A stretch of DNA of 64,000 bases, taken from contig NZ_JAQSLN010000003.1 of the NCBI RefSeq assembly GCF_028649655.1, forward strand, positions 1,178,001-1,242,000, in the 5' to 3' direction. This stretch comes from Halobacteriovorax sp. GB3. Lineage in GTDB: Bacteria; Bdellovibrionota; Bacteriovoracia; Bacteriovoracales; Bacteriovoracaceae. The notes under the pieces were generated by a model, which saw only the letters and a list, made by a program, of their open reading frames with translations, had not been told where the DNA came from and made no database searches. Below are positions 1 through 64,000 of this stretch, one piece after another; the stretch's first letter is position 1; each line of letters opens with the position of its first letter. The position numbers were made by a program, and so were the translations under genes.

Positions 1-452
1 TTTTGGGTATAGAGAATTTTGTTTGGAGCATCTCCTAGGCCAAGCTTTGCTTTTTCAGAGACACGACCTTTCTTAGTGAGATCATTGATTTCATTCCAAT
101 ATTTAAGCCTTTCAATTTCTATTGGCTGAATCGCCCCGGCCTGCCAGAGAATATTAATTGAATCAGACCATTGCTCGTAAATATCAAAACTCTCGGGATT
201 AGTTGATGCTTTCTGTAAAACGGCGGCACTCCCTCCAGGGTAAAATTCAATGTTAATCCCAAGCTCTTTCATTGCTCTTTTTCTAATTTCTTCCTGCAAA
301 GTTACGTGTGTTCCCATGACTTTTAAAGTAACGGTTTTCTTTGCAATGATATTGGGACAGCTTAAAGCGCCCGCTACACCTATGGCCATTTTAGAAGAAT
401 TGACTAGAAATTGACGTCGATTGATTTCACTACCTTTATTTTTTTTTGTCAC
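1..452 (-). CDS. Tat-exported ABC transporter solute-binding protein (partial, C-terminus off the left edge)
   Basis: About 150 N-terminal residues are in the window and the reading frame runs off base 1. The start is a GTG at 452 with a GAGGA ribosome-binding site eight bases upstream. Residues 11-30 carry a twin-arginine signal (NRRQFL followed by a hydrophobic stretch), so the protein should be exported folded by the Tat system. The mature part resembles spermidine/putrescine-type extracellular binding proteins (a strand leading to a VMGTH segment, then an YPGGS loop). Family membership is by resemblance; the ligand cannot be deduced. It is transcribed divergently from the RDD gene. Confidence 0.72.
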   Translation of the reverse strand, partial: MTKKNKGSEINRRQFLVNSSKMAIGVAGALSCPNIIAKKTVTLKVMGTHVTLQEEIRKRAMKELGINIEFYPGGSAAVLQKASTNPESFDIYEQWSDSINILWQAGAIQPIEIERLKYWNEINDLTKKGRVSEKAKLGLGDAPNKILYTQ

Positions 453-635
453 AAGGTCCTCGTTGAAAAGTCTTTAAATGTTTAAAATTATTCTCAAGAT
501 ATTATAATTTCTAAACACCTTTCACCGTTCGTATATTTGGAAGATTAAATTTAAATTTAGTTACTTACATTAATCCCCTGATATCTTTTTCCCGAATATT
601 AATGAATTATTAAGTAAGCCTAATAATTCTCATTT

Positions 636-1310
636 ATGACGAAAATCTTTCCTAGTGAGTGCCTCTTCAGGCCATTATTTGATTATTTCTTGCGATGGCC
701 GATAAGTGGGATGATGAATGAAAGACAAACGCTTACCATTCCAAAAGAAAAAGTAGAAAGAAGATCAATTCTTAAAAGACGTGTCTACGCCTTTACCCTT
801 GATCTCACTCTCATTTTCCTTGTGAATAAGGCGCTTCATTTAAGCTTTATGAGCTTTGTGGATACCTACTTCTTTCATTTTACCAATCAAATTAAGTCCG
901 ATATAAGCTTTAATTTACTATCAATTCAGTTCTTGACTCTAACACTCGTTTTTAATGGTTATTTCTTTTTGAGTTACTATCTCAACAAGGGGCAGAGTCC
1001 TGGGAAAATAGCTTTCAATCTGCGCGTTCTACCTAACCACTCAACGAGTGAAGAACTTTCGGCGCGAGAATGTGTTACGCGCACAATGAGCTATTTTATT
1101 TGCTGGTTTGTAGGCTTTTGGCCATTTGCACTTTCTTTTATTAGAAAAGATTCTAAAGGCTTTCCGGATTTTCTATCAAATAGTCATGTTTGTAGTATTG
1201 AAGAGCTAGAAATGCTTGCTTCGCTTGAAGATTCTGGTTTAAGTGCGACAAACAACGATCTCTTTCCAGAAGATCCTGTTTCAATTCGTTTTTCCCGTAA
1301 AGTTAGCTAG
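636..1310 (+). CDS. RDD family integral membrane protein
   Basis: A 224-residue reading frame with the RDD-family pattern: an arginine pair followed by an aspartate in the first membrane helix (residues about 47-57), the GQSPGK loop (about 119-124) before helix two, and a further hydrophobic hairpin near 145-170. RDD proteins are small inner-membrane proteins of poorly defined, possibly transport-related function. The true start is uncertain: ATG 636 has no ribosome-binding site, and the tandem ATGs at 711 and 714, preceded by GTGGG, would give a protein starting MNERQ that begins closer to the conserved domain. It ends 5 bases before the convergent gene at 1316. Confidence 0.75.
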   Translation: MTKIFPSECLFRPLFDYFLRWPISGMMNERQTLTIPKEKVERRSILKRRVYAFTLDLTLIFLVNKALHLSFMSFVDTYFFHFTNQIKSDISFNLLSIQFLTLTLVFNGYFFLSYYLNKGQSPGKIAFNLRVLPNHSTSEELSARECVTRTMSYFICWFVGFWPFALSFIRKDSKGFPDFLSNSHVCSIEELEMLASLEDSGLSATNNDLFPEDPVSIRFSRKVS

Positions 1311-1315
1311 GAAGT

Positions 1316-1603
1316 TTAATGTTCGAGATTGTTAAAGAGCTCGTGCGCCCTTTCTTTAATTTGAAGTTCTAATTTTTCATCATCTGAAAGATCAGCGTCA
1401 CTAAAAGGCTTCATGACCTTACTTTTTTTCTTATAGTAGCGCTCATCAGAGATTTTATCTCTGAAATTCTGCCAAGGGCGCAGCGACTTTTTCTTTGCAT
1501 TTTTTGATTTGTAACGGGCCTCTTTTCGATCGAGAACCATGTCTAGTAGCGACTTAGTCGATCCCGAGCCCTTCTTACAAACATCATCTAAACGTACGGC
1601 CAT
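1316..1603 (-). CDS. Small basic hypothetical protein
   Basis: 95 residues, lysine-rich, no signal peptide or membrane segment, so probably cytoplasmic. The middle (about 30-65) is strongly basic and the last 25 residues are acidic and helical. I do not recognise a family. It lies downstream of and in the same direction as the acetyltransferase gene, with a gap of about 70 bases. Confidence 0.55.
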   Translation of the reverse strand: MAVRLDDVCKKGSGSTKSLLDMVLDRKEARYKSKNAKKKSLRPWQNFRDKISDERYYKKKSKVMKPFSDADLSDDEKLELQIKERAHELFNNLEH

Positions 1604-1675
1604 AACTCTATGATATCAGAAGTTATGGCCAGTGTAATTAGTTATTTTTCAGTAACTTACAAATTTAATCAGATT

Positions 1676-2527
1676 TTAAACGCACTGACCTGAAAGCTCT
1701 TTATACCAAACATTCATACTCTCAATGGCCCCAGAGATATTGGTATTATTTCTAAGTGTCCCACCGTATTGATAGCCACTTTTAGAAAAGGTAATATTCA
1801 TTCCATAGGACTTGGCGCGTGCGATCGTATAAGCGACTTTGATGTCCTCCTCTTGAATAAGAGTTTTCTCCATCTCATCGAGAAGATGACTGGCAAGCCC
1901 CGCCCCTCTATATTCCGGAAGAGTTGCAAAGTCAGTCATTTCGACGTTCTTTTGCTTTCTATCCATTTCACTTGAACTAACAGCGACAAGCTTCTCTTGT
2001 TCATTAAAAGCACCAAAGAAGCGAACATTATCATTCATACAGCTTTTAATGAATTCTTCTTCGTGAATGGGAAAAGGATAAGTTTGAAAAACCTCTTTAT
2101 AAATTCCTACCATTTTCTTTGTATCGCTCTTATGAAGTTCTCTAAGCTCAAAGTCACTTAGTGTAGGAAGAGTTTTGAGGGTTTCTTTTTCTTGGGCAAT
2201 CGAAATCACATCCATCACCTCTTCACTATTGATACTCTCTCTTTTTTCATCAAGATATTTTGAAAGGAAGTAGCCATCACTTTCACCCTCATAGAGATTG
2301 GGCACTTTTGCTTCGATGTTAAATCCCGCTTTATCAAATGTATTTAACGTTTCTTTTGGAACTTTTACAAAAATCTTTCCGGCATTAATTTCATCAGCAA
2401 TTTCGCTAACTATTTTTAGTGAATCACTTGGACGCTTTTTATTAACTTTCATGAGATAAACGCGATCGTTGTGTTCTCCGTATTGGCAAGTTGTACCATC
2501 AATGACTTTAATTTGATCATAGGACAT
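1676..2527 (-). CDS. ablB: Beta-lysine N6-acetyltransferase (AblB-like, GNAT family)
   Basis: 283 residues. The C-terminal half is a GNAT acetyltransferase with the acetyl-CoA loop in the ATLPEYRGAGLA region (about residues 204-215). It also carries the family-specific segments around VFQTYPFPIH (about 147-156) and the ARAKSYGMN...GGTLRNNTNISG region near the end, which are the hallmarks of AblB. AblB acetylates beta-lysine to N6-acetyl-beta-lysine, a compatible solute. The usual partner, lysine 2,3-aminomutase (ablA), is not adjacent or elsewhere in the window. The start has a GGAGG ribosome-binding site. Confidence 0.85.
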   Translation of the reverse strand: MSYDQIKVIDGTTCQYGEHNDRVYLMKVNKKRPSDSLKIVSEIADEINAGKIFVKVPKETLNTFDKAGFNIEAKVPNLYEGESDGYFLSKYLDEKRESINSEEVMDVISIAQEKETLKTLPTLSDFELRELHKSDTKKMVGIYKEVFQTYPFPIHEEEFIKSCMNDNVRFFGAFNEQEKLVAVSSSEMDRKQKNVEMTDFATLPEYRGAGLASHLLDEMEKTLIQEEDIKVAYTIARAKSYGMNITFSKSGYQYGGTLRNNTNISGAIESMNVWYKELSGQCV

Positions 2528-2679
2528 TTCCTAACCTCCGACTTCTTTAACGCTACCAACAGGCTAAAGAAGATACATTGAAAAACAGATGATCTTTCGG
2601 TAAAGCCGAACGCTTTTTTTTCTTAAGCTTGTAATAAGTTTGAAACGCGCTAAAATGCCGATAAACACGGAGTCGTTTT

Positions 2680-3138
2680 ATGAAGTTATTTTTCTCACTG
2701 CTAATTTTCCTGTCGCTCACAAACCTTTCTTTTTCTGCTTGTGTTGCCAAATATAAAGCTAATTTACGTTCAGGACCGGACTCTTCGACGGCGCTTTTGG
2801 GAACTCTTAAAAAATATGCTCCATTAAAAGTCATTTCAAAATCAGAATCAAACGAATGGGTTCAAGTCGAAAGCCACAATCTCAAAGGCTGGCTCTATCA
2901 CACTCTTTTAGATGAGAGTATTCAATGCATTTATGTACTCGATAAGAGCAATATCAGTTGCCCTGGTAAGGAAGAACCTGATGCCATCAAGATTCACTAC
3001 AAATCCTCATTTAAAGTCGTAGAGAAGTCTATTGGCTGTAATCTTGTGGAAGATAAGTGGAGAAGACGCTTTTGGGTCTCAACATTCAATATTTGGCCAA
3101 AAGAGAGTGCCATGAAGATTGTTATTCCTAATTCCTAG
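2680..3138 (+). CDS. Secreted bacterial SH3 domain protein
   Basis: 152 residues. Residues 1-20 form a signal peptide ending near SFSAC. Residues about 21-75 fit a bacterial SH3 (SH3b) fold: the ANLRSGPDSS start, a central KVISKSESNEWVQV segment and a closing GWLY motif. These domains often bind peptidoglycan or act as periplasmic adaptors. The remaining 75 residues have cysteines (about 88, 95 and 121) and no recognised domain. The start follows a GGAG ribosome-binding site and is divergent from ablB. Confidence 0.75.
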   Translation: MKLFFSLLIFLSLTNLSFSACVAKYKANLRSGPDSSTALLGTLKKYAPLKVISKSESNEWVQVESHNLKGWLYHTLLDESIQCIYVLDKSNISCPGKEEPDAIKIHYKSSFKVVEKSIGCNLVEDKWRRRFWVSTFNIWPKESAMKIVIPNS

Positions 3139-3245
3139 GGGTTGTCTACTCTTTTGACACCCCCTAACTCTTTTTCAAAACTCCCCCTTTCCATCTTGGA
3201 ATCTGATTAAATAGAGACACTTATCAATCAAGGGGAACTCACGAA

Positions 3246-3752
3246 ATGAAACTCGTTCTTTGGACATTATTCTCACTTTTTTCAATCAACACAATGGCCT
3301 GTAATATTAATCCTGGCCTTTACTACTGTGGAAAAGCGAATTTCTCCAAAGAAGAAATCATCTCGAGTAAATTGACGAAAGTCATTGATATTCAACTCAC
3401 AGACTCTTCAATGATTGTTGAAGATAAAATGAAAGAACAAAAGACAATCTACCCCTACTCCGATGAGCTACTTATCACTTCTGTTGATGCTCAAACAGAT
3501 AAAGTCATTAAATCAAAATCAACGTGTCACGAAAGTGAAGCTGAATTGATTGAAACAAATTCAATTCAGGATAAGCTAGAATCGGCAAAAAAGATGGACA
3601 TTATTCAAGTAGAGTCTGATCACCTTAAAATTGAAAGCATTAAAGAATCAATTAAAGCTGGAAAAATAAAAGAAGTTCTCAACTGTTACTATGTCGCTCC
3701 TGCTCGCTATTTATACGATATTGCAAGGGGTTTAAAAGTTCTTAAAGACTAA
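3246..3752 (+). CDS. Secreted hypothetical protein
   Basis: 168 residues with a clear N-terminal signal peptide (cleavage near TMAC) and an AGGGGAA ribosome-binding site. Cysteines at the N-terminus, middle and C-terminus suggest disulfides in the periplasm or outside the cell. A lipobox is not convincing. No family recognised; two secreted-protein genes flank it in the same direction. Confidence 0.6.
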   Translation: MKLVLWTLFSLFSINTMACNINPGLYYCGKANFSKEEIISSKLTKVIDIQLTDSSMIVEDKMKEQKTIYPYSDELLITSVDAQTDKVIKSKSTCHESEAELIETNSIQDKLESAKKMDIIQVESDHLKIESIKESIKAGKIKEVLNCYYVAPARYLYDIARGLKVLKD

Positions 3753-3832
3753 ACAGCTAAAGACCATTAAATAGAGAAAAACTTAGGCCCTATTTTAACT
3801 TTTCATTCAGAAACTCTCGCTACAATAGGGCC

Positions 3833-4810
3833 ATGAAAACACTACTACTCTTCCTGTTAGGATTAAGTCTCTCTTTCCAAACTCATGCTCTTGAATCTAT
3901 TTCAAAAGATAATCCTCTCATTCAAAGATTGGGGCATTTAAAAATCAAATTTGACTCAGATGGATCAAGTCATTGCAGTGCCTTTCAAGTATCAAACACA
4001 TCAATTATGACGGCGGCACACTGCCTGTATAAAAAAGACCACACGAGGGCCAAAGAAATTACTTACTATCTTGGTCTCAATGGAAAGTATTCTATTGGAA
4101 AAAAACTTATTCCAAAATTTTATCAAATCCCTAAACAGTATATTCAAGAGATTTTGAAAAAGACTGATCAAGAATATAATTATGACTGGGCCATTTTGCA
4201 CTTTGATCAAAAAGACTCCTTTACTGAGTACTTCCCCTTACAGGAGGAAGTTCACTGGAATCAAAATGCCTTTGTCGTTGGCTATCCCGAGGATCAGCAA
4301 AATGATCTATTTATTGGTCACTGTCAGGTTTATGATAAAGGCACGCTTCTCCAGCATGACTGTCGAACATTAAAAGGAATGAGTGGAGCACCTTTAGTTC
4401 AATTTAACTTTCAAACATCGCAATATGAAGTCGTCGCCCTCCACACTCACGCACTTTTAGAGCGCGATGAAAAAATATCTATTCGCTCAAAACAAATGAA
4501 ACCTAAAAGAGAAGATCTTATTAACTACCCTCTTGCCGATATCAACTTACCTGTGAAAATCACTTTCATTAATAGTTGTGAAGAGTCCATCCTTGTCACA
4601 TCTAAGACATCCGCTCTTCCGGATAAGTTTGAAATAGAATCAAATCAACAGAGAAGTTTTGAAGTGGATAGTAAGAAGGTAACAGAAGTTCTCTTTTATG
4701 CTGAAACCGCCGACTACAGTTATCAATGGAATGAAAATGATGGACCGACAAAAATTCCCATTCCCTCTTTAACTAGTGAATTGAATATACCGCTTATTTG
4801 TGATCAGTGA
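3833..4810 (+). CDS. Secreted trypsin-like serine endopeptidase (S1 family)
   Basis: 325 residues: a signal peptide to about residue 19, then a chymotrypsin-fold protease. The catalytic triad is readable as His63 (TAAHC), Asp118 (YDWAIL) and Ser184 (GMSGAP). Cys48/Cys64 are placed for the disulfide around the histidine loop, and Cys164/Cys177 may form another. The GMSGAP serine loop resembles glutamyl-endopeptidase/V8-like members. A C-terminal tail (about 245-325) with a beta-rich pattern and two cysteines lies outside the protease. It probably degrades extracellular or periplasmic protein; a role in predation is inference only. Confidence 0.83.
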   Translation: MKTLLLFLLGLSLSFQTHALESISKDNPLIQRLGHLKIKFDSDGSSHCSAFQVSNTSIMTAAHCLYKKDHTRAKEITYYLGLNGKYSIGKKLIPKFYQIPKQYIQEILKKTDQEYNYDWAILHFDQKDSFTEYFPLQEEVHWNQNAFVVGYPEDQQNDLFIGHCQVYDKGTLLQHDCRTLKGMSGAPLVQFNFQTSQYEVVALHTHALLERDEKISIRSKQMKPKREDLINYPLADINLPVKITFINSCEESILVTSKTSALPDKFEIESNQQRSFEVDSKKVTEVLFYAETADYSYQWNENDGPTKIPIPSLTSELNIPLICDQ

Positions 4811-4817
4811 GCTTTTA

Positions 4818-5588
4818 TCATCTCAGATATTTCGCTATGATCTTATCGTATGTCCCATCCTTCTTTAAAGAATCGAGTATCTCTTGCATTCTCTTTACAA
4901 GAACATCTGGAGTCGAAGGATGAAAGGCTATGTAGTAGGCCGTTTTATTTAAATGAAACACTTGATGAAATTGTGTGATATCTATTTTCTTTACTTTCAT
5001 CAACCATTGAACAGATAGTGACTCTGCTGCGAGAAAATCAATTCTCTCCAAATCAAGCATCATTACACCACGCTCAACGCTCCCTACATTATAGGTAAGA
5101 TTTTTATCCCCTCCAGCATTGAGATAAGCAATTTCTCCAATATCATTTTTAATGGCCCCAACTTTTGCCCCGTCAACCACTTCACTAATATCTCTTAAAA
5201 TTGGATAGCGTGCTTTTTTAGCATAAATGGCTATCTCTGATGGATAAATCGGACCAACCCACTTAAACATCTTTTCGCGCGATTCATTTCGAACCATGGA
5301 AAAAACAATCGTATTTTCTTTTTCCTGTATTGTCTTATAGGCCCTGGCCCAAGGATAGACCGTATATTTCTTCTCCTGAATATCAAAGCGCTTAAGGATC
5401 TCATCCATGATTTCAACGCTAATACCTTTTACCTCTTTAGCTGATTTGAAATTTAAAGGCGCATAACTCTCTGTCACAATATGATAGTCTCGAATGTCAT
5501 TAGAGGCATCGGCCATGGAAGCCGTTGAAAAACAGACAAATAGAAATGAATGAAAAAGAATTTTTAAATATTGTTCCATTACATTCAT
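4818..5588 (-). CDS. Periplasmic solute-binding protein, amino-acid type (SBP_bac_3)
   Basis: 256 residues: signal peptide ending near SMADA, then a single type-II periplasmic-binding fold of the polar amino-acid family, with the YAPLNFKSAKEVKGISVEIMD opening segment and a KIIAKYL ending. No permease or ATPase gene is adjacent, so it may work with a distant transporter or be a stand-alone sensor-type protein. The start may be the ATG at 5588 or the in-frame ATG three codons later. It ends 7 bases from the convergent protease gene. Confidence 0.78.
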   Translation of the reverse strand: MNVMEQYLKILFHSFLFVCFSTASMADASNDIRDYHIVTESYAPLNFKSAKEVKGISVEIMDEILKRFDIQEKKYTVYPWARAYKTIQEKENTIVFSMVRNESREKMFKWVGPIYPSEIAIYAKKARYPILRDISEVVDGAKVGAIKNDIGEIAYLNAGGDKNLTYNVGSVERGVMMLDLERIDFLAAESLSVQWLMKVKKIDITQFHQVFHLNKTAYYIAFHPSTPDVLVKRMQEILDSLKKDGTYDKIIAKYLR

Positions 5589-5665
5589 TATCGACTTAAT
5601 TTCTAGAGCGATTAATTAGAAAAAGAGAAAAATGTTTTATAACAGGAACTTATGGGGGAAATATA

Positions 5666-5690
5666 AAGGGCCCTCTCACAGAGGACCCTT
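5666..5690 (-). terminator. Probable terminator of aspS
   Basis: A hairpin (GGGTCCTCT pairing with AGAGGGCCC through one G-U pair, loop GTG) lies 26-50 bases past the aspS stop. It is followed by a short TTTATATTT stretch on the minus strand. Confidence 0.5.
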
Positions 5691-5715
5691 CTTAATAAAT
5701 CACATATTCAAGGCA

Positions 5716-7506
5716 TTACGATTTTTTTGACCACATAAAGTGGAGTTCTTCAAGCTGATCAGCAGAAGGCACAGATGGTGCAGATGACATGAGATCACTT
5801 GCCGAAGTTGTTTTTGGAAAAGCAATAACATCACGGATATTTTCAGTTCCGGCCAAAAGCATAATCATTCTATCAAAACCAAAAGCAATTCCACCATGTG
5901 GAGGAACACCGTAGTTAAGAGCTTCAACAAAGAATCCAAATTGCTTATTCACTTCTTCTTCACTCATTCCTAAAACTTCGAACATTTTCTTTTGAACGGC
6001 TTGATTGAAAATACGAATTGATCCACCACCAATCTCATACCCGTTACAAACGATATCGTAAGCGTTAGCATAAATCTTTTTAAGTCCACCTTCAGGGTCT
6101 TTTGGATCAGCTTTCATAAAGGCATCAACATCTTCGTCACGAACCATAGTGAATGGGTGGTGTTTCGCATAGAAACGTCCATCATCATATTCGAGAAGAG
6201 GGAAATCATTAACCCATAAGAATTTATATCCTTCTTCGATAAGATCTAGTTTCGAACCAAGATGTCTTCTAAGAGCATCGGCACAAGCATGGGCAACCTC
6301 TTCGTTTGCATCAGCAAAGAAAAGCCAAGTTCCATCCCCTGTTTCACTCGATAAAGCGTTGAGTTTTTCATGAATTTCATCAGTAACAAATTTAGAAATA
6401 CCTGCTGAACGAGCACCTTCTTCAACTTTAAAGAAAGCAACACCTCTTCCACCATGTGGCTTAACCACTTCAACAAAAGAGTCAGTGTCTTTACGAGAAA
6501 ATGTCCCAGCACTTTTTGGAACGAAGAAAGTTTTAATAAGACCGTTTTCTTTTAGAACGCTTGCAAAAACACCAAAGTCAGTTCCTTCAAAAATGTCGTT
6601 AACAACATATTGCTTAAGCCCAAAACGAACATCTGGTTTATCACAACCATAATCTCTCATAGCATCGTCATAACTCATAACAGGTACTGTGAAATCGTCG
6701 TCTAATTGATAAACATCTTTAAGCAGACCTTCAACTAGAGACTTCATAAATGGTTGTGTTGCAAAAGAAACTTCAATATCAATTTGTGTAAATTCTGGCT
6801 GACGGTCAGCTCTTAAATCTTCATCACGAAAACACTTACAGATTTGGAAGTAACGGTCAGTTCCCCCAATCATAAGAAGTTGCTTAAGAGTCTGAGGTGA
6901 TTGCGGAAGAGCATAAACATGGTGAGGGTGAACTCGAGATGGAACAACATAGTCTCTTGCACCTTCTGGAGTTGATTTATAAAGGATCGGTGTTTCAACT
7001 TCAATGAAATCTTCATTTGATAAAAAGTTACGAACCTTTTGTGCCGTTTTAGATCTAAGTCTTAGCATATTCTGAAGTTTTTCAGTTCTAAGATCTAAGT
7101 AGCGATACTTTAATTTATTATCATCTGTCGCTTCAATAGCACCAAATGGAAGAAAAGGAATATTATTAATGTCATTCTCTGAAAGGATTTGAAGTTCTTC
7201 AACTTGAACTTCAACCATTCCCGTTGTCATCTTATCGTTTTTCGCTTCATCTGGTCTTGGAGCAACTTTACCTTTTGCTAAAATAACAGATTCGAGATGA
7301 CATTTTTTGAGAAGGGCCATGTCACCTTTAAATTCAGCAAATCCTAATTGTGTTAGACCATACTTATCACGGAGATCAATGAAATGAAGACTTCCAAGAT
7401 TTCTATATTTATTAACCCATCCACAAAGAGTTACTTCTTGACCAATATTGGCCTCAGTTAACTCACCGCAATGATGCGTACGCATTAATCCAGTTAGTTT
7501 TGTCAT
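5716..7506 (-). CDS. aspS: Aspartate--tRNA ligase
   Basis: 596 residues, the usual bacterial-type length. N-terminal OB-fold anticodon-binding domain (about 1-110), then the class II catalytic core split by the bacterial GAD insertion (about 290-425). Class II motif 2 is readable at FRDEDLRADRQPEF and motif 3 at GIAFGFDRMIMLL. It charges tRNA-Asp; whether it also charges tRNA-Asn cannot be judged here. The start has an AAGGGGAG ribosome-binding site and lies only 36 bases from the divergent DUF192 gene, so promoters must overlap that gene's 5' end. Confidence 0.96.
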   Translation of the reverse strand: MTKLTGLMRTHHCGELTEANIGQEVTLCGWVNKYRNLGSLHFIDLRDKYGLTQLGFAEFKGDMALLKKCHLESVILAKGKVAPRPDEAKNDKMTTGMVEVQVEELQILSENDINNIPFLPFGAIEATDDNKLKYRYLDLRTEKLQNMLRLRSKTAQKVRNFLSNEDFIEVETPILYKSTPEGARDYVVPSRVHPHHVYALPQSPQTLKQLLMIGGTDRYFQICKCFRDEDLRADRQPEFTQIDIEVSFATQPFMKSLVEGLLKDVYQLDDDFTVPVMSYDDAMRDYGCDKPDVRFGLKQYVVNDIFEGTDFGVFASVLKENGLIKTFFVPKSAGTFSRKDTDSFVEVVKPHGGRGVAFFKVEEGARSAGISKFVTDEIHEKLNALSSETGDGTWLFFADANEEVAHACADALRRHLGSKLDLIEEGYKFLWVNDFPLLEYDDGRFYAKHHPFTMVRDEDVDAFMKADPKDPEGGLKKIYANAYDIVCNGYEIGGGSIRIFNQAVQKKMFEVLGMSEEEVNKQFGFFVEALNYGVPPHGGIAFGFDRMIMLLAGTENIRDVIAFPKTTSASDLMSSAPSVPSADQLEELHFMWSKKS

Positions 7507-7542
7507 TTGATATATCTCCCCTTCTCTATTAGAGTTTTATGT

Positions 7543-8064
7543 ATGAGTACTTTTATAACGCAAAAGCCATCAAATCTCATTAGAAAACTTCTGACTTTCA
7601 CAGTTGTTTTATCGTTTTTTTGTCTAGGCACAGTGGCCAAAGAGCTCAATAAAAATAATGGCACTCACATCTTAAATCTTTCAAAAAATGAATCGTTAAA
7701 AATCAATGTGGCGCTTTCCATGAAAGAGCAGGCCCAAGGACTCTCCGGTGTAAAGTCCAAAGACTTTGCCTTTGATCAAGCGATGCTCTTTGTTTACAAA
7801 CAAGAGGGGTATCGACAATTTTGGATGCCCGATACTCACTTTGATCTCGACATATTCTTTCTAGGTAAAAATTTTGAAGTTCTCGCAGTAGAGAGATCAA
7901 TCAAGGCCCACCCAGGAATGAAAGAACCTCCGGTCATAGCCAGAACTCAATTGCATAAATGCTGGTATGTTCTTGAAACTCGCAGCGACTCGCCACTTTC
8001 TAAAAGAATAAAAAAAGGGATGAAACTTTCACCCCCTCAATCTCTTTTAAAATTAATTAAATGA
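7543..8064 (+). CDS. Secreted DUF192 domain protein
   Basis: About 173 residues from the ATG at 7543; a TTG at 7507 would add 12 residues but overlaps the aspS promoter region. A signal peptide (about residues 10-32) precedes a DUF192 domain with the AQGLSGVK, QFWMPDTHFDLDIFFL and VLETRSDS segments typical of this family. DUF192 proteins are small exported proteins of unknown function. The gene's last 12 bases overlap the end of the convergent FtsB-like gene. Confidence 0.75.
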   Translation: MSTFITQKPSNLIRKLLTFTVVLSFFCLGTVAKELNKNNGTHILNLSKNESLKINVALSMKEQAQGLSGVKSKDFAFDQAMLFVYKQEGYRQFWMPDTHFDLDIFFLGKNFEVLAVERSIKAHPGMKEPPVIARTQLHKCWYVLETRSDSPLSKRIKKGMKLSPPQSLLKLIK

Positions 8065-9009
8065 TTTCTTCCCTTTAATCCTCGAGTGATCTTTAGGAAA
8101 GAGAACGAGAAATTCATCTCTAGCAATGAAGCCAAGGTTATCTCGGACAATTTTCTTTTGATATTTCTTATTCGACTTAATTTTCTCAATTTCATTTTGT
8201 AGCTGAACATTTTCTTTTTCAACTCTCGTTAGCTCATTCACTCTGTCTTGAAGAAGGGATTTACTTGCATAGAAATCAACTATTCCCCCATCAGAAAAGA
8301 TCAGACGGCCTAAGAGAAAGATACAAAAAACCCAACCACTCTTAACGACAATACCATTAAATCTTTCTTGCAAAGACTTCTTAGCACCTTTTTTCGTTTT
8401 CACTGTTCTCTTAGCACGAGAGCTGGCCGGAGATTTTTTAGCAGGTAACTGCTCAGCATAGGATACTGTTGCAGGGGCCTTGGCCTGTTTTCTTAGCGTA
8501 CCGACAAGTTCACTATCATCAGGACGGGCAACTGTTTTGCGTGTTGGTCTCACCTCTTCTTCGATCATTTCAGCATCAACGGCTTTGGCCTTAGAAGCAG
8601 GAGAACGAAGAGAATTGAGCGCTTCTTGTTTCTTGGCCTTAAGTCTTTCAGATAGAGAAGGGCCACCTATAGGAGAATCAACTTTTTGAGCACTCTGCCT
8701 TTTCTCGCCAGCAGACGGAGGGGGTGGCGGCATTTGCGACTGCTCTCTCTTTTGCTCAGCAAGTTTTTTTTCTTTGTGCGCTCGAAGTCTTTCTTGCAGA
8801 CTGTTCATATCAGAGCTAGATGAACTAGCCTGAGCACCCATAGCAGGTCTAGGCGCTGATTCACCAGAACCAACTTGCTTTTTAAGTTTCTTTTGACGAT
8901 TTCTCTCAATGGCCTTTCTAAGTCTCTCATTTGCGAGATCTTGACCACCAGATTGATTGGAAGAGCTGCGCGCAGGCTCTCCTTGAGGTCTGTTAAATGA
9001 AAATTCCAA
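8053..9009 (-). CDS. FtsB/DivIC-like septum formation initiator with a long cytoplasmic tail
   Basis: 318 residues. The C-terminal 100 residues are a typical FtsB/DivIC: one membrane helix (about 222-240), a coiled coil (about 250-283) and the conserved RDNLGFIARDE segment (about 289-299). FtsB-type proteins join FtsL and FtsQ in the division complex. In front lies an unusual 215-residue basic, low-complexity, presumably cytoplasmic tail rich in Ser, Pro, Lys and Arg. The tail has four copies of an L-x-E-R-[LF] helix motif at residues 25, 71, 119 and 213. A typical FtsB is only about 100 residues long. Confidence 0.8.
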   Translation of the reverse strand: MEFSFNRPQGEPARSSSNQSGGQDLANERLRKAIERNRQKKLKKQVGSGESAPRPAMGAQASSSSSDMNSLQERLRAHKEKKLAEQKREQSQMPPPPPSAGEKRQSAQKVDSPIGGPSLSERLKAKKQEALNSLRSPASKAKAVDAEMIEEEVRPTRKTVARPDDSELVGTLRKQAKAPATVSYAEQLPAKKSPASSRAKRTVKTKKGAKKSLQERFNGIVVKSGWVFCIFLLGRLIFSDGGIVDFYASKSLLQDRVNELTRVEKENVQLQNEIEKIKSNKKYQKKIVRDNLGFIARDEFLVLFPKDHSRIKGKKSFN

Positions 9010-9033
9010 CGTTAACTTCCTGTTCGTTTGGTT

Positions 9034-9050
9034 TGTAACATCCTGTTACA
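9034..9050. promoter_or_regulatory. Dyad at the FtsB-like gene promoter
   Basis: A perfect 7-3-7 inverted repeat, TGTAACA-N3-TGTTACA, covers the predicted transcription start of the FtsB-like gene. Its position is that of a repressor operator; no binding protein can be named. Confidence 0.45.
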
Positions 9051-9056
9051 ATATTT

Positions 9057-9084
9057 ATTTTAACAAAATTCTGATTGTTCTCAA
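9057..9084 (-). promoter_or_regulatory. Sigma-70-type promoter of the FtsB-like gene
   Basis: On the minus strand TTGAGA (-35, five of six matches) and TAAAAT (-10, five of six) are 16 bases apart. They lie about 50 bases upstream of the start codon and just after the terminator of the preceding gene. Confidence 0.55.
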
Positions 9085-9096
9085 GTGCTTAGACGT

Positions 9097-9127
9097 AAAA
9101 AAAAACAACGCTACGCATTCATAGCGT
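9097..9127 (-). terminator. Intrinsic terminator overlapping the end of the acidic repeat gene
   Basis: Minus-strand hairpin ACGCTA-N8-TAGCGT followed by TG and a run of nine Ts. The stem includes the last codons and stop of the gene that ends at 9111, so termination signal and coding sequence overlap. Confidence 0.65.
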
Positions 9128-10424
9128 CATGTATATCCAACCACCACGAACGAATATCTGAGATTTCACTCAAGTAATAGAAAAGACCAAGTGAATCGTT
9201 CTCTAAATGAAAGTCCTCTTCATCAAAAGAACATATCCCCTCTTCGAAAACTTGAATAAGATGATTCATTGATTCATCATTTTGCTTCGACGTATAAAAA
9301 TGCAGGGCCGTATCATCACACGAAAATTCACTGACTGGGAAATGTTCTTTAAAAAGTGCTGAAAGCCATGAAAACTTTCTAACAGCATATTGGACATCCC
9401 CTAGCGGCCCTAAACGAATCGCTTCATCGACGCGATTCACTTTGTAAGATTTAAAGTAAATAGAAAAGCCGTGATCTGATTTTTCAAGCCACCAACTAAA
9501 GCCAGGATCACCAATATTACAAATCATATCCTCTTCTTTAGTGAAGCGACGATTAGCGATTTGAGTTAAAGTTAGCTGCGCTCTTTCATAGCAGTCGGTA
9601 ATAAAAAACTCAGGCGCTTGATCCTGATTTAGTTTTAATTGTGCCCTCACCTCATCAGTTAATTCAAATTGATGAATATCCTTGACGGCAATGGCCTTAA
9701 CACAAAATGTAAGAGAGCTTTCTAAAACATGATAAGCAATGGCCGACTGTTGTTCCACAACACATTCTTGTTCAGTCTCAATTTCAAGAGCTGGTCCAAC
9801 GATCTCCTCTTCATTAAAAGTAAGATCATTTTCATCATCCCATTCCAGCTCAACGACGATATCTAGGAGCTCTTCTTCCTCTTCTAAGAAGTCTTCAATA
9901 TCTTCATCGAGATCGACGACGATATCTAGGAGCTCATCGTCTTTTTCTTCAACGTTTTCTTTAAAATTTTCTTCAAAGATTTCTTCGCAAGGCTCTTCAA
10001 GCTCAACAACGATATCAACAAGCTCCGTCTCCTCCTCTAGCGGAAGATTAAAATCTTTAAAAAATGAGAGTGCATCACTATTAGGTAGAGTTCTTGACTC
10101 TAATTCTTGAAACTCATAAGAAACAAAATCCTCTTTTAAATCTCTTTGGCGATCTTCTTCGCTAAAGCTAAGGTCGTGACCTAAAACCCCCTGACACAAA
10201 GCTTCAATTTCTTCTAAACTAGCACAAGACTCACTAAGATCAAGATCACACACTTCTTCATTAACTTCGAGAGGTTCAAATTGGAAAGATTCTTTTAACT
10301 TTTCAAACTCAATAAGGTCTTCGTCGAAGACCGTAGTATTTAAAAATGTTTTATTTTTTAATGACTCACTGAGCTTAAGCGTTTGCTCAGCTAGGTAATC
10401 AATTTCATTTTGATTAGATTCCAT
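9111..10424 (-). CDS. Large acidic protein with three ELLDIVVELE repeats; function unknown
   Basis: 437 residues, no signal peptide or membrane helix. The N-terminal half is extremely rich in Glu and Asp and probably disordered. It contains three near-identical segments of the form E-L-[LV]-D-I-V-V-[ED]-L-[ED] at about residues 134-143, 164-173 and 185-194. The second half (about 220-437) looks globular, with several Trp and Phe residues, but matches no family I know. It sits between yggT and the FtsB-like gene in the same direction, which hints at a cell-division or envelope link by context only. An intrinsic terminator overlaps its stop. Confidence 0.65.
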   Translation of the reverse strand: MESNQNEIDYLAEQTLKLSESLKNKTFLNTTVFDEDLIEFEKLKESFQFEPLEVNEEVCDLDLSESCASLEEIEALCQGVLGHDLSFSEEDRQRDLKEDFVSYEFQELESRTLPNSDALSFFKDFNLPLEEETELVDIVVELEEPCEEIFEENFKENVEEKDDELLDIVVDLDEDIEDFLEEEEELLDIVVELEWDDENDLTFNEEEIVGPALEIETEQECVVEQQSAIAYHVLESSLTFCVKAIAVKDIHQFELTDEVRAQLKLNQDQAPEFFITDCYERAQLTLTQIANRRFTKEEDMICNIGDPGFSWWLEKSDHGFSIYFKSYKVNRVDEAIRLGPLGDVQYAVRKFSWLSALFKEHFPVSEFSCDDTALHFYTSKQNDESMNHLIQVFEEGICSFDEEDFHLENDSLGLFYYLSEISDIRSWWLDIHDAMNA

Positions 10425-10499
10425 TCAACGACCTTCATTCCCATCCCATAGAAACGTATAAGAAATATTCTAGGAATTGAGACGCAGAATGGCAAGACT

Positions 10500-10724
10500 T
10501 TACCAAAGAGCTTCAATCAACTTTAGTCCTAAGATGACAATTAGCGGAGAGAAATCAAAAGGCAGATCGTGTTGCGGGAGAATCCTGCGAATTGGAGCGC
10601 ATGTGAAGTCTGAAACTTGCTTAACTTTAAGTCCCCACACTGTTCTTCTATATTGTGGAATGTAGCTTAAGATAACATCGACAAAGAGAATGAGAATATA
10701 TAGATCAATTAAAGCGCGAATCAA
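10500..10724 (-). CDS. YggT family membrane protein
   Basis: 74 residues: two hydrophobic segments flanking the family core, with LSYIPQYRR, the PIRRILP motif and a PLIVILGLKLIE ending. YggT/YlmG proteins are small inner-membrane proteins linked in several bacteria to division or chromosome-partition functions. This is one repeat of the unit; E. coli YggT has two. It lies directly upstream of the acidic repeat gene. Confidence 0.8.
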   Translation of the reverse strand: MIRALIDLYILILFVDVILSYIPQYRRTVWGLKVKQVSDFTCAPIRRILPQHDLPFDFSPLIVILGLKLIEALW

Positions 10725-10795
10725 CGGTAGCTCCTGAAAAGTGAATTAAGAACAATATAATTATTCTTTTCCACTCTCTCAAGGGCCCAACGAAA

Positions 10796-11707
10796 TTAAC
10801 CCCTCTTGACGTCTTTTTTTACAAAGACTTCACATAGACAGAGGCTAAAATAGAAACAACACATTGCAAAATAAAGCCACATCACGCCAAAAACGACCGT
10901 ATAAAAGTCCCCATAGTTTTGAATGAGGCCAATTCGTGCATATTTAAAATAGATCCAAAACAAACTCTTTAAAAGCGATAGAGAAACAACAAACGAAAGA
11001 GCGCAAAAGAGGGAGTCTTTCCAAATAAGTAATCGATTAAAAAACCAATGAAAGAGAACTGTCACATAAGCAACAAGAAGAGTGAAATAGAACAGATCAC
11101 TTTCAAATAGAGAAAAGAAAAGACTATTTCCTTTGAGCCATAAACTTAAAAGCACATCACCTTTTGGCAGGATCTCAAAGGTCATTGCCATTAACCTTGC
11201 ATCCGTTAAAAAACCTTTTATAAGCTTTAACAAGGTTGGAATAAAAAGCGTGGTCCCTAAGAAGCTTACAGTAAAACCAATAACAAAGAGATCCTTTATG
11301 GCCTTCTTTAAAGAGATATGGCCTTTATTTTCTGTAATAAGATAGAGTCCACTCCATATGGAATTAAAAAGAGAGAAAGTAGAGAGGGCCAAAAAGAATA
11401 TATTCAGTAATGTGATTCCGGAACTCGCCATAAGCGGTCGCGAGATGGCCTGCTTAATTTTAACAATGAATTCAGGTAGAACGTCGGGAAAGAATCTCGT
11501 TATAATCACAAAACTCTCATCCATGACTTCTTGAACATCTCCGAGGAGAAGTCCTACTAATTTAAACGACAAAAGACCCAAGGGAACCAGTGTTATTAAA
11601 AGAAAGAACGTACTCGCTGCAGCGAGATTAGCTCCTCTTTTTTCATGAAAGAGTTCATAACTTTTCATGTAAAGAAAAATAAATGATTTGATTTTTTGCA
11701 TTCCCAT
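10796..11707 (-). CDS. YihY/BrkB family inner membrane protein
   Basis: 303 residues with about six membrane helices. The family signature is present: a short N-terminal helix, GANLAAASTFFLLITLVPL near residue 25, and a C-terminal FYTVVFGVMWLYFAMCCFY stretch. YihY/BrkB proteins, formerly called RNase BN, are membrane proteins of unclear function. It is in the same direction as yggT, with a gap of 71 bases. Confidence 0.85.
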   Translation of the reverse strand: MGMQKIKSFIFLYMKSYELFHEKRGANLAAASTFFLLITLVPLGLLSFKLVGLLLGDVQEVMDESFVIITRFFPDVLPEFIVKIKQAISRPLMASSGITLLNIFFLALSTFSLFNSIWSGLYLITENKGHISLKKAIKDLFVIGFTVSFLGTTLFIPTLLKLIKGFLTDARLMAMTFEILPKGDVLLSLWLKGNSLFFSLFESDLFYFTLLVAYVTVLFHWFFNRLLIWKDSLFCALSFVVSLSLLKSLFWIYFKYARIGLIQNYGDFYTVVFGVMWLYFAMCCFYFSLCLCEVFVKKDVKRG

Positions 11708-11782
11708 TTAACTATCCTAACCTTACATGATCCTCCATGACAAACTTTTCAAAAGTCAAAAGCTAGTCTATAGTCAAGCTTA

Positions 11783-12124
11783 ATGAAATGGATACTATTG
11801 CTTCTGCCATTCACTGTACTTGCTAATCAGCAAACGCACTTCCCTCTTCTCGCTCATGATGAAGTGAAAACGCTTACGCCAATAAAATTATATGTAGAAG
11901 AAAGAAAAGAGAGGGACCCTCTCAATTTACAGGTAGGAGTCGAAAGACAATTTCATTCGAAGTTTTTAAAAAACACGGTGAGTATTGAAACAAATTTTTC
12001 CATTCCCCTGTATCAAGACTTTAATTCTCTTCAATTTGATCCGGCCAATCCTAATACGCTTATAACACCGCTTGAAAGACCAGAAGAATTAAAGCTCGGT
12101 CTTAATTTCAGGCTCTTTTTTTAG
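11783..12124 (+). CDS. Short secreted hypothetical protein
   Basis: 113 residues with a 14-residue signal peptide and a beta-rich remainder ending in the aromatic sequence GLNFRLFF. That ending is like the last strand of outer-membrane proteins, but the protein is too short for a complete barrel. No family recognised. It overlaps the end of the convergent gene at 12089 by 36 bases. Confidence 0.5.
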   Translation: MKWILLLLPFTVLANQQTHFPLLAHDEVKTLTPIKLYVEERKERDPLNLQVGVERQFHSKFLKNTVSIETNFSIPLYQDFNSLQFDPANPNTLITPLERPEELKLGLNFRLFF

Positions 12125-12355
12125 CTCTTTGCAAGCTGCCTCATACTTGAGCTCACAAGATTTTTCCAGATAGATCTTTCTTTGATCGAGGTCACTATGC
12201 TTTTTAGAGAGGAGAAAGCAGGCAGAGTTATTTTCTTCGTGATCACACCAAAATTGTAGGACTCTATTTTCAAAGATAAAGTAACCAAGAGTTAAAATAC
12301 CTAAACTTCCAAAAACAAAAATCCATCTGGCATAATAGTGTTTTCTCAACCTCAA
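12089..12355 (-). CDS. Small single-pass membrane protein
   Basis: 88 residues: a membrane anchor at about 8-28, then a cysteine-bearing helical segment (CDHE, ACFLL, CELKYEAACKELKK) that resembles one Sel1/TPR-like cysteine-linked helical hairpin. It begins three bases after the polB stop and is probably co-transcribed with it. No function can be assigned. Confidence 0.55.
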   Translation of the reverse strand: MRLRKHYYARWIFVFGSLGILTLGYFIFENRVLQFWCDHEENNSACFLLSKKHSDLDQRKIYLEKSCELKYEAACKELKKEPEIKTEL

Positions 12356-12358
12356 CTC

Positions 12359-14671
12359 CTAAAACAACGTCAACTGGTCACCCATAACCAAGTCGTCAAA
12401 ATTAATATCTTTCAATCGTAATACATCTTCAGCAATTGGTCGAAGTTGTTTATCAATATAGTGTTGAAAATCAATATCAGTGGGCCCAAGTTCAACAGGC
12501 ATAGGCCCTCTTCTCGTTATCACATAACTAATCCTACGAATACTTCTGCCAGGGTCTTTTTCAAGAAGTATTTTGGCCGCCTTCACATGAGGAGGAACAG
12601 ACTTAATATATTCAGAGGCATCTTTTGTTAGCCTCTTCGTGTAAATTAATTCGTTGAGTTCAACTTTGTCTTTAACAACTTTGATAAAATCTTGAATATA
12701 GTCTTTAACCTCCTCTCCTCCAAAGAGAGTTTGATAAAGTCCATATTGAAAACGCTTGGCTAATTTTGTCCAATCAGAGCGCACAAATTCCATTCCGGCA
12801 AATTTGATTTCTCTCTCGCCGTTTTTATTTATGATAAGACCAGCGTAGCGTTTTTTGGCCCCTCCTTCACCACTTCTGGCAGGAGGAAGGTAGAGCTTGC
12901 GATAATGTTTTTCGTATTCAATTTCTAATTCAGAATGAACACCATACTCTTTTAAAAGTAAGTCTTGAAAATACTCGTTAAGGCCTTTAGCGATAACACT
13001 AGATTTCTCTTCCATCTTACTTGTATCACTCATAACAATTTTTACAAAGACACTATCGGTATCTCCATAAACAACTTCATAGCCACGATCTTCTAAATAA
13101 ACGATCGCTTTTTTTAAAATCCACTGTCCTGTTCCAGTAATAGCAGTAGGAAGGTCGGCGTGATAAAAACGAGAGCCACCAGAGCCCATGACACCATAAA
13201 AAGAATTCATAAGAATCTTAATGGCCTGAGAAAGATATTGGTCCCCTATCATTTTTGCTTCGGCCCTCTTATTAAAAAGAATCGAAATAAAATGAGGAAG
13301 AATATGTTCAGTCTTTGAAAATTGATGTCCAGTAGGAGTTTCAATTGTATTAACTTGGGCCATGATTCTTGAGTAAGGATCAATTTTAAAAGTGCGAATA
13401 ATTGAAGGATAAAGGCTTTTAAAGTCAAAAACGATAATATTTTCGTGCAGTCCTTCTTTGGGTTCAAGAACGTGCCCACCGGCCGCATGCCCCTCTCTTT
13501 GAATATCAATCACATTGTTAGCAACAAAGCCCTTACGATGGATTTTAGGCAGCATGAAATAATCAAAGGCGGCAGTAGAAACACCAATACGATCCATTAA
13601 TAGGCCACTCAAGAGAGTTCTTGTTACGATTAAATTTAAAAGACCTGTCTTTTCATAAATATCGTGAACAAGTGTACAGTCGAGAAGATTATATTTTGCA
13701 AGGCCCGCTTTATCTTCATGGAAACGTCTTTCAATCTCTTCGACTTTATCGCTTCCCGCACTTGAAATATCTTTACCTACTCCAAGAAGTTCTTTTGCAA
13801 CAGTTTCTAGTTTAAAGTTTTCAAATTGATAAAAGGCAGCTCTTAGGGCCGGAGGTCCATCCACAACAACACGTCCATCCATGTTGCAAAACCATCCCGC
13901 TCCTTTTTTTTCTGTAATCTGACATTTTGACTTCTTTCGACCAATATTAAAGCGAAGACCATACTGACTGAATTTCCTCTCTAAGAACTTAAAGTCAAAT
14001 CCAATGATGTGCCAACCAATAATGATATCGGGATCAATCGCTATGAATTCATCATAAAAGGCCTTTAGAACTTCAGCTTCCCCTGGATAGATCGTTAGAT
14101 TTTCATCTCTCTTTTCAAAATCCTCTCCCACCATATGAACATGTTTATATTCGCCCTTAGGACCTTTATAATGAACACCAATGGAATAGAGATCATTGCC
14201 AAATGAAGTTTCAATATCCAAAGAGCAAATATGAAAGCGTGGTCGATACTCTGTTTTTGAAAGCTTAGGATTTAAAAAAGTGATCATGCCCTCTTCAACT
14301 TTAGAAGGGCCATCAATTTGCACAGAACCATTCACAAATCGTTCCATCAAATAGCGCTCTTCAGCGCGTACATCAGCTTCATACGAACGGACACCTAAGC
14401 GCTGAAGCTCATCTCGAGCTGTGAAGAGATCTCTTTGAGTTTTAAAATAGAGAGCATCAACAGCTTGTCCGCGAAAACTTTTAAGTCCCACCGACTTTCT
14501 TTCATAAGAAACAGACAACCTTGAAAACTTGGCCTCTCTTTCAATAAAAAAGACTGGAGAATTTTGATCAATTATGACGCAAAAAGGCCCCTGATCTGAA
14601 ATTCCGAAATACTTGAGGAGATGTCCTTGCGCTCTATCTTCGTAAGCTGCTGTTAAGATGAAACCTTGCAT
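12359..14671 (-). CDS. polB: DNA polymerase II (family B)
   Basis: About 770 residues from the ATG at 14671, close to E. coli Pol II (783). This start has an AGGG ribosome-binding site and begins MQGFILTAA, matching the usual Pol II N-terminus; an upstream in-frame start would add 43 non-homologous residues. The 3'-5' exonuclease motifs are DIETS, GWHIIGFDFKFL and YNLLDC. The polymerase motifs are DFKSLYPSII (A), KILMNSFYGVMG (B) and YGDTDSVFV (C), with both catalytic aspartates of motif C present. It is a repair and translesion polymerase. The small membrane gene at 12089 follows. Confidence 0.94.
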   Translation of the reverse strand: MQGFILTAAYEDRAQGHLLKYFGISDQGPFCVIIDQNSPVFFIEREAKFSRLSVSYERKSVGLKSFRGQAVDALYFKTQRDLFTARDELQRLGVRSYEADVRAEERYLMERFVNGSVQIDGPSKVEEGMITFLNPKLSKTEYRPRFHICSLDIETSFGNDLYSIGVHYKGPKGEYKHVHMVGEDFEKRDENLTIYPGEAEVLKAFYDEFIAIDPDIIIGWHIIGFDFKFLERKFSQYGLRFNIGRKKSKCQITEKKGAGWFCNMDGRVVVDGPPALRAAFYQFENFKLETVAKELLGVGKDISSAGSDKVEEIERRFHEDKAGLAKYNLLDCTLVHDIYEKTGLLNLIVTRTLLSGLLMDRIGVSTAAFDYFMLPKIHRKGFVANNVIDIQREGHAAGGHVLEPKEGLHENIIVFDFKSLYPSIIRTFKIDPYSRIMAQVNTIETPTGHQFSKTEHILPHFISILFNKRAEAKMIGDQYLSQAIKILMNSFYGVMGSGGSRFYHADLPTAITGTGQWILKKAIVYLEDRGYEVVYGDTDSVFVKIVMSDTSKMEEKSSVIAKGLNEYFQDLLLKEYGVHSELEIEYEKHYRKLYLPPARSGEGGAKKRYAGLIINKNGEREIKFAGMEFVRSDWTKLAKRFQYGLYQTLFGGEEVKDYIQDFIKVVKDKVELNELIYTKRLTKDASEYIKSVPPHVKAAKILLEKDPGRSIRRISYVITRRGPMPVELGPTDIDFQHYIDKQLRPIAEDVLRLKDINFDDLVMGDQLTLF

Positions 14672-14811
14672 TAAATACCCTGTTTTTTGAAACCCAAACA
14701 TTATGAAATAATCAAGACCTTGGCAATGGAGCAAGGGGTCAACAAAGCCCATTGAACCTTCTGCTCCGCTCAGGTAAACTAAACAAAATGCAGTTACCAC
14801 GGAGGGTCACC

Positions 14812-15294
14812 ATGAAGAAGTTTATTTTCGCAATTTCACTATTATTTTCCATTCAAACATTCGCTGATAGCAGTGTTGGTTGTGGTCTAGGATCAATGAT
14901 CTGGAAAAAGAGTTCGATCATCTCTGCACTCTTTCGAATGACAACAAACCATTCATTTTCTTCACAGCTTTTTGGGATCACAACTGGAACAAGTGGTTGT
15001 TCTCGTCACAGTATCGTAAAAAATGAAATGGCCCCAGTTTATTATGCTGAGGCAAATATGGAAAACCTTCGCCTCGAAATGGCAATGGGCCATGGAGAAT
15101 ACTTAGATGGCTTTGCTGCCACTCTCGGTTGCCCAGTGAGTGTTCAAAATGAATTCAATGCAATGACAAAAGAAAATTACCAATCTATCTTTAATAAGAA
15201 AACAAATTCTCCAATCCAAATGATTGGTAATATAAAAGAAGTAATGAAAAGTAATGACGTTCTTAAAACGACTTGTACTCAAAATCTTATTTAA
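14812..15294 (+). CDS. Secreted DUF3015 family protein
   Basis: 160 residues from ATG 14812, chosen because GGAGGG lies just upstream; an upstream start at 14752 would run into the polB promoter. Signal peptide about 1-19, then the DUF3015 pattern: SSVGCGLGSMIWKK, a TSGCSRHSIV segment and a GEYLDGFAATLGC segment, with paired cysteines. DUF3015 proteins are exported and of unknown role. Its end overlaps the next gene by 41 bases. Confidence 0.8.
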   Translation: MKKFIFAISLLFSIQTFADSSVGCGLGSMIWKKSSIISALFRMTTNHSFSSQLFGITTGTSGCSRHSIVKNEMAPVYYAEANMENLRLEMAMGHGEYLDGFAATLGCPVSVQNEFNAMTKENYQSIFNKKTNSPIQMIGNIKEVMKSNDVLKTTCTQNLI

Positions 15295-17080
15295 TACATT
15301 CTTGGCCTCCACTTTAATGGGGGCCTCTTTTGCTTTTGATACTCAATCTTTCTCACAATCAAAAACTTGGCTTCGACTCTTACAGTATGAAAAAGTCTCC
15401 ACTGGTTATGAAAGCCGAATCGATGCTCCAAGCTTCTTTCTAGCAAAAAATGGAAAAACAAATCCTCTAAAAGAACTTGAGGCAACAATAAGTGCCTTTA
15501 AAGAGAATAAAATCTACCAAGGAAATATTGAACAACCAATAAAGTGTGCCTTCGCAGCACGCTATCGCCTTTTAAAAGATCATCTCAACCTCTCCCCTCA
15601 AGAAAAATGCGATGATTACTTCTTTTGGAAAAATGGATTGGATGCAAGCTCCCTCTCTCTTATCTTCGCCTCGAGCTATCCCAATAATCCCGCCAGTATT
15701 TTTGGACACACTTTTATGAGAATCAACTCTCACAAATCGAAGAAGGCTAAAAGAAAAAGAGATATACTCGATTATGGACTAAATTATGCAGCGACAACGG
15801 GAAGTGATGGAGGAATTGAATTTGCCATCTTTGGAGTTTTTGGTCTCTATGAAGGACACTTTTCCATGGCCCCCTACTACATCAAAGTAAATGAATATAA
15901 TAACTATGAAAGCCGTGATCTCTTTGAATACGAATTAAAATTAACTCAAAAACAAGTCGAGTTATTTATCGATATGATTTGGGAAATTGAGAGCAATGGT
16001 TTTTCTCATTATTATTTCTTTGATGAAAATTGTTCTTTTCAACTACTCGCTTTAATGGAGGCCCTTTTCCCAGAAAAGAGCTTTCTAAAAAACCTTCCTT
16101 TTTACGTCTCACCAATCGATACGGTAAAAGTCTTAATTGATGAGAAGATTGCAATTTATAAAACACATCGCCCTTCTTTGAGAAGTGAATTTTTAAATCG
16201 CTTCAATCAGTTAACTATCTCCCAAAAAAATGAACTCGATTCTCTTCTAAAAGGAGATCAATCGAACTATTCAATTACTTCTCTAGATACGGCACTTTAC
16301 TACTATAAGTACAAAAGTTTTAAAGAGAAACATCTGTTAAAAAAAGAAGACAAAGCACTCTATCAATCATTACTAGATTTGCGATCAAAAGAATCTGGAC
16401 ACTACAATGTAACGATCAAAGAGGACTCGCTTCCCCATTTTGCCCATGGTCCTCAAAAGTTTAGTTTTGGATATTTAAATCGATTCGATGAGAACTTTTT
16501 GACGATTAATTTTCGACTAGGATGGCATGACGAACTCGATCCCGACCTAGGTCATATTCCCTTTTCAAGACTAGAACTTTTAAAAATCTCTACAATCCTC
16601 AATGAGAATCAATTTAAACTCGACCGCTTTACACTTATCGATGTTCTTTCAATAGAGCCAAGTAATCATCAATTGACCCCTTCATACGCCTGGAAGATTT
16701 CCCACGAAAAAACATTTCTGGCCCAAAGAAGAGAGACATTTATAGAACTAGGTCCAGGAGTTGCATTTGAATCCTTATCAGGCTCCATGCGCTTTTTTTC
16801 TTTAATTAAAACAAAGCTCAGTTTAAGCGAGGAACTTAAAAATAATCACGACCTGCGCCTGATCCCAAATATCGGACTCATCATAAAAGGCTCACTCAAC
16901 GCTTCCATCGAAGCACTGATTCAAAGGTCCCTAACCAAAAGAAAGCAAATTAATGAAGGTCCACTTTTAAAACTTAGCTTATCTCTTCCACTAAAAGGCC
17001 AGCAGTTGCGCCTAAAAACCTTATACGCACTCGAAGAAAGAGAACATGAAATTGAGCTAAACTTTTCTTTCAGTTATTAA
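15254..17080 (+). CDS. DUF4105 domain secreted/outer-membrane protein
   Basis: 608 residues with a signal peptide to about residue 27. The N-terminal half carries the DUF4105 domain with YPNNPASIFGHTFMRI near residue 140, and the YYFFDENCSFQLL segment near 255, where His and Cys could form a catalytic site of the papain/NlpC-like type. The last 200 residues alternate hydrophobic residues and end in FSFSY, like outer-membrane beta-strands. The start at 15254 lies inside the preceding DUF3015 gene, suggesting translational coupling. Confidence 0.78.
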   Translation: MTFLKRLVLKILFNTFLASTLMGASFAFDTQSFSQSKTWLRLLQYEKVSTGYESRIDAPSFFLAKNGKTNPLKELEATISAFKENKIYQGNIEQPIKCAFAARYRLLKDHLNLSPQEKCDDYFFWKNGLDASSLSLIFASSYPNNPASIFGHTFMRINSHKSKKAKRKRDILDYGLNYAATTGSDGGIEFAIFGVFGLYEGHFSMAPYYIKVNEYNNYESRDLFEYELKLTQKQVELFIDMIWEIESNGFSHYYFFDENCSFQLLALMEALFPEKSFLKNLPFYVSPIDTVKVLIDEKIAIYKTHRPSLRSEFLNRFNQLTISQKNELDSLLKGDQSNYSITSLDTALYYYKYKSFKEKHLLKKEDKALYQSLLDLRSKESGHYNVTIKEDSLPHFAHGPQKFSFGYLNRFDENFLTINFRLGWHDELDPDLGHIPFSRLELLKISTILNENQFKLDRFTLIDVLSIEPSNHQLTPSYAWKISHEKTFLAQRRETFIELGPGVAFESLSGSMRFFSLIKTKLSLSEELKNNHDLRLIPNIGLIIKGSLNASIEALIQRSLTKRKQINEGPLLKLSLSLPLKGQQLRLKTLYALEEREHEIELNFSFSY

Positions 17081-17272
17081 AATGCCAATTTTTTAGATCA
17101 AATCAATTCAGGTTTTCTTTGCGTTCTTAGAATTCTCTTAAAGATTTTTTGAACTAACCCATTGTTAATTGAACACTTATCTACCTTCTCTCAACTTACT
17201 GAGATAGATCATATTTTCTCCCCTGACAGTCCTTATACTCACTTAAAATATGATTTGAATAGGGAGGATTCT

Positions 17273-17671
17273 ATGGCCTATACAAAGTTTGAATGGAGTG
17301 ATGATTATAGTGTTGGTGTCGATGAAATGGACAATGAACATAAAGTTTTAATCGGCTATATCAATGAGTTAATTGACTGCCTCGACAAGGATAGTGGAAT
17401 TGCAGAAGCTTTCAAAAAGATGGCCACCTATTGCATCAAGCACTTTGAAGATGAGGAGGCCCTCATGGAGAGAGAAAATTACGAAGGGCTTGGATCGCAT
17501 AAAATTATCCATAAGAATCTCATTGCTAAAGTTCAAGGCTTTGGAGAACAAATCGATTCTGGAACAATCAACAAAGATGATCTCGTGGCCTTTTTAAAAA
17601 TGTGGCTCTCTGCCCATATTATGGGAATTGACCGCAAGTATGGTCAAACCTTCGGAAAACTCGCCGCCTAA
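17273..17671 (+). CDS. Bacteriohemerythrin
   Basis: 132 residues from ATG 17273, which has a strong AGGGAGG ribosome-binding site; upstream in-frame extension is not conserved-looking. All seven di-iron ligands are readable: His23, His57, Glu61, His76, His80, His115 and Asp120. It is a four-helix O2-binding protein, cytoplasmic and single-domain, that could store, deliver or sense oxygen or buffer nitric oxide. No partner gene is next to it. Confidence 0.9.
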   Translation: MAYTKFEWSDDYSVGVDEMDNEHKVLIGYINELIDCLDKDSGIAEAFKKMATYCIKHFEDEEALMERENYEGLGSHKIIHKNLIAKVQGFGEQIDSGTINKDDLVAFLKMWLSAHIMGIDRKYGQTFGKLAA

Positions 17672-17677
17672 TCAATT

Positions 17678-17701
17678 CTCCCTCCCTTTACGGGGAGGGA
17701 G
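17678..17701 (+). terminator. Hairpin after the bacteriohemerythrin gene
   Basis: A perfect 9-bp stem (CTCCCTCCC / GGGAGGGAG, loop of six) six bases past the stop codon. It lacks a T-run, so it may be an mRNA 3'-end stabiliser or a weak terminator. Confidence 0.45.
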
Positions 17702-17855
17702 TTCAATAAAAGCAACCACTTACTCTTCACTATCTCTTAGAAATATAATCGACTATGAGTTCTATCTAATTTTTATAAGGACTACGTCTATAAATTATAT
17801 TGGTCGTTAAAGCCCTCGATTGTTACAAAGTCATTCGCAAATTGAGGGAAACATA

Positions 17856-18374
17856 ATGCAGATCATGAAATTCATCACATTCTTTATTTCGATAGCGCTT
17901 ACACACACCGCTAGTGCGAATCTTGAGACAACAACTCTCAAATTCGTCGATTCAGCTTCGATCGAGCAAATGGACATCGCAAGAGAATTGCTCGACGAGG
18001 CCATCGACGCCAAAAAGAATGAAGAATTAATCAAATATAAAGACAGACTAAAAAGAGCTCGCGCTCTTTTAGCAAGTAAGACCACTCATGAAATAGAATT
18101 TTCAAGTTCTTTTCTTGCCAATCTAGACGGTGAGTTATTTAACTTCTTTGAAGATGAAGATCTTCGCTATGAAGTTCTTTTTGAAGAATCTTGCTACAAA
18201 GGAACAAAAGAAGAAGCGTTAAAACTTCTAAAAGTAGTTATTGAACAAGACCTACTTAACTTTGATGAACAATGGTATGAAAATCCTAGAGAAAGCAGCG
18301 AAGGAATTATTGTGGACTTCACAGATGGTCCAAACGATTTCCAAACGTCATTTCATCTCTTCGAATGTCTATAG
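17856..18374 (+). CDS. Secreted hypothetical protein
   Basis: 172 residues from ATG 17856 (GAGGG upstream). A signal peptide with a likely TASA cleavage site is followed by an acidic, helix-rich domain; two cysteines lie in the second half. I recognise no family. A strong terminator follows. Confidence 0.6.
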   Translation: MQIMKFITFFISIALTHTASANLETTTLKFVDSASIEQMDIARELLDEAIDAKKNEELIKYKDRLKRARALLASKTTHEIEFSSSFLANLDGELFNFFEDEDLRYEVLFEESCYKGTKEEALKLLKVVIEQDLLNFDEQWYENPRESSEGIIVDFTDGPNDFQTSFHLFECL

Positions 18375-18380
18375 TGTTTT

Positions 18381-18407
18381 AAAAGGCCGAATTCATTTCG
18401 GCCTTTT
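18381..18407. terminator. Bidirectional intrinsic terminator
   Basis: An 11-bp stem AAAAGGCCGAA/TTCGGCCTTTT with a five-base loop, followed by Ts on the plus strand and by TTTT on the minus strand. It separates the convergent secreted-protein and methyltransferase genes. Confidence 0.85.
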
Positions 18408-18408
18408 T

Positions 18409-19071
18409 TTATATCTTCTTTACTAAAAAAATTCCGTCTCTAAGAGGCATTAAAGTCCCATAGAGTTCAGAGGAAGAAGCAATAAAGTCGTTGAGCTCTC
18501 TTAGGTACTCTGTCGACTTTTCCTTCTCTCCACTTTTTTCTTCAATCGACTCAACCACTCTCCCGCTCCAAAGAACATTATCAATAACAATGATCCCCTT
18601 GTCGCTTACAAGCTCTAGCGAGAGTTTTAAGTAATCCAGATAACCCTTTTTATCTGCATCAATGAAAATGAGATCATATTTTTTTCTTTTAGAAATTAAG
18701 TTTCGAAGAACATCATGTCCATCACCACTTAGGGCCGTAATTTTTTGACCGACAGGATCTTTAGACCAAAAGAACTTAGCCCTCTCTTGTGCCTTAGAAT
18801 TCTTATCGACCGTCGTAATTTGTCCATCTTCTGCTAATTCATAGGCCATAGCCATGGCGGAGTAGCCAGTAAAAGTACCTATTTCCAAAATAGATGAAAC
18901 ACCAATCGAATGAATTAAAAATCCAATAAAAGAAGCTTCTAGTTTTCCAATCATCATATGGTGAAGCGATGATTTTTCTTTAGTCTTAAGCTCAATCTCA
19001 TCGCAGACACCGCTTGGTGTATTACTCTTTTCAATAGCATATTGCTCAATTTCTTCGCTGATAAATCTCAC
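18409..19071 (-). CDS. SAM-dependent O-methyltransferase, caffeoyl-CoA/catechol type
   Basis: 220 residues starting at a GTG with AGGAG six bases upstream. The class I methyltransferase motifs are clear: ILEIGTFTGYSAMAMA (SAM binding), TTVDKN, and FIDADKKGYLDYL with the acidic metal-binding residues, then IDNVLWSGRV. The family transfers methyl groups to diverse phenolic or small-molecule substrates using a divalent metal; the substrate here is unknown. Confidence 0.86.
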   Translation of the reverse strand: MRFISEEIEQYAIEKSNTPSGVCDEIELKTKEKSSLHHMMIGKLEASFIGFLIHSIGVSSILEIGTFTGYSAMAMAYELAEDGQITTVDKNSKAQERAKFFWSKDPVGQKITALSGDGHDVLRNLISKRKKYDLIFIDADKKGYLDYLKLSLELVSDKGIIVIDNVLWSGRVVESIEEKSGEKEKSTEYLRELNDFIASSSELYGTLMPLRDGIFLVKKI

Positions 19072-19138
19072 CCTATCTCCTCTATATTTAGGCCAGACAA
19101 GTCTTGTTCATTTGATCACCATAGAATATCATGATGTC

Positions 19139-19576
19139 ATGGCAAAGTTTACTTCGACAAAAAGTTTTTATGGATTTCCCTGCACTCACAGACAATGGAA
19201 AGCTGAGAGCCACTGCCGTTTTGTACACGGTTATTCTCGCTCTTTTCACTTTGAATTTGAATGCAATGAACTGACCCAAGAAATGTGGGTAATGGACTTC
19301 GGGGACCTAAAAGATGTGAAAGCTTGGCTCGAAGATATGTTTGACCACACATTTCTCGTTTCAAAAGACGACCCCTATCTCGAGACGTTCAAAGAACTTG
19401 ATCAACAAGGCGTCATTCAAATGAGAGTTCTCCCAAATGCTGGAATGGAAGGGACAGCTCAATTTGTTTATGAAAAGGTCTCGCAAATGATCGATAAAAA
19501 GACAAATGGTCGAGTGAAAATTATTCGTGTTGAAGTGAGAGAGAACGAGAAAAACTCAGCAATCTTTCACCCATAA
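19139..19576 (+). CDS. 6-pyruvoyl-tetrahydropterin synthase/QueD family protein, variant zinc site
   Basis: About 145 residues from ATG 19139 (a TTG at 19112 is possible). Alignment by eye with QueD places its first zinc-ligand His in CTHRQ, the active-site Cys in SHCRF, the second His in VHGY, the VMDFGDLK strand, the catalytic DH pair in FDHTFLV and a C-terminal glutamate. The third metal ligand, His in the usual HGH, is a Tyr here. This resembles a divergent subfamily seen in other proteobacteria, so queuosine synthesis is possible but not certain. No other queuosine genes are nearby. Confidence 0.75.
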   Translation: MAKFTSTKSFYGFPCTHRQWKAESHCRFVHGYSRSFHFEFECNELTQEMWVMDFGDLKDVKAWLEDMFDHTFLVSKDDPYLETFKELDQQGVIQMRVLPNAGMEGTAQFVYEKVSQMIDKKTNGRVKIIRVEVRENEKNSAIFHP

Positions 19577-19585
19577 ACCTTGCGA

Positions 19586-20338
19586 CTAATTAAAATCGTT
19601 TTTATTATAGCGTAGCTCTTTTGCCTTCTTAGAGTTGTACTCAATCTTATCAACGTTTAAAACAGTCATTTTCTCTTCTTCTAAGAGAGTCATTTCACTT
19701 CTTGTCACCGTCCAAATTGAATCGATCTCTTTCATAGCCTGAACTCTAAATCTCTTAAATTCCAGCCCTTTAGAATTAGAAAATAACACTTCCAATGGGA
19801 TGAACGTTTTCTTATCTATACAACTCACACGTTTTGCATAGGTCGAGTTTCCTTTGCTAATGGGAACACTTTCGAGACGATAGCAATCACGTGCTCCCAT
19901 AAATTTACCATCTTCAAGTAACTTGTGCTGGTCCTGCTCGGGATGGCGATCTCTTAAGTCTTCATAGAAGATTTCACTTTGCACAAATCGCCCGCCCTTT
20001 TTTGAAGATGAGATTCGCTTACTATTTTTAAGGGCCGGTAAATAAATAAGCTGAGATTCATTCTCTCCCTTCAAGTCGATTGTTAAAAGAGAGACCCCTT
20101 GTATTTTCTTTGGAGAAGAGAATCTCACAAGTGATTTAACAAGCCCTTTTTGATCATCGCTTCGATAAATCTCTAACTTTCTCGTCTTCACACTTCTTCC
20201 CTTTCCATCGAGGATCATTGTCACTTTAGAATAGGAATGATCTCCATCAGCTCTATCGTAAACTTTTTGAGCTAATTCCTTTCCACTTAATGCAAAGGTA
20301 GAAAGGGAAAATATTAATGAGAGAAAAAATACTTTCAT
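19586..20338 (-). CDS. LolA-like outer-membrane lipoprotein-sorting protein
   Basis: 250 residues: signal peptide (cleaved near TFALS), then a LolA/LolB-like half-barrel of the kind often encoded next to MMPL exporters (LVRFSSPKKIQGVSLL and SQLIYLPALKNSKRISSSKKGGRFV segments). It probably carries a hydrophobic substrate across the periplasm. Its start overlaps the end of the exporter gene by four bases, so the pair is translationally coupled. Confidence 0.82.
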   Translation of the reverse strand: MKVFFLSLIFSLSTFALSGKELAQKVYDRADGDHSYSKVTMILDGKGRSVKTRKLEIYRSDDQKGLVKSLVRFSSPKKIQGVSLLTIDLKGENESQLIYLPALKNSKRISSSKKGGRFVQSEIFYEDLRDRHPEQDQHKLLEDGKFMGARDCYRLESVPISKGNSTYAKRVSCIDKKTFIPLEVLFSNSKGLEFKRFRVQAMKEIDSIWTVTRSEMTLLEEEKMTVLNVDKIEYNSKKAKELRYNKNDFN

Positions 20339-22572
20339 TTAGAATCCTTGTAAGTAAGAACGACCATGGCCGGAAGTAAGTGAACATCTGCAAAGAGCGC
20401 TACTAATAACCCCAAGCTAGTGAGGAGTCCAAAATTTTTAGTTGGAACAAAGCTGGAAAAAGAAAGTATCAAAAATTGAGCACACAATATAATTGTCGTT
20501 GCCCCAACTGCTCGACCTGTCTTTTGTATAGTTAATTTCATTGCCTTTGCAGAATCATATTTCTTAAGATAATTTTTAAATGTTGAAAAGATATGAATCG
20601 TATCATCAACAGCAATCCCTATTGCAACACTTGCAATCATTGCCGTTCCCATATCGAGCCAAATACCGAAAACGCCCATCGTAATGAATATAAAACAAAG
20701 TGGTAAAACATTGGGAACAAATGAAACGACTGTATCCTTCAAATTTCTCCACTGAATCAAAAGAAGTAGAAAAATAACTAAGGCCGAAACCCAAAGAGAC
20801 TTTGTTTGACCAATAACTAAAAGATCATTCTGCTTAACAAAAACATAACCCTGACCAGAAAAGTCATAACGAAGCTTAGGACTAATCTTTAGTGCACGTT
20901 TTTTCATAGCTTCGATAAGTTGTTCTAATTCACTTACATTGTGTTTGTTTACGTTAAAGATGATTCGATATTGAGCGTGATCTTCATCTAGAAAACGAGT
21001 TAAATCATTTCCATCGTAAATAAAGAGATATTGATCAATAAGAGAAGAGTTGAGAGGAAGTTCTTTCTTACCTGTAAATGCCTTATGCATGTCGCGAATA
21101 AAATGAGCTGGTGACAGTGATTTATCGACTTCCTCATACATTTGAACAATATCATTTTCAAATCGGTATAATTCACTCAGAGTTTCCCCCGTTAGGAGCT
21201 CACCTTCTTCAGAATGAAAGATCATCTCAACAACGGCCGTGCCACTAAATTTATTCTGATAAAGTTCTGTTTGCTTATTGATGATGTGATCTTCTTTAAA
21301 AAAGCGCAAAAGATTAGATTCGACTTTGATATTGAAAATAAAGGGAATCCCTATCACAAGAAGAAGCGCCCAAATGGCAACAGTCTTTTTAGGGTGATCA
21401 ATAGCATGCTTTGCAATAGAATCAATCAACTCCCCAAACGTCTTAAATATTTTCGACTCTTCTTTCCACTGATTCGGGCCAAACAACTGCATGAGAACAG
21501 GTAATGTATAAAGAGTTAGTCCCAGAATAATAAAAGTACAAAGAGCTGTAATAATACCAAAGATACGAATAGGAGGAATTTCATTTAAAGCAAGAGTTAA
21601 AAGACCTGCAACAGTTGTAATGGCCGTAAAAAAGCAAGGTATTCTAAGGTAAGATACAACTGCTTTCTGTCTAAGTTTCTTATCTTGATACAACTTATCA
21701 CGACTAAGATAACGGTCCATATTGAAGTAGTGTATAAAAAAAGCAATAGAAAGCGACATTAACAATGTAGGAACGATACTCGATATGATGGTAAAAGGAA
21801 GGCCAAACAGAGCAAAAAGTCCCATTGAAAAAGAACTCACTCCCGCTATTAAACTCATCGCTACAACCAGAACACCTAAAGATGAAAAAGAGAACCACAT
21901 TAGTAGATACCCAGCCCCGAGAGTAAAGGGAACAAATTTCAAAAGGTCAAAAAAACTTGTCTCAAAAGAATGAACATCCACGGCCATCGGTCCGACAAGC
22001 GCATGTAAATCAGATCCAAAGTCATACTTTTTAACAAGTTCTTGAAAGTCTAAATAGAGTTCTCTTTTTTCATAAGTATTTAAATGAGTCTCAGGCTCAA
22101 TCGCAATAGAAATCTCACTTAGATCAGTAGAGACTAAGAGATCACGGGCCGTATCGGAGGAGCTCATTCGCTCAAGAATTTGTTCCACTGAATAGCTATT
22201 AATCTTCTCTATTGGGACAATAGGAGCGATAAAAATGGTTTCATCTCTTTGCTCGATATAATCTTGGTCAAAAAGAGAAAAGACTCTGCTTACTCCTTTT
22301 AATTTTCTCGCTTCAACTGAAAATTGTGCAAATCGAGAGAGGCGCTTTTTTAAGTCTTCATGCTTGAGTTTGGTTTCAAAGCGAAACATTCCAACGAGTA
22401 CTTGATCACTTCCAAAGAGTTCACGATATTTTTTATAATCTTTAAAATGCGTACTCTCTTTTGGAGCATAACTTCTAATAGAATTATCAAATTCTACTTT
22501 ATCCAAAAAGAATACAGGAAAAGCATTGAGAAAAAGAATAATGAGGCCATGAATGAGAATTAGTTTTTTCAT
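20335..22572 (-). CDS. RND superfamily/MMPL-type exporter
   Basis: 745 residues with the two-fold RND layout. TM1 is at the N-terminus, followed by a periplasmic domain (about 30-205), a five-helix bundle (about 205-370), then TM7 near 395, a second periplasmic domain (about 415-575) and a second bundle to the end. The AIGIAVDDTIHIFSTF segment in the second half holds the acidic pair used for proton coupling. MMPL-type members move lipids or other hydrophobic molecules to the outer envelope. It is coupled by four-base overlaps to a LolA-like gene and an outer-membrane protein gene. Confidence 0.88.
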   Translation of the reverse strand: MKKLILIHGLIILFLNAFPVFFLDKVEFDNSIRSYAPKESTHFKDYKKYRELFGSDQVLVGMFRFETKLKHEDLKKRLSRFAQFSVEARKLKGVSRVFSLFDQDYIEQRDETIFIAPIVPIEKINSYSVEQILERMSSSDTARDLLVSTDLSEISIAIEPETHLNTYEKRELYLDFQELVKKYDFGSDLHALVGPMAVDVHSFETSFFDLLKFVPFTLGAGYLLMWFSFSSLGVLVVAMSLIAGVSSFSMGLFALFGLPFTIISSIVPTLLMSLSIAFFIHYFNMDRYLSRDKLYQDKKLRQKAVVSYLRIPCFFTAITTVAGLLTLALNEIPPIRIFGIITALCTFIILGLTLYTLPVLMQLFGPNQWKEESKIFKTFGELIDSIAKHAIDHPKKTVAIWALLLVIGIPFIFNIKVESNLLRFFKEDHIINKQTELYQNKFSGTAVVEMIFHSEEGELLTGETLSELYRFENDIVQMYEEVDKSLSPAHFIRDMHKAFTGKKELPLNSSLIDQYLFIYDGNDLTRFLDEDHAQYRIIFNVNKHNVSELEQLIEAMKKRALKISPKLRYDFSGQGYVFVKQNDLLVIGQTKSLWVSALVIFLLLLIQWRNLKDTVVSFVPNVLPLCFIFITMGVFGIWLDMGTAMIASVAIGIAVDDTIHIFSTFKNYLKKYDSAKAMKLTIQKTGRAVGATTIILCAQFLILSFSSFVPTKNFGLLTSLGLLVALFADVHLLPAMVVLTYKDSK

Positions 22573-23837
22573 AAATTCACTTCAACCCCTAGAGAAAAAC
22601 CATCTTGTCTCTTATAAAAACCATACATACTCTTATCACTTCCATTCAGAGTATAAAGGCGTCCAGTTAATTTAAAAGAATCATTGATTTCATAACCTTG
22701 ATACAACTCAAGTGAATAACCTTCTCTTTCAAAACTTTGTATAAATCTCAACCTAGTGTTTAATCGTTCACTCAATAGATTCTTAGTAAATTCGACAAAA
22801 AGTGTTTCTTCACGAGTTGTTAAAAGAGAATTTCTTTTTTGATCATCAAAAGTCGAATTTAAAATTAGTCGAAAAAGAGGAAGAGAGTCACTTAATCGCC
22901 CCTCTAAAGAAAGAGAGAAATTATAAACATCACTATAATACTTCTCTAGTTGATGATCTCTTTTTGCCTGATCCCCAATCATAGAAATTTCTCCTCTTAA
23001 AACGAAATCTGAAATTGTAGATGAGAAATCGAGGGCAAACTTATTTGTTCTATAAAATTCAGGATAAAGAGTCGTTCCAAGGGCCAAGAGAGGAATCAAA
23101 TCGGGAGACTTTAAATAACTCAAAGCAAGATCATAGGATCGCGCACTATATTCTAAGCGAAACCCATAAGAGAAGAACTCTTCTTTTCGAACATTTTCTT
23201 CATAAGGATAATAAGAAAAAATCTGATTCTCTCCTACACCTAAAAAGAGTGATTGCTCTTCGTTATAGAAATGATTATTACTCGTTTTCTTTGGCAGAAA
23301 ACTGGTATGATGCCATGGAGAAATAAATGAAGAAAAAGAAAAGCTTTTCCAATTATTCTTCAAGAGTAATGAGATATTTCCTACCCTTTTATTTTCAATC
23401 TCATCAAAGAGTGGTCGGTTAAAATCAAACGTATTTGTCCCATCAAGACTTGAAAAAAAGTCTATTCGAGACCAAGTAATCAATTGCTGTCCCATACTTA
23501 TTTTTAACGAAGAATGATTAAAGCTCAAAAATGTTTCATAGGGTTTGAAATGACCATTTAAACCTGGAGAGCGAAATTCAATTCCGAGATTTAATTTCCA
23601 CTTCTCTCTCTTAAATGCTTCATAAGTTACCTTCATTAAATAGAATTGTTCACGATCAATATGACTCTCAAATGGTTGATGATAGTCTAAGAGAGCTCGT
23701 GTTTTTAACTTTTCTAGCGTAGAAAAATCCGCATTTTTTTGAACGTCATTAACTTCATAAGAAATAAATTGAAGCTCACTTGCCAGTGAGTCTTGAAGAG
23801 AAATCAGAAATAGTACAAGGCCAAGAATTCGCAACAT
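22569..23837 (-). CDS. Outer-membrane beta-barrel protein of the exporter operon
   Basis: 422 residues with a signal peptide (cleaved near DSLAS) and alternating amphipathic strands throughout, ending in a Leu-terminated strand (GVEVNL). The GQQLITWSRIDFFSSLDGTN region resembles DUF1302-like porin proteins commonly found with MMPL and LolA-like genes. It is the first gene of the three-gene operon and overlaps the exporter start by four bases. It probably acts as the outer-membrane partner; the substrate is unknown. Confidence 0.72.
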   Translation of the reverse strand: MLRILGLVLFLISLQDSLASELQFISYEVNDVQKNADFSTLEKLKTRALLDYHQPFESHIDREQFYLMKVTYEAFKREKWKLNLGIEFRSPGLNGHFKPYETFLSFNHSSLKISMGQQLITWSRIDFFSSLDGTNTFDFNRPLFDEIENKRVGNISLLLKNNWKSFSFSSFISPWHHTSFLPKKTSNNHFYNEEQSLFLGVGENQIFSYYPYEENVRKEEFFSYGFRLEYSARSYDLALSYLKSPDLIPLLALGTTLYPEFYRTNKFALDFSSTISDFVLRGEISMIGDQAKRDHQLEKYYSDVYNFSLSLEGRLSDSLPLFRLILNSTFDDQKRNSLLTTREETLFVEFTKNLLSERLNTRLRFIQSFEREGYSLELYQGYEINDSFKLTGRLYTLNGSDKSMYGFYKRQDGFSLGVEVNL

Positions 23838-24010
23838 CTTATGTCCAATGGTGTTTATTTAGCCACCCTACCAGAACTCAAAGGTTTATCGAATGCGATA
23901 AGTAAATATTGCTTAGATTTCGCTCTTTTTCTTTGAAATTTTTTCCATCTCGACCTATAAAACAAGGACCAATGTTAAAGTCCTGAAAATTAGTGTTTAA
24001 GGAGCTCAAT

Positions 24011-25123
24011 TTGCCACTAGATCTGATTCCATTAAATCAATGGTTTGATAAATTTGATAAACCTCTTATCATCGCAGGGCCATGCTCAGCTGAGAGTGAG
24101 GAGCAAATTCTTTCTACGGCAAAAGAGATCGAAATGAATGAGCACGTTCAAGTTTTCCGCGCTGGAGCTTGGAAGCCAAGAACTCGCCCTTATACATTCG
24201 AAGGTCATGGAGAACAGGCCCTCAAGTGGCTTAGTGAAGTAAAGAAACAGTCACGCCTTCTCGTTACAACAGAAGTTGCCAATGCTGAACATGCAGAGCT
24301 TGCTTTAAAATATGGAATTGATATTCTTTGGATTGGAGCAAGAACGACGGTTAGTCCTTTTGCCGTTCAAGAAATCGCCGATGTTTTAAAGGGAACCGAT
24401 ATTCCTGTTCTCGTTAAGAACCCAATCAATGCCGATCTCGCTCTATGGATTGGTGCACTTGAAAGATTTAACGGCGCAGGAATAAAAAAACTTGGGGCGA
24501 TCCACCGTGGTTTCTCAACAGCAGAGAAAACAAAGTGGAGAAATGTTCCAATGTGGACAATTCCTATCGAATTAAAGAGACAATTTCCAGATCTTCCTAT
24601 CATTTGCGATCCAAGTCATATTACAGGTAAGAGATCACTTGTTGGTGAAGTTTGCCAAAAGAGTCTCGATGTTGGAATGGATGGACTTATGGTTGAAACT
24701 CACCTTAGTCCAAATGATGCCTGGTCAGATGCCGCTCAGCAAGTTACTCCAACATCATTGAAAGAGATTATTACTAATCTTCATATTCGTGAATCTCATA
24801 GTGAAGATAAGGACTTTGGTCAAAAGCTTGAGGCCCTTAGAAGACAAATTGATTCTATAGACAATGAAATCCTTGAGTCGTTAAAGCTCAGAATGGATAT
24901 TGTAAAAGAAATTGGAAAAGAAAAGCTTAGAAATAATATCACTCCTCTTCAATTGACTCGTATGGATTCTCTTATGAAAGAGCGCGAGTTAAAAGCGGCC
25001 TCTCTTGGTCTTAAAGAAAAGTACATCAGTGAACTCTTCCATACAATTCACACAGAATCGGTTAAGACTCAAACATCTATCATGAATAATTTTAAGGATG
25101 ATGAGAAAAACGAGAGAGAATAG
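24011..25123 (+). CDS. DAHP synthase-chorismate mutase fusion (bifunctional)
   Basis: 370 residues if translation starts at TTG 24011, which has AAGGAG six bases upstream; a GTG at 23993 is the alternative. Residues about 20-260 are a KDO8P-like (type I beta) 3-deoxy-7-phosphoheptulonate synthase, with IIAGPCSAES, FRAGAWKPRTRPYTFEGHG, CDPSHITGKRSL and the VETHLSPNDAWSDA region. Residues about 275-355 are an AroQ chorismate mutase (LEALRRQIDSIDNEIL start). It catalyses the first shikimate step and the branch to prephenate; the fusion lets prephenate pathway ligands control DAHP synthesis. The 3' end overlaps yciB by 32 bases. Confidence 0.93.
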   Translation: MPLDLIPLNQWFDKFDKPLIIAGPCSAESEEQILSTAKEIEMNEHVQVFRAGAWKPRTRPYTFEGHGEQALKWLSEVKKQSRLLVTTEVANAEHAELALKYGIDILWIGARTTVSPFAVQEIADVLKGTDIPVLVKNPINADLALWIGALERFNGAGIKKLGAIHRGFSTAEKTKWRNVPMWTIPIELKRQFPDLPIICDPSHITGKRSLVGEVCQKSLDVGMDGLMVETHLSPNDAWSDAAQQVTPTSLKEIITNLHIRESHSEDKDFGQKLEALRRQIDSIDNEILESLKLRMDIVKEIGKEKLRNNITPLQLTRMDSLMKERELKAASLGLKEKYISELFHTIHTESVKTQTSIMNNFKDDEKNERE

Positions 25124-25700
25124 CTCTCGATTGTTCATACTTCATCATTTTCTTTAGTTTTAGTCTTAGTAGAATCATTTCAAAAACCATAAAAACGACG
25201 AAAATACCATAAAAGCCAAGGGTCTTAAAAAAGGCCCATTGTCCTGTTGTGCCAAAGAGAGCAAGTGCTCCCATGAAGATTCCATAAGCTAAAAAGAAAA
25301 ATGCCATGTGCTTTTCAAGATAAGTCAGAACAAAGTCAGGGATTTTACTTTGACCAAGAATTTCGGTCATTTCAACAAGAAGTCCTTTTCCAACGAAAAG
25401 TCGATAAGCAAGGAATCCAGAAATGGCGACTCCCGTAAAAAATGGTTGTAATTTAAACCACAGACCGTCTTCACCTAAAAGAGATAGACCCCCAAGGAAA
25501 AGAATCAAAAAGAAGTTCAGCTTACTAAGAGTGTGAACATGCTTTGTAAAAAGCTTTTCAAGTGTGATCTCTAAAATTGCGAGAATCAAGCCCCCAGTGA
25601 CAGCGATATTCACAGGGTAACTCTCTTCCAAATACCAATAGGCCATTGCCGGAAGGAATGAAAGAAGAAAGAAATTTTTATTTATTTTTTGATTTTCCAC
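25092..25700 (-). CDS. YciB/IspZ inner-membrane septation protein
   Basis: 202 residues with five or six membrane helices. Family features are FLPAMAYW near the start, the HVHTLSKLNFFLILFLGGLSL stretch and GLWFKLQP in the middle. YciB supports envelope integrity and septation in enterobacteria. Its 3' end overlaps the convergent aromatic-amino-acid gene. Confidence 0.85.
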   Translation of the reverse strand: MENQKINKNFFLLSFLPAMAYWYLEESYPVNIAVTGGLILAILEITLEKLFTKHVHTLSKLNFFLILFLGGLSLLGEDGLWFKLQPFFTGVAISGFLAYRLFVGKGLLVEMTEILGQSKIPDFVLTYLEKHMAFFFLAYGIFMGALALFGTTGQWAFFKTLGFYGIFVVFMVFEMILLRLKLKKMMKYEQSRAILSRFSHHP

Positions 25701-25733
25701 TAAGGGAAGGCTATCACGACTTCCCTACAAAAG

Positions 25734-26729
25734 CTATGCTGCCTTTTTCTGGAAACTCGTCTCAGTCCCCATGCGGGCCGAACAATACTCGTTAAACCCG
25801 CTAATTAATTCACTTGGGTCTAAGATCTCTACTCCATCTTTGATTTCATAAAGCCATTCATATAATTCGTTAGAGACTTCTACAGAAGCGGCCCAAATCA
25901 TGTCCCCTTCCATATTATTTGTTACAAATGGATTACCTAAAAAGTGAAACTCTGGATTCAACTCGATTTGTCTTTCGGCCTTCACCTTAAGAACAAGGCG
26001 CACTTCATCTCCGGTAACTAATCTCATTGCACAAATAAAATCATTCACCTCGACTCCCGAAAAATTTGGAGTGTACTGTGAATCAGAATAAGAAATTTGC
26101 TCAACATCATTTAAGCTTATAGATATAAGACATCGATCCTGACAATCTTCACCGATCAAAGAAAGAATACCTTCTAGAAAGACAACTTGATGGGCAAAAG
26201 TCTCAACTTCACTTCCGTCTTTAAGAACAATCTCCATACAGCCACCACTTTGAATGGCCTCTTGAAGTTGCGGAAAGAAATGATCAAACTCACTACTGAT
26301 TTCGCTCATTTTTTGATCCTTTTGAATATATTCATTGAATGCTGCATATAAATTTAAATCGGGATAGAGCGAGTCAGTCTTCTTAAATCTCTCTCTTAAA
26401 ATCCAATAATAAGGTTCTGATTGACTTCGATCAAAGTTTGGAAAATGCGCTTGCATGGCCATCCAATCAACGACATTCATATCCATATTAACGCTGAGCC
26501 AGTCCCTTACAGGAACAAGATAGCGTCGCTCTCCCTGACTTTGGATTTCAAATGGAAAATCAATTGAACTCATGAACTCTCTTATTTCTTGAAATTGATC
26601 AAAAGAGATTTCAACCTTTTTCAAAAAACTTTCAACTTCAACTTTTTCTTTCTGTGCCCTAAGAGCAGTTAAGCAATTCCAAAAATAGGATGTGGCCAAA
26701 AGGCCGTCACGGAGTGGATTATTTGTCAT
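25734..26729 (-). CDS. WYL domain regulatory protein
   Basis: 331 residues. The N-terminal 100 residues are helical and could hold a winged helix. The second half carries WYL-domain features (GILSLIGEDCQDRCLISISLNDVEQI) and a WCX-like C-terminal segment (YEWLYEIKDGVEILDP). WYL proteins usually bind a nucleotide or nucleic-acid ligand and control transcription. No defense or CRISPR gene is nearby to suggest a target. Cytoplasmic. Confidence 0.72.
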   Translation of the reverse strand: MTNNPLRDGLLATSYFWNCLTALRAQKEKVEVESFLKKVEISFDQFQEIREFMSSIDFPFEIQSQGERRYLVPVRDWLSVNMDMNVVDWMAMQAHFPNFDRSQSEPYYWILRERFKKTDSLYPDLNLYAAFNEYIQKDQKMSEISSEFDHFFPQLQEAIQSGGCMEIVLKDGSEVETFAHQVVFLEGILSLIGEDCQDRCLISISLNDVEQISYSDSQYTPNFSGVEVNDFICAMRLVTGDEVRLVLKVKAERQIELNPEFHFLGNPFVTNNMEGDMIWAASVEVSNELYEWLYEIKDGVEILDPSELISGFNEYCSARMGTETSFQKKAA

Positions 26730-26819
26730 TTTTTCACCTCAAATACTATACCAATCTTGTCGGATAAGCCATTCATTCCCTTTAGTGATTTTTTCTCAAA
26801 TAGATGGGATAATAGGGCC

Positions 26820-27317
26820 ATGATGTTGAAAACACTTATGAAAAACCCTGTTTTAATGGTCGGAATTCTACTGATGTTCATCTTTTTAAGTTCACTTAGA
26901 GAGAAGGGAATCTTTTCAAGTAGAACAGAGAAATTGACGCCAACTTCCTGTAAGGCAACACTTGTCATGCTAGAAAAGAGGATCCCTGGCTCTTGGACGA
27001 CAAAGTGCTTTAAAAACAACATGCAAATTCTCATCAACTCAACCGTCGATATTTCCAAGTTAAAGAATGGTGAAAAAGATTTAAAGGCCGCTCTTTATAG
27101 AGACTTTGCAAATGATCTCGTCTTCATCGCTAAGAACTCCCCTGTTGATACTCTGGAGAGAACAGATGCTATTACAATTAGAGTAGAACACGATCTTTTG
27201 AGAATTAATGCGGCAACAATGGGAAAAGACCTTATCAAACTTTCAACGATGAAATCAAATCGTTTTATCAAAGATCATCTAAAGGCCACTGTCAAAATTC
27301 AAGAAGTCAAAAAATAA
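26820..27317 (+). CDS. Membrane-anchored hypothetical protein
   Basis: 165 residues from tandem ATGs at 26820/26823. A single hydrophobic segment at about residues 10-28 is either an uncleaved anchor or a signal peptide. The rest, with two cysteines early on, looks like a periplasmic alpha/beta domain; no family recognised. It is divergent from the WYL gene, and its last 39 bases overlap the convergent pseudouridine synthase gene. Confidence 0.58.
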   Translation: MMLKTLMKNPVLMVGILLMFIFLSSLREKGIFSSRTEKLTPTSCKATLVMLEKRIPGSWTTKCFKNNMQILINSTVDISKLKNGEKDLKAALYRDFANDLVFIAKNSPVDTLERTDAITIRVEHDLLRINAATMGKDLIKLSTMKSNRFIKDHLKATVKIQEVKK

Positions 27318-28160
27318 AGGTGCATTCTCTGAGCGGAGTTTGTAACCAATTGAATCAATTGAAAATTGATACTCATAGGCATGGAGAAAAACTCTCTTAG
27401 ATTCCTTGGCTCCATAAAGAACATCTCCTACCAAGGGATGACCGATATATGCCATTTGTGCTCTGATTTGATGGCGTAGACCACTCTTTAAAGAGACCTT
27501 AACTAGACTGTAATTATTTTCCTTATCATATTGCAACGGCTCGTAAGATAGCTCTCCGAACTCCTCTCCTTCAATCTCATTGCAAACTCTCTTTGCCCCT
27601 TTTGCTCCCTTAGAAAGAAAGTAGTGGGCCAAAGATGAACCTTTGAGAACATGACCTTCAACCACTGCGAGATAGTCTTTTTTCTTCACAGACTCAGAGA
27701 AATGATCTCGTAAATATTCATGGTTTTTATCATCTTTAATATAGATAAGAAGTCCGCTAGTTACCTCATCTAAACGATAAAGAAGACCGCGTTCTTGATT
27801 AGAGTTCACTTTCCCGAGATTTAAATCGGCTCTCGTATTTCTTAGAAAATTTAAAACTGTTTCCTCTTCACTGTAATGAAGAGGATGACCATGTTGATTG
27901 TAATTTTTGTTAAGAGCAATCAATCGTTCATCTTCAAATAGAACCTCGACACTCTCCCCCTTATAATAAGGAGAAATCATATTTCTATTTAATAGATCGA
28001 TGGGTAGTTCAATCTCATCTTTTGCCTTAACTGTTTTATTTAGGGCCTTCTTAGATAAGTTTGATTTTTTTACAGAGGAACGAGAAAAAGAGAGCCCCTT
28101 TACTAGGAGCTCCTCTATTGATGAATAATTATTTAAAGAACAAATTCTTGTTGTTTTCAT
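27279..28160 (-). CDS. RluA family pseudouridine synthase
   Basis: 293 residues. The catalytic motif reads YRLDEVTSGLL (about 129-139) with the essential Asp, and the LKSGLRHQIRAQMAYIGHPLVGDVLYG segment follows, both standard for RluA enzymes. An N-terminal S4-like RNA-binding part (about 10-55) is weak. The target RNA is unknown. Its start codon shares one base with the motB stop (TAATG), so it is likely the last gene of the motAB operon. Confidence 0.9.
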   Translation of the reverse strand: MKTTRICSLNNYSSIEELLVKGLSFSRSSVKKSNLSKKALNKTVKAKDEIELPIDLLNRNMISPYYKGESVEVLFEDERLIALNKNYNQHGHPLHYSEEETVLNFLRNTRADLNLGKVNSNQERGLLYRLDEVTSGLLIYIKDDKNHEYLRDHFSESVKKKDYLAVVEGHVLKGSSLAHYFLSKGAKGAKRVCNEIEGEEFGELSYEPLQYDKENNYSLVKVSLKSGLRHQIRAQMAYIGHPLVGDVLYGAKESKRVFLHAYEYQFSIDSIGYKLRSENAPLFFDFLNFDSGL

Positions 28161-29023
28161 TACTGAGATTGTACTTTATGACCATCCGTTTGTAAGTCTG
28201 TTTTTCTAATGATGAACTCAACTCTTCTAGAGTCATATTCATTTTCCTCTTGAGATCGATTAGGTCTCACGACAGGTCTTGTATCACCATAGAAAGTCGT
28301 TGTGATTCTAGAAGGTGTTACCCCTCTTCTAATGAGAGACTTCGTAACCGCCTGTGCTCTGGCCGCAGAAAGGGCCCAAGCATCACTTCTACCATCGCGT
28401 GAAGTCTCTCCTCTTGAAGCGTGCCCAAGAACAAAAACTGTCCAAGTCTTTCCTTTTAAAAGCTTCACAACCTTTTCATAGACCTCAGTCGACACGCGCG
28501 TAGGCTCAATTTCAATTGATCCCGATTTAAAGAAAATCTGATCTTTAATACGAACTTTAATTCCCTCTGGTTGCTCAAAGACATCAACAGATTCAGATAG
28601 TTCATACTCTTTAAGATCCAACTTCATTTGCGAAAGTTGCTCATCAGATTCTCTATTAATTTCATGCTTATCAAGAATCCCTTCCATAGTTAAAAACTCA
28701 ATTGGAAAGGGCTTAATCACTTCATTGGATTCCATCATCGTTGGAAAATCATCAGGAGATTTTCCTGGCTGGATAACCTCACCTTGCTTGAGAACGTTTC
28801 CACCAAAGGCATTTCTAATCGATCCAAGAGCTGCTTCATATTTTGATGTCTCCGTCTTTGCCATTGAAAGAAGCAATACGAAGAATGTAAGGAGAAGTGT
28901 TACCAGATCGGAAAAGGTCGCCATCCACCCCGGTAAACCAGGAGGACATTCAGGACACTTTACATCATCGTTGGAGCCACCACCTTCTTCAATCGGTTGG
29001 GCGTTTACACCTTCTTCGGCCAT
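28160..29023 (-). CDS. motB: Flagellar stator protein MotB
   Basis: 287 residues: one membrane helix (about 35-55) containing the proton-relaying aspartate Asp39 in the TFSDLVTLLL motif, a plug/linker, and an OmpA-like peptidoglycan-binding domain (about 165-275) with VLGHASRGE and the SAARAQAVTKSLIRRGV segment. It anchors the stator to the cell wall. The gene has a GGAAGAGAGG ribosome-binding region and follows motA by 33 bases. Confidence 0.93.
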   Translation of the reverse strand: MAEEGVNAQPIEEGGGSNDDVKCPECPPGLPGWMATFSDLVTLLLTFFVLLLSMAKTETSKYEAALGSIRNAFGGNVLKQGEVIQPGKSPDDFPTMMESNEVIKPFPIEFLTMEGILDKHEINRESDEQLSQMKLDLKEYELSESVDVFEQPEGIKVRIKDQIFFKSGSIEIEPTRVSTEVYEKVVKLLKGKTWTVFVLGHASRGETSRDGRSDAWALSAARAQAVTKSLIRRGVTPSRITTTFYGDTRPVVRPNRSQEENEYDSRRVEFIIRKTDLQTDGHKVQSQ

Positions 29024-29056
29024 CTTTTACCTCTCTTCCTTGAAAGAATCTCTTAA

Positions 29057-29830
29057 TTAAACTTCATCGGCCGGTCTTTGCGACGGCGGTAAGAATGAGC
29101 TTAATGCAGACTTAATAGACTTAGGGTTTTGCCCAGATACAATTCCTATGATCCCGGCCATAATAATATTCATATTGGCAATTTCCTGCGCTGAACGCAT
29201 ACCAATTTTATTTTTAAGTGGGTTACAAAATACGTTGGCGATAATCGCTCCGTAGAATGTCGTTAAGAGGGCAACGGCCATGGCCGGACCAATTGAACCA
29301 GGGTCACTCATGTTGTTAAGCATGATAACCAGACCAATAAGTGTCCCAATCATTCCCATTGCAGGACCATCTTCGGCCATACCACCAAAGAGCTCTTGTC
29401 CAATTTTGTGACGAGTTTCCATTGCTTCAATTTCAATTTTTAGAACTTTTTCAATTTCTTCAACAGGCTTATTATCAGCAGCTAAAATAAGGGCGGTTTT
29501 TAAAAAAGCGTTATTCTTAGCAGCATCCTTTTTAGCTTCCTCTTCAAGTGCGAAGATTGACTGAGAACGGGCAAGGTTAGCATACTCACTCATCTGCTCG
29601 ATCGTAGCGATTGGATCAACGGCATCAAATTTCAAACTCTTCATAGCAACAGTGGCGATTCCCTTCACTGTTTCCATTGGCCATTTGAAAAATGTAACCC
29701 CAATGAGTCCTCCACCAACAACGAGAACCGAAGGAACGTCAATGAACTGACCTAATCCACCACCTGTAATCATCGACCCCAAAATGGCCGCGACAGCAAC
29801 GACTAAACCAATGACTGTTGAAATATCCAT
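29057..29830 (-). CDS. motA: Flagellar stator protein MotA
   Basis: 257 residues with four membrane helices (about 1-25, 33-52, 150-172, 182-202) and the conserved MIGTLIGLVIMLNNM and PAMAVALLTTFYGAIIANV motifs lining the proton path. It forms the ion channel with MotB. A sigma-28-type promoter lies 45 bases upstream. Confidence 0.94.
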   Translation of the reverse strand: MDISTVIGLVVAVAAILGSMITGGGLGQFIDVPSVLVVGGGLIGVTFFKWPMETVKGIATVAMKSLKFDAVDPIATIEQMSEYANLARSQSIFALEEEAKKDAAKNNAFLKTALILAADNKPVEEIEKVLKIEIEAMETRHKIGQELFGGMAEDGPAMGMIGTLIGLVIMLNNMSDPGSIGPAMAVALLTTFYGAIIANVFCNPLKNKIGMRSAQEIANMNIIMAGIIGIVSGQNPKSIKSALSSFLPPSQRPADEV

Positions 29831-29874
29831 ATACGTACTTCCTTGTATTGCGATAATGATCCTTTACAGACGTT

Positions 29875-29901
29875 ATATCGGAAACTTAACAAGGGACTTT
29901 A
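29875..29901 (-). promoter_or_regulatory. Sigma-28 (FliA)-type promoter of motAB
   Basis: On the minus strand TAAAGTCC-N11-TCCGATAT, six of eight matches in each half to the flagellar sigma-28 consensus (TAAAGTTT-N11-GCCGATAA) with the exact 11-base spacer. Confidence 0.7.
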
Positions 29902-29960
29902 ACGAAAAATCAGCAATCTAGCCTTTTTTTCCTAGGTAAAATTGGAGTGGATTAATCAGA

Positions 29961-29989
29961 AAAAAAAGGCCGCTTATAAATAAGCGGCC
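29961..29989 (-). terminator. Terminator of the 67-residue protein gene
   Basis: A perfect 9-bp stem (GGCCGCTTA / TAAGCGGCC, four-base loop) followed on the minus strand by seven Ts, 65 bases past the stop of the gene at 30054. Confidence 0.88.
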
Positions 29990-30053
29990 CTCTATAAAGG
30001 AGAATATTAAGCTTTTATTGAAACAAGTCCTATGTTTCGCTTAATAAAAAGTA

Positions 30054-30257
30054 TTAAGCTTTCTCGCCCATCGTTGCATCAAGGTATTGAAGCATTGATG
30101 CACGTAACTGCTCCATAGAAACTTGGTTATCTTCAATTAATAATTCTTTTTTTACAAAATCAGTTGGGAAACCTGCAAGGTTTGCAAGCTCTTCCATGTT
30201 AACTGCTTCTCTCTGTGACGTATTCGCAACATCTTGTGTCGAAGTTATAGCTGACAT
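30054..30257 (-). CDS. Small stand-alone protein of unknown function
   Basis: 67 residues, mostly helical, no membrane helix, with an N-terminal Ser/Thr/Gln-rich stretch and a leucine-bearing C-terminal helix. No family recognised. It is a complete isolated transcription unit: a near-consensus promoter, an 85-base leader with a small hairpin, a GGGAG ribosome-binding site and a perfect terminator. This suggests strong or regulated expression. Confidence 0.7.
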   Translation of the reverse strand: MSAITSTQDVANTSQREAVNMEELANLAGFPTDFVKKELLIEDNQVSMEQLRASMLQYLDATMGEKA

Positions 30258-30289
30258 ATTACACTCCCTTGTCTTACTTCAGCTTGAAG

Positions 30290-30308
30290 GTAGCGCCACC
30301 TGCGCTAC
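30290..30308 (-). promoter_or_regulatory. Leader hairpin before the 67-residue protein gene
   Basis: An inverted repeat GTAGCG-N7-CGCTAC in the predicted 5' untranslated region, about 33-51 bases before the start codon. It could shape the leader or stabilise the mRNA. Confidence 0.4.
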
Positions 30309-30348
30309 ACGCCATCTAAATTCTCTCTCTTAATTTTGACGCACAAAA

Positions 30349-30378
30349 ATCATATCGATACCAAAATATTAATGTCAA
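30349..30378 (-). promoter_or_regulatory. Near-consensus sigma-70 promoter
   Basis: Minus-strand TTGACA (-35, perfect) and TATGAT (-10, five of six) with an 18-base spacer. A dyad TTATAG-N3-CTATAA (30381-30395) abuts the -35 on its upstream side, a typical regulator position. Confidence 0.72.
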
Positions 30379-30491
30379 ACTTATAGCTACTATAATTTTT
30401 AATTGTAAGATTTTATTAGAAATGTAAGAAAGGAATCTTTAAATATATAAATATCGTTATGTTTTCGCCTAAAACTAAATGAAACTTTAAG

Positions 30492-31667
30492 TTAGATCAA
30501 ATCACTTAACGTATTGATAAAACTATACTTCTTAAGATTCATCTCGTCATACTCCCCTTCGAGGTCACTTTTTAAAGTAATTCCTCCGCCAGCAGAGTAA
30601 ATGAGAGTTTTTGAATTAAAACAGATCTCACTTGAACGAATATTAATTGATGCTGCTTGAAGAGATCCATTTTGAATGATGGTTGATCCGGTGTAGAAGC
30701 CTCTTTTTTCTCCTTCAATATCTTTTATTAATGAGACGACCTTCTTCTTTGGCGCTCCCGTAATACTTCCACCCGGAAAGAGAGCAACGAGAACATCTAA
30801 AAGATTTGTCTTTGGACTGAGTTCAACTGCAATTAAAGAGTATTGATGAAGAATATTTGGAACTTTTAATGGCGCCTTCTTTTTAATGACTTTTGAATAA
30901 GGAGAAGAGATGCGAGAGAGATCATTTCTTATAAGATCAGTGATCATATAAAGCTCTCCCTGATTTTTCTGACAAGAGCTAAGCTTATGCCATTGCTCAT
31001 CAGTTACGGCACCTTCACACTTCAAACTTCCCTTTATCGGCATACTCCAAAGAGATAACTTATGCTCAAAAGATCGTGCTTGAAAGAGACACTCAGGAGA
31101 ATTACTTAAATAGAGCTTATTCCAAAGAGGGATAAATGTAGCGTGTGCATAAGGGGCCCTTGCCTCTTTATTTTTCCATAGTGAGCTGTAGAATTCTTCG
31201 ACTTTATACTCACTAAAGCTATAGACAGAAGGAAACGTTAAATTGATTTGATAGCAATCTCCCCTTTGTAAAGAGTCTTGCACTCGATCAAAGGCCTTCT
31301 TATACCTACTCTTAGAAACAGATGAAACTTCACTAAGCTTTAAGGCCTTTCCAATAGGACTAAACTTTTTAACCACAAGCTCTCGCTTGTACTCAATATC
31401 AATAGCGAGAAGTTCATTTGAAAAGCTCTTAAGCTCTATCAACTCTCCGAGTTCGTAAAATACATGAGTCACACGCTTTTTTTGAGTGCTATCAAAAGTT
31501 CTCTTAGAAAGTTCATGAAACCACTGTCCCAAAGGAGCAATCGTTTTCTCACCTGTAATTAAATCTACTCGGTGATCTTGATAATAGGCAAACGCACTCT
31601 TGGCCTCATGTAGAATCTGAAATTGATCACCAACAGGATAGATCGTATGCAGCTCTCTAAAAATCAT
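30492..31667 (-). CDS. pabB: Aminodeoxychorismate synthase component I / chorismate-binding enzyme
   Basis: 391 residues, about 60 short of E. coli PabB because the N-terminal domain is reduced. Chorismate-binding core motifs are GDCYQINLTFP, MITDLIRNDLSRIS, PGGSITGAPKKKVV and the C-terminal AGGGITLKSDLEGEYDEMNLK. It makes 4-amino-4-deoxychorismate for folate with a glutamine amidotransferase partner that is not in the window. Anthranilate synthase is a less likely alternative given length and context. It shares one base with the dnaB stop (TAATG). Confidence 0.82.
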   Translation of the reverse strand: MIFRELHTIYPVGDQFQILHEAKSAFAYYQDHRVDLITGEKTIAPLGQWFHELSKRTFDSTQKKRVTHVFYELGELIELKSFSNELLAIDIEYKRELVVKKFSPIGKALKLSEVSSVSKSRYKKAFDRVQDSLQRGDCYQINLTFPSVYSFSEYKVEEFYSSLWKNKEARAPYAHATFIPLWNKLYLSNSPECLFQARSFEHKLSLWSMPIKGSLKCEGAVTDEQWHKLSSCQKNQGELYMITDLIRNDLSRISSPYSKVIKKKAPLKVPNILHQYSLIAVELSPKTNLLDVLVALFPGGSITGAPKKKVVSLIKDIEGEKRGFYTGSTIIQNGSLQAASINIRSSEICFNSKTLIYSAGGGITLKSDLEGEYDEMNLKKYSFINTLSDLI

Positions 31668-33016
31668 TACTGAACGTTTGGTGGTTCATCTTGGCGAGAG
31701 ATATTTTCAAAACTCGTATGAGCACCAACAAAAGCAAGCTTTGCTGTACCAACAGATCCAGCACGGTTTTTCCCGACGATAACTTCGGCGACACCCGGCT
31801 CTTTAGTATTTGGATCGTAGTATTCATCACGATAAACGAACATAACGATGTCGGCATCCTGCTCAATGGCACCAGATTCACGAAGGTCAGATGTGTTTGG
31901 ACGCTTATTTGGTCTCGACTCAACACCGCGGTTTAGCTGCGATAGAGCGATGATTGGGCATCCAAGTTCCTTTGCTAAAGACTTTAACCCACGAGACATT
32001 TCAGAGATCTGCTGTTCACGTGATGTTGTCTTCGTGTGCGGAGTCATAAGTTGAAGGTAATCGATAACAACAAGTGCAATCCCCTGCTCGGCCTTAATCT
32101 TTCGACATTGAGACTGAATATCAAGGAGGTTAATCCCACCATTATCGTTAATATAAATTGGATACTCTTGTAGTTCTTTAACGGCACGACCAATAGAGCG
32201 AAGGTCTGTGTCCAAGAAGTTCTTTTGACGAATTCTCTTAGAGTCAACTTTTGCTCTTTGTGTAAGAAGACGCATTGAAAGTTCCTTTGAAAGCATCTCC
32301 AGAGAGAAGACAACGACAGGAAGCTTCGTTAAACCACAAGCATTTTGCGCGATATTAAGGGCCAAGGCCGTCTTTCCCATGGCCGGACGTGCGGCAAGGA
32401 CAATCAGCTGACCAGGTTGCATCCCAAGAAGAAGCTTATCAAGTTCACCATAACCAGTAGGTACACCCTGAACCTCACCAGGCTTTCTTGAAGTATCTTC
32501 CATCTCTTTGAGGTTTTCTTTTAAACAAGTATTAAGCTTAACAACTTGATTGGCCTTCGCTTCATTTGTTAAGTTGAAAAAGCTTGATTCGACATCTTCA
32601 AAAAACTCGTCGATATCCCCTGTAAAATTAAGCCCCATCTCACTTACTCTTTGAGCCGTTCTAACGATCTCTCGTAGTGAAGACTTATCTTTTACAACTT
32701 TTCCATAGTGATAAATATTGGCAGCTGAAACTTGATCTTCAACGATTTCAAGAACAGCACCATTGCCACCAATCTCTTCGAGCTTACCTCTGTCTTTTAA
32801 CATTGAACAAACCGTTACATAATCAATTGGTTTATTCGTCGTGGCCAAGTCTGTGATCGCATCAAAGATAATCCCATAAGACGGATGATAAAAATCTTCC
32901 TTCTCAAGCTTTAAGTTTGAGATTTCGTCATAGTTATTTCCATCAATAATTAAACAACCAAGAAGGGATTTCTCGGCCAGTAAATCGTGGGGTAATTCTC
33001 TTGTTGGTGCGTCCAT
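31667..33016 (-). CDS. dnaB: Replicative DNA helicase DnaB
   Basis: 449 residues: N-terminal collar domain (about 1-105) and RecA-like ATPase with Walker A AARPAMGKTALAL (near 205), Walker B ALVVIDYLQLM, and the SREQQISEMSRGLKSLAKEL and DLRESGAIEQDADIV motifs. It is the fork helicase. The order S6/S18, DUF2232, L9, DnaB is the widespread rpsF-dnaB arrangement. pabB follows with a one-base overlap. Confidence 0.96.
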   Translation of the reverse strand: MDAPTRELPHDLLAEKSLLGCLIIDGNNYDEISNLKLEKEDFYHPSYGIIFDAITDLATTNKPIDYVTVCSMLKDRGKLEEIGGNGAVLEIVEDQVSAANIYHYGKVVKDKSSLREIVRTAQRVSEMGLNFTGDIDEFFEDVESSFFNLTNEAKANQVVKLNTCLKENLKEMEDTSRKPGEVQGVPTGYGELDKLLLGMQPGQLIVLAARPAMGKTALALNIAQNACGLTKLPVVVFSLEMLSKELSMRLLTQRAKVDSKRIRQKNFLDTDLRSIGRAVKELQEYPIYINDNGGINLLDIQSQCRKIKAEQGIALVVIDYLQLMTPHTKTTSREQQISEMSRGLKSLAKELGCPIIALSQLNRGVESRPNKRPNTSDLRESGAIEQDADIVMFVYRDEYYDPNTKEPGVAEVIVGKNRAGSVGTAKLAFVGAHTSFENISRQDEPPNVQ

Positions 33017-33094
33017 TTAGGCCTCTCGAAAATTAGTAGCTGACCTGTCATATTTAGCGCAAAAGCGATGTTTTGTCACTGATTAGAAGGTCAA

Positions 33095-33122
33095 TAAAAA
33101 AGGCCCAAGCAACGCTTGGGCC
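33095..33122 (-). terminator. Terminator after rplI
   Basis: A perfect 9-bp stem GGCCCAAGC/GCTTGGGCC with a three-base loop and TTTTTTATT on the minus strand, 32 bases after the L9 stop. It may cause partial termination before dnaB. Confidence 0.85.
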
Positions 33123-33153
33123 CTCATTACAAAGAAATTCTTTCAATGGAAGA

Positions 33154-33771
33154 TTAGTAGCTTCTAAGAATTTTGTTTGCTTCTTCTTTGAGTTTTTCTT
33201 CTTCAGTAAGTTCTTTCTTTTCCTCACCTTCGACAGCATTCTCAGCATCAGCAGCTTTCTTAGCAGCTTCTGCAGCTTTCGCAGCAGCAGCTTCTTCAGC
33301 TTTCTTCTTCATTTCTTCAGCTTGCTTTGGATCCATTTTAACTTCTACAGTGAAGTTAGCTTCAACATCGCTAAAGAATTTAGCTTTAACGGTGAAAGTT
33401 CCAGCTGTCTTGATTGGAGTTTCAAGAGTAAGTGTTCTCTTTTCAACTTCTAGATCAGACTTCGCTAGCTCAAGAGAAAGTTCGTTTGTTGTAACAGAAC
33501 CAAAAAGTTTCCCGTTAGCACCAACTTTCTTGATTAGTTCAAGCTTAAGACCTTCGAGCTTAGATGCAACTGCTTTAGCAGCATCTTTTTCAGCAGCGAT
33601 TTTATTCGCTAGCATTTTCTCGTTGTGAGCTTGTTGTTTTTTATTCGACTCATCCGCAACAACTGCAAAGCTGTTTGGGATAAGGTAATTTCTTGCATAA
33701 CCTGCAGAAACGTTAACGATTTCCCCAACGTTTCCTAAAGTTTTTACCTTTTCAGTAAGAATGACTTTCAT
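33154..33771 (-). CDS. rplI: Ribosomal protein bL9 with an extended Ala/Glu/Lys-rich C-terminus
   Basis: 205 residues against about 149 in E. coli. Residues 1-148 are normal L9: MKVILTEKVKTLGNVG start, the SAGYARNYLIP loop, a long connecting helix and the C-terminal rRNA-binding domain. Residues about 149-205 are an added low-complexity helix rich in Ala, Glu and Lys. L9 binds the base of the L1 stalk and helps frame maintenance. It overlaps the DUF2232 gene by four bases. Confidence 0.94.
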   Translation of the reverse strand: MKVILTEKVKTLGNVGEIVNVSAGYARNYLIPNSFAVVADESNKKQQAHNEKMLANKIAAEKDAAKAVASKLEGLKLELIKKVGANGKLFGSVTTNELSLELAKSDLEVEKRTLTLETPIKTAGTFTVKAKFFSDVEANFTVEVKMDPKQAEEMKKKAEEAAAAKAAEAAKKAADAENAVEGEEKKELTEEEKLKEEANKILRSY

Positions 33772-34805
33772 AAGATATCTCCTTCACTTCTACTTTTTTT
33801 TTTCAATTTAGTCTCAAAATCGAAAAAGAGATCTAAGACGCCGACTAGTGCAATCATCTTGTAACCTAAGAAGATGGTAAACACTGTAAGTGCCGTTCTA
33901 AGAAATCCTCTAAACCCTAACCAATCGAGAGACGCCATAAAAACGCCAAACCCTTGGAAGAAATAAAAAACGCCAAGACTATAAGTAATATTAAATCCAA
34001 TAACTTCTGCTAGTGGGTGGATGTACTCTCCAGCAACAATCATCACCATCCCCGCAAGGAGACCGTAAATCATAAAGTCAGGAGCTTTGAAGCTAACAAA
34101 ATCCTTAAGAGTATAAGGATAATTGTGAGTTTCTTTCCAAATCACAACATTGCGAAGAACTAGATATAATGTAAGCCACATCGAAAAGAAGACACCTACA
34201 AACATCGCTGTAAATGACCACTCAAGAAGTGTCTTAACTACCATTTGTGGATCGTTGAGAATCGAGCTTAACGCTCTGGCCTCTTGTCCACCAGCATCTA
34301 ATCTTTCTTTTACTTCTGGTCTTTGAAGAGCTTCTTCAAAACTTTTCGTTACAAAAGTTTCAATCTGATTAACGAGAGTAAATTCAGAGGCAATCGATAG
34401 AACAATAACCCCTCCTGCAATGAGAAGAAGTAAAGCACTCGACCACTGAATTAACCCTTTAACCGGCTCTTGTCTCTTAACAATTACTCGTGATGCGAAA
34501 AACCCAAAAACACTGGCAACAAAATATACAGAAGCTTGCGACAGCAGAAAATCGGCTCCAGGGATAAGCTTTGAAGCTGTAACCATGGCCACCATAATTA
34601 ATGCCGATAGCGAACCTGTATACTTAACTCCATAAAGGAGAAAAGAAATTGCCATTGGAATTGGAGCAAACAGAGATAATGGCCCAAAGCTACTTAAAGC
34701 TAGGGTAACAATGGAAAGAAAGATAAGTTTACCAAACGTTAGTTTCCCAACGATAAACTCGGTATTTCCCTTCACTGAATGTTTGTAATCTCCGCCTCTA
34801 TTCAC
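33768..34805 (-). CDS. DUF2232 (YybS-like) membrane protein
   Basis: 345 residues with about eight membrane helices and the DUF2232 C-terminal pattern (a helix pair with FFFQGFGVFMASLDWLG and a final LTVFTIFLGYKM segment). A periplasmic loop of about 60 residues lies between helices (about 150-200). DUF2232 genes are often found between rpsR and rplI in other phyla, which supports the assignment. Function unknown. It starts with GTG and follows the S6-S18 gene by 20 bases. Confidence 0.82.
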   Translation of the reverse strand: MNRGGDYKHSVKGNTEFIVGKLTFGKLIFLSIVTLALSSFGPLSLFAPIPMAISFLLYGVKYTGSLSALIMVAMVTASKLIPGADFLLSQASVYFVASVFGFFASRVIVKRQEPVKGLIQWSSALLLLIAGGVIVLSIASEFTLVNQIETFVTKSFEEALQRPEVKERLDAGGQEARALSSILNDPQMVVKTLLEWSFTAMFVGVFFSMWLTLYLVLRNVVIWKETHNYPYTLKDFVSFKAPDFMIYGLLAGMVMIVAGEYIHPLAEVIGFNITYSLGVFYFFQGFGVFMASLDWLGFRGFLRTALTVFTIFLGYKMIALVGVLDLFFDFETKLKKKSRSEGDIL

Positions 34806-34825
34806 GATTCACAAATCCTAATTAA

Positions 34826-35449
34826 TTATTCAGAAAAAGTGCTTCTCATGTGAGAAACAACACCAATGTTACGTGCTCTCTTGATCGCAGCTTGAGCAAA
34901 TCTTTGGTGCTTTCTAGATACACCAGAAACTCTTGCTGGAGAGATTTTTCCAAATTCGTTGATTAGCCAGTTGAAAGTCTTTGGATCTTTCCAATCAGCC
35001 TTGATGCTCTTAGCTGTGAACCAACAGTTCTTTCTTCTTGCGAATTTCTTTCTGTCTTTTTCTGCATCTGAGTCTTGATCTAGATCGTCAAGAACTGAAC
35101 CATTGTGGTTCTTAGAGAATGGAGACTTGAATTTTTTTACAAGAGCTTCACCGTCTGCAGCTACGTCTGAAAGCTTAACGATCATTGTTTTAAGAATGTC
35201 TTCGTTAATTTTGAACTTTCTGTTTAGCTCAACGTTAGCTTCTGCATTACCTGTGTAGATGAAATAAAGGTAGTGACCTGTCTTTACACCTTTTGAAGTT
35301 GCTTGTGCGAAAGTTTTGTTTCCCCAGTCATCAGACAGAAGAACTTCACCGTCGAACGATTTTGCTACTTCTTCAACCATAGTTTGTAGAGCCTTGATTC
35401 CTTCTTCACCAAGGTTCGACTTAGCCACTAGGGCCAACTCATAAATCAT
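34826..35449 (-). CDS. Fused ribosomal proteins bS6 and bS18 in one polypeptide
   Basis: 207 residues in one uninterrupted frame. Residues 1-100 are S6 (MIYELALVAKS opening, GHYLYFIYTG strand, FKINEDILKTMIVKL ending). Residues about 134-203 are S18, with FARRKNCWFTAKSIKADWKD, GKISPARVSGVSRKHQRF and AAIKRARNIGVV, all expected S18 core segments. Between them is a 33-residue acidic/polar linker with no in-frame ATG, GTG or TTG, so S18 cannot be started separately. S6 and S18 normally bind each other on the 30S platform. The ssb/priB gene often found between rpsF and rpsR is missing. The AGGAGG ribosome-binding site follows a structured leader. Confidence 0.94.
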   Translation of the reverse strand: MIYELALVAKSNLGEEGIKALQTMVEEVAKSFDGEVLLSDDWGNKTFAQATSKGVKTGHYLYFIYTGNAEANVELNRKFKINEDILKTMIVKLSDVAADGEALVKKFKSPFSKNHNGSVLDDLDQDSDAEKDRKKFARRKNCWFTAKSIKADWKDPKTFNWLINEFGKISPARVSGVSRKHQRFAQAAIKRARNIGVVSHMRSTFSE

Positions 35450-35462
35450 ACTTTCCTCCTGG

Positions 35463-35496
35463 ACTTGCGGCTAACTTCCCTATGAAGCTAGCGAGT
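35463..35496 (-). promoter_or_regulatory. Candidate S6:S18 autoregulatory leader element
   Basis: In the leader of the S6-S18 gene the minus strand can fold as CUAGCUUC (35484-35491) with GAAGUUAG (35471-35478) around a five-base loop. An unpaired CCG (35468-35470) sits on the 3' side and a short outer stem pairs 35492-35496 with 35463-35467 (one mismatch). A stem with a 3' CCG bulge is the recognised shape of the S6:S18 mRNA binding site. The AGGAGG ribosome-binding site begins two bases further on. Confidence 0.65.
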
Positions 35497-35519
35497 ATTT
35501 CATTTATAAACGTCGCTCG

Positions 35520-35548
35520 AACATAGCAAAATTAAAGGGCTTCGTAAA
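35520..35548 (-). promoter_or_regulatory. Putative promoter of the S6-S18 gene
   Basis: Minus-strand TTTACG (-35) and TATGTT (-10) are 17 bases apart; a TG one base before the -10 makes it an extended -10 type. The predicted start would give a leader of about 64 bases that contains the CCG-bulge hairpin. Confidence 0.5.
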
Positions 35549-35635
35549 CAGGGCAGGCATTTTTTTAAGGGTCTACACACCTTTGGAACTAGTGTGTTTT
35601 CAGCATGTTAGAAAGGTTGTTTCACAAAAATGACA

Positions 35636-35658
35636 AAGGGCCCAAAAAAGGCCCTTCA
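35636..35658 (-). terminator. Terminator-like hairpin after the RNase G/E gene
   Basis: AAGGGCC / GGCCCTT 7-bp stem with a seven-base loop about 25 bases past the stop at 35682. On the minus strand it is followed by TGTCATTTTTG, a broken T-run. Confidence 0.6.
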
Positions 35659-35681
35659 ATTATTAAGCGATATAAACATTT

Positions 35682-37256
35682 TTAGTCGAAAATTTCGTAC
35701 TGCTCTATGTGGTAGCTATTTTCAGATCGAATCTGAAGAGTTTTTCCAAAGGCTTCTTCAAGCGTCTCAATGAGGTCGAGATCATCGCCACAAAGTCGAG
35801 CTGTCACCTCAGGATGGGCAAAGATCGAAACGCGACTAGACTTAGATTTTTTAAGAACTTTTGTTAACTCTCTTACAAGCTCGTAGCAAACAGTCAGAGT
35901 TGATTTAACCTGACCTGTCCCCTCACAATAAGGACAAGGCTCACACATGAGTCTTGTTAAAGTATCTCTGGTTCTCTTTCTTGTCATCTCTACAAGACCA
36001 AGTTCAGAGATTGGAAGAACCTTCGTTTTAGCTCGGTCTTTTTTAAGGGCCTCAAGAAGGTTTGAATAAACCATCTCTCTGTGCTCTTCTTTTTCCATAT
36101 CAATGAAGTCGATAATGATGAGACCACCGCAGTTACGTAGACGTAACTGATAAGCAATTTCTTTTACCGCTTCTAAATTTGTTCTTAGAATCGTCTCTTC
36201 AAGAGTTTTTCTTCCAACAAATTTCCCTGTGTTTACATCAACAGAAACCAGGGCCTCTGTTTGATCAATATTGAGAGATCCACCAGAGCGAAGATAAACC
36301 TTATTTGAGATGGCCCTTTCTAGTTCTAAGTCGAGACCAAATTTCTCAAAGAGCGGAAGGTCTTCTTCATAGATTCTGACCTTACCCTTGAGACCTGGAA
36401 GATATTTGCCAATGAACTTTTCTAGTTCTTTAAAGTTCTCATTATCATCAACATAAATATTTGAAACATCTTCGTCTGTAATATCGCGAAGGACTCTTTG
36501 AATGAAAGAGAGGTCTTTATAAAGACAGGCCGGAGACTTAGCAGAGCTTTCCTTTCCCTGTACTTCTTTCCAAATCTTTACCAACATATCGTAGTCAGCT
36601 TTAAGAGTTTTCTGCCCCTGACCTTCGGCCACGGTTCTAGCGATCATCCCCTTTCCTTCTGGTTTAATTTTTTCCAGAATCTCTTTAAGACGATCTCTCT
36701 CATCTTCATCTTCAATTCGACGAGAAACACCTGTGTGCTCGATATATGGCATATAAACAACATGACGACCAGCTAAGGTGATGTGACGAGTAACCCTTGG
36801 TCCCTTCGTTGAAATAGGTTCCTTGGCCACCTGAACGAGAATCTCGTCGCCTTCCTTTAAAAAGGATTCAATCGTTGCTTCATCAGGACGAAAGCGCATA
36901 TCAACAGCATCAGAAAAAGTTGAAAGCTCATCAGGGATAATTTTCCCTTTGCGCTTATCTTCTTCTTCACGAATTTTTTGGGCCTTCTCCTGCATTTGTC
37001 TTTGCTCTTCAAGTGTTGGCATATAGGCATCGTCAACATAGAGAAAAGCTGCTTTTTCATAGCCAATATCAACAAAGGCCGACTGCATTCCAGGAAGAAC
37101 TCTTAAGACTCTCCCCTTATAAATATTCCCAACACAAGGATGATCACCACCATCCTCTTTACTTCTTTCCATGAGGTAATCAACGATTTCCCCATTATCA
37201 AGAAGGGCCGCTCGGCATTCTCCGAGGGTTTGATTGATAACGAGATCTTTAGACAT
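35682..37256 (-). CDS. rng: Ribonuclease G/E family endoribonuclease
   Basis: 524 residues, RNase G-like in length, without the long RNase E scaffold tail. It has an S1 RNA-binding domain (about 37-125), the 5'-sensor/DNase I-like catalytic region with Asp residues in VSVDVNTGKFVG and IIIDFIDM, and the zinc-link cysteines in CEPCPYCEGTG. It processes rRNA and initiates mRNA decay. It lies 24 bases after nupC in the same direction, with AAGGAAA before its start. Confidence 0.93.
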   Translation of the reverse strand: MSKDLVINQTLGECRAALLDNGEIVDYLMERSKEDGGDHPCVGNIYKGRVLRVLPGMQSAFVDIGYEKAAFLYVDDAYMPTLEEQRQMQEKAQKIREEEDKRKGKIIPDELSTFSDAVDMRFRPDEATIESFLKEGDEILVQVAKEPISTKGPRVTRHITLAGRHVVYMPYIEHTGVSRRIEDEDERDRLKEILEKIKPEGKGMIARTVAEGQGQKTLKADYDMLVKIWKEVQGKESSAKSPACLYKDLSFIQRVLRDITDEDVSNIYVDDNENFKELEKFIGKYLPGLKGKVRIYEEDLPLFEKFGLDLELERAISNKVYLRSGGSLNIDQTEALVSVDVNTGKFVGRKTLEETILRTNLEAVKEIAYQLRLRNCGGLIIIDFIDMEKEEHREMVYSNLLEALKKDRAKTKVLPISELGLVEMTRKRTRDTLTRLMCEPCPYCEGTGQVKSTLTVCYELVRELTKVLKKSKSSRVSIFAHPEVTARLCGDDLDLIETLEEAFGKTLQIRSENSYHIEQYEIFD

Positions 37257-37280
37257 ATTATTTCCTTAAACTTAAGTATT

Positions 37281-38495
37281 CTATAACAAGATACCTGCGA
37301 TACACGCTGTCATCAAGCAGGCAAGAGTCCCTCCAATGAGAGACTTAACCCCTAAAAGGGCAAGGTCCTTACGTCTATCAGGGGCGAGAGAACCAATCCC
37401 TCCAACCTGAATGGCGATAGAGCTAAAGTTAGCAAAACCACAAAGTGCATAAGTAGAAACAATACCTGCTCTCGGAGATATATTACTTAGCTCTTTTGAT
37501 AGATCTATATAGGCAACAAATTCATTCAGGATTAACTTCTTACCAAGAAGAGATCCAACAATTTGGCAATCTTCCCAAGGAACTCCCATCAAAAAAGCAA
37601 TAGGAGAAAAGAGGTAACCCGTTATGAGTTCTAGCGTTAAATTTTCACTTCCAAACAAAGTCCCGACCCAACCAAGTAATCCATTGACCATGGCAATGAG
37701 AGCGATGAATGAAAGAAGCATGGCCGCAACATTGAGGGCCAGCTTTAAACCTTCACTGGCACCACTAGCTGCAGCATCAACAAGGTTTGCCGTATTCTTT
37801 TCAACTTGAATTGAAACCGTTCCCTGAGTCACAGACTCTTCGGTCTCCGGAACGAGTAATTTTGCACAAACAAGGGCAGCTGGTGCAGACATAACTGAGG
37901 CAGCTAATAAGTGAGCGGCATCTATTCCAAAACTAACATAGGCCGCAAGAACACCACCAGCAACAGTGGACATTCCCCCTGTCATTAGGGCCATAAGTTC
38001 TGATTTCGTCATTTTTCCAATGAAAGGTTTGATAACAAGTGGTGCTTCCGTTTGTCCTGCAAAGATATTAGCAGCGGCTGCCAGAGACTCTGCTCCAGAA
38101 GTCCCCATGATCTTCACCATAACTTTTGCCGTTAGCTTGATCACCCATTGCATAACACCAATATGATAGAGAATGCTCATTAATGAACTCATAAAAAGAA
38201 TTGTTGGAAGGACCATCGTAAAGAAAACAAAACCAAAACGCTTTTGTTCTGTAAGAGAACCAAAGATGAAAGAAGCACCTTCATTTGTATAAGCTAGAAG
38301 TCCAGTAAAGAGCGTTCTTGCCCCTTCAAACAAACTCTGACCTGTTTCAGTCTTGAGTATGAGTAGACCAAGAGTCATCTGTAAAAGAAGGCCACTTAGA
38401 ACAGTTTTCCAATTAATTTTCTTTCTATCTGAACTCAATAGAAAGGCAATACCTACCATGGACAAAAGTCCAACAAATGAAATGACTCTCATCAT
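37281..38495 (-). CDS. NupC family concentrative nucleoside transporter
   Basis: 404 residues with about ten membrane segments. CNT-family features are GQTEAPLVIKPF (near 168), the MTGGMSTVAGGVLAAYVSFGI stretch and the C-terminal STYALCGFANFSSIAIQVGGIG segment. It imports nucleosides with protons or sodium. Thymidine and purine nucleoside phosphorylase genes lie divergently 0.6-2.9 kb away, so uptake and breakdown of nucleosides are clustered. Confidence 0.92.
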   Translation of the reverse strand: MMRVISFVGLLSMVGIAFLLSSDRKKINWKTVLSGLLLQMTLGLLILKTETGQSLFEGARTLFTGLLAYTNEGASFIFGSLTEQKRFGFVFFTMVLPTILFMSSLMSILYHIGVMQWVIKLTAKVMVKIMGTSGAESLAAAANIFAGQTEAPLVIKPFIGKMTKSELMALMTGGMSTVAGGVLAAYVSFGIDAAHLLAASVMSAPAALVCAKLLVPETEESVTQGTVSIQVEKNTANLVDAAASGASEGLKLALNVAAMLLSFIALIAMVNGLLGWVGTLFGSENLTLELITGYLFSPIAFLMGVPWEDCQIVGSLLGKKLILNEFVAYIDLSKELSNISPRAGIVSTYALCGFANFSSIAIQVGGIGSLAPDRRKDLALLGVKSLIGGTLACLMTACIAGILL

Positions 38496-38580
38496 TATTG
38501 TTTCTCCCCGGTCAAAGCTCGGCCTACCTTAACTTTAGGAGAATGATTAGGCAAGCTGGCCTTTTAATTTAGCCAGCTTA

Positions 38581-39003
38581 TTAAAATGTGAATGAGTAAT
38601 TTAAAGCGTTTAGATTTTTAGACTGAGGAACATTCTTAGCGAAGCTTTGTTTATGCCAATCGTCTCTACTTGCTGTGTCAAATCCATTATTTTTTCCAGC
38701 GTATTCCTCGTACATACCTTTAGATTTCGTCGCCTGACTCCATGCAACAATACCTACTCCGAGAATAATACCAATGGAACCACCCACGAGAATATTATCC
38801 AAGTGCTCTTTTGGCTCTTCGACAAATGAAAGTGTAGAAAGACCTAAAATAGCTCCTCCAAGCCCAGTTCCAACAACAACAGAAATATCTTTAATTGATC
38901 CCTGAACGAGATCATCGCTATTGTCCTGTGCCATTGCAGTGGTTTGGGCCACCAATAAAGAAAAAGTTAGTGTGATTTTTATCAGGATAGATTTCAATTG
39001 CAC
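38581..39003 (-). CDS. Secreted hypothetical protein with glycine-rich hydrophobic hairpin
   Basis: 140 residues if started at GTG 39003, which has AAGGAG six bases upstream and yields a clean signal peptide (about 1-26, ending near AMAQ). Upstream in-frame starts have no such site. Two glycine-rich hydrophobic stretches (about 45-60 and 75-95) resemble glycine-zipper segments. No family recognised. Confidence 0.58.
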   Translation of the reverse strand: MQLKSILIKITLTFSLLVAQTTAMAQDNSDDLVQGSIKDISVVVGTGLGGAILGLSTLSFVEEPKEHLDNILVGGSIGIILGVGIVAWSQATKSKGMYEEYAGKNNGFDTASRDDWHKQSFAKNVPQSKNLNALNYSFTF

Positions 39004-39129
39004 CAAACACTCCTTAAGTCGGTCAATCATTGCCACAACGTGGCCTAAAACGTATGATGTTCCCTCTCCAATTGAGCTAACATCATAAAAATAGGATGAA
39101 GCTTAAATTGCGAGGAGTCAAGGATTCAT

Positions 39130-40524
39130 ATGAAACCAAAAAGGAACAATACGATGACAAAGAAGAAAGTTGCTGTGAAAAAGACGCAAGCGGACCAAAA
39201 CCCAATGCGCTTTACTGCCAGTGGAATCATTTCCAAAAAAAGAGATGGAAAAAAACTGACTAACGATGAAATCAGATGGTTCATCGACGGGCTAACAAGT
39301 GGACAAATTGCAGACTATCAAATGACTGCTCTTCTCATGGCCATTTTCATTAACGGACTTGATAAAAAAGAAACGGCTTACCTAACAGATGCCATGCTCT
39401 ACTCTGGTGATGTAGTGGAATTTGAAGGTCGCGATGTCATCGATAAGCATTCAACAGGTGGTGTTGGAGATAAGGCCTCATTCATTCTCGCTCCGATCGC
39501 AGCTGCTTGCGGAGTTAAGGTTCCGATGATTGCCGGAAGAGGACTTGGTCACACAGGTGGAACTGTCGATAAAATTGAATCAGTTAAAGGCTTCAAAACA
39601 GAGCTTCCACTTAAGAAATTCAAAGAAATGGTTGAAAAAGAGGGACTATCTCTTATTGGTCAAACAAAAACGATCGCACCAGCTGATAAAAAAATCTATG
39701 CTTTAAGAGATGTTACAGGAACGGTTGAATCGATTCCACTTATTACAGCTTCGATTATGAGTAAGAAACTTGCTGAAGGAGCAAGTGGACTTGTTATGGA
39801 TATTAAAACAGGAAGTGGAGCTTTCATGTCCACTCTTCCAAAGGCCCGCGCACTTGCAAAAAGCTTAAGAGATACAGCAAGCCGTTTTGATAAGAGTATG
39901 ATGACAATGATTACAGATATGAACCAGCCACTTGGTCTTGCCATTGGTAACTCTCTTGAGATTGTTGAGTCAATTGAGACTCTTAGAGGAAAAGGTCCAA
40001 AAGACCTAACAGAAATTTCTGTTCAACTAGCAGGTGGAATGATCTATCTCGCAGGAAAAGCAAAATCTCACAAGGCCGGTATTGCAAAAGCTAAAAAATC
40101 TATTAAAGACGGCTCAGCTCTTAAAGTCTTCAAAGATATGATTAAAAATCAAGGTGGAGATGAGCTTGTTGTCGATGATTACTCTCGCCTACCAATGGCC
40201 AAAGAAGTCTATGAAGTGAAGGCTCAAAAAGCTGGTTACATCTCTCAAGTAAATTGCAAGGCCCTTGGACTTCACTGTGTTTCTCTCGGTGGAGGAAGAA
40301 TGAAGGCCTCAGATAAGATCGACTTTGGTGTTGGGCTCGTCCTTACAAAGAAGATTGGAGACAAAGTTAAAAAAGGTGAAACTCTTTTAAAAGTTTATCA
40401 TAATAAGTCGCAACTAAAGCTAGTTGAGCAAATTGATGTGGCGATTAATAAGTCTGATATTAAGTTAAGTGCGACGAAACCTAAAACAACAAAGCCTCTC
40501 GTTTACGAGATCAAAGAAAACTAA
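39130..40524 (+). CDS. deoA: Thymidine (pyrimidine-nucleoside) phosphorylase
   Basis: 464 residues. The family signature is intact: KHSTGGVGDKASFILAPI phosphate/substrate loop, GRGLGHTGGTVDKIESVKGF, and the SKKLAEGASGLVMDIKTGSGAFM region. An extra basic tail of about 20 residues (MKPKRNNTMTKKK...) precedes the usual start; an internal ATG at codon 9 also has AGGA upstream. It splits thymidine and related nucleosides to base and deoxyribose-1-phosphate. The purine nucleoside phosphorylase gene follows 13 bases later. Confidence 0.92.
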   Translation: MKPKRNNTMTKKKVAVKKTQADQNPMRFTASGIISKKRDGKKLTNDEIRWFIDGLTSGQIADYQMTALLMAIFINGLDKKETAYLTDAMLYSGDVVEFEGRDVIDKHSTGGVGDKASFILAPIAAACGVKVPMIAGRGLGHTGGTVDKIESVKGFKTELPLKKFKEMVEKEGLSLIGQTKTIAPADKKIYALRDVTGTVESIPLITASIMSKKLAEGASGLVMDIKTGSGAFMSTLPKARALAKSLRDTASRFDKSMMTMITDMNQPLGLAIGNSLEIVESIETLRGKGPKDLTEISVQLAGGMIYLAGKAKSHKAGIAKAKKSIKDGSALKVFKDMIKNQGGDELVVDDYSRLPMAKEVYEVKAQKAGYISQVNCKALGLHCVSLGGGRMKASDKIDFGVGLVLTKKIGDKVKKGETLLKVYHNKSQLKLVEQIDVAINKSDIKLSATKPKTTKPLVYEIKEN

Positions 40525-40537
40525 TTGGGGAATAAGT

Positions 40538-41362
40538 ATGTTTGATAAACTAAAAGCAGCGGCAGAGAAAATTCAAGAATATAAAAAAGTCACTCCTAAA
40601 GTTGGAATCGTTCTTGGTTCAGGACTTGGAGCTTTTGTTGATTCTATTGAGGACAAAGTAGAGATCCCTTACGAAGAGATTCCATACTTTGGAGAAACAA
40701 CAGTTGAGGGTCACGCTGGACGTTTAATTCTTGGTAAAGTTCAAGGAGTCGAAGTAGCTGTTCTTCAAGGACGTTATCACGTTTATGAAGGTAGATCTCT
40801 TGATGATGTCGTCTTTCCAGTGAGAGTTCTTGGTACTCTAGGTGCTGATACTATCATTCTTACAAATGCAGCTGGTGGTATTAACCTCAACTACAAAGCA
40901 GGTGAACTCGTTTGCATTGAAGACCACATCAACTTTATGGGAAAAAACCCTCTGATCGGTCCAAATGTCGATGAATTTGGTCCACGCTTTCCAGATATGA
41001 CTTATGCCTACGATCCAGAACTTAAAGAGGTTTTGAAATCAGTGGCAAAGGAAAACAATATCGATCTTAAAGAAGGTGTCTATGTAGGCGTCTTAGGACC
41101 AACATATGAAACGCCTGCTGAAATTAGAATGTTTAGAGCTATCGGTGGAGATATGGTTGGAATGAGTACAGTTCCAGAATGTATCGCTGCAAACCACATG
41201 GGGCTAAAAGTTTGTGGAGTTTCATGTGTGACAAATATGGCCGCAGGTGTAGAAAAGGAAAAACTCAAGCACGAAGACATTAAAGATCAAGCGCTTAAAG
41301 TTATGGAGAAATTCTCAACTCTTCTCACTCAAGCAGTTCAAGAAATCGGAAAAAGAGATTAA
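40538..41362 (+). CDS. Purine-nucleoside phosphorylase (trimeric, 6-oxopurine type)
   Basis: 274 residues from ATG 40538 (GGGG upstream). Motifs are VLGSGLGAF, GRYHVYEG, LTNAAGGIN, the GPTYETPAEIRMFR loop with its purine-binding Glu, and GVSCVTNMAAG, where the Asn favours inosine and guanosine. It releases free purine bases for salvage. It forms an operon with deoA and ends at a bidirectional terminator. Confidence 0.93.
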   Translation: MFDKLKAAAEKIQEYKKVTPKVGIVLGSGLGAFVDSIEDKVEIPYEEIPYFGETTVEGHAGRLILGKVQGVEVAVLQGRYHVYEGRSLDDVVFPVRVLGTLGADTIILTNAAGGINLNYKAGELVCIEDHINFMGKNPLIGPNVDEFGPRFPDMTYAYDPELKEVLKSVAKENNIDLKEGVYVGVLGPTYETPAEIRMFRAIGGDMVGMSTVPECIAANHMGLKVCGVSCVTNMAAGVEKEKLKHEDIKDQALKVMEKFSTLLTQAVQEIGKRD

Positions 41363-41363
41363 A

Positions 41364-41390
41364 AAAAAGGCCCTTTAAAAGGGCCTTTTT
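41364..41390. terminator. Bidirectional intrinsic terminator
   Basis: AAAAAGGCCCTTT / AAAGGGCCTTTTT stem with A-run before and T-run after, between the convergent phosphorylase and chemoreceptor genes. Confidence 0.88.
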
Positions 41391-41392
41391 TA

Positions 41393-42958
41393 TTAGCTAG
41401 CTTTCTTATTCCTACCCCAAACAATTTCTTGAATGTTATTAGTTACATTAAGAACTTGGTTGGAATCTTTTCCTAAATCAAGAGCAATCACATTGTTTTT
41501 CTCTGCAAGTTCAGAGTTACTCTTTGTCGCTTCATCAATACTTAAGATAGCTTCATTGATTTCTTTAAGAGCTACAGCTTGCTCTTTAGAAGCTCTATTG
41601 ATTTGCTCAATTTGCTCATTATTTGATTCAATCATCGCAACGATCTCATCGAGAACATGCCCACACTCTCCTGCAACAGATTTCCCTGACTCAATTGAGC
41701 TTTGACCAATTCTAGTTAAGTTCGAAAGACTTGCTTCAGATTCTTTTACAATTTCTGTTACGGCCTGACGGCTATTTTCTAGGATTTCACTAATCTCAAG
41801 GGCCGCTTTACCAGACATAGAAGCAAGAGACCCAACTTCTTCAGCGACAACACTAAACCCCTTCCCTTGTTCTCCAGCTCTTGCCGCTTCAACTGAGGCG
41901 TTAAAAGCAAGAAGCTTCGTTTGAAAAACAATATCGTTAATAACAGTCGTTTTATCTCCAATCTGCCCAATGAGAGATTCAATTGTTTGAAGTTTATCGC
42001 TATTGCCTTTTACTTCTTCTAAAATAGAGTGAATACTTCCACCAATATTTTCAATTTCATCAATCATTCTTGTAACAGTTCCCTTCCCATCAATTGCCGT
42101 TTGGCGACATTTCTGTGAAGACTTAAATGTGTAATCAGTAGATTCGCTATTCTTATCAACAGTTGCACTAATTTCATTAAGAGCAGCTACTGTCTCATCA
42201 AGACTTGCAGCTTGCTGAGTTACAGCACTTGAAAGGCTTCCTGAGTTTTCACCAATACCATTAGAGGTTTTCTTTAAGTGACCACTGACCTTTCTTAGAA
42301 GTCCAGCTCCGTTTTCTAAACTCTTTGTGACTTTATCAAAAACAAAGAAGTAAACGACAAGAATAACGGCGAGAGAAATAGCAAGAACAGAAATCATTGT
42401 CATGACAATTGTATTCAATGTCTTCTTAGCTTGAATCTTTTCGACTTCAGATTTATTAAGAATATGCTCTTCTAGCTTATCGAGCTGATCTCTTACACTT
42501 TCAAAAAGTGGTTTTAAAGTTTGAATTGAATACTCTTCGGCCTCTTTGTATTTCTGAGCTTTGATGAGATCTTGAAAAGTTACAGATTTCTCTGTCCATA
42601 CTCTGTGGTTATTCCAAAAAGTCGCTAGGAGTTCTTTTTCAGTCTTATCTTGAGAAAGAGCTTCGTACTTTTTAACTCTCTGTCCAACTTGCTTATAATT
42701 TGTATGGTAATCATCCCACTGTGCAGTTCTTTCTTCCTCTGTAATTCCACTTGAACCAAGTGTTCTTTCAGCAACGAGCATTTGTTGAAGATCTCTGTCT
42801 GACTGATCGAGATAATCAATCGAAGGAAGATAATAGCTAAATGAACTATTGATAATTGTAAAAAGTGAATTTGTTCCCTTATAGGAAACACCACCTAGAA
42901 GAATTGTTAGCAGGAGCAATGTAGAAAACGAGAAAATCACTTTGTTTTTAAAAGTCAT
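41393..42958 (-). CDS. Methyl-accepting chemotaxis protein
   Basis: 521 residues: N-terminal membrane helix (about 6-25), a four-helix-bundle periplasmic sensor (about 30-190), a second helix (about 190-212) and a long cytoplasmic signalling coiled coil. The hairpin tip, about 346-376, reads close to the consensus ([23 protein letters not shown]). No clear HAMP domain is visible after TM2. It senses a small ligand and controls CheA. A sigma-28-type promoter is 32 bases upstream. Confidence 0.93.
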
Positions 42959-42989
42959 AAAGTACCCTTCTTTAAACTATTTAGATTCT

Positions 42990-43016
42990 TTATCGGATTA
43001 AACATTGTAAAGTTGA
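42990..43016 (-). promoter_or_regulatory. Sigma-28 (FliA)-type promoter of the chemoreceptor gene
   Basis: On the minus strand TCAACTTT-N11-TCCGATAA: six of eight -35 and seven of eight -10 matches to the sigma-28 consensus with the correct spacer. It has the same arrangement as the motAB promoter. Confidence 0.75.
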
Positions 43017-43113
43017 GTTATTGGAAATTTTATCGCCCGCTTACCTCTAAGCGTTACTTATGTTATGATTTTAAACGCTTTTATTAATCGCGAACGAATG
43101 TTCGGAGACCTTT

Positions 43114-44451
43114 ATGACGAAATTAAAAGAAGATTCACTTAAACTCCTTAAGACATTGAATTTCTGTGTTTTTGACCTTGAAACGACAGGTGGAAATCAT
43201 GAAAAAGATAAGATAATTGAGATCGGTCTGGTTAGAATTAGAGATTTAAAAATAACCGACAAGAAAAGTTACCTAATTCAACCAGAGATTAAAATACCAG
43301 ACTTCATTCAAAAGCTCACATCGATCAAGCAAAAAGATGTTGAGGGTTGTCCTAAAATCGAAGAAGTTATCGATGAGATTGTTGAATTTATGGGTGACGA
43401 TATCCTTGTGGCCCATAACGCCTCATTTGATGTTCCCTTTTTCAACTCTGTCTTAAAAAGACTCAAAAAAGATCAGCTTGAAAATAAGAGTATTTGTACA
43501 AACCTTATGACCAAATACCTTATTCCAAATCTTATGAACTCTAATTTAAATTACATGAGTAAGATTTTTGGAATCTCACATAAAAAGGCCCACAGAGCTC
43601 TTGATGACTCGATTGCCACAGGAAAACTTCTCATTCGCTTCTTGGAGATCTTTGCAGCAAAGGGAATCTCCAAAGTAAATCATCTCTATTATCCAAAAAA
43701 TAGATTTGAACTTGATCGAGTAAATTTTAAAGATGAATCGACCAATAAAGAAATACTAGTAAAGTTTGATCAACTTAAAACACCAGCGATCATCACTTTA
43801 AAAGGTGAAAATGGGTTAATGCTCAATGCCCTTCCCTGCAAGATAGATGGAACAAAAGATAAAGAGAGAGATTTTTTAGAGAAACTTCTCAATGATCTTC
43901 CATGGCAGGTCGTAACGATTAAACTTGTTGGCCCATTTCTAGAGGCCCTTATTTCTTTAAATAATGTTTTTAATAAGATTGAATTTGAAAGAAAGAATGA
44001 GCTTATTGATTTCCTTTGGGAGACACATTTACCAGATGTAAAAAGAAAGCATATTTCTGATCCAGAGTTCACTCTCTTTGACAGAGACTTTGGAGACTTC
44101 GTCATGACAAATCATCTTGTTCCAGAACAAATGATTGTCTATCCGCTAAGAGCACTTCACCCAAAATCAGAACTTGTTTTTCGCTATCCAGGGCATCAAA
44201 AGAAGCTACTTCAGTATATAAATTCGAAGTCAAAGAAGATGAGTAATAATAAACTTAGGAAGATCTACTATCCGATCATTTTAAAGAATTTTATTGAAAA
44301 CTATATTAATGATTGCAAGAAAACTAAAAAAGACCTTCTGGTCTTTAAAAAGGGCGTAACGAAGAATTCTCCAGATAACTTCTTCAGCGAGATTGATTCA
44401 TTTCTATCGCAAAACCCAAATCCCTATAATTATCCCAACGAATATATTTAA
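43114..44451 (+). CDS. DnaQ-like 3'-5' exonuclease with a C-terminal domain of unknown function
   Basis: 445 residues. Residues about 15-180 are a DEDDh exonuclease: VFDLETTG (ExoI), HNASFDVPFF (ExoII) and HRALDDS (ExoIII) are all intact. The remaining 265 residues are basic and match no domain I know; they are not a GIY-YIG nuclease. This could be a stand-alone proofreading or repair enzyme rather than the replicative epsilon subunit. GGAG ribosome-binding site; its end overlaps the convergent crcB by 48 bases. Confidence 0.83.
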   Translation: MTKLKEDSLKLLKTLNFCVFDLETTGGNHEKDKIIEIGLVRIRDLKITDKKSYLIQPEIKIPDFIQKLTSIKQKDVEGCPKIEEVIDEIVEFMGDDILVAHNASFDVPFFNSVLKRLKKDQLENKSICTNLMTKYLIPNLMNSNLNYMSKIFGISHKKAHRALDDSIATGKLLIRFLEIFAAKGISKVNHLYYPKNRFELDRVNFKDESTNKEILVKFDQLKTPAIITLKGENGLMLNALPCKIDGTKDKERDFLEKLLNDLPWQVVTIKLVGPFLEALISLNNVFNKIEFERKNELIDFLWETHLPDVKRKHISDPEFTLFDRDFGDFVMTNHLVPEQMIVYPLRALHPKSELVFRYPGHQKKLLQYINSKSKKMSNNKLRKIYYPIILKNFIENYINDCKKTKKDLLVFKKGVTKNSPDNFFSEIDSFLSQNPNPYNYPNEYI

Positions 44452-44760
44452 AAATAAAACAAGGGCGGATTCCATTATTCGCCCAGCTTTCATTAAACTA
44501 ACAACTTCAAAAGTAAACGTGCTAAAAGTCGTTAAAGACCCAAGAACTCCTACCTTAAAAAGTAATTGCCACTCACCACTTCTTAGATCGACTTTAGAGA
44601 TAAGAAAAAAGATGAGACAACCAATGAGGTTTGCCATTAAGGTTCCAAGCCAAAGGCGTGTTCCCATCGTTTTTATGAGAAGTGAAATTGCAAAACGACT
44701 ACAAGCTCCAAAACCTCCACCAAGAAAAACAACCAGAAAATTTATCATCGACTGATTCAT
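44404..44760 (-). CDS. crcB: Fluoride channel CrcB/FluC
   Basis: 118 residues, four membrane helices. Family motifs are GGGFGACSRF at the start, GTLMANLIGCLIFF in the middle and the GSLTTFSTFTFE track. It exports fluoride as a dual-topology dimer. It overlaps the histidine-kinase-like gene by four bases (ATGA) and has a GGAG site. No fluoride riboswitch was seen in front of it, as it lacks its own leader. Confidence 0.9.
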   Translation of the reverse strand: MNQSMINFLVVFLGGGFGACSRFAISLLIKTMGTRLWLGTLMANLIGCLIFFLISKVDLRSGEWQLLFKVGVLGSLTTFSTFTFEVVSLMKAGRIMESALVLFLNIFVGIIIGIWVLR

Positions 44761-46316
44761 GAAGAGATCTCCTTAATGATAATGCGATCCTCTTCCACAT
44801 CTAGCTTGAGTGAAATATGATCAAGAAGATGCTGAACAAGTCTAAAAGAAGATAATTTGTCTTTTAATTCTATTGGTGAAAACTCATCAAAACGAATAAT
44901 AAAGCGATCCTCACTTTCTTTAAAACGACCTTGAATCGTACCAACTTGCTCTTCTTGTACCAATTTCAAATGAGAATAGAGCGTTATGACTTCATTCATA
45001 AGAAGATAGAAGATCATCGTCATAACTGAAGTATTAATCTCTCGTGAGTATTCTTTAGAGTCGACGCTCTGTTCAAGAGAAAGACGACAATCAGATTCAA
45101 CCATTCTAAATCTCAACATAGAAATTGCTTGAACAAAAGTAGATCGAAAAGAACTCTTATGAGAGTTCATCGGTCTTTCTTTTGTAAAGCCTAGAAAGAC
45201 CTGAATGAGGTCGCGACAACGTTTCGCCCCCTCTTCCATTTCCTCTAACGTCTTTAACGTATCATCATCAAGGTCATCTTCTAACTGAAGCAGTGTTAAG
45301 CTTGCTAAGATTCCGGCGATAGGGTTATTCAGCTCATGGGCAATAGAACTTGAAATAATACCAAGCTCTTCAGAAGAAATTACTTTTTTAGAGTTTGCTG
45401 AAATATTTTCTTTACCATTAAAAGTTAGTGAGAAGAAACGTGCCTGTGCGACATTGAAATCAACTCTCATAACCTCATATGTATGACCATCGATATCAAT
45501 AGTTGATCCATCTTTTAAAGTAAGACACTCTCTTGGAAGAACATTAAGCTTAGAGAATCCTTGAGTGTGTAGAATCAATTCATTTTCTGTTTCAGAAAAC
45601 ATGGCGATTGGATAAGAAAGAGACGAAATAATATGATCCCATTCAATATCCATTTTAGATGAATCGCTTATACGCCTATCTTTCATAAGAGTTAAAATCA
45701 TTGAAAGAATAAAAGCTCTAATGAGATCATCTTCACTTTTAAGACATATATAGATGTCGTTATAAGGAATCGTTGAAGTTTTTAAACATACCTCATGATC
45801 TCTTTTTTCGAGTATCTGCAAGGAAATATCAAGTTCGAGTTCTGCACAAATCGTCTTATATTCACTAACGACACTTTTTGGATCGAAGCACCAATCTCTA
45901 TTGGCATAGTAAGATAAAAAAGGTGTCAGTAGACGAACAAAAGAAGTTTCACCAAGATGAGATTTCATTTGATCAATATCTATTGAGCGAACTTCATTTA
46001 AACTCAACTCTATTTTTTGAACGAAGAACTGCTCTCTTTTAAGTGAAATAAGTTTTGTGATTTTCTCTAGGGCCAATTTCATTAAATTGATATCTTGAAA
46101 ATCGAGTTTTAGCGATCTTTCATCATGTTGTGGATCACTGATAAAATGAAAGGAATATTGAAATTCTCCAAGATCCTCTTTAGGCTCGACAATGATATCT
46201 GACTCAGAAATTTCTTGTGATATTGAAGCACCGGCCAATTCTAATTGTCTTTTTAATTCGAGAAATTGAAGATCTCTAGATACCAATTTTTCACAAAGAA
46301 AGACATTTGGACTCAT
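44757..46316 (-). CDS. Histidine kinase-like protein with an eroded ATPase domain
   Basis: 519 residues from ATG 46316. Its first base is shared with the xseA stop, and it has an AGGAGGGAG site. A long N-terminal half (about 1-300) of unknown fold leads to a HisKA phosphoacceptor region with His327 in SIAHELNNPIAG. The C-terminal ATPase keeps an N-box asparagine (LLMNEVIT), but the G1 and G2 glycine boxes are missing (FDEFSPI in place of DxGxG). It may be a pseudokinase or a phosphotransfer protein. No membrane segment. It is co-transcribed with xseA and crcB. Confidence 0.72.
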   Translation of the reverse strand: MSPNVFLCEKLVSRDLQFLELKRQLELAGASISQEISESDIIVEPKEDLGEFQYSFHFISDPQHDERSLKLDFQDINLMKLALEKITKLISLKREQFFVQKIELSLNEVRSIDIDQMKSHLGETSFVRLLTPFLSYYANRDWCFDPKSVVSEYKTICAELELDISLQILEKRDHEVCLKTSTIPYNDIYICLKSEDDLIRAFILSMILTLMKDRRISDSSKMDIEWDHIISSLSYPIAMFSETENELILHTQGFSKLNVLPRECLTLKDGSTIDIDGHTYEVMRVDFNVAQARFFSLTFNGKENISANSKKVISSEELGIISSSIAHELNNPIAGILASLTLLQLEDDLDDDTLKTLEEMEEGAKRCRDLIQVFLGFTKERPMNSHKSSFRSTFVQAISMLRFRMVESDCRLSLEQSVDSKEYSREINTSVMTMIFYLLMNEVITLYSHLKLVQEEQVGTIQGRFKESEDRFIIRFDEFSPIELKDKLSSFRLVQHLLDHISLKLDVEEDRIIIKEISS

Positions 46317-47617
46317 CAAGACTCCCTCCTCTTGACGACTCTTCCTTTACCATCATGAAAATGAAGAATAAGAGAACTCTCTTCTTTTAGTTTTTCAAAA
46401 GAGTCTCTATCACTAACCACGTGACCACTTTCATCTTCAGCGTAAGAATACCCTCTTTCTAAAACATTACTCGGATCGAGTACTCGAAGAAGCTCTCCTA
46501 ATTTATCGACTCTTTGTTTTTTCTCATCAATTTTTGAAATTTGAGTAAGTAGTCTTTGATTAATTTCTTCAAGTTCCATCGTATAGTCATGGAGCGATGT
46601 TAACTCATACATACGATGCTTAAGATTACATTGCTCTAGTCTTCTTTGATAACTACGGTGTTTAGAATAGAGTTTTTCTAATAAAGAATGAGGATTCATT
46701 CTAAAGAGTTTATTCTGATTCTTATGAATAAGTGATGAAGAAAATTGCTCTAAATGCCTTTTTGCATTGTCCATTCTCTCTTTAATTTGCATTTGCGAGT
46801 TTGTTAGAGTTTCCGCAGCAGCAGAAGGCGTCTCAAGTCTAAGATCAGAAACAAAGTCTGAAATACTATAGTCAACCTGATGGCCTACAGCACTAATAAT
46901 TGGAATTGGGCAATTATAAATATCCCATGCGAGAGCTTCGTCATTAAAGGCCCAAAGGTCTTCAAGAGAACCACCACCACGTGTAAGAACAATTACATCA
47001 TAATGTTTACCACTCTTCTTTTTCATTTCTTCCATTGAAAAGCGAATCGCTTTCTCTAGAGCATGTCTTATGGAAGCAGGTGCCGTATCACCTTGAACAA
47101 GAGCTGGAACTAACGTTACATCCATCCAAAGAGAACGCCTTTGAACAATATTTAAAAAATCTTGAAGTGCAGCACCTTTTTGTGCGGTAATAACAGCAAC
47201 TCGTCTTGGAAATTGAGGTATAGGCTTTTTAACTTCGAGATCAAAGAGACCTTCGGCCTGAAGTTTCCTTTTCAGTTTTTCAAACTGCTCCTTAAGATCA
47301 CCCTTTCCAACCGGCGTAATGCGCTTAACGATAACCTGAAAAGTCCCTCTTTTGGCATAGACTCCGACACCACCACTCACGAGAACTTTATCACCATCTT
47401 TTAAATTTTTGATAGCAGGATTTCTAAAGGCATCCATTTTAAAAAGTGCGGCTGACATTTGGGCCTCACTATCAGAGAGCGTAAAATACCAATGTCCAGT
47501 TGCAGAAGAAGATAAATTAGTCACTTCCCCAACAAAAGAAATATTTCTAAACTGACCTTCTAAAAGGTTTTTAATTTGGCCGACAATTTGACTGACTGTG
47601 GGATGCTGAAATTCCAT
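46316..47617 (-). CDS. xseA: Exodeoxyribonuclease VII large subunit
   Basis: 433 residues: N-terminal OB-fold (about 1-100), catalytic domain (about 130-300) with RRVAVITAQKGAAL, VLTRGGGSLEDLWAFNDE, SAVGHQVDYSISDFVSDLR and TPSAAAE, then a coiled-coil tail. It degrades single-stranded DNA with the small subunit XseB, whose gene is not here. It is the first gene of a run with the histidine kinase-like gene and crcB. Confidence 0.94.
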   Translation of the reverse strand: MEFQHPTVSQIVGQIKNLLEGQFRNISFVGEVTNLSSSATGHWYFTLSDSEAQMSAALFKMDAFRNPAIKNLKDGDKVLVSGGVGVYAKRGTFQVIVKRITPVGKGDLKEQFEKLKRKLQAEGLFDLEVKKPIPQFPRRVAVITAQKGAALQDFLNIVQRRSLWMDVTLVPALVQGDTAPASIRHALEKAIRFSMEEMKKKSGKHYDVIVLTRGGGSLEDLWAFNDEALAWDIYNCPIPIISAVGHQVDYSISDFVSDLRLETPSAAAETLTNSQMQIKERMDNAKRHLEQFSSSLIHKNQNKLFRMNPHSLLEKLYSKHRSYQRRLEQCNLKHRMYELTSLHDYTMELEEINQRLLTQISKIDEKKQRVDKLGELLRVLDPSNVLERGYSYAEDESGHVVSDRDSFEKLKEESSLILHFHDGKGRVVKRRES

Positions 47618-47685
47618 GGGAATATTCTAGCGAAGGGAACTTAACTAGTATACCCCTAGATTAAATCCAGGGGTATAAATAGTTA

Positions 47686-49065
47686 CTATTTTGACATTCT
47701 TTTAAAGACTGAAAATGATTTGATGTAGTTTACAGCTTGCTGTACTTGATAGTCTGATTTTGGATCATACTTCTTTCTATCATCTTTAGATTTATTCTTC
47801 TTCTTTTCTCTCATTTCTTTAATACGCTTGATTCTCTCAAGTCTTTCTTCTTTTTCTCTAGCAAGACGTCTTTTCTTCTCTTCTTTAGTTTCAATCGTTG
47901 CACTTAAATGATTTTTAAGGTCAGCTTCTCTAATATAAGAACCTTCACTTAAATTTTCTTCTAGCCACTCACCTTCAGCTTCAGGAATCTTTACGTCAGG
48001 AGTAATCCCTAGAGCTTGAATTTTTCTCGACTTCGGTGTCATATATTGAGCAATCGTTAGTTTGACGCCAACTTCTTCTCCAATCTTTGAAACCGTCTGA
48101 ACAGAACCCTTACCAAAAGATTGAGTTCCCATGATAATGGCACGGCTATGATCTTGAAGAGCACCCGCGACAATCTCACTAGCTGAAGCTGATGAGCCGT
48201 TAATAAGAACAACAAGTGGTGTATCCAGTTCTTTGTGTCCTTGTTTTTTTACATAGCGAATATCTTTATTCTTTGGATCGCGTCCCTCTGTAGAAACGAC
48301 AACACCATCTTTAAGGAAAATCGATGAAACATTTACAGCTTCATCTAATAAACCACCTGGATTCGATCTAAGATCAAGTATGATTCCTTTAATCTTAGCT
48401 TGTTTTCTCATTTTCTTAATGTGAGTAACGATATCTTTCCCCGCATTCTTTTGAAATTGAGTAAGACGAACATAGGCATAGTTCTCATTTACAATTGAAC
48501 TCTTAACAGATCTGATCTTAATGATCTCTCTGTTGATTTCGTAAGATTTAATTCCATCCACGCCTTCTCTAGCAATTCCTAAAATAATTTTGCTATCGGC
48601 CTTTCCACGCATTTTAGAAACGGCTTCCTCTAGAGTTATACCAATTGTCGATTCGTGATTGATTTCAACAATTTTATCCCCTGCTTTTAATCCTGCTCTA
48701 AATGCCGGGGTATCTTCGATAGGAGTGGTAATAACAAGAATACCATCCTTTAAAGTCACTTCAATTCCAAGTCCACCAAACTCGCCTTTTGTATCCTCTT
48801 GCATTTTAGAAAAGACTTCTTTATCTAAGAAAGCTGAATGAGGATCAAGTGTACTCATCATTCCCTTGAGTGCTCCATTGATTAATTTTTCTGTATCTAC
48901 TTTTCTGTAGTACTGAGACTCGATTAAAAAGAGAACTTTATTGAAAATTTCAAGCTTTTCAAATCTTGATTTTTCAGGAACTTTTGCGGCAAGATCACTG
49001 CCAACGAAAATTAAACCAGAACCTAAGGCGACAGTTAAGGCCCCCTTTAGAAACATCTTTTTCAT
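47686..49065 (-). CDS. Carboxy-terminal processing protease, S41 family
   Basis: 459 residues: signal peptide (about 1-28), PDZ domain (about 95-175) and S41 catalytic domain with the Ser in NGSSASASEIVAGAL and the Lys in TQSFGKGSVQ. A basic coiled-coil-rich tail (about 395-440) is appended. CtpA-type proteases trim periplasmic proteins and cell-wall enzymes. It is 17 bases after the EnvC-like gene, the order found in other proteobacteria. Confidence 0.92.
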   Translation of the reverse strand: MKKMFLKGALTVALGSGLIFVGSDLAAKVPEKSRFEKLEIFNKVLFLIESQYYRKVDTEKLINGALKGMMSTLDPHSAFLDKEVFSKMQEDTKGEFGGLGIEVTLKDGILVITTPIEDTPAFRAGLKAGDKIVEINHESTIGITLEEAVSKMRGKADSKIILGIAREGVDGIKSYEINREIIKIRSVKSSIVNENYAYVRLTQFQKNAGKDIVTHIKKMRKQAKIKGIILDLRSNPGGLLDEAVNVSSIFLKDGVVVSTEGRDPKNKDIRYVKKQGHKELDTPLVVLINGSSASASEIVAGALQDHSRAIIMGTQSFGKGSVQTVSKIGEEVGVKLTIAQYMTPKSRKIQALGITPDVKIPEAEGEWLEENLSEGSYIREADLKNHLSATIETKEEKKRRLAREKEERLERIKRIKEMREKKKNKSKDDRKKYDPKSDYQVQQAVNYIKSFSVFKRMSK

Positions 49066-49082
49066 TTTAAATCCTTTCTATA

Positions 49083-50153
49083 TTAATTTTTTGCTAATTT
49101 ATTTTTTGTTAAAAATTTATCGTCCATTAGAAGAACGGTATTTTGGGCCTTATCTTTCTTTCTTACTTCAAAATAAATATTCCCGGCCTGTCTAGATCCA
49201 TAGATAGATTTAGTATACCCGAGTAGTTGACCCTTTTTCACATCTGTATTCTTTTTAACTTTTGGAGAGAAATGTCCAAAATAAATAGACCTCGTCTGGT
49301 TACCATGATCGACAATTACGACGTTACCATAATTAGACAGAGCACCGATATGAACCACTTTCCCGGCCTCTGCACTCTTAACTGGCTTTTGGCCTTTAAA
49401 TTTGAAAGTAATCCCTTTCTTTTGATGTTCAATTCCAACATAGGCATCTAGAGGAGACAAGAATGATAGTTCCTGATTCGCTCTTACCTGCTCTTTTTTT
49501 CGTTGGTGGCTAATATAAACTTTAGATTTTAACTGATCAAAGCGAACTTGAAGTTGATCTTTTTCTTTCTCTTCTTCAACATATTTTTCAGCAACGACGC
49601 TTTTCTTATTTTCAAGGTCATCTAAGATTAATTTAAGATCAGATTCTGTTCTTAAGAACTCTTGGTATCTCTCAGTTAAACTTGTGATCGATTGTTCGAG
49701 TTGTTTACCTTGAGCGATTTCACTTTTAATCTTCTCGATCTTTTTTTGCATCAACTGAGTAAGAATCTTCTTAGATAAGAGATCTGAACTCGTTTCAACA
49801 TCATCCAAATTGCCAAGGACAACAGCTCTAAGGGAGCCCTTTGTCTTTTCAAGATTTTCACTTAAGGCCTCTTGGCTTTCTGTTAAGCGATGTCTAGCAT
49901 CATAAAGAGCAATTTCGATCTGTTTTTTTTCTTCTAATGTCTCAATATATTTTTTATTCGACTCTCCAAGAGAGTTTTCTAATTTAGAAATTTGTGAGCG
50001 TAATGATTTTAAGTTCTTTGATTGGAAAGAAATTTTTCTTTTTAAGTCAGCGAGGTTTTTACTTGCGATATCCTCTTCTCGAGAACGCGCAAAACTAGTG
50101 TGAACAAGAATTAATAGTGAAAAAAAGACGATTTTTTTCATACTTGTGACCAT
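49083..50153 (-). CDS. EnvC-like murein hydrolase activator
   Basis: 356 residues: signal peptide, coiled coil (about 25-225) and a degenerate LytM/M23 domain (about 250-350). The metal-binding HxxxD and HxH pairs are absent; NIYFEVRKK stands where active peptidases have HLHFEV, as in E. coli EnvC. It therefore likely activates an amidase rather than cutting murein itself. Its start overlaps ftsX; ATG at 50141 forms an ATGA overlap and gives the shorter signal peptide. Confidence 0.83.
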   Translation of the reverse strand: MVTSMKKIVFFSLLILVHTSFARSREEDIASKNLADLKRKISFQSKNLKSLRSQISKLENSLGESNKKYIETLEEKKQIEIALYDARHRLTESQEALSENLEKTKGSLRAVVLGNLDDVETSSDLLSKKILTQLMQKKIEKIKSEIAQGKQLEQSITSLTERYQEFLRTESDLKLILDDLENKKSVVAEKYVEEEKEKDQLQVRFDQLKSKVYISHQRKKEQVRANQELSFLSPLDAYVGIEHQKKGITFKFKGQKPVKSAEAGKVVHIGALSNYGNVVIVDHGNQTRSIYFGHFSPKVKKNTDVKKGQLLGYTKSIYGSRQAGNIYFEVRKKDKAQNTVLLMDDKFLTKNKLAKN

Positions 50154-50929
50154 TTAGCCCCTTTGGCAAATAAGAGAGTAAAGCTTGAGATAATCGCAAC
50201 ACTTAGTACGAACATCATGCCATTTGCACTTCCCCATAGAAATGTATTCAATGAGAACATAAAAACAAGAGCTGTACCTGTCAGGTAGAGCTTCATTCCA
50301 ACGTTACTTCTTCTTTGGAATGATTCCACGATATAGCTAATTTGCTTTAAGTTTTTGGAAAAATTCATTGCTGACCAACACCACATTAAAAAGACAATGG
50401 CCAGGCTAAGAGTAGTTCCCCACTTTTTAAATGACCCTACAACTTCCGAGTGTTTCTTTAAAAGAGTATCGTTTTCTTTTGTTGCTCCAAGAGTTACTTT
50501 GCTCTTACCAACTAAACGAGTTAAGTAGTCGCGAATGAGCCCTTGTGATCTCTTACTGATTCCCTTCTTAAACATGATCTTAAGACCTGCATAATTAAAA
50601 TCAAATAAAGAACTCCCCGACTCTAGACCGAGAGATTCAAGTATCTCACTTACCTTTACATTAACCTCTTCTTTTTGAAGAATATTTACAAGGGCAACCC
50701 CAGGTAGTTCTCCAAGCTTTCTCGAGATTCTTTGATGATTTTCTTTTCCCGAAATGAGTGCGTAAAAGTACGGCCCACTGACACTGGCCGGTACATTATT
50801 AAAAACTTGTTTTTCAATAAATGTCTTTTGACTAAAAGTTGTCACCATTAGAATTGAAAGGATCATAAATGAGAATCCGCTCAACCAGTTTTTTTCTAAT
50901 GATTTCCAAAATTGCATCAAATAAAACAT
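50138..50929 (-). CDS. FtsX-like cell division permease
   Basis: 263 residues: TM1 (about 18-35), an extracytoplasmic domain (about 40-165) and three further membrane helices (about 170-190, 215-235, 240-257). This is the FtsX layout; sequence identity to model FtsX is low. With FtsE it transmits ATP binding to EnvC outside the membrane. The start is either 50929 or the ATG at 50917, which forms TGATG with the ftsE stop. Confidence 0.77.
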   Translation of the reverse strand: MFYLMQFWKSLEKNWLSGFSFMILSILMVTTFSQKTFIEKQVFNNVPASVSGPYFYALISGKENHQRISRKLGELPGVALVNILQKEEVNVKVSEILESLGLESGSSLFDFNYAGLKIMFKKGISKRSQGLIRDYLTRLVGKSKVTLGATKENDTLLKKHSEVVGSFKKWGTTLSLAIVFLMWCWSAMNFSKNLKQISYIVESFQRRSNVGMKLYLTGTALVFMFSLNTFLWGSANGMMFVLSVAIISSFTLLFAKGAKWSQV

Positions 50930-51621
50930 GCGTGCCCCGAGTATACTAATTTTCCAGAATCTAAGTGAATGATACGACCCGTAAACTTCTTAACGAGCTC
51001 TCTATTGTGAGAGGCCCAAATGACGGTCAAACCCTTTTTAACATTGTATAAATTTAAAACTTCAAATAGCTTCCTTGCATTATCTCCATCTAATGATGAT
51101 GTTGGCTCATCAGCGATAAAGACCTGAGGACGTGAGAGAAGGGCCCTAATGATAGCGACTTTCTGCTTTAAGCCCCCATTAGCATCTTTCACTTTCAAAT
51201 GAAGTCTATTTTGAATCCCAAGAATTCGACACAACTCATTCATATCCTGAATAAACTCACCTTTAGAGTGATAAATAGCAGGATCAAAAACGAGCTTAAG
51301 ATTTTCTTCAACAGAAAGTCTCTCAATCAGTCTAAGGTCTTGAAAAACACGCGAAATAAAAACATTCTTTTCGGGCAAACGAATCGTCCCGACATCAGGC
51401 TTAATCTCTCCCGAAAGGAGTCTTAGAAGTGTCGTCTTCCCTGCGCCCGAAGGACCTGTAATAAAAACGATCTCACCTCTTTCAATTGAAAGATGGATAT
51501 TCTGCAAGGCCCTGACTTTGTCAAAACGTACAGAGAGATTTTCTAAGAAAAAGAGATTATCAAAACGAGAATTTGACATCCCCTGCTTGGCGAACTGCCC
51601 TTGGAAGGTAGTATTCATCAT
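50917..51621 (-). CDS. ftsE: FtsE-like ABC ATPase
   Basis: 234 residues from ATG 51621 (AAGGA eight bases upstream; a TTG at 51648 is the alternative). Walker A is GPSGAGKT, Walker B VFIADEPTS and the D-loop SLDG. The signature motif is altered to ANGGLKQK instead of LSGGxQ. It is the ATPase of the FtsEX complex linking the Z-ring to murein hydrolysis. Gene order ftsE-ftsX-envC-ctpA supports the name. Confidence 0.86.
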   Translation of the reverse strand: MMNTTFQGQFAKQGMSNSRFDNLFFLENLSVRFDKVRALQNIHLSIERGEIVFITGPSGAGKTTLLRLLSGEIKPDVGTIRLPEKNVFISRVFQDLRLIERLSVEENLKLVFDPAIYHSKGEFIQDMNELCRILGIQNRLHLKVKDANGGLKQKVAIIRALLSRPQVFIADEPTSSLDGDNARKLFEVLNLYNVKKGLTVIWASHNRELVKKFTGRIIHLDSGKLVYSGHACFI

Positions 51622-51873
51622 CCGTTCAATCCTTTGAGCTGTATTCAAATCATCCTAATTTGAAAGCACCACTGGGCGCTATAAATATTCTAACCTAGAA
51701 TCCTCTACAAAGCAAAGCTAGGAAATACCTGACTGGATCACTTTGGCACTCCCTGTAATATTTAGCTTTTCATAACTTTAAGACTTTATAAATATTCAAT
51801 TTTCCCTCTATTTCCTAGCAAGTTTTCCCCTTACAATAACAAGTGCTCACAAGATAAATTAATTGAGGTTTTC

Positions 51874-52692
51874 ATGATTTCTAATGACATCTACAAATTT
51901 TTTGCTGATTACATCTATAAAAAGTCCGGAATGATCTATGAAGAAAAGGATTACTACAGACTTGAATCTCGCTTAAAAGAGCTCGCTCGTTTCTTTGAAA
52001 AAAACAGTGTCGAAGAAGTACATGCTCTCTACCAAGGCACGATTACTCCAGACATGAATGCAGTTCTCATTAATATTTCAACAAATAATGAAACGTATTT
52101 TTTTAGAGACGTAAAACCATTCAAGGCACTAACGAAAATGGTTATTCCTGAGCTTTTAGAGAAGAATCCACACGGACTTCTTAATATTTGGTCTGCGGCT
52201 TGCTCTACTGGACAAGAGGTCTACTCTATTCTCATGTCAATTGCTGATAATTGCTCAAATGACATTTTGAGAAGGTGTCAAATAGAAGCAACTGATATTT
52301 CGACAGATGCGCTAAAGAAAGCGATAGAAGGCCAATACAATGGACTCGATGTTCAAAGAGGTCTTCCTATTACAACTCTTATGAAGCACTTTGAACAACA
52401 GGAAAATGAAGATTGGAAGATTAACCATAACCTTCATTCAAAGGCTCGATTTGGTGAGTTTAACCTCCTAACAGATTCTTTCCCTCTTTCTCAATATCAT
52501 ATTATCTTCATTAGAAATGTCCTGATTTATCAAGATAAGGATAATAAGAACGATATCCTCAATAATGTCTTTAGCGCACTTAAACCTGGTGGATACATGT
52601 TTCTAGGTTCAGGAGAGAGTTTGATTGGGATGAAGACAAATTTTGAAAAAGTCGATTACGAAAACCTTACAATTTATCGCAAACCTCTATAA
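51874..52692 (+). CDS. cheR: CheR chemoreceptor glutamate methyltransferase
   Basis: 272 residues: N-terminal helical domain (about 1-75) and SAM-binding domain with NETYFFRDVKPF, IWSAACSTGQEVYSI, ATDIS and IIFIRNVLIYQDKDNKNDIL. It methylates chemoreceptors such as the one at 41393. TTGAGG ribosome-binding site. No cheB, cheA or cheW is present in the window. A hairpin with a T-run follows 58 bases later. Confidence 0.93.
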   Translation: MISNDIYKFFADYIYKKSGMIYEEKDYYRLESRLKELARFFEKNSVEEVHALYQGTITPDMNAVLINISTNNETYFFRDVKPFKALTKMVIPELLEKNPHGLLNIWSAACSTGQEVYSILMSIADNCSNDILRRCQIEATDISTDALKKAIEGQYNGLDVQRGLPITTLMKHFEQQENEDWKINHNLHSKARFGEFNLLTDSFPLSQYHIIFIRNVLIYQDKDNKNDILNNVFSALKPGGYMFLGSGESLIGMKTNFEKVDYENLTIYRKPL

Positions 52693-52750
52693 GCGAAAAT
52701 TTGCGAAAGCTCTCAAGCAAAACAAGTTTCATTTTGTTTTAAATATGATA

Positions 52751-52778
52751 GCCTCCTATAGAACTAGGAGGCTTTTTT
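52751..52778 (+). promoter_or_regulatory. Terminator-like hairpin whose 3' arm is the ribosome-binding site of the next gene
   Basis: GCCTCCTA (52751-52758) pairs perfectly with TAGGAGGC (52765-52772), loop of six, then six Ts directly before the ATG at 52779. The AGGAGG in the 3' arm sits seven bases before that ATG, the ideal Shine-Dalgarno position. A TATGAT (-10-like, 52744-52749) just upstream could start transcripts inside the left arm and leave the site free. Confidence 0.75.
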
Positions 52779-53642
52779 ATGGCCAGTCGATACAAGAATT
52801 GGAAAGAACTTAACAATCAAATCCTTTCAAACCGCTTCGCCTTCCCAAAGAAAAGGCAAAGCCTTGGTTTCTACGAAATCCTTTATGTTCTCACAGATAG
52901 TGAAGGTACTCCTGTTGCTCTTAAAACAGAATCGGAAAGTTCGCCGTGCTACTTTTCATTTTCTAAAAACACAGTACAAAGTGAAAGCTTAAAAAATTCA
53001 TTAGGACTTCCACTCTTTGACATTCCTCTAGCTAACTATCAGCTCTCCCCTTTTATGATTGGAGATCTTTTAAAGGCCATTCAGGATAATAAAGAGATTC
53101 AAATAATTAAGCACAATCCTGTTCTTTATAAAGAAAACGATACTAAAGAGTACCTCTGTGAAGATATTATCATAGCTCCTTTGTTTGATACGCTCACAAA
53201 GAAGCTTATGATTACTGATCCAGATGAAGCTCTCGCACTTCTTGCAATCAATCCAAAGGACCAAAGCCGTCTTGGACTTGAGATTGTTTTTTACTCAATA
53301 ACGAATAAATCTCTTCCTATGAATAAAGAAGAAAGAGAAGAAATTCTTGTTGAAAAGATAAGTGAGCTCGCTTTCTTCGCTCCAAGAATTCCCATTCAAA
53401 GAGGAAGTGGTTCATTCTTCAGTGTCCTCTTAAACTTAGATAATCTAATGGAAGAGAAGGCGTTTATTAGAAATTATAAAATGTTCGATGAGCATTCTGA
53501 TGTGATTTTTGTGACAAGTGATTTAACGATTAGAACAGGTCAGCTAGAAACAATTCCATTTAATGGAGATCATATCGATACAGTCTTTTTGCCTATTATT
53601 GATTGGCACAAAGAAAACCTATCGCAAAAACAAATTCTTTAA
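52779..53642 (+). CDS. Cytoplasmic hypothetical protein behind cheR
   Basis: 287 residues, no signal peptide or membrane segment, mixed alpha/beta composition. I recognise no domain. It is preceded by a hairpin that both resembles the cheR terminator and hides its AGGAGG ribosome-binding site. It could be co-transcribed with cheR or made from a separate promoter. Its last 24 bases overlap the convergent gene at 53619. Confidence 0.6.
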   Translation: MASRYKNWKELNNQILSNRFAFPKKRQSLGFYEILYVLTDSEGTPVALKTESESSPCYFSFSKNTVQSESLKNSLGLPLFDIPLANYQLSPFMIGDLLKAIQDNKEIQIIKHNPVLYKENDTKEYLCEDIIIAPLFDTLTKKLMITDPDEALALLAINPKDQSRLGLEIVFYSITNKSLPMNKEEREEILVEKISELAFFAPRIPIQRGSGSFFSVLLNLDNLMEEKAFIRNYKMFDEHSDVIFVTSDLTIRTGQLETIPFNGDHIDTVFLPIIDWHKENLSQKQIL

Positions 53643-53879
53643 TCGACTTAAGAGGCTCTTCTTTTTAAAGAGCCTCTTCCACGCTTTTTCTTTATTCAGT
53701 TCTATAAGTTCAACTTTTTTCTCTTTAACAAGCTTTGATAGAAGCGCCTCTAATTCATCCCTTCTAAACTCCCCTACTTTACCTAACTTCTCTTTTGATA
53801 AATCTAAAATAATTTTCTCGAAAGTCATGGCCTCAAAAAATGAGAGGGTCTCAAGGAGAAGCTCTTCCTTTTGATCCAT
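53619..53879 (-). CDS. Small helical hypothetical protein
   Basis: 86 residues, highly charged and helical with a basic C-terminus; an arrangement like a small winged helix is possible (DELEALLSKLVKEKKVELI). Its ATG shares one base with the subtilase stop, so it is co-translated with it. A hairpin for the opposite strand lies within its coding sequence. Confidence 0.55.
   Translation of the reverse strand: MDQKEELLLETLSFFEAMTFEKIILDLSKEKLGKVGEFRRDELEALLSKLVKEKKVELIELNKEKAWKRLFKKKSLLSRLKNLFLR
53650..53678 (+). terminator. Hairpin inside the 53619-53879 gene, probable terminator of the plus-strand gene
   Basis: AAGAGGCTCTT / AAGAGCCTCTT 11-bp stem eight bases after the plus-strand stop at 53642, followed on the plus strand by CCACGCTTTTTC. 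It lies within the coding region of the opposite gene. Confidence 0.5.
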
Positions 53880-55423
53880 TAGAACCAGCCTATTTTATAG
53901 AGAAAACTACGCACTCCACCAGCGCGTCCATCTTCATCAGCATCCAATCTTTCAAAGAAAGGATTTTCTAATTTCGATCCATCAATATCGAGTTGATATC
54001 TTCCCTTATCTTCAGGAACTTTAAGCGTAATGACATTCGCTCCAACGTCACTTTTAAACTCAATCTCAAAATCAACATCAACTCCCCTATTTGTTAATGA
54101 AAGGGCGTCTTTGATTTCTTCTTTCGAATTAACAATAAGACCTTTTAAAAAGATTTTTACCGTCGACTCTTTTTTATCCCATACAATATTTCGAATTGAA
54201 CTTAAAGAGACTTCATCTCTATAACTGACAAGTCTTCCAGAGCCAATATTTCCTTGATAGCGACTCTTATTTTTCTCATCAATTTTCTCGGTCATAGAGA
54301 GTAGAACATGAGCAACTTCTAAGCTTGACCAGTCCGGATTTTCTGACCAAATATAGGCAGCAACTCCTGCGGCCATGGGAGAGGCCATTGATGTTCCACT
54401 CAGTGGTCCATAACGATTATTCTTAACGATTGAGTATATCTTTTCCCCAGGAGCGATAAGATCGATTCCTTCTCCATAATTTGAAAAACTACTCACGCGA
54501 TCGTCCTCATTGCTACTCGCAACGAGAAGAAGCTGTTCAAGAGATCCTCTTTTTGGATTAAGCGTTCTGGTATTTCCGGCCGAATTAAAAATCAATAGAC
54601 CTTTCGAACGAGCATACTCAATGGCCTTTAAATAGACCTGATCTTCAACTAGAGGATCGATGTTATAGCTTGTATTGATTATTTTTGCGCCGTTATCTGC
54701 AGCATAAGCATAGGCCTTAAAATACATCGCACTTGAAAGGGACTTCTCTCCATAAAACTTAAGTGGCATAACCTTGACTCTTGGTGCGATACCAGCGCCA
54801 CCAAGATTATTTCTTGGGTTTGCACCTATAATCCCAGCGACATGTGTTCCGTGAGTTCCATGATCCCAATTGCTTGAAGGGTCATTATCATCATTATTAA
54901 AGTCATAACCGATGACATCATCCACATAACCATTTTGATCATCATCAATACCATTTTCAGGAATTTCATTTGGATTTTTGTACCAAGAATTTTCCATATC
55001 TTCATGCTCTAAAAAGAAGCCATCATCTGTAACCGCGACAATGATATCTTGTTTGCCTTGAAAATGAGTCCAGGAGTCGAATGAACCAATTGTTCTATGG
55101 TGATACTGAAGAGGTATTTGACCACCAGTAGGAAGAGATTCCATATAATTTCCAAGATAGATAATATTTGGAAGAACCCATTCTACATTTGGATCTTTTT
55201 TAATTTCTTCAATTACTTTATCTTGATCTAAAAATTGAGCGAGAGATATATGACTTACTTTTTTTGTAATCCACTTTCTATCAACAACAGCTGAACTTAG
55301 CGACTCAAGTTGATCCCCATTTTTAAATGAAACAATAATTTCATTTGGATGAACAAAAGATGTATTCGCTAACGTTGTCCCCGCACACAGCAATGCAAAA
55401 GAACTGATCATTCCCTTAATCAT
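53879..55423 (-). CDS. Secreted subtilisin-like serine protease (S8)
   Basis: 514 residues: signal peptide (about 1-19), an I9-like propeptide region (about 25-90) and an S8 catalytic domain. The triad is Asp133 (AVTDDG), His191 (HGTHVAG) and Ser345 (GTSMASP), with oxyanion Asn284. An NGIDDDQNGYVDD calcium-binding loop lies near 157-169. A C-terminal beta domain (about 400-514) follows. It is exported, and a role in degrading prey or environmental protein is plausible but inferred. Confidence 0.92.
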   Translation of the reverse strand: MIKGMISSFALLCAGTTLANTSFVHPNEIIVSFKNGDQLESLSSAVVDRKWITKKVSHISLAQFLDQDKVIEEIKKDPNVEWVLPNIIYLGNYMESLPTGGQIPLQYHHRTIGSFDSWTHFQGKQDIIVAVTDDGFFLEHEDMENSWYKNPNEIPENGIDDDQNGYVDDVIGYDFNNDDNDPSSNWDHGTHGTHVAGIIGANPRNNLGGAGIAPRVKVMPLKFYGEKSLSSAMYFKAYAYAADNGAKIINTSYNIDPLVEDQVYLKAIEYARSKGLLIFNSAGNTRTLNPKRGSLEQLLLVASSNEDDRVSSFSNYGEGIDLIAPGEKIYSIVKNNRYGPLSGTSMASPMAAGVAAYIWSENPDWSSLEVAHVLLSMTEKIDEKNKSRYQGNIGSGRLVSYRDEVSLSSIRNIVWDKKESTVKIFLKGLIVNSKEEIKDALSLTNRGVDVDFEIEFKSDVGANVITLKVPEDKGRYQLDIDGSKLENPFFERLDADEDGRAGGVRSFLYKIGWF

Positions 55424-55444
55424 TCTTCCCCTCTCTCTTTTAAA

Positions 55445-56875
55445 TTAAGCTTCTATCACACCCTCTTGTACAAGTAGTCGGTAGGCCGACTCTGAACAAA
55501 AGACGTTAGGTGTGTAATTTGTCGAATTATAAAGTCTAGAAATAATAGAATCCTCGACATCAGCAAGAAGTTTCACTTCTCCATTTTCGTAGCTAATTTT
55601 AACAGGGTCTCTTTCTAATAAGAGATTTTGCTTAGCTCCTGCTGCATCTTTAGCAAGTAGTTTTGGAGAGCGAACAAAGATAATATCTTTCTTAGGAAGA
55701 TCTGGAAGAATCCAATCTTCAGGTCCACCTTTCTTATCAAGAATATCTTGAATCTCTTGAACTTTTTGCTCGGCCCTCTTATAGATTTTCATATTAGCTG
55801 TTTCTTCTTCTTGATTAAGAAGTCTTTGCTTAAACTCATCACATCGAATGGCCCTTGCCCCCGTCTTTAGAAGAAGTGCTTTTGCCATGTCTTTAATCTT
55901 TGGATATTTATCTAATGTTCCATTGAGATAGTTTTCATGAACAAGACCCATAAAATATGAATCATTAAATCCAAAAAATCGCATTGGATCTTTGGCAATC
56001 ATCTCAAGAAGATCACTATAACGGTAGATAAGACCTTTCTCTAAAAAGAAAGCACATAGTCTCTCTGCAATAGCATCATAGCGAGCGCCACGAGCAGAGC
56101 GAATAACTTGGGAGTACCAAGCAAAACGAGAATTCAAAAAGTCTTCAACGCTGTGAAGAGCATTATGACGAATCGTTAAAATATCGTGTCCGCCAACATT
56201 GACTGGTTGAAAATGATATAACAGGTAGTCTCTATCATAAGATCCATATTTTAATCCTGTATAGTGAGCATCTCTTAGAAGATAGTCCATTCTATCGCAG
56301 TCAATTTCAGAGTGAAGAATCTGATTGGCCATAATAGAAGGATCAACACCTTTAACAAGGTCAGATACGGTCTGTGGATCGAGGCCATATTTTTTTAGAA
56401 TATGAGTAATACCACCAGGATAATCTGTATTTTTAATAATAAACGAACCAAGGTTTTCATGATCGTCTTTAAGACCTTTTCCATTTTTAGACTTCGTCGT
56501 CTCACCAAATCGAATATAAGAAGTCTCAGTTGTGTGAGAAAAACAAAATGTCCCAAGGTCGTGTAGCAAGGCCCCAATTCGCAGAGACTTATGATAAACG
56601 GCTTCTTTAGTTAAACACTTTGGATTGAAAAGATCGGCATCACTAACAGCTCTTCCACAAGACTGTAGAATTTTATGGGCGTTAAACATAACACCAATAG
56701 AGTGACCGAAACGTGAATGTTCCGCACCAGGAAAAACATAGAAAGAAAATCCTAGTTGCTTAATCCATCTTAATCTTTGATAGAAGGGAGAATGAATGAT
56801 CTCGTATTCAATATTTGTAAGCTTGATAAATCCATAGATAGGATCAAAAATAACGCGGGACTTTTCAACATCCAT
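55445..56875 (-). CDS. HD domain phosphohydrolase (COG1078/SAMHD1-like)
   Basis: 476 residues from ATG 56875 (GGGGAG seven bases upstream). HD-domain metal residues are readable in HSRFGHSIG, ALLHDLGTFCFSH and the Asp-containing ILHSEIDCDRMDYLL segment. The IFDPIYGFIKL start is typical of the family. Related enzymes hydrolyse dNTPs or other nucleotides; the substrate here is unknown. It follows a hairpin just after the small gene at 56927 and precedes the subtilase by 21 bases. Confidence 0.87.
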   Translation of the reverse strand: MDVEKSRVIFDPIYGFIKLTNIEYEIIHSPFYQRLRWIKQLGFSFYVFPGAEHSRFGHSIGVMFNAHKILQSCGRAVSDADLFNPKCLTKEAVYHKSLRIGALLHDLGTFCFSHTTETSYIRFGETTKSKNGKGLKDDHENLGSFIIKNTDYPGGITHILKKYGLDPQTVSDLVKGVDPSIMANQILHSEIDCDRMDYLLRDAHYTGLKYGSYDRDYLLYHFQPVNVGGHDILTIRHNALHSVEDFLNSRFAWYSQVIRSARGARYDAIAERLCAFFLEKGLIYRYSDLLEMIAKDPMRFFGFNDSYFMGLVHENYLNGTLDKYPKIKDMAKALLLKTGARAIRCDEFKQRLLNQEEETANMKIYKRAEQKVQEIQDILDKKGGPEDWILPDLPKKDIIFVRSPKLLAKDAAGAKQNLLLERDPVKISYENGEVKLLADVEDSIISRLYNSTNYTPNVFCSESAYRLLVQEGVIEA

Positions 56876-56897
56876 GTCCACACTCCCCAATTGGAAA

Positions 56898-56918
56898 ACC
56901 ACCTCTGCTTGAGGTGGT
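56898..56918 (-). terminator. Hairpin between the small basic protein gene and the HD gene
   Basis: ACCACCTC / GAGGTGGT 8-bp perfect stem, loop of five, followed by TTTTCC on the minus strand. It lies nine bases after the stop at 56927 and before the HD gene's ribosome-binding site. It probably gives partial termination. Confidence 0.55.
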
Positions 56919-56926
56919 CAGTAATA

Positions 56927-57130
56927 TTACTGTACTTTTTTAGATCTTCTTTTTCTTTTTGTTTTGCTTGCTGATTTTGATAGGCCGGTAATTGCACTTA
57001 AAATCATCTTCGCTTCTCTTCTTAAATTGTTTTCATAAACAAAACGGTAAAAGTTTTCTACATCCGCAGATGACTTAAAGTTCTTACCCGTTTTTGGTGC
57101 TTCCTGGGCCGCTTGTGTTTCTTTACTCAT
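56927..57130 (-). CDS. Small basic hypothetical protein
   Basis: 67 residues, with a helical middle (ENFYRFVYENNLRREAKMIL) and a C-terminus of lysine and arginine (KTKRKRRSKK), suggesting nucleic-acid binding. No family recognised. A GAAGGAGC site precedes the start. The regulator gene lies 98 bases upstream. Confidence 0.6.
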   Translation of the reverse strand: MSKETQAAQEAPKTGKNFKSSADVENFYRFVYENNLRREAKMILSAITGLSKSASKTKRKRRSKKVQ

Positions 57131-57202
57131 AGCAGAGCTCCTTCGATATTAAATCGTACATTTATCTATTCAATAATTCAAATTTTGTTGGTTTTTATAA
57201 GA

Positions 57203-57221
57203 AAGGGCCACTTGGGCCCTT
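57203..57221 (-). terminator. Terminator after the enhancer-binding-type regulator
   Basis: AAGGGCC / GGCCCTT 7-bp stem with a five-base loop eight bases past the stop at 57229, followed by TCTTATAAAAA on the minus strand. The T-run is weak. Confidence 0.55.
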
Positions 57222-57228
57222 ATATTTC

Positions 57229-58779
57229 TTAAGCTTCTTTAGGTTGAATCATTCCGTAGCTGTGGAGCTTGTTGTAAAGAGTCTTAACAGTAATCCCAAG
57301 AACCTTAGCTGTTTTAGTTTTATTACCGCTTAGGTGCTCTAGAGTCATCATAATATGACGTCTTTCAAGTTCGTCTAGTGTCATCTCAGAGAATGAGATA
57401 GCTTCTACTTCTTGAGTTTCTTCGTGTTGTTCTTTGCTAAATACTGATTCAGCAAGGTGGTCTCTCTCAACAATTTTACCACTTGAAAGAATATAAGCTC
57501 TTTCCATGATTGATTGAAGTTCACGAACATTTCCTGGCCATCTGTACTCTAGAAGAGCTGTGATTGCTCCAGGAGAAAGAGACTTTTGATCATCAACTTT
57601 CTTACCAGTGTTTAGGAAGTGAGTAGCAAGTACTTCGATATCTTCTTTTCTTTCTCTTAGTGAAGGTGCTTCTAGCTTAAGTACTCCTAGGGCATAAGTT
57701 AGATCTTCTCTAAATGTACCTTCAGATACCATTTCATCGATGTCTTTTGTCGTTGCAGAGATAACTCTTACGTTCGCTCTGTAAGGAGCTTGGCTTCCAA
57801 CTCTGAAGGCCATTCCATCGTTAATGAAATTCATTAGCTTTGCCTGTAATCTTACAGGAAGGGCGTGAATATTATTTAAAAATAGTGTTCCATTGTTAGC
57901 AGCTTCAATCATTCCTGCTCTTTCTTTAATTGCTCCACCAACGATTCCTGAAACTTCACCAAAAAGTTCAATTTCAAGTCTATCTTCTGGAAGTGCTGAA
58001 CAGTCTAGAGAGATAAATGCATTTTCTCCTCTTACAGAACGGCAGTGGATTCTTCTAGCGATCATCTCTTTACCAGTTCCTGACTCACCTTTAATAAGTG
58101 CGAAAGTATCAGCAGCTGCAATTTTATCAGCGATTTCGATGATTCTCTTCATTGTTGGAGAATTACCGATGATTTCTTTGTCTTTAATTCTATATGTATC
58201 AGCAATTGTTACACTTGATTGAGACTTTTGTAGCTCTTGTTCTTTTTGCTCAATTTGTCTTTGAAGAGACTCATTAAGGTTCTTAGCAGAAAGATACATC
58301 TTCATATTACGAAGTGGTTTATCAAGCTCATTAAGAACCGCTAGAACTTCATTCATATTATCTCTTGAAAATTGAATCTCTTCCGATTTTGATTGTACGT
58401 GGATTGTTGCAATCGCGTGTCCGTCTACTACAACAGGAACACATAGCTCAGCAATAACGTCTTCGTCTCTACAAGTAGCAAAGAGTGGATCTCTTGCAAC
58501 GCTGTTTGAAAAGTACGACTTCTTTGTTCTTACAACTTGACCGGCAACACCTTCGCCTTTTTCAAGTCTTCTACCATTCTCAACTTCTCTACCATCTCTT
58601 GCGATAAGTGTTGCAGAAGAATCAGCACCAATAATGTTAATGCTATTTGAATCACAAGCAACATTCTCAGAGATATGCTTAGACAATTCACTAAAGAAAA
58701 ATCTCTCGTCTAGTGTTGTCAGAAGATTTGTCACTAGAGTCTCTAAAGATGTCGTCTTTTTATCCATTGCCTTTGTCAT
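57229..58779 (-). CDS. Enhancer-binding-type regulator lacking GAFTGA and Walker B residues
   Basis: 516 residues: N-terminal GAF-like sensor (about 20-160), coiled coil (about 165-190), AAA+ domain (about 203-430) and a Fis-type helix-turn-helix at the C-terminus (GNKTKTAKVLGITVKTLYNKL). Walker A is intact (GESGTGKE, 231-238). The loop that contacts sigma-54 reads GIVGGA (278-283) instead of GAFTGA, and Walker B reads GTLFLNN (297-303), Asn-Asn replacing Asp-Glu. It therefore probably cannot hydrolyse ATP or activate sigma-54 and may regulate another way, as TyrR-type relatives do. Confidence 0.84.
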   Translation of the reverse strand: MTKAMDKKTTSLETLVTNLLTTLDERFFFSELSKHISENVACDSNSINIIGADSSATLIARDGREVENGRRLEKGEGVAGQVVRTKKSYFSNSVARDPLFATCRDEDVIAELCVPVVVDGHAIATIHVQSKSEEIQFSRDNMNEVLAVLNELDKPLRNMKMYLSAKNLNESLQRQIEQKEQELQKSQSSVTIADTYRIKDKEIIGNSPTMKRIIEIADKIAAADTFALIKGESGTGKEMIARRIHCRSVRGENAFISLDCSALPEDRLEIELFGEVSGIVGGAIKERAGMIEAANNGTLFLNNIHALPVRLQAKLMNFINDGMAFRVGSQAPYRANVRVISATTKDIDEMVSEGTFREDLTYALGVLKLEAPSLRERKEDIEVLATHFLNTGKKVDDQKSLSPGAITALLEYRWPGNVRELQSIMERAYILSSGKIVERDHLAESVFSKEQHEETQEVEAISFSEMTLDELERRHIMMTLEHLSGNKTKTAKVLGITVKTLYNKLHSYGMIQPKEA

Positions 58780-58925
58780 TGTATAACTCCCTGTCAGTTT
58801 ATTTCTTGTAAATCTTACATTGCGCGAAGCGTTAAGCTAAACACATAATACGATGCGTCTATAAAATTTACAAGACTAAAATGCTCAGGTGTTTATACTT
58901 TTTACTCTATTCCCCCAATTCACAA

Positions 58926-60269
58926 CTACTTAGACCATCTAGGAGTTATACAATTTCCGAAATTCTTCGTGACTGGGCCAATAATCTCCCCTTCACGGTC
59001 CATAATGTATATATTTTGATCGGCCTTTTTAGAGGAGATGACCCTCTGTGAACTGAAAGCAATGAACTCCCCGTCATTTGAATAAGTTGGGTCTTCATTA
59101 GAGCCAAAGTCTTTTGTAAGTCTTGATAATCCCGTACCGTCAGAATTTATACGGAAGATGTCAAATCTTTGGTCAAGCCATGATGAAAACGCAATCTCTT
59201 TCCCATCTGGAGAAAAGCGTGGAGTGGCATTAAAACGACCTATATAGCTGATTCTTTTAACATTTTTCTCAATTCCACTAGGGTCCATTGTATAGATCAT
59301 AGGCTTTCCTGGACGCCCAGAGAGAAAAGTCATAAGTGATCCATCAACAGAGATGCTCGGATCAACATCAGGTGAATAAGAGCGTGTGATTCTTCTTAGC
59401 TTCCTTGTTTTAAGGTTCATTTCAAAGATTTCAGCATTCCCCACATGTGAGAGAGTTAAAATAATAGACTCACCATCAGGCGTAAAAACTGCTCCTGAGT
59501 TGATTCCACCTTTATTAGAAAGAAGTGTATCTGACTTTGTATTTAAGTCATAAAGTCTAAGAGCAACGTTTCTACTCTTTGAAACATTCGATTGAATAAG
59601 GCTGTAGATAATTTGCTGACCATCTTTAGAAAAAGCTGGAGAAAGAACAACACCTCTGTGATTAGTTAATTTCTTAACGTTACGTCCATCAAAATCCATA
59701 ATGAAAAGTTCTGTTGTCTTACTTCCCTGTGCCGCAGAGGAATATACATCGGAGACGAAAGTTATCTTTGAATTAAAGATAGATTCTTTTCCATTAAGCT
59801 TTTTGAAAACATCATTAGAAATGCTGTGAGCAATTTCTCTTATATCCCCGGAGAGAATACCCTTTTTTTCTACTATTAAAGAAGCATCCTCACTCTTCCA
59901 CGCTTCAAAAGAATACTCTAGGCCTTGATTACTTTTCGAAGCGAGAACACGCATTAGAATGCGAACACCCTTTTGCTTTAATTCAGAAAAATTCAGCGAC
60001 TCAAAAGTAGTTAAAGGATTCTTACCAGGAATCTGAACAGAATAAAGTTTTTTATAAAATGAAAAATCATTTCTAAATACTTCTGTAAATTCTTTAATCT
60101 GAGCTAACTCATCGACAGTAAAGCTTCCATTTAAGTAAGGCTCTCTTACAACGAGTTTTTCAGTTTCTAATTCAGCCTCACCTACAGCAACAAGAGTCAA
60201 TCCACTTTGCGTGTTAGCAGATGAATAGATTGATGAGAATAATAAAATTAAAGTTGCGAATACTTTCAT
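58926..60269 (-). CDS. tolB: Tol-Pal system beta-propeller protein TolB
   Basis: 447 residues: signal peptide, an N-terminal alpha/beta domain (about 25-165) and a six-bladed propeller with repeated FSPDGKEIAFSS-type blades. It links Pal to the inner-membrane Tol proteins for outer-membrane constriction at division. It follows tolA by 11 bases. No pal gene occurs downstream; the next gene is the regulator. Confidence 0.93.
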   Translation of the reverse strand: MKVFATLILLFSSIYSSANTQSGLTLVAVGEAELETEKLVVREPYLNGSFTVDELAQIKEFTEVFRNDFSFYKKLYSVQIPGKNPLTTFESLNFSELKQKGVRILMRVLASKSNQGLEYSFEAWKSEDASLIVEKKGILSGDIREIAHSISNDVFKKLNGKESIFNSKITFVSDVYSSAAQGSKTTELFIMDFDGRNVKKLTNHRGVVLSPAFSKDGQQIIYSLIQSNVSKSRNVALRLYDLNTKSDTLLSNKGGINSGAVFTPDGESIILTLSHVGNAEIFEMNLKTRKLRRITRSYSPDVDPSISVDGSLMTFLSGRPGKPMIYTMDPSGIEKNVKRISYIGRFNATPRFSPDGKEIAFSSWLDQRFDIFRINSDGTGLSRLTKDFGSNEDPTYSNDGEFIAFSSQRVISSKKADQNIYIMDREGEIIGPVTKNFGNCITPRWSK

Positions 60270-60280
60270 AACTTATCCCT

Positions 60281-61120
60281 TTAAAGAGGAAAACCAAGGA
60301 GAATATCTCCACTAGCTCCATACTTTCCAATATCACTTCCTAAATCAGGAAATGGTGAGGCACTTTTAACGGCCTCGAGTGCCTTGGAGTCAAACTCCGA
60401 AACACCACTTGATTCATAAATTTCTGCTCGTATTAGCTTTCCACTCTTAGCTAAATAGACGCGAATACGACAACGTAAATCTTTATTAATAAGGTAACTC
60501 GGTAATCTCCAATGAGGTCTTACGATATCTGGCAGCGAACTTACATACTGAGCAAATCGACTCATATCTTGAGAATTACCACTCCCAGTAATAGCACTCC
60601 CCTTGGCAAGCTTATTTCCCTGAATGACAAGGTCTTTCAGTTCTTTTCTTGCAAAATTAGAAATTGAATCGTCTTTAGGCTTATTGACCGATTGATCAAA
60701 AAGATTCTTTGTATCGACTTTCTTAGTCTTAGTAGTAGTCTTTTTCTGTGAAAGCTCTTTCATTCGCTCAGCAAAAGATTTCTTTCTCACTTCTTTAATA
60801 AGCTTTGGAGAATCATCTTCAACAATATCAGGCTTGCTTTCAGTTTTTGCCTCACTCACTGGAGCTTCTTGCTTTGGAGCTGCTCGTAAAATATCTTTTT
60901 GCATGGCCTTTAGTTCTTTAATCGTATGCTCTGGCATAGCGACAACATCGACACGAACAGATGCTTGAATAAGCTCAAGATTCTTCTTTTTAATTTCGGC
61001 CATTTCAAGAATTTTTGTTTCACGTAGAAATAGGAGTGTCGCCGCTAAAGTTAGGTGTAGCGCTAAAGAAAGGAAAAAGTACTTGTGGAATTTTCTTTCA
61101 CTATATCCTGTCAAAACCAT
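60281..61120 (-). CDS. tolA: TolA/TonB-like envelope-spanning protein
   Basis: 279 residues: one N-terminal membrane helix (about 15-33), a long helical Lys/Glu-rich linker and a TonB/TolA C-terminal domain (about 200-279; RCRIRVYLAKSGKLIRAEIYESSG). It transmits proton-motive energy to TolB/Pal. Its ATG shares one base with the tolR stop. The name follows from operon position between tolR and tolB. Confidence 0.87.
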   Translation of the reverse strand: MVLTGYSERKFHKYFFLSLALHLTLAATLLFLRETKILEMAEIKKKNLELIQASVRVDVVAMPEHTIKELKAMQKDILRAAPKQEAPVSEAKTESKPDIVEDDSPKLIKEVRKKSFAERMKELSQKKTTTKTKKVDTKNLFDQSVNKPKDDSISNFARKELKDLVIQGNKLAKGSAITGSGNSQDMSRFAQYVSSLPDIVRPHWRLPSYLINKDLRCRIRVYLAKSGKLIRAEIYESSGVSEFDSKALEAVKSASPFPDLGSDIGKYGASGDILLGFPL

Positions 61121-61545
61121 TAACGCCCTGATTGTTCAATTTCAGTAACAAGAGCAATCTTAGTGATTCCTCCCCTCTTTAGATGGGACATAAGTTTTGC
61201 AACTGACCCATACTCAAGTCCAAAATCAGCTCTTAAAAATAATGTATCTGTTTTAGTCGACTTAAAAGATGTCTTAACAACATCAATTAATTCCTTTTCT
61301 AAAACCTTATCTTTTCCAATAAAAAATTCACCCGTTTTTGCATAAGAGAGAATTACTTGTTTGGCCGTAAGGTTCAGCTTATTAACATCTTTGGTCTTAG
61401 GAAGATCTAATTTTATCCCATTAAGCATTAAAGGAGCTGTGATCATAAAGATAACAAGAAGAACAAGCATAACATCGACAAGTGGAGTTACGTTGATTTC
61501 TGAAATCGATCCTTTGTTTCCATTTTTTCCGACATTAAAGGCCAT
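61120..61545 (-). CDS. tolR: TolR/ExbD-like proton channel protein
   Basis: 141 residues: one membrane helix with the proton-site Asp in INVTPLVDVMLVLLVIFM (about 18-36) and a periplasmic domain. It partners TolQ. It is coupled to tolA by a TAATG overlap and follows tolQ by eight bases. Confidence 0.92.
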   Translation of the reverse strand: MAFNVGKNGNKGSISEINVTPLVDVMLVLLVIFMITAPLMLNGIKLDLPKTKDVNKLNLTAKQVILSYAKTGEFFIGKDKVLEKELIDVVKTSFKSTKTDTLFLRADFGLEYGSVAKLMSHLKRGGITKIALVTEIEQSGR

Positions 61546-61553
61546 AGAATCCT

Positions 61554-62249
61554 CTACTTATGAACAACAGTTCTTTCAATAACGTTTAGAAACTCTTGTC
61601 CAAAGCTCTCCATTTGCGAATGAATTTTACTGTTGTCATTACTTAATGAGTTAAAAAACCAAACGGCAGGAATCGCTGCAGCAAGACCGACAGCAGTGGC
61701 AACAAGGGCCTCAGCAATACCAGGGGCAACGGCATCAAGAGTAGCACCTCCACCAGCGAGACCTTTAAACGAATCGATAATTCCCCATACAGTTCCAAAT
61801 AGACCAATAAAAGGAGCAACAGAACTAATTGAAGCAAGAGTTGGAAGAAGTGACTGTAATTCGCCATCAACCTCATTAACTCCCTTTTTAAGCCCTCGTT
61901 CAAGAGACTCTAGACCAAAGGCTTGGTAGTGGTTTCCAAGCTCTAAACGATCACCTCCGAGGGATTCTTTTAATTTTGAATATTCTTTATATCCATGAAC
62001 AAATAGTGAGCGATAAGGAGAACTCTCCAAAGTATCACAAGCGTCATAGACTTCTTTTAGAGAATTAGAACTACGGTACACTTGAAGAAAGTTTTCGTTA
62101 CTATCATTCAATCTTGAAAGCATTCTCTTTTTTAAAAAAACAATGGCCCATGAAGCGATACTACATACAATAAGTAAAATTAAAACGCCTTTAACAACCC
62201 AGCCTGATGCCAGAATGATTGCCATAATATCTAATGATTGGTGTTCCAT
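61554..62249 (-). CDS. tolQ: TolQ/ExbB-like proton channel protein
   Basis: 231 residues with three membrane helices and the conserved FGTVWGIIDSF and APGIAEALVATAVGLAAAIPAVWFFN motifs of the channel helices. It is the first gene of tolQ-tolR-tolA-tolB. Gap of 73 bases to the unknown membrane gene upstream. Confidence 0.93.
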   Translation of the reverse strand: MEHQSLDIMAIILASGWVVKGVLILLIVCSIASWAIVFLKKRMLSRLNDSNENFLQVYRSSNSLKEVYDACDTLESSPYRSLFVHGYKEYSKLKESLGGDRLELGNHYQAFGLESLERGLKKGVNEVDGELQSLLPTLASISSVAPFIGLFGTVWGIIDSFKGLAGGGATLDAVAPGIAEALVATAVGLAAAIPAVWFFNSLSNDNSKIHSQMESFGQEFLNVIERTVVHK

Positions 62250-62322
62250 TCAAACTCCTATTAAGTTTTTCTTAACTTAAATTATTCTAACAAGTGAAAG
62301 TGCAACTGAAAACCGTGGAAGC

Positions 62323-63150
62323 TTATGCAGACCTACGTTGCTTGTAATAAAGATAGATGCTCGTGGCTAAAAGCATAATTAAATAATGGACTGACTCGAT
62401 TGGTCTTGAAAAAACAAAAGGAGAATACTCAGAATTCCAAAATAAATCTTCTCCTAAAAAGATATAGAGTGGAAAAATATAAAGCCCGAGGTAGGGAATC
62501 AGACTTTTCCAACTCCTCTGCCCTATTGATATAAAGCTAACCAGAAGGAGAATAGAAAAGAGATAAGGAAAATCAAACCCCTTCGTATAAACAAAAGTAT
62601 TTTTTAGGAAAAGAAAATTCATCAAACAATAAAGTACTGTACGCGATAATCTCATTGTCCCTTTTGTCGGATAAATTTGCTCAACCATGTTAATAACAAC
62701 GACATCACAACTATAAAAAGTTCCAATCAATAGAAATGAACTTATCATTCCCCAGAAACTAAATTGAGAAAATTCATTGACGACAGGACTTCCTAAAATC
62801 AAACAAAAAGCAAAAAGAAATAAAGACACAACCCAAATAAGAGGATCGATAGGCCTTGAATCTTCAATGAGAGAGTCTACAAAAGGTCTACGAGAAGAGG
62901 ACCAAATACTGACACACTTTATAACAACAAAACTAGCACAGAGCTTGCAGATCACGGCAATCATCCACGCTTGATCAGTAATCCAATTATCAATGATAGC
63001 GAAGCTATGTGAGAGCTGAAGGTGAAAGAATGTGATGAGAGAAATAACTCCCATATGAACAAACCATAGAACAAAGAAAAAAAGTCCGTAGAGTAAGAAA
63101 TGAGTCAAAAGGTTGTGATCAAAAAAACGATCAAGCCTTTTAACCATCAT
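62323..63150 (-). CDS. Polytopic membrane protein of unknown function
   Basis: 275 residues with about seven or eight membrane helices. ATG 63150 is chosen because it overlaps the preceding stop as ATGA and has GAAGGA upstream. No family recognised. It is translationally coupled to the secreted gene at 63147 and lies just before tolQ, so an envelope function is a reasonable guess. Many aromatic residues; no charged catalytic motif visible. Confidence 0.62.
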   Translation of the reverse strand: MMVKRLDRFFDHNLLTHFLLYGLFFFVLWFVHMGVISLITFFHLQLSHSFAIIDNWITDQAWMIAVICKLCASFVVIKCVSIWSSSRRPFVDSLIEDSRPIDPLIWVVSLFLFAFCLILGSPVVNEFSQFSFWGMISSFLLIGTFYSCDVVVINMVEQIYPTKGTMRLSRTVLYCLMNFLFLKNTFVYTKGFDFPYLFSILLLVSFISIGQRSWKSLIPYLGLYIFPLYIFLGEDLFWNSEYSPFVFSRPIESVHYLIMLLATSIYLYYKQRRSA

Positions 63151-64000
63151 AGAATTTCCTTCTTTGGGCTTAGCCATTTTATTTGCAACTCAGGTGAAGG
63201 ATATATTTTATTATATCCCTTATAGAGAATATTTGTTTTTACGAGAGTCTGAATTTTAGAAAGAAGATCCATGTAGCGATTCCATAGCTCTAAGTCATTT
63301 CTTAAATAACTCTCCATCGATTTTGTCACTGTGTATTGTTCACTGACTTCAAAACCTTTATCCCAAATAACTTCATCGTATTTTGCGAGAACCTTTTTCA
63401 AGATTTCCTTGTCGAGTTTTTTCCCATAGTAATTTGTTCCAAAGAAATCCATCAATGACTTGTCTTCAATCTTTTTTATAAAGTACTCGTTCTTAATACG
63501 AAGATAGTCTTCAAACATAAGAAGAGAGATCTCTGCTTTTGTTAAATCCATTGTTCTAATGAATGGAACAGAAATTAAGAATGTAAATTGATTCTCACTA
63601 GAAGGCAGTGCCATGTGAGTAACGTTTGGAGACTCTGTATAGAGAACTCTAAATTTAACACCAAAGTGACCATACTTATTTAGAAATTTAGAGAAGTATT
63701 CATTCACCCCATAGTCAGGCTTTTTGATATCCCACTTTAATACAGGAGCATTTTTCACGAGCCAAAGCTCTGTAGCGAAGTCCCAGAACTCACTACGGAC
63801 AGGAAGATTATACTTAGACTGCATCTCTTTAACTTTCTGGGCCTTCTTCTCTTTTTCTTTTTCGAGCTTAATTCTAGCCTCTTCATCAAGGCCGTCTTTC
63901 TTTAGGACTTTCTTAATTTTAGAGAAATCAACAAACTCATTTTCAACTTGGGCGTAAGATGAAATTTGAAATAGTAATGAAAGAGGTAAGATGATCTTTT
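63147..64000 (-). CDS. Secreted protein of unknown function (start just off the right edge)
   Basis: The reading frame is open to base 64000 and yields about 284 residues. The first readable residues are a hydrophobic signal peptide ending near SSYAQ, so only the initiator codon and perhaps one or two residues are missing. A charged helical stretch (about 20-60) follows, then a soluble domain with no recognised family. It is coupled by four bases to the membrane-protein gene at 62323. Confidence 0.68.
   Translation of the reverse strand, partial: KIILPLSLLFQISSYAQVENEFVDFSKIKKVLKKDGLDEEARIKLEKEKEKKAQKVKEMQSKYNLPVRSEFWDFATELWLVKNAPVLKWDIKKPDYGVNEYFSKFLNKYGHFGVKFRVLYTESPNVTHMALPSSENQFTFLISVPFIRTMDLTKAEISLLMFEDYLRIKNEYFIKKIEDKSLMDFFGTNYYGKKLDKEILKKVLAKYDEVIWDKGFEVSEQYTVTKSMESYLRNDLELWNRYMDLLSKIQTLVKTNILYKGYNKIYPSPELQIKWLSPKKEIL

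Follow-up and report, generated by a model that had tools for sequence, protein, structure and literature searches.

A single gene of Halobacteriovorax sp. GB3 encodes ribosomal proteins bS6 and bS18 as one polypeptide, and this S6-S18 fusion, far from being a curiosity of a single genome, is the rule in the family Bacteriovoracaceae. In the window (the whole stretch of 64,000 nucleotides that was analysed), the fused rpsF-rpsR gene occupies positions 34826..35449 of the minus strand, with its ATG at 35449-35447 and its TAA at 34828-34826, and encodes a protein of 207 amino acids; the plus strand across 34826-35449 contains many stops. The bS6 part comprises residues 1-100 (35150..35449, minus strand), and matches Pfam Ribosomal_S6 (PF01250) at residues 3-92 (E 2.5e-18, 66.5 bits against a cut-off of 27) and the NCBIfam equivalog TIGR00166 at residues 1-93 (45.9 bits, cut-off 42.9). 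The bS18 part comprises residues 134-203 (34841..35050, minus strand), and matches Pfam Ribosomal_S18 (PF01084) at residues 149-196 (E 9.4e-15, 54.9 bits against a cut-off of 21) and TIGR00165 at residues 136-199 (53.5 bits, cut-off 38.75). An initial annotation, made from the sequence of the window, had described one open frame holding a full S6, a linker and a full S18, and had proposed looking for separate rpsF and rpsR genes elsewhere. The frame was confirmed, on the minus strand, by family matches above cut-off for both halves, and profile searches of the 3.62 Mb source genome (99.79% complete) found no separate rpsF or rpsR, the only additional S18 match scoring 14 bits, below the cut-off. 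As the sole copy in the genome, the S6 half must serve as the ribosomal S6.

The order to which the source genome belongs, represented here by the single family Bacteriovoracaceae, was surveyed in 129 genomes, of which 110, including the source genome, carry an uninterrupted S6-to-S18 frame. Three further genomes (G013, G110 and G120) are consistent with the fusion and are interrupted only by contig ends, five (G019, G058, G059, G060 and G064) have two adjacent separate genes, and one (G071) has both halves in one frame with a single in-frame TAA in the linker; the remaining 10 of the 129 gave no usable match, and all of these are at most 89% complete. Because the joined frame recurs in 110 genomes of the order, chance is excluded and the fusion is a genuine gene fusion. 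An alignment-based scan of named genomes found it in Bacteriovorax sp. BSW11_IV and DB6_IX, in Halobacteriovorax marinus, in metagenome-assembled genomes (MAGs) labelled Bacteriovorax stolpii and in many Bacteriovoracaceae MAGs, which places the family as Bacteriovoracaceae. Family-model searches of 46 relatives detected exactly one S6 and one S18 above the cut-off in each, with no extra separate copy, and the two domains are joined or, in G071, parted by one stop in 41 of the 46; the relatives with one S6 and one S18 include a single-contig genome of 4.15 Mb (G104). The suggestion that an assembly or sequencing error erased a stop codon, or that the gene is a degraded copy, is refuted by these comparative data, as 110 genomes of the order share the in-frame fusion, the named records that carry it include non-MAG strain genomes, and no other S6 or S18 is present. 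A second, unrelated-looking S6 gene was seen on a short MAG contig (L041, G074:C102), and probably stems from contamination by a different member of the phylum.

Outside Bacteriovoracaceae, S6 and S18 are separate among the matches listed in a survey of 369 genomes of the phylum; in G300 the two genes lie side by side in one reading frame but are divided by a stop and a new start. The search for S6-S18 fusions across Bdellovibrionota that the initial annotation had called for thus returned 110 of 129 genomes within the order and, among the matches listed for the other families, the separate genes that it had called the normal state. The annotation had also professed no awareness of a detailed description of such a fusion, and likewise none was found in the open-access literature searched; automated databases probably hold the S6-S18 architecture without comment. 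Overall, the initial annotation was correct on the facts and largely so on their meaning.

The gene lies between neighbours on the same (minus) strand. A ribonuclease E/G-type protein, named by sequence resemblance, is encoded upstream (35682..37256), and downstream are the gene for a membrane protein that we take from gene order to be DUF2232-like (33768..34805, its position conserved in relatives), rplI (bL9, 33154..33771) and, after it, dnaB (31667-33016), the order of the latter two also being conserved in relatives. The bL9 protein carries a C-terminal extension of approximately 55 residues rich in Ala, Glu and Lys. The absence of ssb/priB between S6 and S18, to which the initial annotation had drawn attention, is real but was not part of the fusion event, because in other families of the phylum rpsR already lies directly 3′ of rpsF. 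At three loci from such families (L099, L100 and L104, in G304, G302 and G303, respectively) the interval between rpsF and the following gene yielded no S18, and rpsR seems to have moved or diverged there.

Comparison of 45 aligned fusions with the separate genes, together with coding-type substitutions, was used to dissect the interdomain stretch (residues 101-133; 35051..35149, minus strand), which consists of the ancestral S6 C-terminal tail, to approximately residue 111, followed by a variable acidic linker in which the join lies (approximately residues 112-128). The motif KxYKxPxSK, present before the join in most fusions, also ends the S6 protein of separate-gene relatives (LIKNYKSPFANN in G058, LVKNYKCPLQKNS in G060 and LVKNYRSPFIPRERDADMELE in G064), and xKDRRxFxRKxSCWF, after the join, is also the start of S18 in those relatives, where it follows an acidic N-terminal extension. 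As both flanks match tail ends of the separate proteins, the linker looks like the old S6 C-terminal tail joined to the old S18 N-terminal tail. Across 109 fusions the interdomain stretch is 28 to 44 residues long, and the frame is preserved in all of them. Among 35 separate close pairs, residues 112-133 show 68, 73 and 262 changes at codon positions 1, 2 and 3, respectively; of the codon differences, 191 are synonymous and 124 nonsynonymous, a substitution pattern which indicates that the linker is translated and under coding constraint.

Two ways of obtaining a free S18 bear on the linker. The protein could also be made separately from an internal start, and an in-frame ATG, GTG or TTG is indeed found in the linker region of 54 of 109 fusions; the other 55 have none, however, and a Shine-Dalgarno-like sequence precedes such a codon in just three, which means that internal initiation is not a general solution for making separate S18. 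The source gene, for which the initial annotation had rightly noted the lack of an in-frame start in the linker, also lacks the near-cognates CTG, ATT, ATC and ATA, and we regard this route as very improbable. Post-translational cleavage is the only serious rival: the fusion would be translated as one chain and then cut in the linker, so that the mature ribosome would contain S6 and S18 as two ordinary proteins, as with eukaryotic ubiquitin-ribosomal protein fusions. The central part of the linker does vary in length and sequence, like a disposable spacer, but no shared cleavage motif is evident in this variable part, the linker is under coding constraint, and, as S6 and S18 are neighbours, a free linker would not need to be cut. 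Cleavage is accordingly judged unlikely, and an uncut chain is preferred.

The history of the fusion was examined with trees of DnaB, L9, the RNase and the DUF2232 neighbour, with a mixture-model tree and AU tests computed on complete rows. Fused genomes cluster in these trees far above chance. A basal position of the separate-gene lineages, seen in the first concatenated tree, was not retained, the mixture model leaving the base of the family without resolution. Constraining the fused genomes, G071 and G064 to a single clade fits at least as well as the unconstrained tree (p-AU 0.53), and the test rejects a fused clade that leaves these two genomes out (p-AU 0.0037), these p values serving as a guide since the groups tested were named after the trees had been seen. 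The simplest reading is a single fusion early in the history of the family, not shared by G019 and G058-G060, after which contiguity was lost in G064, G071 or both. The distribution of the leader described below agrees with this single-fusion history, as G071 has the fused-type leader, G064 retains the CCAGGAG half and G058-G060 have neither half; the upstream sequence of G019 ends at a contig end after 37 bases.

Both exceptions have features of their own. G064 (L037 / L073), a 1.6 Mb genome that falls among the fused members of the family, encodes rpsF and rpsR as two genes, with its own start codon and a degenerate leader, and is probably a case of secondary gene fission; that it manages with separate genes means that the fusion is not irreversible. 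The linker of G071 (L039 / L076) reads GAT ATC TAA AAA GAC where its relative G127 has D-I-E-K-D, the TAA standing at the Glu position. No start codon lies between this TAA and the S18 core, which is the only S18 of the genome, and the TAA may reflect a sequencing error, a genuine nonsense codon that is read through, or re-initiation.

Structure prediction of the fusion gave a mean pLDDT of 88.5 and a pTM of 0.83, with S6 predicted confidently and S18 moderately to well; the pTM suggests a defined mutual arrangement of the two domains. Foldseek matched the first half of the model to bS6 of solved ribosomes (e.g. 8buu_f), with a best TM-score to the target of 0.92, and the bS18 half matched PDB bS18 chains by sequence (e.g. 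5nd8_r); no solved chain covering both halves was among the PDB structure and sequence matches listed. A third protein of the 30S platform, bS21, lies beside S6 and S18, and two genes for it (rpsU) were seen in the source genome (G000:C4:21099-21257 and G000:C1:108602-108760). S6 and S18 heterodimerise before joining the 30S subunit and binding rRNA (PMC4647458), which makes a tether structurally reasonable and supports the initial annotation, where the pair had been called a natural heterodimer. A linker of about 33 residues should be long enough to connect any two neighbours on the platform.

Upstream of the fused gene, a 5′ leader element (35455..35495, minus strand) was defined by clade conservation, covariation and fold. 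It consists of CUCG, a hairpin termed H2 (35470-35492) and CCAGGAGG, which ends in the Shine-Dalgarno sequence. RNAalifold predicts six pairs in H2, five of them with compensatory changes, and the source leader folded as a single sequence is modestly stable relative to shuffled sequences (z -1.5). The leader motif pair is present in 38 of 45 fused genes and in one of 14 unfused genes, that of G071. A CC that is invariant or nearly so adjoins GGAG, and is likened to the known CCG site by position and not by a common alignment. A scan of the locus against Rfam gave chance matches alone and no curated S6:S18 leader family. In Escherichia coli, the rpsF leader contains a hairpin H2, two conserved cytosines and a Shine-Dalgarno sequence within a second stem, and rpsF is repressed through this leader by the S6:S18 complex and by neither protein alone (PMC4647458). 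By this likeness, the leader of the fused gene is probably an S6:S18 autoregulatory element.

We consider it highly probable that Bacteriovoracaceae possess an obligate covalent S6-S18, the product of an ancient fusion, which acts as an intramolecular dimer filling both sites on the 30S subunit and probably represses its own mRNA. One polypeptide would fold into two domains, S6 and S18, and these would pair with each other in the same chain, as the structural model suggests, joined by a flexible linker derived from the old tails. The protein would thereby fill the two adjacent sites on the 30S platform, so that the separate step in which S6 finds S18 would be gone and the 1:1 ratio fixed, and it would probably repress its own translation by binding the leader hairpin that adjoins the Shine-Dalgarno sequence. 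A more detailed version, to which we lean with less assurance, holds that an uncut covalent S6-S18 is present family-wide in every Bacteriovoracaceae 30S subunit, that the derived leader overlapping the Shine-Dalgarno sequence senses the dimer, that G064 was re-split and that G071 possibly uses readthrough or re-initiation.

Enzymes that modify the tails of the two proteins show no clear relation to the fusion. Loss of RimK (TIGR00768) and RimI (TIGR01575) in the fused clade was considered and rejected, as no clear pattern emerged: most fused genomes have strong RimK-family genes, and the RimI-like acetyltransferases are so numerous that they could not be distinguished. The source genome itself encodes a RimK-family ligase (G000:C3:905266-906120, E 2e-85) despite having no free S6 C-terminus. 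Several fusions, including that of the source genome, end in Glu. The persistence of the RimK-family ligase in most fused genomes counts against the proposed explanation, as the fusion gives no account of it.

Few genes are as highly conserved as those for ribosomal proteins, and to our knowledge it is rare for two such proteins to be directly fused in a free-living bacterium. Each half of the present protein is an ordinary member of a known family; new are the covalent union, its family-wide conservation and the loss of the separate genes. Throughout a family of predatory-type bacteria, a classic bimolecular assembly step, that of S6 with S18, would have become intramolecular, and the fusion offers a natural experiment on the order of assembly, the control of stoichiometry and autoregulation, in which the effect of the tether can be compared directly with separate-gene relatives in the same family and with a probably re-split lineage. 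It is also a practical marker for Bacteriovoracaceae.

Compared with the separate bS6 and bS18 of E. coli (rpsF-priB-rpsR-rplI), the fusion is alike in that both domains score above family cut-offs, rplI lies downstream and the partners are ones that heterodimerise before binding rRNA, but it differs in being one covalent polypeptide with no free S6 C-terminus or S18 N-terminus and in having no priB/ssb between the halves. Each half resembles a single ribosomal protein of the PDB (8buu_f, 5nd8_r) in fold or sequence. The leader shares with the rpsF_leader of E. coli and Bacillus subtilis an H2 upstream of rpsF and, judged by position, may also correspond to it in two conserved cytosines and a Shine-Dalgarno sequence inside the element, but has a derived consensus, CUCG-[H2]-CCAGGAGG, that matches no Rfam family. 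Eukaryotic ubiquitin-ribosomal protein fusions, which are cleaved, likewise produce a ribosomal protein within a fusion, but they join it to a non-ribosomal protein, whereas the Bacteriovoracaceae fusion joins two ribosomal neighbours.

Follow-up and report, generated by a model that had tools for sequence, protein, structure and literature searches.

A remodelled S6:S18-type leader element that probably controls the S6–S18 fusion gene of Halobacteriovorax sp. GB3

The window analysed here is a stretch of 64,000 nucleotides from Halobacteriovorax sp. GB3 (assembly GCF_028649655.1, contig NZ_JAQSLN010000003.1, positions 1,178,001 to 1,242,000 of the forward strand), and its own numbering is used throughout. 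Its minus strand carries a gene in which the ribosomal proteins S6 and S18 are encoded as one chain of 207 aa, as the initial annotation of this DNA had proposed. Both Pfam domains were detected in the single chain, PF01250 (S6) at residues 3–92 (2.5e-18) and PF01084 (S18) at residues 149–196 (9.4e-15), and the protein scores above the NCBIfam cut-offs for both TIGR00166 and TIGR00165. A whole-genome search revealed no second S18 elsewhere in the 3.6-Mb genome; therefore, as the sole S18, the fused protein presumably works in the ribosome. No paper on an S6–S18 fusion was found in the open-access literature searched, although such a paper could still exist.

Genes for a DUF2232 protein, L9 and a DnaB-type helicase (the last assigned from sequence only) lie 3′ of the fusion gene, and its upstream neighbour is an RNase E/G gene. 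A terminator-like hairpin (35634–35658, minus strand) separates the latter from the fusion gene and would make the fusion transcript its own unit. The features of the leader and the probable promoter box are listed in Table 1. Of 113 family leaders, 100 have a box of the form TGnTAnnnT, most commonly at 31–42 nt 5′ of the leader hairpin, and the mRNA 5′ end of the window gene is predicted near 35513, about 64 nt upstream of the gene.

Table 1. Features of the S6–S18 fusion gene and its leader (window coordinates; H1, outer stem; H2, hairpin).
Feature	Coordinates	Strand	Basis or remark
S6–S18 fusion gene, 207 aa	34826..35449	−	S6 residues 3–92, linker ~93–134, S18 from ~135
Shine–Dalgarno AGGAGG	35455..35460	−	sequence
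H1 3′ strand GAG, part of the Shine–Dalgarno	35456..35458	−	pairing counts, covariation scan, model R3
CC, probable S18 contact	35461..35462	−	equivalent to 16S C719/C720 and to the CC of the E. coli rpsF leader
3′ bulge CGCAAGU	35463..35469	−	with 35470 holds the CCG (35468–35470) of the initial annotation, unconserved
H2 3′ arm GAAGUUAGC	35470..35478	−	covarying helix and fold
H2 loop AUAGG	35479..35483	−	fold; varies among relatives
H2 5′ arm GCUAGCUUC	35484..35492	−	covarying helix and fold
H1 5′ strand CUC, immediately 5′ of the hairpin	35493..35495	−	pairs with the Shine–Dalgarno GAG; aligned by model R2 to CCUU in relatives
Whole leader element	35455..35496	−	match to covariance model R3, E = 8.1e-5, 32.8 bits
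Extended −10 promoter box TGCTATGTT, probable	35520..35528	−	TGnTAnnnT in family leaders

The central part of the leader is a 9-bp hairpin at 35470–35492 of the minus strand. The 34-nt element that contains it folds at −12.1 kcal/mol (z −3.4), and none of 200 shuffles was as stable. That such a hairpin precedes the gene had been claimed from the sequence of the window, and it is borne out both by the fold and by its conservation across about 110 Bacteriovoracaceae leaders, in which it covaries strongly. When the CUC:GAG stem is added to the hairpin, the folding energy equals that of the hairpin alone, and the pairing of this stem in the free RNA is predicted at about 1%. The minimum-energy fold of the interval 35440–35508 (minus strand) joins AUACU to AGUAU across the start codon, an arrangement not shared by the family.

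When genomes were scanned with the single protein as query no match was obtained, whereas an alignment used as query recovered the relatives, named as Bacteriovorax, Halobacteriovorax and other Bacteriovoracaceae. An S6/S18 match was present in 119 of 129 Bacteriovoracaceae genomes, including all 73 of good quality, and almost every matching genome encodes one chain, two separate genes being found in five (G002, G019, G025, G028 and G103). In a tree of S6 plus S18 the fused forms make up a single clade (support 98/91), with the split forms branching at the base, adjoining outgroups in which all genes are split. Therefore, the fusion most likely arose once, inside the Bacteriovoracaceae. On the evidence of the tree and of the canonical elements in the outgroups, the leader element is older than the fusion. 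Among the basal split-gene members (L142–L146, from G028, G025, G103, G019 and G002, respectively), L142 keeps the layout of CC, two bases and Shine–Dalgarno; the other four leaders have no recognisable element, one of them, L146, being truncated at 37 nt.

To compare leaders, 116 loci were collected and anchored at the S6 start codon, most of the following counts being made over 110 leaders and some over 113. Almost all of them share one layout: CUC, a variable hairpin, a bulge, CC, two bases, the GAG or GGG of the Shine–Dalgarno and the start codon, with mostly 6–17 nt of bulge between hairpin and CC in the 110 family leaders. Compensatory changes were looked for in the leaders of relatives, and the hairpin passes, since all eight tested pairs change on both sides and 95.6% of the cells are paired. 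The covariation score of the hairpin together with the Shine–Dalgarno stem (H1) was 0.650, compared to 0.211 in shuffles and 0.18 at most when slid. H1 is complete as CUC:GAG in 100 of 110 leaders (22 at most for slid versions), and 319 of its 330 cells are paired, versus 156–234 when slid. The pair at its inner end is C-G in the family and U-A in leaders outside it, with U-G intermediates. Changes on both sides of H1 were seen only between the family and the outgroups and never within the family, in which either strand is nearly invariant; thus, its support there comes from conservation and from homology to CCUU:AAGG by models R2 and R3, and not from covariation.

The slot at 35461–35462 is occupied by CC in 105 of 110 family leaders and by UC in the other five, and this slot stands 12–15 nt 5′ of the start codon in 110 of 110. 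In 464 kb of the organism's own genome, CC was found at that slot in two of 116 genes with a strong Shine–Dalgarno, one of them the fusion gene. These are the two bases that the initial annotation had left out when it ended its element two bases before AGGAGG. In the window, as in 95 of 110 leaders, the next base is A, so that a CCG is absent from this slot. As CCA is also present in canonical leaders of other families, the G is not required across the phylum, and, because the third base is not G, the element is classed here as a homologous variant rather than a strict member of the CCG motif. Covariation of this third base between leader and 16S rRNA was not seen in the family, and the idea was dropped.

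A strict family descriptor (CUC/CUU, hairpin, CC-N-N-GRG) was satisfied by 94 of 113 leaders and, among 2260 dinucleotide shuffles, by one. If the shuffling was confined to the part upstream of the CC, with CC and Shine–Dalgarno retained, 296 of 2260 still satisfied it, and thus much of its specificity resides in the CC plus the Shine–Dalgarno. A loose hand-built descriptor was unspecific (34 matches in 464 kb; 18% of shuffles), and the conclusions are drawn from the strict forms and from covariance models.

Some leaders depart from the common layout. UC replaces CC in L037, L038, L040, L042 and L050 (GUUCAGGAGG), that is, in genus g12 plus L050; the 16S rRNAs of G109 and G139, from other genera than the UC leaders, have AUCAG at the S18 site and not ACCAG. 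All seven leaders of genus g60 (L066, L074, L080, L083, L084, L085 and L087) have CCCC 5′ of the hairpin and a CCC:GAG mismatch in the Shine–Dalgarno stem; these leaders offer another, longer outer stem, CUAGAC:GUUUAG, in which the changes are one-sided and consistent, and control may differ there. In L113 and L114 a bulge of 39 nt, with a second hairpin, lies between hairpin and CC (AUUCACCGUGUGGUGAAU). A class I fumarase-like gene, assigned by reading (L180:3700-4814, minus strand), whose product has a long N-terminal lysine–alanine repeat domain similar to histone H1, also has UCC before its Shine–Dalgarno (UCCAGGAGG). The split-gene, UC and g60 leaders are natural test cases for the element.

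The relationship with known leaders was followed with three covariance models, built from four leaders outside the family (R1), 17 leaders outside the family (R2) and seven fusion leaders, none of them from the genus of the window (R3); their E-values are rough, as the calibration was shortened. The window leader was unmatched by R1 and had no direct match with R2. R2 finds the E. coli rpsF leader, a member of Rfam family RF02893 (E 7.7e-4), and several fusion-gene leaders at the exact place (best E 9.4e-4); in the latter, CCUU is aligned with xCUC and CCGAAAGGA with CCAGGAGGA. With R3, the element at 35455–35496 was the only significant match in 464 kb (E 8.1e-5, against 1.6 for the second-best), and over 83 loci 59 matches were obtained at E up to 1, with most family leaders in place; in the reverse search, all seven matches outside the family were canonical leaders, all in place.

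The Rfam model RF02893 of the S6:S18 leader family (gathering score 37 bits), with which a search had been suggested at the outset, gave no match to the window leader at E up to 10, either in the leader region or in the whole genome, and no match above the cut-off among 144 genomes of the phylum. The E. coli leader, a member, scores 110 bits, and E. coli was the only one of 14 control genomes above the cut-off. As this model picks up hardly any leaders other than E. coli-like ones, its miss was not counted as evidence against the element. Since both R2 and RF02893 miss the window leader, its homology runs through other family members, and by this chain it is homologous to the rpsF leaders of the wider phylum and of E. 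coli.

The literature on S6:S18 leaders was taken from a review (PMC10931766) and a 2015 paper (PMC4647458). In E. coli, repression by S6:S18 through the CC of the rpsF leader has been shown, mutation of both conserved cytosines abolishes it, and these cytosines are touched by K60, R61 and R63 of S18 (PMC4647458). The effector was argued to be the S6:S18 complex, yet single mutations at the interface, whether in S6 or in S18, changed repression little or modestly (PMC4647458). An alignment by eye to E. coli S18 places K190, R191 and R193 of the fusion at those three residues. In the RF02893 alignment, CCUU abuts the 5′ side of the hairpin of the E. coli leader, and further on UGAAUAAUCCGU is followed by AAGGAGC, the Shine–Dalgarno strand of H1; two bases separate the recognised CC from this strand, and the CC thus falls in the slot that is 35461–35462 here.

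These data make it quite probable that the leader at 35455–35496 (minus strand) is a remodelled S6:S18-binding autorepression element controlling the covalent S6–S18 protein. The recognised cytosines are most likely those at 35461–35462, and the outer stem would most likely be CUC:GAG, which would occlude the Shine–Dalgarno itself. Thus, the proposal of an S6:S18-type leader before the fused gene is supported as to its kind, but its CCG and its outer stem had been misassigned. We infer that the fused protein binds the leader, that this closes H1 and represses the gene, and that genes downstream are affected. In the free mRNA H2 would be formed, with H1 energetically neutral and the Shine–Dalgarno largely open, so that the gene would be translated; as a 3-bp H1 is neutral alone, "on" is the expected state of the unbound leader. 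Once there is more fusion protein than free rRNA sites, its S18 part would grip the CC, as it does with C719/C720 of 16S rRNA, and the bound state would close H1, hide the GAG of the Shine–Dalgarno and stop initiation. Output of S6–S18 would then fall, along with that of DUF2232 and L9 through coupling or mRNA decay. Several points stand against this reading: H1 has only 3 bp, shows no two-sided change in the family, is predicted to be almost unpaired in the free RNA and is mismatched in g60; five leaders have UC; A mostly follows the CC; and neither R2 nor RF02893 matches the window leader directly.

The arrangement first proposed is unlikely. In it, the hairpin together with an ACUcG/CaAGU outer stem would display the CCG at 35468–35470 for reading by S18, and the element would not include the ribosome-binding site. 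A CCG does occur after the hairpin, but its first C is the closing base of the hairpin and, because of this, a fold with the CCG unpaired and that outer stem reaches only −7.5 kcal/mol and is 4.6 kcal/mol less stable than the bare hairpin. This CCG is present in both members of the genus and in 15 of 110 family leaders, where the trinucleotide after the hairpin is CUU in 35, CCA in 21, CCU in 19 and others in the rest; a complete ACU:AGU stem is seen in 22 of 110, all but one from the half of the family to which the window belongs (21 leaders), and the long outer stem of g60 could also be cited in its favour. However, most leaders lack both the CCG and the ACU:AGU stem and yet keep hairpin and gene, a loss of the CCG among relatives that the initial annotation had itself named as refuting its proposal, and the CC of E. 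coli corresponds to the other slot. An equally improbable explanation is that the hairpin is merely a spacer, a 5′ stabiliser or a translational enhancer, with no regulation by S6–S18. The weakness of H1, a Shine–Dalgarno core that is not predicted to be held and a hairpin whose sequence is free to vary would fit with this, but it leaves unexplained the fixed CC and CUC, the fixed spacing to the start codon and the homology to the element proven in E. coli.

Slightly less probable still is a relic, that is, an element from before the fusion that is kept by constraints on the Shine–Dalgarno and the promoter although the fused protein no longer represses. The element does predate the fusion, and the absence of a recognisable element from four of the five basal split-gene members indicates that loss is possible. 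Against this, the hairpin still covaries within the fusion clade and the CC is found in almost every leader at 41–65% protein identity; such covariation and retention over deep divergence point to continuing selection. On the best reading of the sequence comparisons, the leader derives from the S6:S18 element and would act in the same way, with a shorter outer stem, CCA for CCG and, above all, a one-chain regulator.

For work on Bacteriovoracaceae, a family of predatory-type bacteria whose leader would keep a slimmed-down form of the RNA structure of S6–S18 autocontrol, this reading corrects which cytosines should be mutated, namely 35461–35462 and not those of the CCG. It also makes visible how the outer stem of an operator changes from lineage to lineage. 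A one-chain S6–S18 with a conserved operator, together with split-gene relatives with or without one, allows a direct test of what assembly contributes to ribosomal-protein feedback. Tentatively, it may be that a heterodimer governing its mRNA became one covalent chain, so that assembly was not limiting and the lock of the operator could shrink to a Shine–Dalgarno stem of 3 bp, and that most basal split-gene lineages lost the element.

The closest known system is the S6:S18 motif or rpsF leader (Matelska 2013, Fu 2014, Babina 2015), which likewise precedes rpsF and ends its 3′ bulge in CC-N-N, the S18 contact residues being retained here; its hairpin stacks directly on an outer stem with the Shine–Dalgarno as 3′ strand, as would probably be the case in the window. 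The differences are in H1, which would be reduced to CUC:GAG here from CCUU:AAGG there, in the slot, which is CCA here and CCG in E. coli, and in the regulator, which is one fused chain here and a heterodimer there. Gene and topology are also shared with the Rfam family RF02893 (RpsF_leader), but the window leader is not matched by its model. Closer in lineage, the layout CCUU, hairpin, bulge, CC-N-N and AAGG is present in most rpsF leaders of the phylum, its strict form in 34 of 46 (E. coli included) versus 20 of 1840 shuffles. These canonical Bdellovibrionota leaders (L149–L219) have in common with the element a GCUC...GGGC hairpin, a bulge (e.g. UUUAA), CC-N-N and Shine–Dalgarno, and match it reciprocally in model searches, but their S6 and S18 genes are separate and their H1 is CCUU:AAGG. 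Finally, the CC is also shared with the S6:S18 platform site of 16S rRNA (C719/C720 beside helix 23a), which reads ACACCAGAGGCG in the organism's own 16S and AGUCCAGGAGG in the leader, the site being an rRNA junction in the former and a hairpin plus bulge in the latter.
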